Positions 1 to 9,454 of a stretch of DNA of 9,454 bases are shown piece after piece. The notes beneath the pieces are model-generated. The model saw only the letters and a list, made by a program, of their open reading frames with translations, had not been told where the DNA came from and searched no databases. Made by a program: the position numbers and the translations under genes. The DNA comes from JADFSZ01 sp022560555 [NCBI: PVC group bacterium] (GTDB lineage: Bacteria; GCA-001730085; JADFSZ01). How positions within the stretch are numbered: position 1 is the stretch's first letter; each line of letters starts with the position of its first letter. The stretch covers positions 1-9,454 of the forward strand of contig JADFSZ010000054.1 in assembly GCA_022560555.1 (NCBI GenBank). Reading direction: 5' to 3'.

Positions 1-105
1 TTTTTTCTCTTAAAATATTTTATAGGCTGAGTATTCATAGTGATCCTAGGTTTTATTGTAGCTCAGAACAAGGTTGAAAGTGCCCATGATTTTACGATTA
101 AATCC

Positions 106-147
106 ACGATTGAGCACGTACGGGCGTAAATTGTTTCACGTGAAACA
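106..147 (+). repeat. Imperfect direct repeat, copy A (includes parS1)
   Basis: This 42-bp segment (ACGATTGAGCACGTAC... ending in parS1) aligns without gaps to 487-528, with 36 of 42 positions identical by eye. The similarity extends beyond the parS core through the upstream ACGATT-AGCACGTAC block, so the two parS sites seem to have been duplicated together with flanking DNA. Confidence 0.75.
132..147. other. parS: parS site 1
   Basis: Perfect 16-bp palindrome TGTTTCACGTGAAACA, matching the canonical chromosomal parS consensus bound by ParB/Spo0J. The symmetry does not extend beyond 16 bp. It is flanked by a separated inverted repeat, GCGTAAAT at 124-131 and ATTTACGC at 172-179. Confidence 0.95.
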
Positions 148-334
148 TCCTTAGCCGGAACTACGGGGCTCATTTACGCTAGTTTTCCTCTTCACGTGTC
201 CAAAATGGAGCTGATAGGACATCACAAGGGCTTAATTTTTTTCATACGGATAAGGGCCTCCGATATATAGATCAGGGCTTACAGTTATTATAATTGTCTT
301 GCTTCATTGAAGAAGTTGTTTTACTGAAAAGATA

Positions 335-350
335 TGTTTCACGTGAAACA
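335..350. other. parS: parS site 2
   Basis: Identical 16-bp palindrome TGTTTCACGTGAAACA; symmetry extends to 18 bp (334-351). It starts 203 bp after the start of site 1. Confidence 0.95.
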
Positions 351-486
351 TTAACAGGTATCTAAGGTCATTTCGTTAGCTTCACTTTCATGCTTCCAAA
401 AGGCAACTGAAATACCAATAGTCCTCCTGAGCTTTATCGTAATCTGCATAAAATTAAAAACATTTCTGGTCTTTGTGATTTAAGCT

Positions 487-528
487 ACGATTAAGCACGT
501 ACAGATGACAATTGTTTCACGTGAAACA
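487..528 (+). repeat. Imperfect direct repeat, copy B (includes parS3)
   Basis: Partner of the copy at 106-147, offset by 381 bp. The differences fall at six positions between the ACGATT motif and the parS core. Confidence 0.75.
513..528. other. parS: parS site 3
   Basis: Identical 16-bp parS core; the perfect palindrome extends to 24 bp (509-532, CAATT...AATTG). It starts 178 bp after site 2 and 381 bp after site 1. Confidence 0.95.
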
Positions 529-673
529 ATTGATATTTCTTATATATGCACCCTTAAATATGGCCGATAGGCCGCTATGGGGTTTATTCTTCTTGTTCTA
601 ACTCAGAAATGGATATTTTTTGTTCCTTGCAGGACGGGATCTCTCTGCGTTATTTGAATTTCATTAAATATGA

Positions 674-689
674 TGTTTCACGTGAAACA
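674..689. other. parS: parS site 4
   Basis: Identical 16-bp parS core; symmetry extends to 18 bp (673-690). It starts 161 bp after site 3, the shortest interval in the array. Confidence 0.95.
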
Positions 690-892
690 TTGCTTCTCCG
701 GCGAATCATGCCCCGTTGATCGCTAAGGTTGCTGAAGGAAGCCTAATAGACAAACATGATATTTTCTTATCATCCGCCTTGAAAATGGTCGTGTTGAAAT
801 TACTAGGTTTAAGATCCCCTGTGCTTGTGAAATCAAAAGCAGGCAACGCTTTTACGTTTTACGAATCACGCTTCACTATTTACGATTTTTAA

Positions 893-908
893 TGTTTCAC
901 GTGAAACA
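893..908. other. parS: parS site 5
   Basis: Identical 16-bp parS core; symmetry extends to 20 bp (891-910). It starts 219 bp after site 4 and 380 bp after site 3. YACGATT heptamers lie close on both sides (881 and 930). Confidence 0.95.
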
Positions 909-1062
909 TTGTAATTGTGATGGCTGATTCACGATTCGGAGAAAACCATCATCGAGGCATCACCTGGACACGATTTCCAAAGTATTTCATACCGGTTGAT
1001 GGAAGCTCAATATCATCTAAGCACAAAAAGAGAGATGATTCATTGAAGATAGTGTACTCTTC

Positions 1063-1104
1063 TTCACTAAAGCAATGTTTCACGTGAAACATTGCTTTAG
1101 TGAA
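1063..1104. repeat. 42-bp perfect palindrome around parS6
   Basis: Each 21-base arm pairs exactly with the other with no central spacer. The symmetry breaks at 1062/1105. The outer arms contain TTCAC/GTGAA, repeating part of the parS half-site. The palindrome is about one-third GC and is followed by a T-run at 1110-1115, so a transcript arriving from upstream could form a hairpin plus U-tract. Whether it acts as a terminator, a cruciform or an extended ParB site cannot be decided from sequence. Confidence 0.9.
1076..1091. other. parS: parS site 6, at the centre of a long palindrome
   Basis: Identical 16-bp parS core, the copy nearest parA. It is the exact centre of a 42-bp perfect palindrome (1063-1104) and ends 43 bp before the parA -35 box. 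ParB bound here could plausibly affect parAB transcription; that is inference. An extra half-site, GTGAAACA, follows at 1100-1107. Confidence 0.95.
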
Positions 1105-1134
1105 ACAAATTTTTTAATGAGAAAATCAAAGGAA

Positions 1135-1162
1135 TTGACACATTTTCTTAATATTGTATAAT
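1135..1162 (+). promoter_or_regulatory. Sigma70-type promoter of parAB
   Basis: Consensus -35 TTGACA (1135-1140), a 16-bp spacer and consensus -10 TATAAT (1157-1162). The expected transcription start is near 1168-1170, giving a leader of about 50 nt before parA. Both hexamers match the consensus perfectly, so basal strength should be high. The nearest parS site ends 43 bp upstream of the -35 box. Confidence 0.85.
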
Positions 1163-1184
1163 ACTCATTAACGGGTGTTTAGCT

Positions 1185-1209
1185 CCATCAAAACCCATCA
1201 AAAATGGGA
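1185..1209 (+). promoter_or_regulatory. parA leader: tandem CCATCAAAA repeat and small hairpin over the ribosome-binding site
   Basis: CCATCAAAA occurs twice in tandem with a 10-bp period (1185 and 1195). CCCAT (1194-1198) can pair with ATGGG (1204-1208) across a 5-nt loop. The only Shine-Dalgarno-like sequence, GGGA (1206-1209, 8 nt before the ATG), lies in the 3' arm of that stem. The stem is short, so a regulatory role is speculative. Confidence 0.35.
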
Positions 1210-1217
1210 CCTATCAC

Positions 1218-2108
1218 ATGGGGAAAATTGTTGCCATCGCTAATCAAAAGGGTGGCGTCGGAAAAACGACAACAGCGGTCAATTTAGCTGCTTGCCTATC
1301 GTTTGCCGGCAAAAAAGTTCTTCTTATCGACTTAGATCCACAAAAAAATGCGTGTAGCGGTCTTGGAGTTTACGAGGAAACTTATCAAATAAGCGCTGTT
1401 GACGTTCTGCTCAACGAAACTCCCGTAACGGATGCGATTCTAAAGACCTCTTTTAATAATCTTGACCTTCTTCCGTCTTCTTCAGATCTTGTCGGCGCTG
1501 AAGTGATACTTACCGACCTCCCCATGCGGGAGCAGAGGCTCAAAGCGGCCCTCAATAAAACTGTTCGTGATATGTATGACTTTATTTTCATTGACACCCC
1601 TCCGTCTTTAGGACTCATTACCATCAATGCTTTTGGGGCTTGCCACAGTGTCTTAGTTCCTATTCAATGCGAGTATTACGCGCTTGAGGGTGTTAGTAGC
1701 CTCATGATGACCATTGAAACCGTTCGTGAGAGATTAAATTCCCGTATCGAGCTTGAAGGTATTGTTATGACCATGGCGGATAAAAGGACGAATTTGAATC
1801 AACAGGTCATTGCTGAAGTAAGAGAGCATTTCTCAGAAAAAGTGTATCGAACTCTCATATATCGTAATATTACGCTGGCTGAAGCTCCAAGTTTTGGCAA
1901 ACCGGCCATATTTTATAATATAAGATCAGTAGGATCAAACTGTTATATTAGTCTTACAAAAGAATTTCTTGAAAAAAATTCCCAGGCGCCAAAGAAGGCT
2001 CTATCAAGGGGGCAGATGATTATTGATATTCAGGGTTCTGAGAGATATATTCAAGAATCGCATAGGGATTTCGTTGATTCTTCAATATTCGAAAAATCAA
2101 AAAAATAA
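1218..2108 (+). CDS. parA: Chromosome-partitioning ATPase ParA (Soj family) with an extended C-terminal tail
   Basis: ParA/Soj is a deviant-Walker ATPase that dimerises on ATP, binds nucleoid DNA non-specifically, and is stimulated by ParB to move origins apart. The 296-residue product has the deviant Walker A motif KGGVGKT at residues 11-17, the Walker A' motif DLDPQ at 38-42 and the Walker B region FIDTPPS around 124-130. The late GKPAIFYNIRS segment is also typical of the family. The start at 1218 gives a normal Soj N-terminus (MGKIVAIANQKGG) and has a weak GGGA ribosome-binding site 8 nt upstream. The usual Soj fold ends near residue 253. Here about 43 extra residues follow, containing KKALSRG (259-265), which resembles the ParA-contacting motif at the N-terminus of ParB. 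parB follows closely in the same operon, and the parS array lies upstream. The family call is secure; any role for the tail is unknown. Confidence 0.97.
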   Translation: MGKIVAIANQKGGVGKTTTAVNLAACLSFAGKKVLLIDLDPQKNACSGLGVYEETYQISAVDVLLNETPVTDAILKTSFNNLDLLPSSSDLVGAEVILTDLPMREQRLKAALNKTVRDMYDFIFIDTPPSLGLITINAFGACHSVLVPIQCEYYALEGVSSLMMTIETVRERLNSRIELEGIVMTMADKRTNLNQQVIAEVREHFSEKVYRTLIYRNITLAEAPSFGKPAIFYNIRSVGSNCYISLTKEFLEKNSQAPKKALSRGQMIIDIQGSERYIQESHRDFVDSSIFEKSKK

Positions 2109-2113
2109 CAATT

Positions 2114-2128
2114 GTGGAGGAAAATATG
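2114..2128 (+). promoter_or_regulatory. Ribosome-binding site deciding the parB start
   Basis: A strong GGAGG (2116-2120) lies 5 nt before the ATG at 2126. An in-frame GTG at 2114 overlaps this Shine-Dalgarno sequence and has none of its own, so the ATG at 2126 is the better start. Confidence 0.85.
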
Positions 2129-3010
2129 TTTAATATTGACTTAAATAATGATAAAGTGGTTCACAAAAAGGCTTTAGGTCGTGGTTTAGATGTATTAATC
2201 CCAGAAAAAGAGAAAAGACGTGGATTTGTTAATATCGAAATCGAGAAAATTATACCCAATGCCCTGCAGCCACGGAAAAATTTTGCCCCGGATGAACTTT
2301 CTAACCTTGCAGCCTCCATCAAAGAAAAGGGTGTTCTCCAACCGATCATTGTTCGCTCAAAGGGGAGCAAATATGAGTTGGTAGTCGGAGAAAGGCGCTA
2401 CCGGGCGGTCAAATCACTTGGATTATCTGTTATTCCTGCCATCATCAAGGAACTTTCGGATCGTGACATGCTCGAAATGGCCTTAATAGAGAATATCCAA
2501 AGAGAGGACCTTGATGCAATCGAAAAAGCTGAAGGATTTCTTAAGCTGATGAATGATTTCGGACTGACACACGATGAACTGGCACGTCATGTCGGACAGA
2601 GCCGAACGAGTGTTACCAACACATTAAGGCTGTTAAAGCTCCCCCATCGGATCAAAAAAGGGATTTCATATAAGAAAATCAATATGAGCCAGGCGCGGAC
2701 ATTGCTTGGACTGAAATCGGAGCATGAACAGATTCAAATGTACGAGCGTATTCTCGAAAACCCGCTCAACGTCAGGGATTTAGAAGAAATGGTGTCTGAT
2801 ATCCAAATCACATTAGATCCAAAATCCGTAACACGAAAAAAGAGGAAAAAAGACCCCCAATTAGGACTTCTCGAAGATGAATTGAGAGAGATTTGGGGAA
2901 CAAAGATCGTTGTGCGCGGCAATAACAAAAAAGGGCGCATTGAAATTCACTACTACTCTCTGGATGATCTGGACCGGATCCTGAAGCAATTAAAACGCCT
3001 CTCCCCATGA
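2126..3010 (+). CDS. parB: Chromosome-partitioning protein ParB (Spo0J family)
   Basis: ParB binds parS, then closes as a CTP-dependent clamp that slides along DNA, stimulates ParA and recruits SMC in many bacteria. The 294-residue product has all expected parts. The N-terminal ParA-interaction motif KKALGRGLDVLIP is at residues 14-26. The ParB/sulfiredoxin nucleotide-binding domain spans roughly 35-128, with GERRYRA (88-94) and ENIQRE (122-127), the motifs tied to CTP binding. A helix-turn-helix lies around 147-173. A basic linker (RKKRKK) leads to the C-terminal dimerisation domain (about 245-294). The start at 2126 rests on a GGAGG ribosome-binding site. The gene begins 17 bp after the parA stop and is surely co-transcribed with it. 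The six perfect parS sites upstream are its predicted targets. No truncation or missing motif is visible. Confidence 0.97.
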   Translation: MFNIDLNNDKVVHKKALGRGLDVLIPEKEKRRGFVNIEIEKIIPNALQPRKNFAPDELSNLAASIKEKGVLQPIIVRSKGSKYELVVGERRYRAVKSLGLSVIPAIIKELSDRDMLEMALIENIQREDLDAIEKAEGFLKLMNDFGLTHDELARHVGQSRTSVTNTLRLLKLPHRIKKGISYKKINMSQARTLLGLKSEHEQIQMYERILENPLNVRDLEEMVSDIQITLDPKSVTRKKRKKDPQLGLLEDELREIWGTKIVVRGNNKKGRIEIHYYSLDDLDRILKQLKRLSP

Positions 3011-3223
3011 AGTAATGAAACTTGCTATGAAACCCCTTCCTTTATTATGGCGGCTCCGGAAGCCCCTGAAGAAGAGATTTTTGTAAAATTCTAAAATTCA
3101 AAAAGTTGGCATAAAAAAAGACAGGACGCTGACTTGACGTCTCTCTCCTATCTTATATATAATTAGATGTTTGGACCCATCAAGCATGTTCTGGCATGCC
3201 AACGACAGTAAAGGGGTAATTCC
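3011..3223 (+). other. Intergenic region between parB and the wbpD-pil cluster
   Basis: This 213-bp gap holds no credible gene. It contains a good promoter (3134-3163) and a ribosome-binding site AAGGGG (3211-3216) 7 nt before the next ATG. A small inverted repeat, GCATG (3184-3188) and CATGC (3195-3199) with a 6-nt loop, lies in the predicted leader. No convincing intrinsic terminator for parAB is seen: GGCT-CCGGA-AGCC just after parB is too short a stem and lacks an adjacent T-run. Confidence 0.7.
3134..3163 (+). promoter_or_regulatory. Sigma70-type promoter of the wbpD-pilT-pilB-pilC cluster
   Basis: -35 TTGACG (3134-3139, five of six consensus bases), an 18-bp spacer and -10 TATAAT (3158-3163). 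The predicted transcription start is near 3170, giving a leader of about 55 nt. It is the only clear promoter before the seven-gene run that follows, so it probably drives the pilus genes too. Confidence 0.7.
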
Positions 3224-3808
3224 ATGAAGGGAAACTTGTATTTTGTTCATCCGACCAGCGTTGTTGACCAAGGAGCTGTCATTGGACGGGACACAAAAAT
3301 TTGGCATTTCTCACACATATCAGCACAAGCGATGATCGGACAAGATTGCAAAATTGGACAAAACGTCTTTATCTCTGATCATGTCAAAATCGGGAACAAT
3401 GTGAAAATTCAAAACAATGTTTCCATCTATACCGGAGTTGTTTTAGAAGATGATGTTTTTTGCGGCCCGTCTATGGTGTTTACGAATATTGTTAACCCGC
3501 GATCAAAATTTCCTAGGAATGATCCTAAATATTACCAAAAGACTCTCGTTAAACAAGGAGCGTCTATCGGAGCGAATGCTACCATTCTTTGCGGAATCAC
3601 TATCGGCAAACATAGTTTTATCGGAGCGGCCTCCGTTGTGACAAAAAGCGTTCCGGATTATGGATTGGTGTACGGGAATCCCGCCATGCTTAAGGGGTGG
3701 GTTTGTGTCTGCGGGAAAAAACTTGAAGGAAAAAATCAAGAATGGATGTGCCCTGATTGTCAAAAAGCTTATGATATCAACGGTCAAAAGGTGACCGCGA
3801 AAATATAA
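3224..3808 (+). CDS. wbpD: WbpD/WlbB-like N-acetyltransferase of the hexapeptide (left-handed beta-helix) family
   Basis: The 194-residue protein matches the length and pattern of the WbpD/WlbB family. These enzymes transfer acetyl from acetyl-CoA to the 3-amino group of UDP-2-acetamido-3-amino-2,3-dideoxy-glucuronate, a precursor of O-antigen sugars. Visible support includes hexapeptide repeats ([LIV]GxxxxI) through residues 19-75 and 114-140, the stretch NNVKIQNNVSIY (58-69), the motif VFTNIVNPRS (85-94), and IGANATILCG (115-124) followed by the YGNPA turn (150-154). The C-terminus has CxC (161, 163) and CxxC (176, 179), which could bind a metal; that is inference. The ATG has an AAGGGG ribosome-binding site. 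No other sugar-nucleotide gene is nearby, so the precise substrate is uncertain and a generic sugar acetyltransferase role remains possible. It is probably the first gene of the cluster with pilT 32 bp downstream, and could modify a surface glycan. Confidence 0.82.
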   Translation: MKGNLYFVHPTSVVDQGAVIGRDTKIWHFSHISAQAMIGQDCKIGQNVFISDHVKIGNNVKIQNNVSIYTGVVLEDDVFCGPSMVFTNIVNPRSKFPRNDPKYYQKTLVKQGASIGANATILCGITIGKHSFIGAASVVTKSVPDYGLVYGNPAMLKGWVCVCGKKLEGKNQEWMCPDCQKAYDINGQKVTAKI

Positions 3809-3840
3809 ATGTTCAGCATAACCTAAAGAATGGAGACAAA

Positions 3841-4908
3841 ATGAATATTGCGGAACTGCTGCTTATGGCAAAGGAAAACAATGCTTCTGACCTTCATATT
3901 TCTGTGGGATTACCGCCGATTTTGAGAATTCACGGAATTATGGAGAGGACAGGGTCGTCACCGATGGAAAAAGAAGAAACACACGACCTCTTGTATGACA
4001 TTCTTTCGGATGCCCAAAAGAGTACGCTCGAAGAAAAGATGGATATTGACTTTTCTCTTGAGGTCGAGAATGTCGGACGATTTCGCGTCAATATTTATCG
4101 GGATCGACGGGGGATTGCCGCCGCCTTCAGACTCATTCCTGAAGAAATCCGGTCTGTTCAAGAGCTAGGATTACCTGACGCTCTGACGCACCTGGCCCGG
4201 AGAAGAAAAGGGCTGATTCTTGTGACGGGTCCGACAGGAAGTGGAAAGTCTACGACGCTGGCAACAGTTATTGATCAGATCAATGAAGAAAGAAAAGAGC
4301 ATATCATTACTATTGAAGACCCTATTGAATTTATACATCAGCATAAAAACTGTATGGTCAATCAAAGAGAAATCGGTTTTCACGCGGAGTCTTTTAACCG
4401 GGCCCTTCGGGCGGCTCTCAGAGAAGACCCCGATGTGATTCTGGTCGGGGAAATGCGGGATCTAGAGACGATCGGCATGGCGATCACAGCCGCCGAGACC
4501 GGTCACTTGGTTTTAGCGACACTGCACACAAACAGCTGTGCAGAAACGATTGATCGTATTGTCGATGTGTTTCCGTCTCATCAGCAAAAACAGATTCGAA
4601 CGCAATTGGCCAATAGTATTCAAGGGGTACTCACCCAAACACTCATCCCGACGATTGACGGACGGGGGCGGGTTGTGGCGTGTGAAGTGATGATTGGAAC
4701 TACAGCGATCCGAAGTTTGATTCGTGAAGCCAAGCCCCATCAGATCGCGTCCGTTATCCAAACGAGCACAAAAGAAGGGATGCAGAGTATGGACCAGTGT
4801 CTTAAAAATCTTGTGATGGAGAGAAAAATTGCTTTGTCAGAAGCCATATCGCGCGCGGATCATGTGGATGAGTTTCGAAAGCTTGAAGCAACGTATGGTA
4901 CAAAATAA
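3841..4908 (+). CDS. pilT: Type IV pilus retraction ATPase PilT
   Basis: PilT is the hexameric cytoplasmic ATPase that depolymerises pilin and powers pilus retraction, twitching and DNA uptake. The 355-residue length is normal. Features in order: N-terminal PAS-like domain (about 1-110, with ASDLHISVG near the start), Walker A GPTGSGKST (130-138), Asp box ITIEDPIE (156-163), Walker B region DPDVILVGEMRD (196-207, catalytic Glu in GEMRD), and His box TGHLVLATLHTN (220-231). The signature AIRSLIRE (289-296) distinguishes PilT from PilB and is needed for retraction in characterised homologues. There is no tetracysteine zinc site, also as expected for PilT. A GGAG ribosome-binding site lies 5 nt before the ATG. 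A histidine kinase gene begins within 6 bp of the stop, which is unusual company for pilT. Confidence 0.96.
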   Translation: MNIAELLLMAKENNASDLHISVGLPPILRIHGIMERTGSSPMEKEETHDLLYDILSDAQKSTLEEKMDIDFSLEVENVGRFRVNIYRDRRGIAAAFRLIPEEIRSVQELGLPDALTHLARRRKGLILVTGPTGSGKSTTLATVIDQINEERKEHIITIEDPIEFIHQHKNCMVNQREIGFHAESFNRALRAALREDPDVILVGEMRDLETIGMAITAAETGHLVLATLHTNSCAETIDRIVDVFPSHQQKQIRTQLANSIQGVLTQTLIPTIDGRGRVVACEVMIGTTAIRSLIREAKPHQIASVIQTSTKEGMQSMDQCLKNLVMERKIALSEAISRADHVDEFRKLEATYGTK

Positions 4909-4914
4909 AGAATT

Positions 4915-6657
4915 TTGAGGGGCAAATTTTTCGCCAGGAATTTCAAAAAGAATATTAAAGTGACAAAAAAAAGTAAATCAAAACAAGAGGATATTAAGCA
5001 AGACAGCCAATCGTTTGAGCAGAAAGTCAAATGGCTGGAGACGCTCTATCATGTGACACATGAGGTTGTGGGATCTCTCTCCCTGGAAAAATGTTTAAAA
5101 ACAATTGTCCACGAAACAAAAAAAATCCTCAAAATTAAACGAGTGTCGCTTCTCCTGATCGATCAGGAGAAAAAACATTTAAGAATAAAAGTCGCGGCAG
5201 GTATCGATCCCTCTGTTATCCGCAAAACAATTGTCAAAATGGGCGAAGGAATATCCGGATGGGTGGCTTTTCATAAAAAACCCATTTTTGTCGATGATAT
5301 TACCCAAGAAAACCATTTTTCTTCCTCAGGGTTTTCAGGCTACGATACAAAATCTTTTATAAGCGTTCCTCTTATGTTTCAGGAAGAATGTATCGGGGTT
5401 CTGAACGTCAACAACAAAATATCGGGGGAGCCCTTCTATGAAGATGATTTCCTTTTGTTAAAAGCCTTCGCTAATGAAGCCTCCATGGCCATCAAAAATG
5501 CGCGATTATACACGGAACTAAAAGAAGCTAACCAGCGGCTTAAGGAGATGGACGCGTTAAAATCCAATTTTGTCGCGTGCGTGTCCCATGAGCTGAGAAC
5601 ACCCCTCGCGAGCATGCGCTATCTTATCGCCGCTGTTCTTGACGATAAAAAATCCGCCATGCCCGAGGAGCAAAGAGAGTATTGCATGTTGGTCGAAGAA
5701 AACCTGGAGCGCCTGACACGGCTTGTCAACGATATCCTGGATATGTCTAAGATTGAAGCCAAGAAACTCACGCTTGATCGAAGACTTTTATTGATGAGCG
5801 ACATTGTTAAAAATATCAAGATATCGTTTGAAGGTTTAGCCGAGAAAAAGGGGATTACATTAAAGACTCATATGCAAAAACGGAACATATATGCTTATGC
5901 GGACCAGGACAAAATTTCGCAAATATTATATAACCTTTTAAATAATGCCCTCAAATTTACACCGAACAAAGGACGTGTGGATATTAAGCTTCGCTATGAA
6001 ACCCGTGTTAACCAAACGATGATTCGCGTGTCCGTATCGGATACGGGCCCGGGTATTCCCGATGATGAAAAAAAACGTGTTTTTGACCAATTCTATCAAT
6101 ACCAGAAAGGCACATCCGGGACCTCCGGCGGGACAGGATTGGGTTTGACCATCACAAAAGAATTGATTGAGCTCCACGAAGGGATATTGGAAGTCAAAGA
6201 TAATCTTTTCGGCCCCGGCGCGGTTTTTGAATTTGTCATTCCCGCATGTGACTCGACAAAATACCTTAAAGAGTTCCTCCCTCATGAAGTTCGTCACGCT
6301 CCGCCGGCCGGATTTGCCATATCCATGATTATTCTTCGGTTTCAATTTCCCAAAAACGCCGGCTTGAAAGTTAAAGATAAAATCTTACAGGATACTCAAA
6401 ATATCCTGGGGAAATATGCCGAGGCACGGGACATGGTTTTTGAGGAAGACAATAAACTTTTGGGAATCTATTACGGCATTAATCCGGAAAAGGCAAAAAA
6501 GAACAAGATCAAAATAGAAAACAATGTTCAAGCGCTTTTGATGGATTGCCAAAAGAACGGTTCTATCAAATTTCAAATAAAAAGATATTCCTACACCAAA
6601 AATATATCAGCCTTCAAAACCTTTATCACTCAAGTAAACGAAGAGTGGCAATCTTGA
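4915..6657 (+). CDS. Soluble GAF-domain sensor histidine kinase with a C-terminal degenerate GGDEF-like domain
   Basis: The 580-residue product has no signal peptide or membrane segment, so it should sense a cytoplasmic cue. Domains: a basic N-terminus; a GAF domain (about 55-197); a short coiled coil (198-215); HisKA with the phospho-accepting His225 in SHELRTP; and a HATPase domain with N box NLLNNALKF (340-348), DTGPG (376-380), F-box-like VFDQFYQ and GGTGLGL (405-411). All catalytic boxes look intact. A further 120 or so residues (about 460-580) follow. Their pattern, FAISMIILRFQFPKN, then a helix, then a short EEDNK turn and a GIYYGI strand, recalls a GGDEF domain lacking the GGDEF signature; this is inference. 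Start: TTG at 4915 has no clear Shine-Dalgarno sequence. GTG at 4960 (MTKKSKSK...) is an equally plausible start, so the first 15 residues are uncertain. The next gene encodes its likely partner receiver. Confidence 0.88.
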   Translation: MRGKFFARNFKKNIKVTKKSKSKQEDIKQDSQSFEQKVKWLETLYHVTHEVVGSLSLEKCLKTIVHETKKILKIKRVSLLLIDQEKKHLRIKVAAGIDPSVIRKTIVKMGEGISGWVAFHKKPIFVDDITQENHFSSSGFSGYDTKSFISVPLMFQEECIGVLNVNNKISGEPFYEDDFLLLKAFANEASMAIKNARLYTELKEANQRLKEMDALKSNFVACVSHELRTPLASMRYLIAAVLDDKKSAMPEEQREYCMLVEENLERLTRLVNDILDMSKIEAKKLTLDRRLLLMSDIVKNIKISFEGLAEKKGITLKTHMQKRNIYAYADQDKISQILYNLLNNALKFTPNKGRVDIKLRYETRVNQTMIRVSVSDTGPGIPDDEKKRVFDQFYQYQKGTSGTSGGTGLGLTITKELIELHEGILEVKDNLFGPGAVFEFVIPACDSTKYLKEFLPHEVRHAPPAGFAISMIILRFQFPKNAGLKVKDKILQDTQNILGKYAEARDMVFEEDNKLLGIYYGINPEKAKKNKIKIENNVQALLMDCQKNGSIKFQIKRYSYTKNISAFKTFITQVNEEWQS

Positions 6658-6675
6658 GGCAAAAGGGAAAATCCC

Positions 6676-7050
6676 ATGCCGAAAAACATATTACTCATTG
6701 AAGATGAAGAGAGTTTCGCGAAAAGCCTAACGATTTTTTTAGAGGGAAAAGGCTATTCTATCAGCTGGATCTCAGACGGGGAAAACGGTCTTAAACACGC
6801 GCAATCGGATTCTCCTGATTTGATTATCCTGGACGTGATGCTTCCCAAGATGGATGGATTTAAGATTTGCCGGTATCTCAAATTTGACGCGCGTTACAAA
6901 AAGATACCTATCTTGATGCTGACGGCCCGCGCGGAAAAATCGGATTTTGCTCTCGGAAAAGATATGGGTGCGGACGCGTATATGATCAAAACGGCAAAAC
7001 CTTCTTTGGTTTTGGAAAAAGTCCGGGAGTTGCTCGGAGAAAATAGCTGA
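6676..7050 (+). CDS. Single-domain response regulator (CheY-like receiver)
   Basis: The 124-residue protein is a receiver domain with no output domain. It has the acidic pocket E9/D10/E11, the phospho-accepting Asp53 in LIILDVMLPKMDG, the switch Thr83 and the conserved Lys105. The usual Lys-Pro pair after beta-5 is Lys-Thr here (YMIKTAKP). It lies 18 bp after the GAF kinase gene and one base before pilB, so it is the natural phosphotransfer partner of the kinase. With no DNA-binding domain, it most likely acts by protein contact, perhaps on PilB, PilT or the PilZ protein; this is inference. An AAGGGA ribosome-binding site precedes the ATG. GGGA (6665-6668) and TCCC (6672-6675) could form a tiny hairpin over it. 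Confidence 0.93.
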   Translation: MPKNILLIEDEESFAKSLTIFLEGKGYSISWISDGENGLKHAQSDSPDLIILDVMLPKMDGFKICRYLKFDARYKKIPILMLTARAEKSDFALGKDMGADAYMIKTAKPSLVLEKVRELLGENS

Positions 7051-7051
7051 T

Positions 7052-8752
7052 ATGAAGACAGCCCGCCATAAAGCTCTGCTCAATTATCTTAAAGATCATA
7101 AAATCCTGCCGGAAGAAAAAATTCAGGAATTGGTCAAAGCGACCGAAATTGAACAAACATCCATGGAAGTCTTGCTGGTCAAAAAAGGGTATTTAACGGA
7201 AGAGACTCTATATTCCATCTTGGCGGATATCAATAAAGTCCCTTATGTTGATTTGGCAAACTATCGCATTGACCGCGATATCCTAGAACTTATTCCCTAT
7301 GAATTAGCCCGCAAACACCATGTCATTCCTTTGTTTAAGATTCAAAACGTTTTAACGGTGGCGATGACGGATCCGGCGGACATTGTTATCATTGATATTT
7401 TGAGAGAACGTACAAGTTGTGATATTGATCCGTGTGTCAGTTCCCCCAAACTAATCTCGAAGGCCATCCAGGAGTACTACCAAAGCCGACAAACGATCAA
7501 TCACCTCATAGGAACGTTAGATAAGGAAATGACCGGTGTGGATCAAATTGTTAAAACGGATGAGACCGAAACCGTTCAACTTGCAGATGAAGCCCCCATT
7601 GTCAAACTTGTGAATATGACCGTGACCCAAGCTGTTCAAGAGGGAGCCAGTGATATCCATTTTGAACCCGATAAAGAATTTTTACGGGTTAGATTCCGTA
7701 TCGGAGGCATTATGCGTGAAGCGGCGACTCCTCCCAAACATCTGCAGTCGCCTATTCTTACGCGTCTTAAAGTTATGTCAGATATGGATATTTCCGAAAC
7801 ACGTGTGCCTCAGGACGGACGCTTTCATATCGAGGTTGATCATCGCCAGATTGATATTCGTGTGTCAAGCGTTCCGACCACGTATGGTGAAAACATAGTT
7901 CTCCGTTTATTAGATGTGAGCGGGGTGATGATAGGATTGGAAGGGTTGGGGTTCCGCAAAAATATTTTGAAAAGATTCGAAAAAGCGATCCGTATGCCTC
8001 ATGGGATTATCCTTGTTACGGGTCCGACAGGATGCGGGAAAACAACAACCCTGTATGCCGCACTACAAACTATCAATTCCAAGGATAAAAATATTGTAAC
8101 CATTGAAGATCCCGTGGAGTACCGTCTCGAGCTTATTCGGCAGATCCAGGTTCATCCTAAAGCCGGGTTGACATTTGCCACAGGATTGCGCTCCATCATG
8201 CGTCAGGACCCGGATATTATTATGGTGGGAGAAATTCGGGACGTGGAAACAGCTCGCCTGGCCATTCAAGCGGCGCTGACGGGGCATTTGGTTTTTTCTA
8301 CCCTCCACACGAATGATGCCCCAAGCGCGGTGATCCGTCTGAAAGACATGGGCATTGAGCCCTTTCTCATCGCGTCCACGGTTCGCAGCATTCTTGGCCA
8401 GCGTCTTGTGAGAAAATTGTGCGAACATTGCAAGGAAGCGTATACCCCCAATCCGGAACTCGTGAACTCTCTGGGGATCACTCCGGGGGACGATCTCGTT
8501 TTTTATAGAGAAAAGGGGTGTGAGTTCTGTCATCAATCCGGATATCAGGGGCGCATCGGATTGTTTGAATTGATGAGTGTCTCCCAGGAAATACAAGATC
8601 TCATTGTTCGAGATACTTCGGCTCAAGACATTAAAAAATGGGCGCAATCGCGCGCCTACGAGGATATCAAACAAGACGGGATACAAAAAGTTTGCCAAGG
8701 GCTCACATCTTTGTCTGAAATCTACCGGGTCACGGAAGAAGAGGCGGTATAA
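7052..8752 (+). CDS. pilB: Type IV pilus extension ATPase PilB (GspE/PulE family)
   Basis: PilB is the hexameric ATPase that drives pilin polymerisation at the inner membrane, working with PilC. The 566-residue length is typical. It has an N-terminal MshEN/GspE-N region (about 1-145, with LLVKKGYLTEETL), a class that binds c-di-GMP in some homologues, and a linker around 150-180. The N2 domain begins near APIVKLVN. Walker A is GPTGCGKTT (324-332), the Asp box IVTIEDPVEY (348-357), the Walker B region DPDIIMVGEIRD (386-397) and the His box TGHLVFSTLHTN (410-421). A tetracysteine zinc site (C457, C460, C490, C493) separates it from PilT. GspE of a type II secretion system is the alternative; adjacency to pilT favours PilB. 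The ATG lies one base after the receiver stop, implying translational coupling. The PilZ gene follows after 15 bp. Confidence 0.94.
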   Translation: MKTARHKALLNYLKDHKILPEEKIQELVKATEIEQTSMEVLLVKKGYLTEETLYSILADINKVPYVDLANYRIDRDILELIPYELARKHHVIPLFKIQNVLTVAMTDPADIVIIDILRERTSCDIDPCVSSPKLISKAIQEYYQSRQTINHLIGTLDKEMTGVDQIVKTDETETVQLADEAPIVKLVNMTVTQAVQEGASDIHFEPDKEFLRVRFRIGGIMREAATPPKHLQSPILTRLKVMSDMDISETRVPQDGRFHIEVDHRQIDIRVSSVPTTYGENIVLRLLDVSGVMIGLEGLGFRKNILKRFEKAIRMPHGIILVTGPTGCGKTTTLYAALQTINSKDKNIVTIEDPVEYRLELIRQIQVHPKAGLTFATGLRSIMRQDPDIIMVGEIRDVETARLAIQAALTGHLVFSTLHTNDAPSAVIRLKDMGIEPFLIASTVRSILGQRLVRKLCEHCKEAYTPNPELVNSLGITPGDDLVFYREKGCEFCHQSGYQGRIGLFELMSVSQEIQDLIVRDTSAQDIKKWAQSRAYEDIKQDGIQKVCQGLTSLSEIYRVTEEEAV

Positions 8753-8767
8753 AAAGAGTGAAATTTT

Positions 8768-9205
8768 ATGGTTAAAAATCACGCGAAAAATCGTAACGAA
8801 ACACGGATGCATCCGCGGGTTGATGTGCGGATACCGGTGATCTTCCAGATTGACGAGTCATCAAAATCGAGCATTCACATTGTTGACGAAAGTTTTATTC
8901 ATGGGGAACTTATGGACATCAGTGTCAATGGGGCCGGCTTTTTTATTCCGATTTTTATCCCGAAAGGCATCCGGATTGTGCTGCAAATTCAAGCGGTGCC
9001 TTTTTATAGCGATCGGGAGGGGCCTAACGAATATATCCGGACGACGGCGAAAGTCATATATTCCCGGCTGGATGTTCAAGACACCCAGAGTCCGAGAACA
9101 GAAGAACGATTCATAAGACGGTATCGGACGGGTGTGGAATATCTAAAAATTGATTCTTCGGATCAAAATGCCATTCAGATCTATACAGAAAAAAACAAAA
9201 GTTAA
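8768..9205 (+). CDS. PilZ-domain protein, probable c-di-GMP receptor
   Basis: PilZ domains bind cyclic di-GMP through RxxxR and [D/N]xSxxG motifs. This 145-residue protein shows both: RMHPR (residues 13-17) and DISVNG (50-55). A beta-barrel-like remainder ends with GVEYLKIDSSDQNAIQIY, a typical PilZ C-terminus. An insertion of about 12 residues (KSSIHIVDESFI) precedes the second motif. There is no other domain and no membrane segment. It sits between pilB (15 bp upstream) and pilC (9 bp downstream), so it probably acts on pilus assembly. Because the c-di-GMP motifs are intact, it should be a genuine binder, unlike P. aeruginosa PilZ, which lacks them. The start at 8768 is a guess among nearby options but gives the normal domain length; only a weak GAG-type ribosome-binding site precedes it. 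Confidence 0.87.
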   Translation: MVKNHAKNRNETRMHPRVDVRIPVIFQIDESSKSSIHIVDESFIHGELMDISVNGAGFFIPIFIPKGIRIVLQIQAVPFYSDREGPNEYIRTTAKVIYSRLDVQDTQSPRTEERFIRRYRTGVEYLKIDSSDQNAIQIYTEKNKS

Positions 9206-9214
9206 CCGGATATT

Positions 9215-9454
9215 ATGCCTGTTTTTGAGTATACAGCACGTGATTCAGACGGCAAGAAAATTGTTGGGATAATTGAAGCGGTCGACCGCCAGCGTGTACT
9301 GTCCTATGTGGATGGATTAGGCTTGCTTCCCATTGATGTGCGCAGCAAAAAAACCCCATTTTGGAAGAAATGGTTAAAGGTTTCGTTCGGACGAGTTAAA
9401 AAGCCCCACCTGGTATTTTTCAGCCGGCAATTGTCGACACTTATTAAAGCCGGG
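9215..9454 (+). CDS. pilC: Type IV pilus inner-membrane platform protein PilC (GspF family), 5' part only
   Basis: An open frame starts at ATG 9215, 9 bp after the PilZ stop, and runs to the window end without a stop (80 codons visible of a family length near 400). The N-terminus MPVFEYTARDSDGKKIVG...EAVDRQRV...GLLPIDV is the classic PilC/GspF opening. It is followed by a basic linker and then LVFFSRQLSTLIKAG, the start of the first T2SS-F domain. PilC is the polytopic membrane protein on which PilB and PilT act to add or remove pilins. Its place after pilB and pilT supports PilC rather than GspF. The truncation is due only to the window edge. Confidence 0.92.
   Translation, partial: MPVFEYTARDSDGKKIVGIIEAVDRQRVLSYVDGLGLLPIDVRSKKTPFWKKWLKVSFGRVKKPHLVFFSRQLSTLIKAG

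Follow-up and report, generated by a model that had tools for sequence, protein, structure and literature searches.

The parS sites of Streptomyces and Listeria chromosomes are spread over a long origin region. Streptomyces and Listeria chromosomes were described with as many as 20-23 parS sites in the vicinity of the origin (PMC7333895). On the chromosome of M. xanthus, 22 parS sites fall within about 3 kb, approximately 4 kb upstream of parA (PMC3899335). A four-site cluster, parS1-4, lies near oriC in P. aeruginosa, where the promoters next to parS3 and parS4 are reported to be repressed (PMC5521831, PMC4368675, PMC10419367). Ten putative sites were reported genome-wide for P. aeruginosa and one of the four closest to oriC was sufficient (PMC4368675). 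Finally, direct-repeat arrays upstream of parAB are known from the description of the secondary genome elements of D. radiodurans (PMC7671480).

The window analysed here (9,454 bp) is the complete contig C22 of the source assembly (G000), which has 1,658,262 bases in 222 contigs and is 91.54% complete. Six perfect copies of TGTTTCACGTGAAACA were recovered directly before parAB at all the positions given by the original prediction (Table 1), with intervals of 203, 178, 161, 219 and 183 bp between starts and a span of 960 bp. The window begins 131 bp before site 1 and six sites are thus a minimum. With up to three mismatches allowed, the window contained the same six sites alone, at a chance expectation of 0.04 (200 dinucleotide shuffles). 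The scan of the whole assembly, which had been proposed as a check, returned the six exact sites and no site with a single mismatch; one site had two mismatches and ten had three, while the control at the three-mismatch tolerance produced seven matches. Equally dense clusters elsewhere in the genome had been named as evidence against the array; the scan found no other exact or one-mismatch sites. No other contig of the assembly overlapped C22 and the remaining four matches were just 14-17 bases long. No ORF of at least 60 aa was present in positions 1-1217 with open ends included, the longest being 58 aa, and the GC content of this region was 0.37 compared to 0.43 for the rest of the window. 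No second shared spacer motif was detected, as the commonest 6- to 9-mers were not above first-order Markov shuffles, and positions 1-1217 had no exact DnaA box and a single one-mismatch match at 443. These results support a real parS array adjoining parAB with its cores probably under selection. Overall, the locus is very probably an ordinary chromosomal ParABS of the Soj/Spo0J type, comprising its centromere and operon in a compact form, and not a system of the plasmid type.

Table 1. Features of the parS-parAB locus, with positions counted from the first base of the window.
Feature	Position	Strand	Evidence
Region preceding site 1, a diverged copy of spacer 2-3	1..131	+	Alignment
parS site 1, perfect 16-mer	132..147	.	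Exact match
parS site 2, palindrome of 18 bp	335..350	.	Exact match
Spacer 2-3, homologous to 1-131 (62% over 137 columns), possibly to spacer 1-2	351..512	+	Alignment
parS site 3, palindrome reaching 24 bp (509-532)	513..528	.	Exact match
parS site 4, palindrome of 18 bp	674..689	.	Exact match
parS site 5, palindrome of 20 bp	893..908	.	Exact match
parS site 6 (1076-1091) within a perfect 42-bp palindrome	1063..1104	.	Exact match, palindrome search, folding
Promoter match TTGACA-16-TATAAT before parA, 43 bp past site 6	1135..1162	+	Consensus match only
parA, 296 aa, P-loop ATPase, Walker motif near residue 10	1218..2108	+	ORF, Pfam
parB, domains ParB_N, HTH_ParB and ParB_C; GERRYRA and ENIQRED present	2114..3010	+	ORF, Pfam, PDB comparison, alignment

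The array resembles that of M. xanthus in being a dense parS cluster near a parAB that is chromosomal there and likely so here, with six sites in 960 bp (PMC3899335). However, the M. xanthus sites are varied with the consensus TGTTCCACGTGGAACG and lie about 4 kb upstream of parA, whereas those of the window are identical and end 126 bp before parA (PMC3899335). P. aeruginosa also has a site cluster, but with ten putative sites genome-wide (PMC4368675). The Streptomyces and Listeria chromosomes share the large number of sites (PMC7333895), and their spread pattern was represented in our survey by G245 with nine exact sites across 134 kb. The direct-repeat arrays of D. radiodurans are likewise upstream of parAB but belong to secondary genome elements (PMC7671480). 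The compact chromosomal parS array is therefore a known kind, of which the present locus is a smaller and cleaner new case in an obscure phylum.

The survey covered 386 genomes over many phyla, the source included, with the exact 16-mer only, so that variant sites were missed. Exact parS was found in 145 of the 386 genomes. Ten genomes had at least three exact sites: G173 (11), G245 (9), G000 (6), G010, G012, G163 and G302 (4 each), and G033, G093 and G123 (3 each). At least five exact sites within 1.2 kb were found in G000 and G173 only. Compact parS arrays are thus rare (2/386 genomes, exact sites), yet known, M. xanthus providing a chromosomal precedent (PMC3899335). The G173 array (C54:29356-30482) is similar, with 12 sites, 11 of them exact, packed into 1.13 kb that lie about 280 bp upstream of the ParA match, but its gaps range from 47 to 201 bp and it belongs to another phylum. 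Two pairs of its spacers were copies of each other, with 78/82 and 29/33 positions identical (z 21.9 and 9.9). Eight of the 11 gaps in this array (L064 7357-8483) were near multiples of 49 bp (98, 49, 98, 47, 97, 97, 141 and 149 bp); of the remaining gaps, 201 bp is near four times 49 while 58 and 76 bp do not fit. Exact parS was present in 16 of the 58 genomes of the G173 phylum, and the other 57 genomes had 0-2 sites each.

The single other genome of the source phylum that was compared, G001, belongs to another family and is very distant, with a ParB 43% identical to that of the window. No parS was found in G001 with up to one mismatch; one site had two mismatches and 23 had three, against 14 control matches, and the G001 centromere was not located by this search. 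In G001 only 50 bp separate the end of an mnmG frame from the ParA match, so that an array would not fit upstream of parA; the frames flanking parAB there are presumably mnmG and ATP synthase genes. The arrangement of parAB beside mnmG was rejected for the source assembly, in which mnmG sits inside a different contig (C166). The array is not conserved across the distance to G001. Relatives without the array had been named as contrary evidence, and G001 is such a relative, but its weight is limited by its being the sole same-phylum comparison and a very distant one. Both compact arrays, in G000 and G173, look like local events because they were unseen in the other sampled genomes of each phylum.

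Comparison of the spacers gave an indication of how the array was formed. Positions 1-131 and spacer 2-3 were identical in 85 of 137 aligned columns (62%), the alignment reached the edge of the next site, and its score of 175, the best of 42 spacer comparisons, was not approached by 3,000 dinucleotide shuffles, none of which scored above 148. In spacer 2-3 there are 30 bases between site 2 and the start of the match, while in positions 1-131 the match begins at base 5, and global alignment of the two leaves 21 bases before base 1. From these offsets, a seventh parS is predicted outside the contig, some 20-30 bp before base 1. Spacers 1-2 and 2-3 aligned nearly end to end, with similar z values in the forward (3.6) and reverse (3.5) orientations, and their kinship is suggestive only. 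A common ancestry of all spacers was rejected, being clear for one pair only, with a mean z of 0.77 for the 21 forward pairs and 0.36 for the 21 reverse pairs. The earlier description of the intervening DNA as diverged holds in that the spacers largely differ, but it overlooks the resemblance still visible between positions 1-131 and spacer 2-3. Since positions 1-131 are a diverged copy of spacer 2-3, duplication of parS-plus-spacer units appears to account for at least part of the growth of the array, while selection maintained the cores. The predicted selection on the cores was in line with the data, all six 16-mers being intact although the clearest homologous spacer pair shares fewer than two thirds of its aligned positions. 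A further reading, tentative and held with rather low confidence, is that of a satellite-like centromere in which tandem parS-plus-spacer units of approximately 190 bp turn over by unequal duplication and selection acts only on the 16-bp cores; G173 would then be an independent and younger case.

The original prediction had also raised the possibility of selection on the spacing of the sites. The intervals (mean 189 bp, sd 23, CV 0.107) were indeed even, and spacing this even arose in 0.035% of 200,000 random placements between fixed ends (P = 3.5e-4; post hoc test). Even spacing might itself be selected, for example for bridging by ParB clamps or to avoid mutual blocking of parS-bound dimers, and parS pairs 184, 187, 218, 225 and 225 bp apart at up to 3 kb from parAB in five genomes of other phyla are in agreement, these loci having been chosen for close pairs and some of their sites carrying one mismatch. 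However, duplication of a unit of roughly 190 bp could yield equal evenness, the G173 gaps range from 47 to 201 bp, and exact pairs were 37-91 bp apart in G007, G053, G083, G130, G204, G267, G296, G315 and G335 and more than 1.5 kb apart in other genomes. Helical phasing of the sites (R = 0.12, 0.16 and 0.74 at periods of 10.4, 10.5 and 10.6 bp) was not counted as evidence, as a single one of three periods tried was high. The evenness is therefore real, but helical phasing was not demonstrated and unit duplication is the simpler cause; selection on spacing is considered unlikely.

The proteins of the operon were consistent with a chromosomal system. ParA matched PF13614 and contains KGGVGKTT, and the gap between the parA and parB ORFs is 5 bp. 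ParB (298 aa) has the N-terminal, HTH and C-terminal dimerisation domains PF02195, PF17762 and PF23552, and its GERRYRA and ENIQRED are presumably the CTP-site motifs. The best PDB matches of ParB were two Spo0J entries, 1vz0 and 6sdk, which we take to be T. thermophilus and B. subtilis Spo0J, respectively, so that chromosomal ParB structures were the closest. At the positions that separate ParB from Noc, the window ParB has R173, T179, K184 and S201 (own alignment, numbering of PMC7383237). A Noc/NBS system was rejected, since Q173 and R201 are required and the window ParB has R and S. R173, which contacts guanine 1 of parS (PMC7383237), was present in all 12 aligned ParBs. Against the chromosomal reading, the window ParB has H162, Q171 and S201 where conserved Q, K and G were reported (PMC7383237). 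The same paper states that G201 is absolutely conserved among extant ParBs and that parS-specific library variants tolerate S at 201 (PMC7383237). Among the 12 aligned ParBs, position 201 was G in eight, S in three (window, G010 and G012) and A in one (G001), and each analysed stretch with an S201 ParB has exact parS; S201 ParBs beside canonical parS (3/12) thus bear on the published claim of absolute conservation. The loci with S or A at this position were window 2114-3010, L070, L073 and L051, those with S lying beside canonical parS. Four of the 12 stretches were without exact parS, namely G006 (two one-mismatch sites), L049, L050 and G001. In the G001 ParB, positions 171 and 204 are L and K, respectively, and its genome was without parS at up to one mismatch, so that this ParB may use a different site.

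The likeness to a plasmid-style centromere drawn in the original prediction was not borne out. Plasmids typically carry dense arrays directly before parAB, and the locus could belong to a plasmid or chromid whose centromere has the canonical parS sequence. This would fit the secondary replicons of D. radiodurans with their direct-repeat array upstream of parAB (PMC7671480), and related ParBs were found in 4,037 plasmid records, with best rows at about 41% identity. However, one full-length ParB was found in the assembly, leaving no second full-length ParB to serve the chromosome. A second, partial ParB_N-like frame (L052 5707-6003, G000:C80) runs off its contig end; the frames beside it are presumably histidine biosynthesis genes and a TPR protein. 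Downstream of parAB are a hexapeptide protein, two T2SSE ATPases (presumably PilT- and PilB-like), a GAF histidine kinase, a response regulator and a PilZ protein, and the other genes of C22 look like chromosomal pilus and signalling genes. No replication or transfer genes were found among the eight window proteins taken into the Pfam scan, the cut last gene being left out. A search of 72,556 plasmid records with positions 1-1217 gave no DNA match at E 0.01. Type Ia plasmid ParA is defined by a long N-terminal HTH region, whereas the Walker motif of the window ParA starts near residue 10 and the protein matched ATPase-type families only. The composition also resembles the rest of the assembly: the tetranucleotide correlation of positions 1218-9454 with a pool of nine other contigs was 0.976, compared to 0.957-0.981 for those contigs against the other eight (nine of 12 contigs plus C80 were used, two all-N and two short ones being left out), in a test that is partly circular since bins are normally built from composition and binning may add foreign contigs. 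Together with the chromosomal-like ParB and the M. xanthus precedent (PMC3899335), the combined evidence favours the chromosome, with the binning bias remaining, and a plasmid or chromid is judged very improbable. The array of this probable chromosomal ParABS is presumably close to the origin.

The promoter match before parA agrees with the sigma-70 consensus at 12 of 12 bases, while over the entire region there were three promoter-like matches against 4.5 in shuffles and thus no excess. The perfect palindrome at site 6 (42 bp) compares to 16-24 bp at the other sites. Positions 1063..1104 could form a 19-pair hairpin or cruciform, and positions 1050-1120 as single-stranded DNA fold at -19.1 kcal/mol (z = -7.0 against shuffles). 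The palindrome is terminator-like on the + strand, with a T run beginning five bases past the stem. It could possibly serve as a stronger ParB site, as insulation from upstream transcription, or both. A small inverted repeat, CCCAT-CAAAA-ATGGG, was observed in the parA leader just 5' of the start codon (window 1194-1208). That the sites act mainly as operators for parAB expression, with the centromere role elsewhere, is highly improbable: every site precedes the promoter match and the palindromic site 6 is the nearest, but the assembly has no other exact or one-mismatch parS as an alternative centromere and six operators across 1 kb should exceed the need for repression.

For the chromosomal ParABS reading, a mechanism can be proposed by analogy with other systems. 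ParB dimers would bind each parS, as expected from known ParB biology, and the bound dimers would close as CTP-dependent clamps, as in other ParBs. The clamps would then spread by sliding over the spacers and the adjoining DNA, bridging between them would give a single partition complex, and ParA would pull the sister complexes apart. The partition complex would presumably also load SMC. Six loading sites in 960 bp would together act as a strong platform for loading, confined to one place. The assembly contains an SMC-like frame of 1,200 aa with paired end domains; since the SMC family also matched 14 of 14 control genomes, the argument depends on the length and on the paired end domains. ParB should repress or tune parAB because the last site lies so close before the promoter match, and such autoregulation would probably proceed by ParB spreading from site 6. 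In an in vitro assay, no condensation was obtained with one, two or four parS sites and between five and seven were needed, which the authors ascribed to the minimum force of the assay (PMC8299390). Reports cited in the same paper hold that a single site suffices for segregation (PMC8299390). Set beside the assay, the six sites here are a hint, not proof.

Exact parS pairs were also observed in contigs classed as viral. A total of 38 IMG/VR loci (L091-L128) had exact pairs 161-222 bp apart, start to start, which was the range searched, and 38/38 were confirmed. A tblastn search of the window ParA and ParB against the DNA of these loci, some of them part-contigs, produced one 28-aa ParA match (E 6e-4) in L099. 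PHROGs comparison of ten proteins from five viral contigs gave a portal protein in L104 and L126, terminase in L116 and L126, primase and DNA polymerase in L094, a methyltransferase in L119 and one family of unknown function, while two proteins were without match. Some of the parS-bearing viral contigs may be phages using the host ParAB. Denser arrays were present in L116 (6137-6460), with eight sites of which six were exact, mostly at 38-bp distances, and in L110 (7005-7207), with five sites of which three were exact, at distances of 35-62 bp.

If the tentative satellite-like reading is true, the array would run past the contig end, its copy number would vary among strains and it would be tied to its own ParAB supply via the promoter-proximal palindrome. 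A review asked why the number of parS sites varies when one often suffices and what drives their clustering in the course of evolution (PMC7333895). Two compact arrays in different phyla, both with copied spacers and both unseen in the other sampled genomes of their phylum, suggest that local duplication is one source of clustering and that arrays turn over. Finally, the present array, natural and confined to a single locus, would be a convenient test case, its number of sites being about that needed in the in vitro condensation assay.
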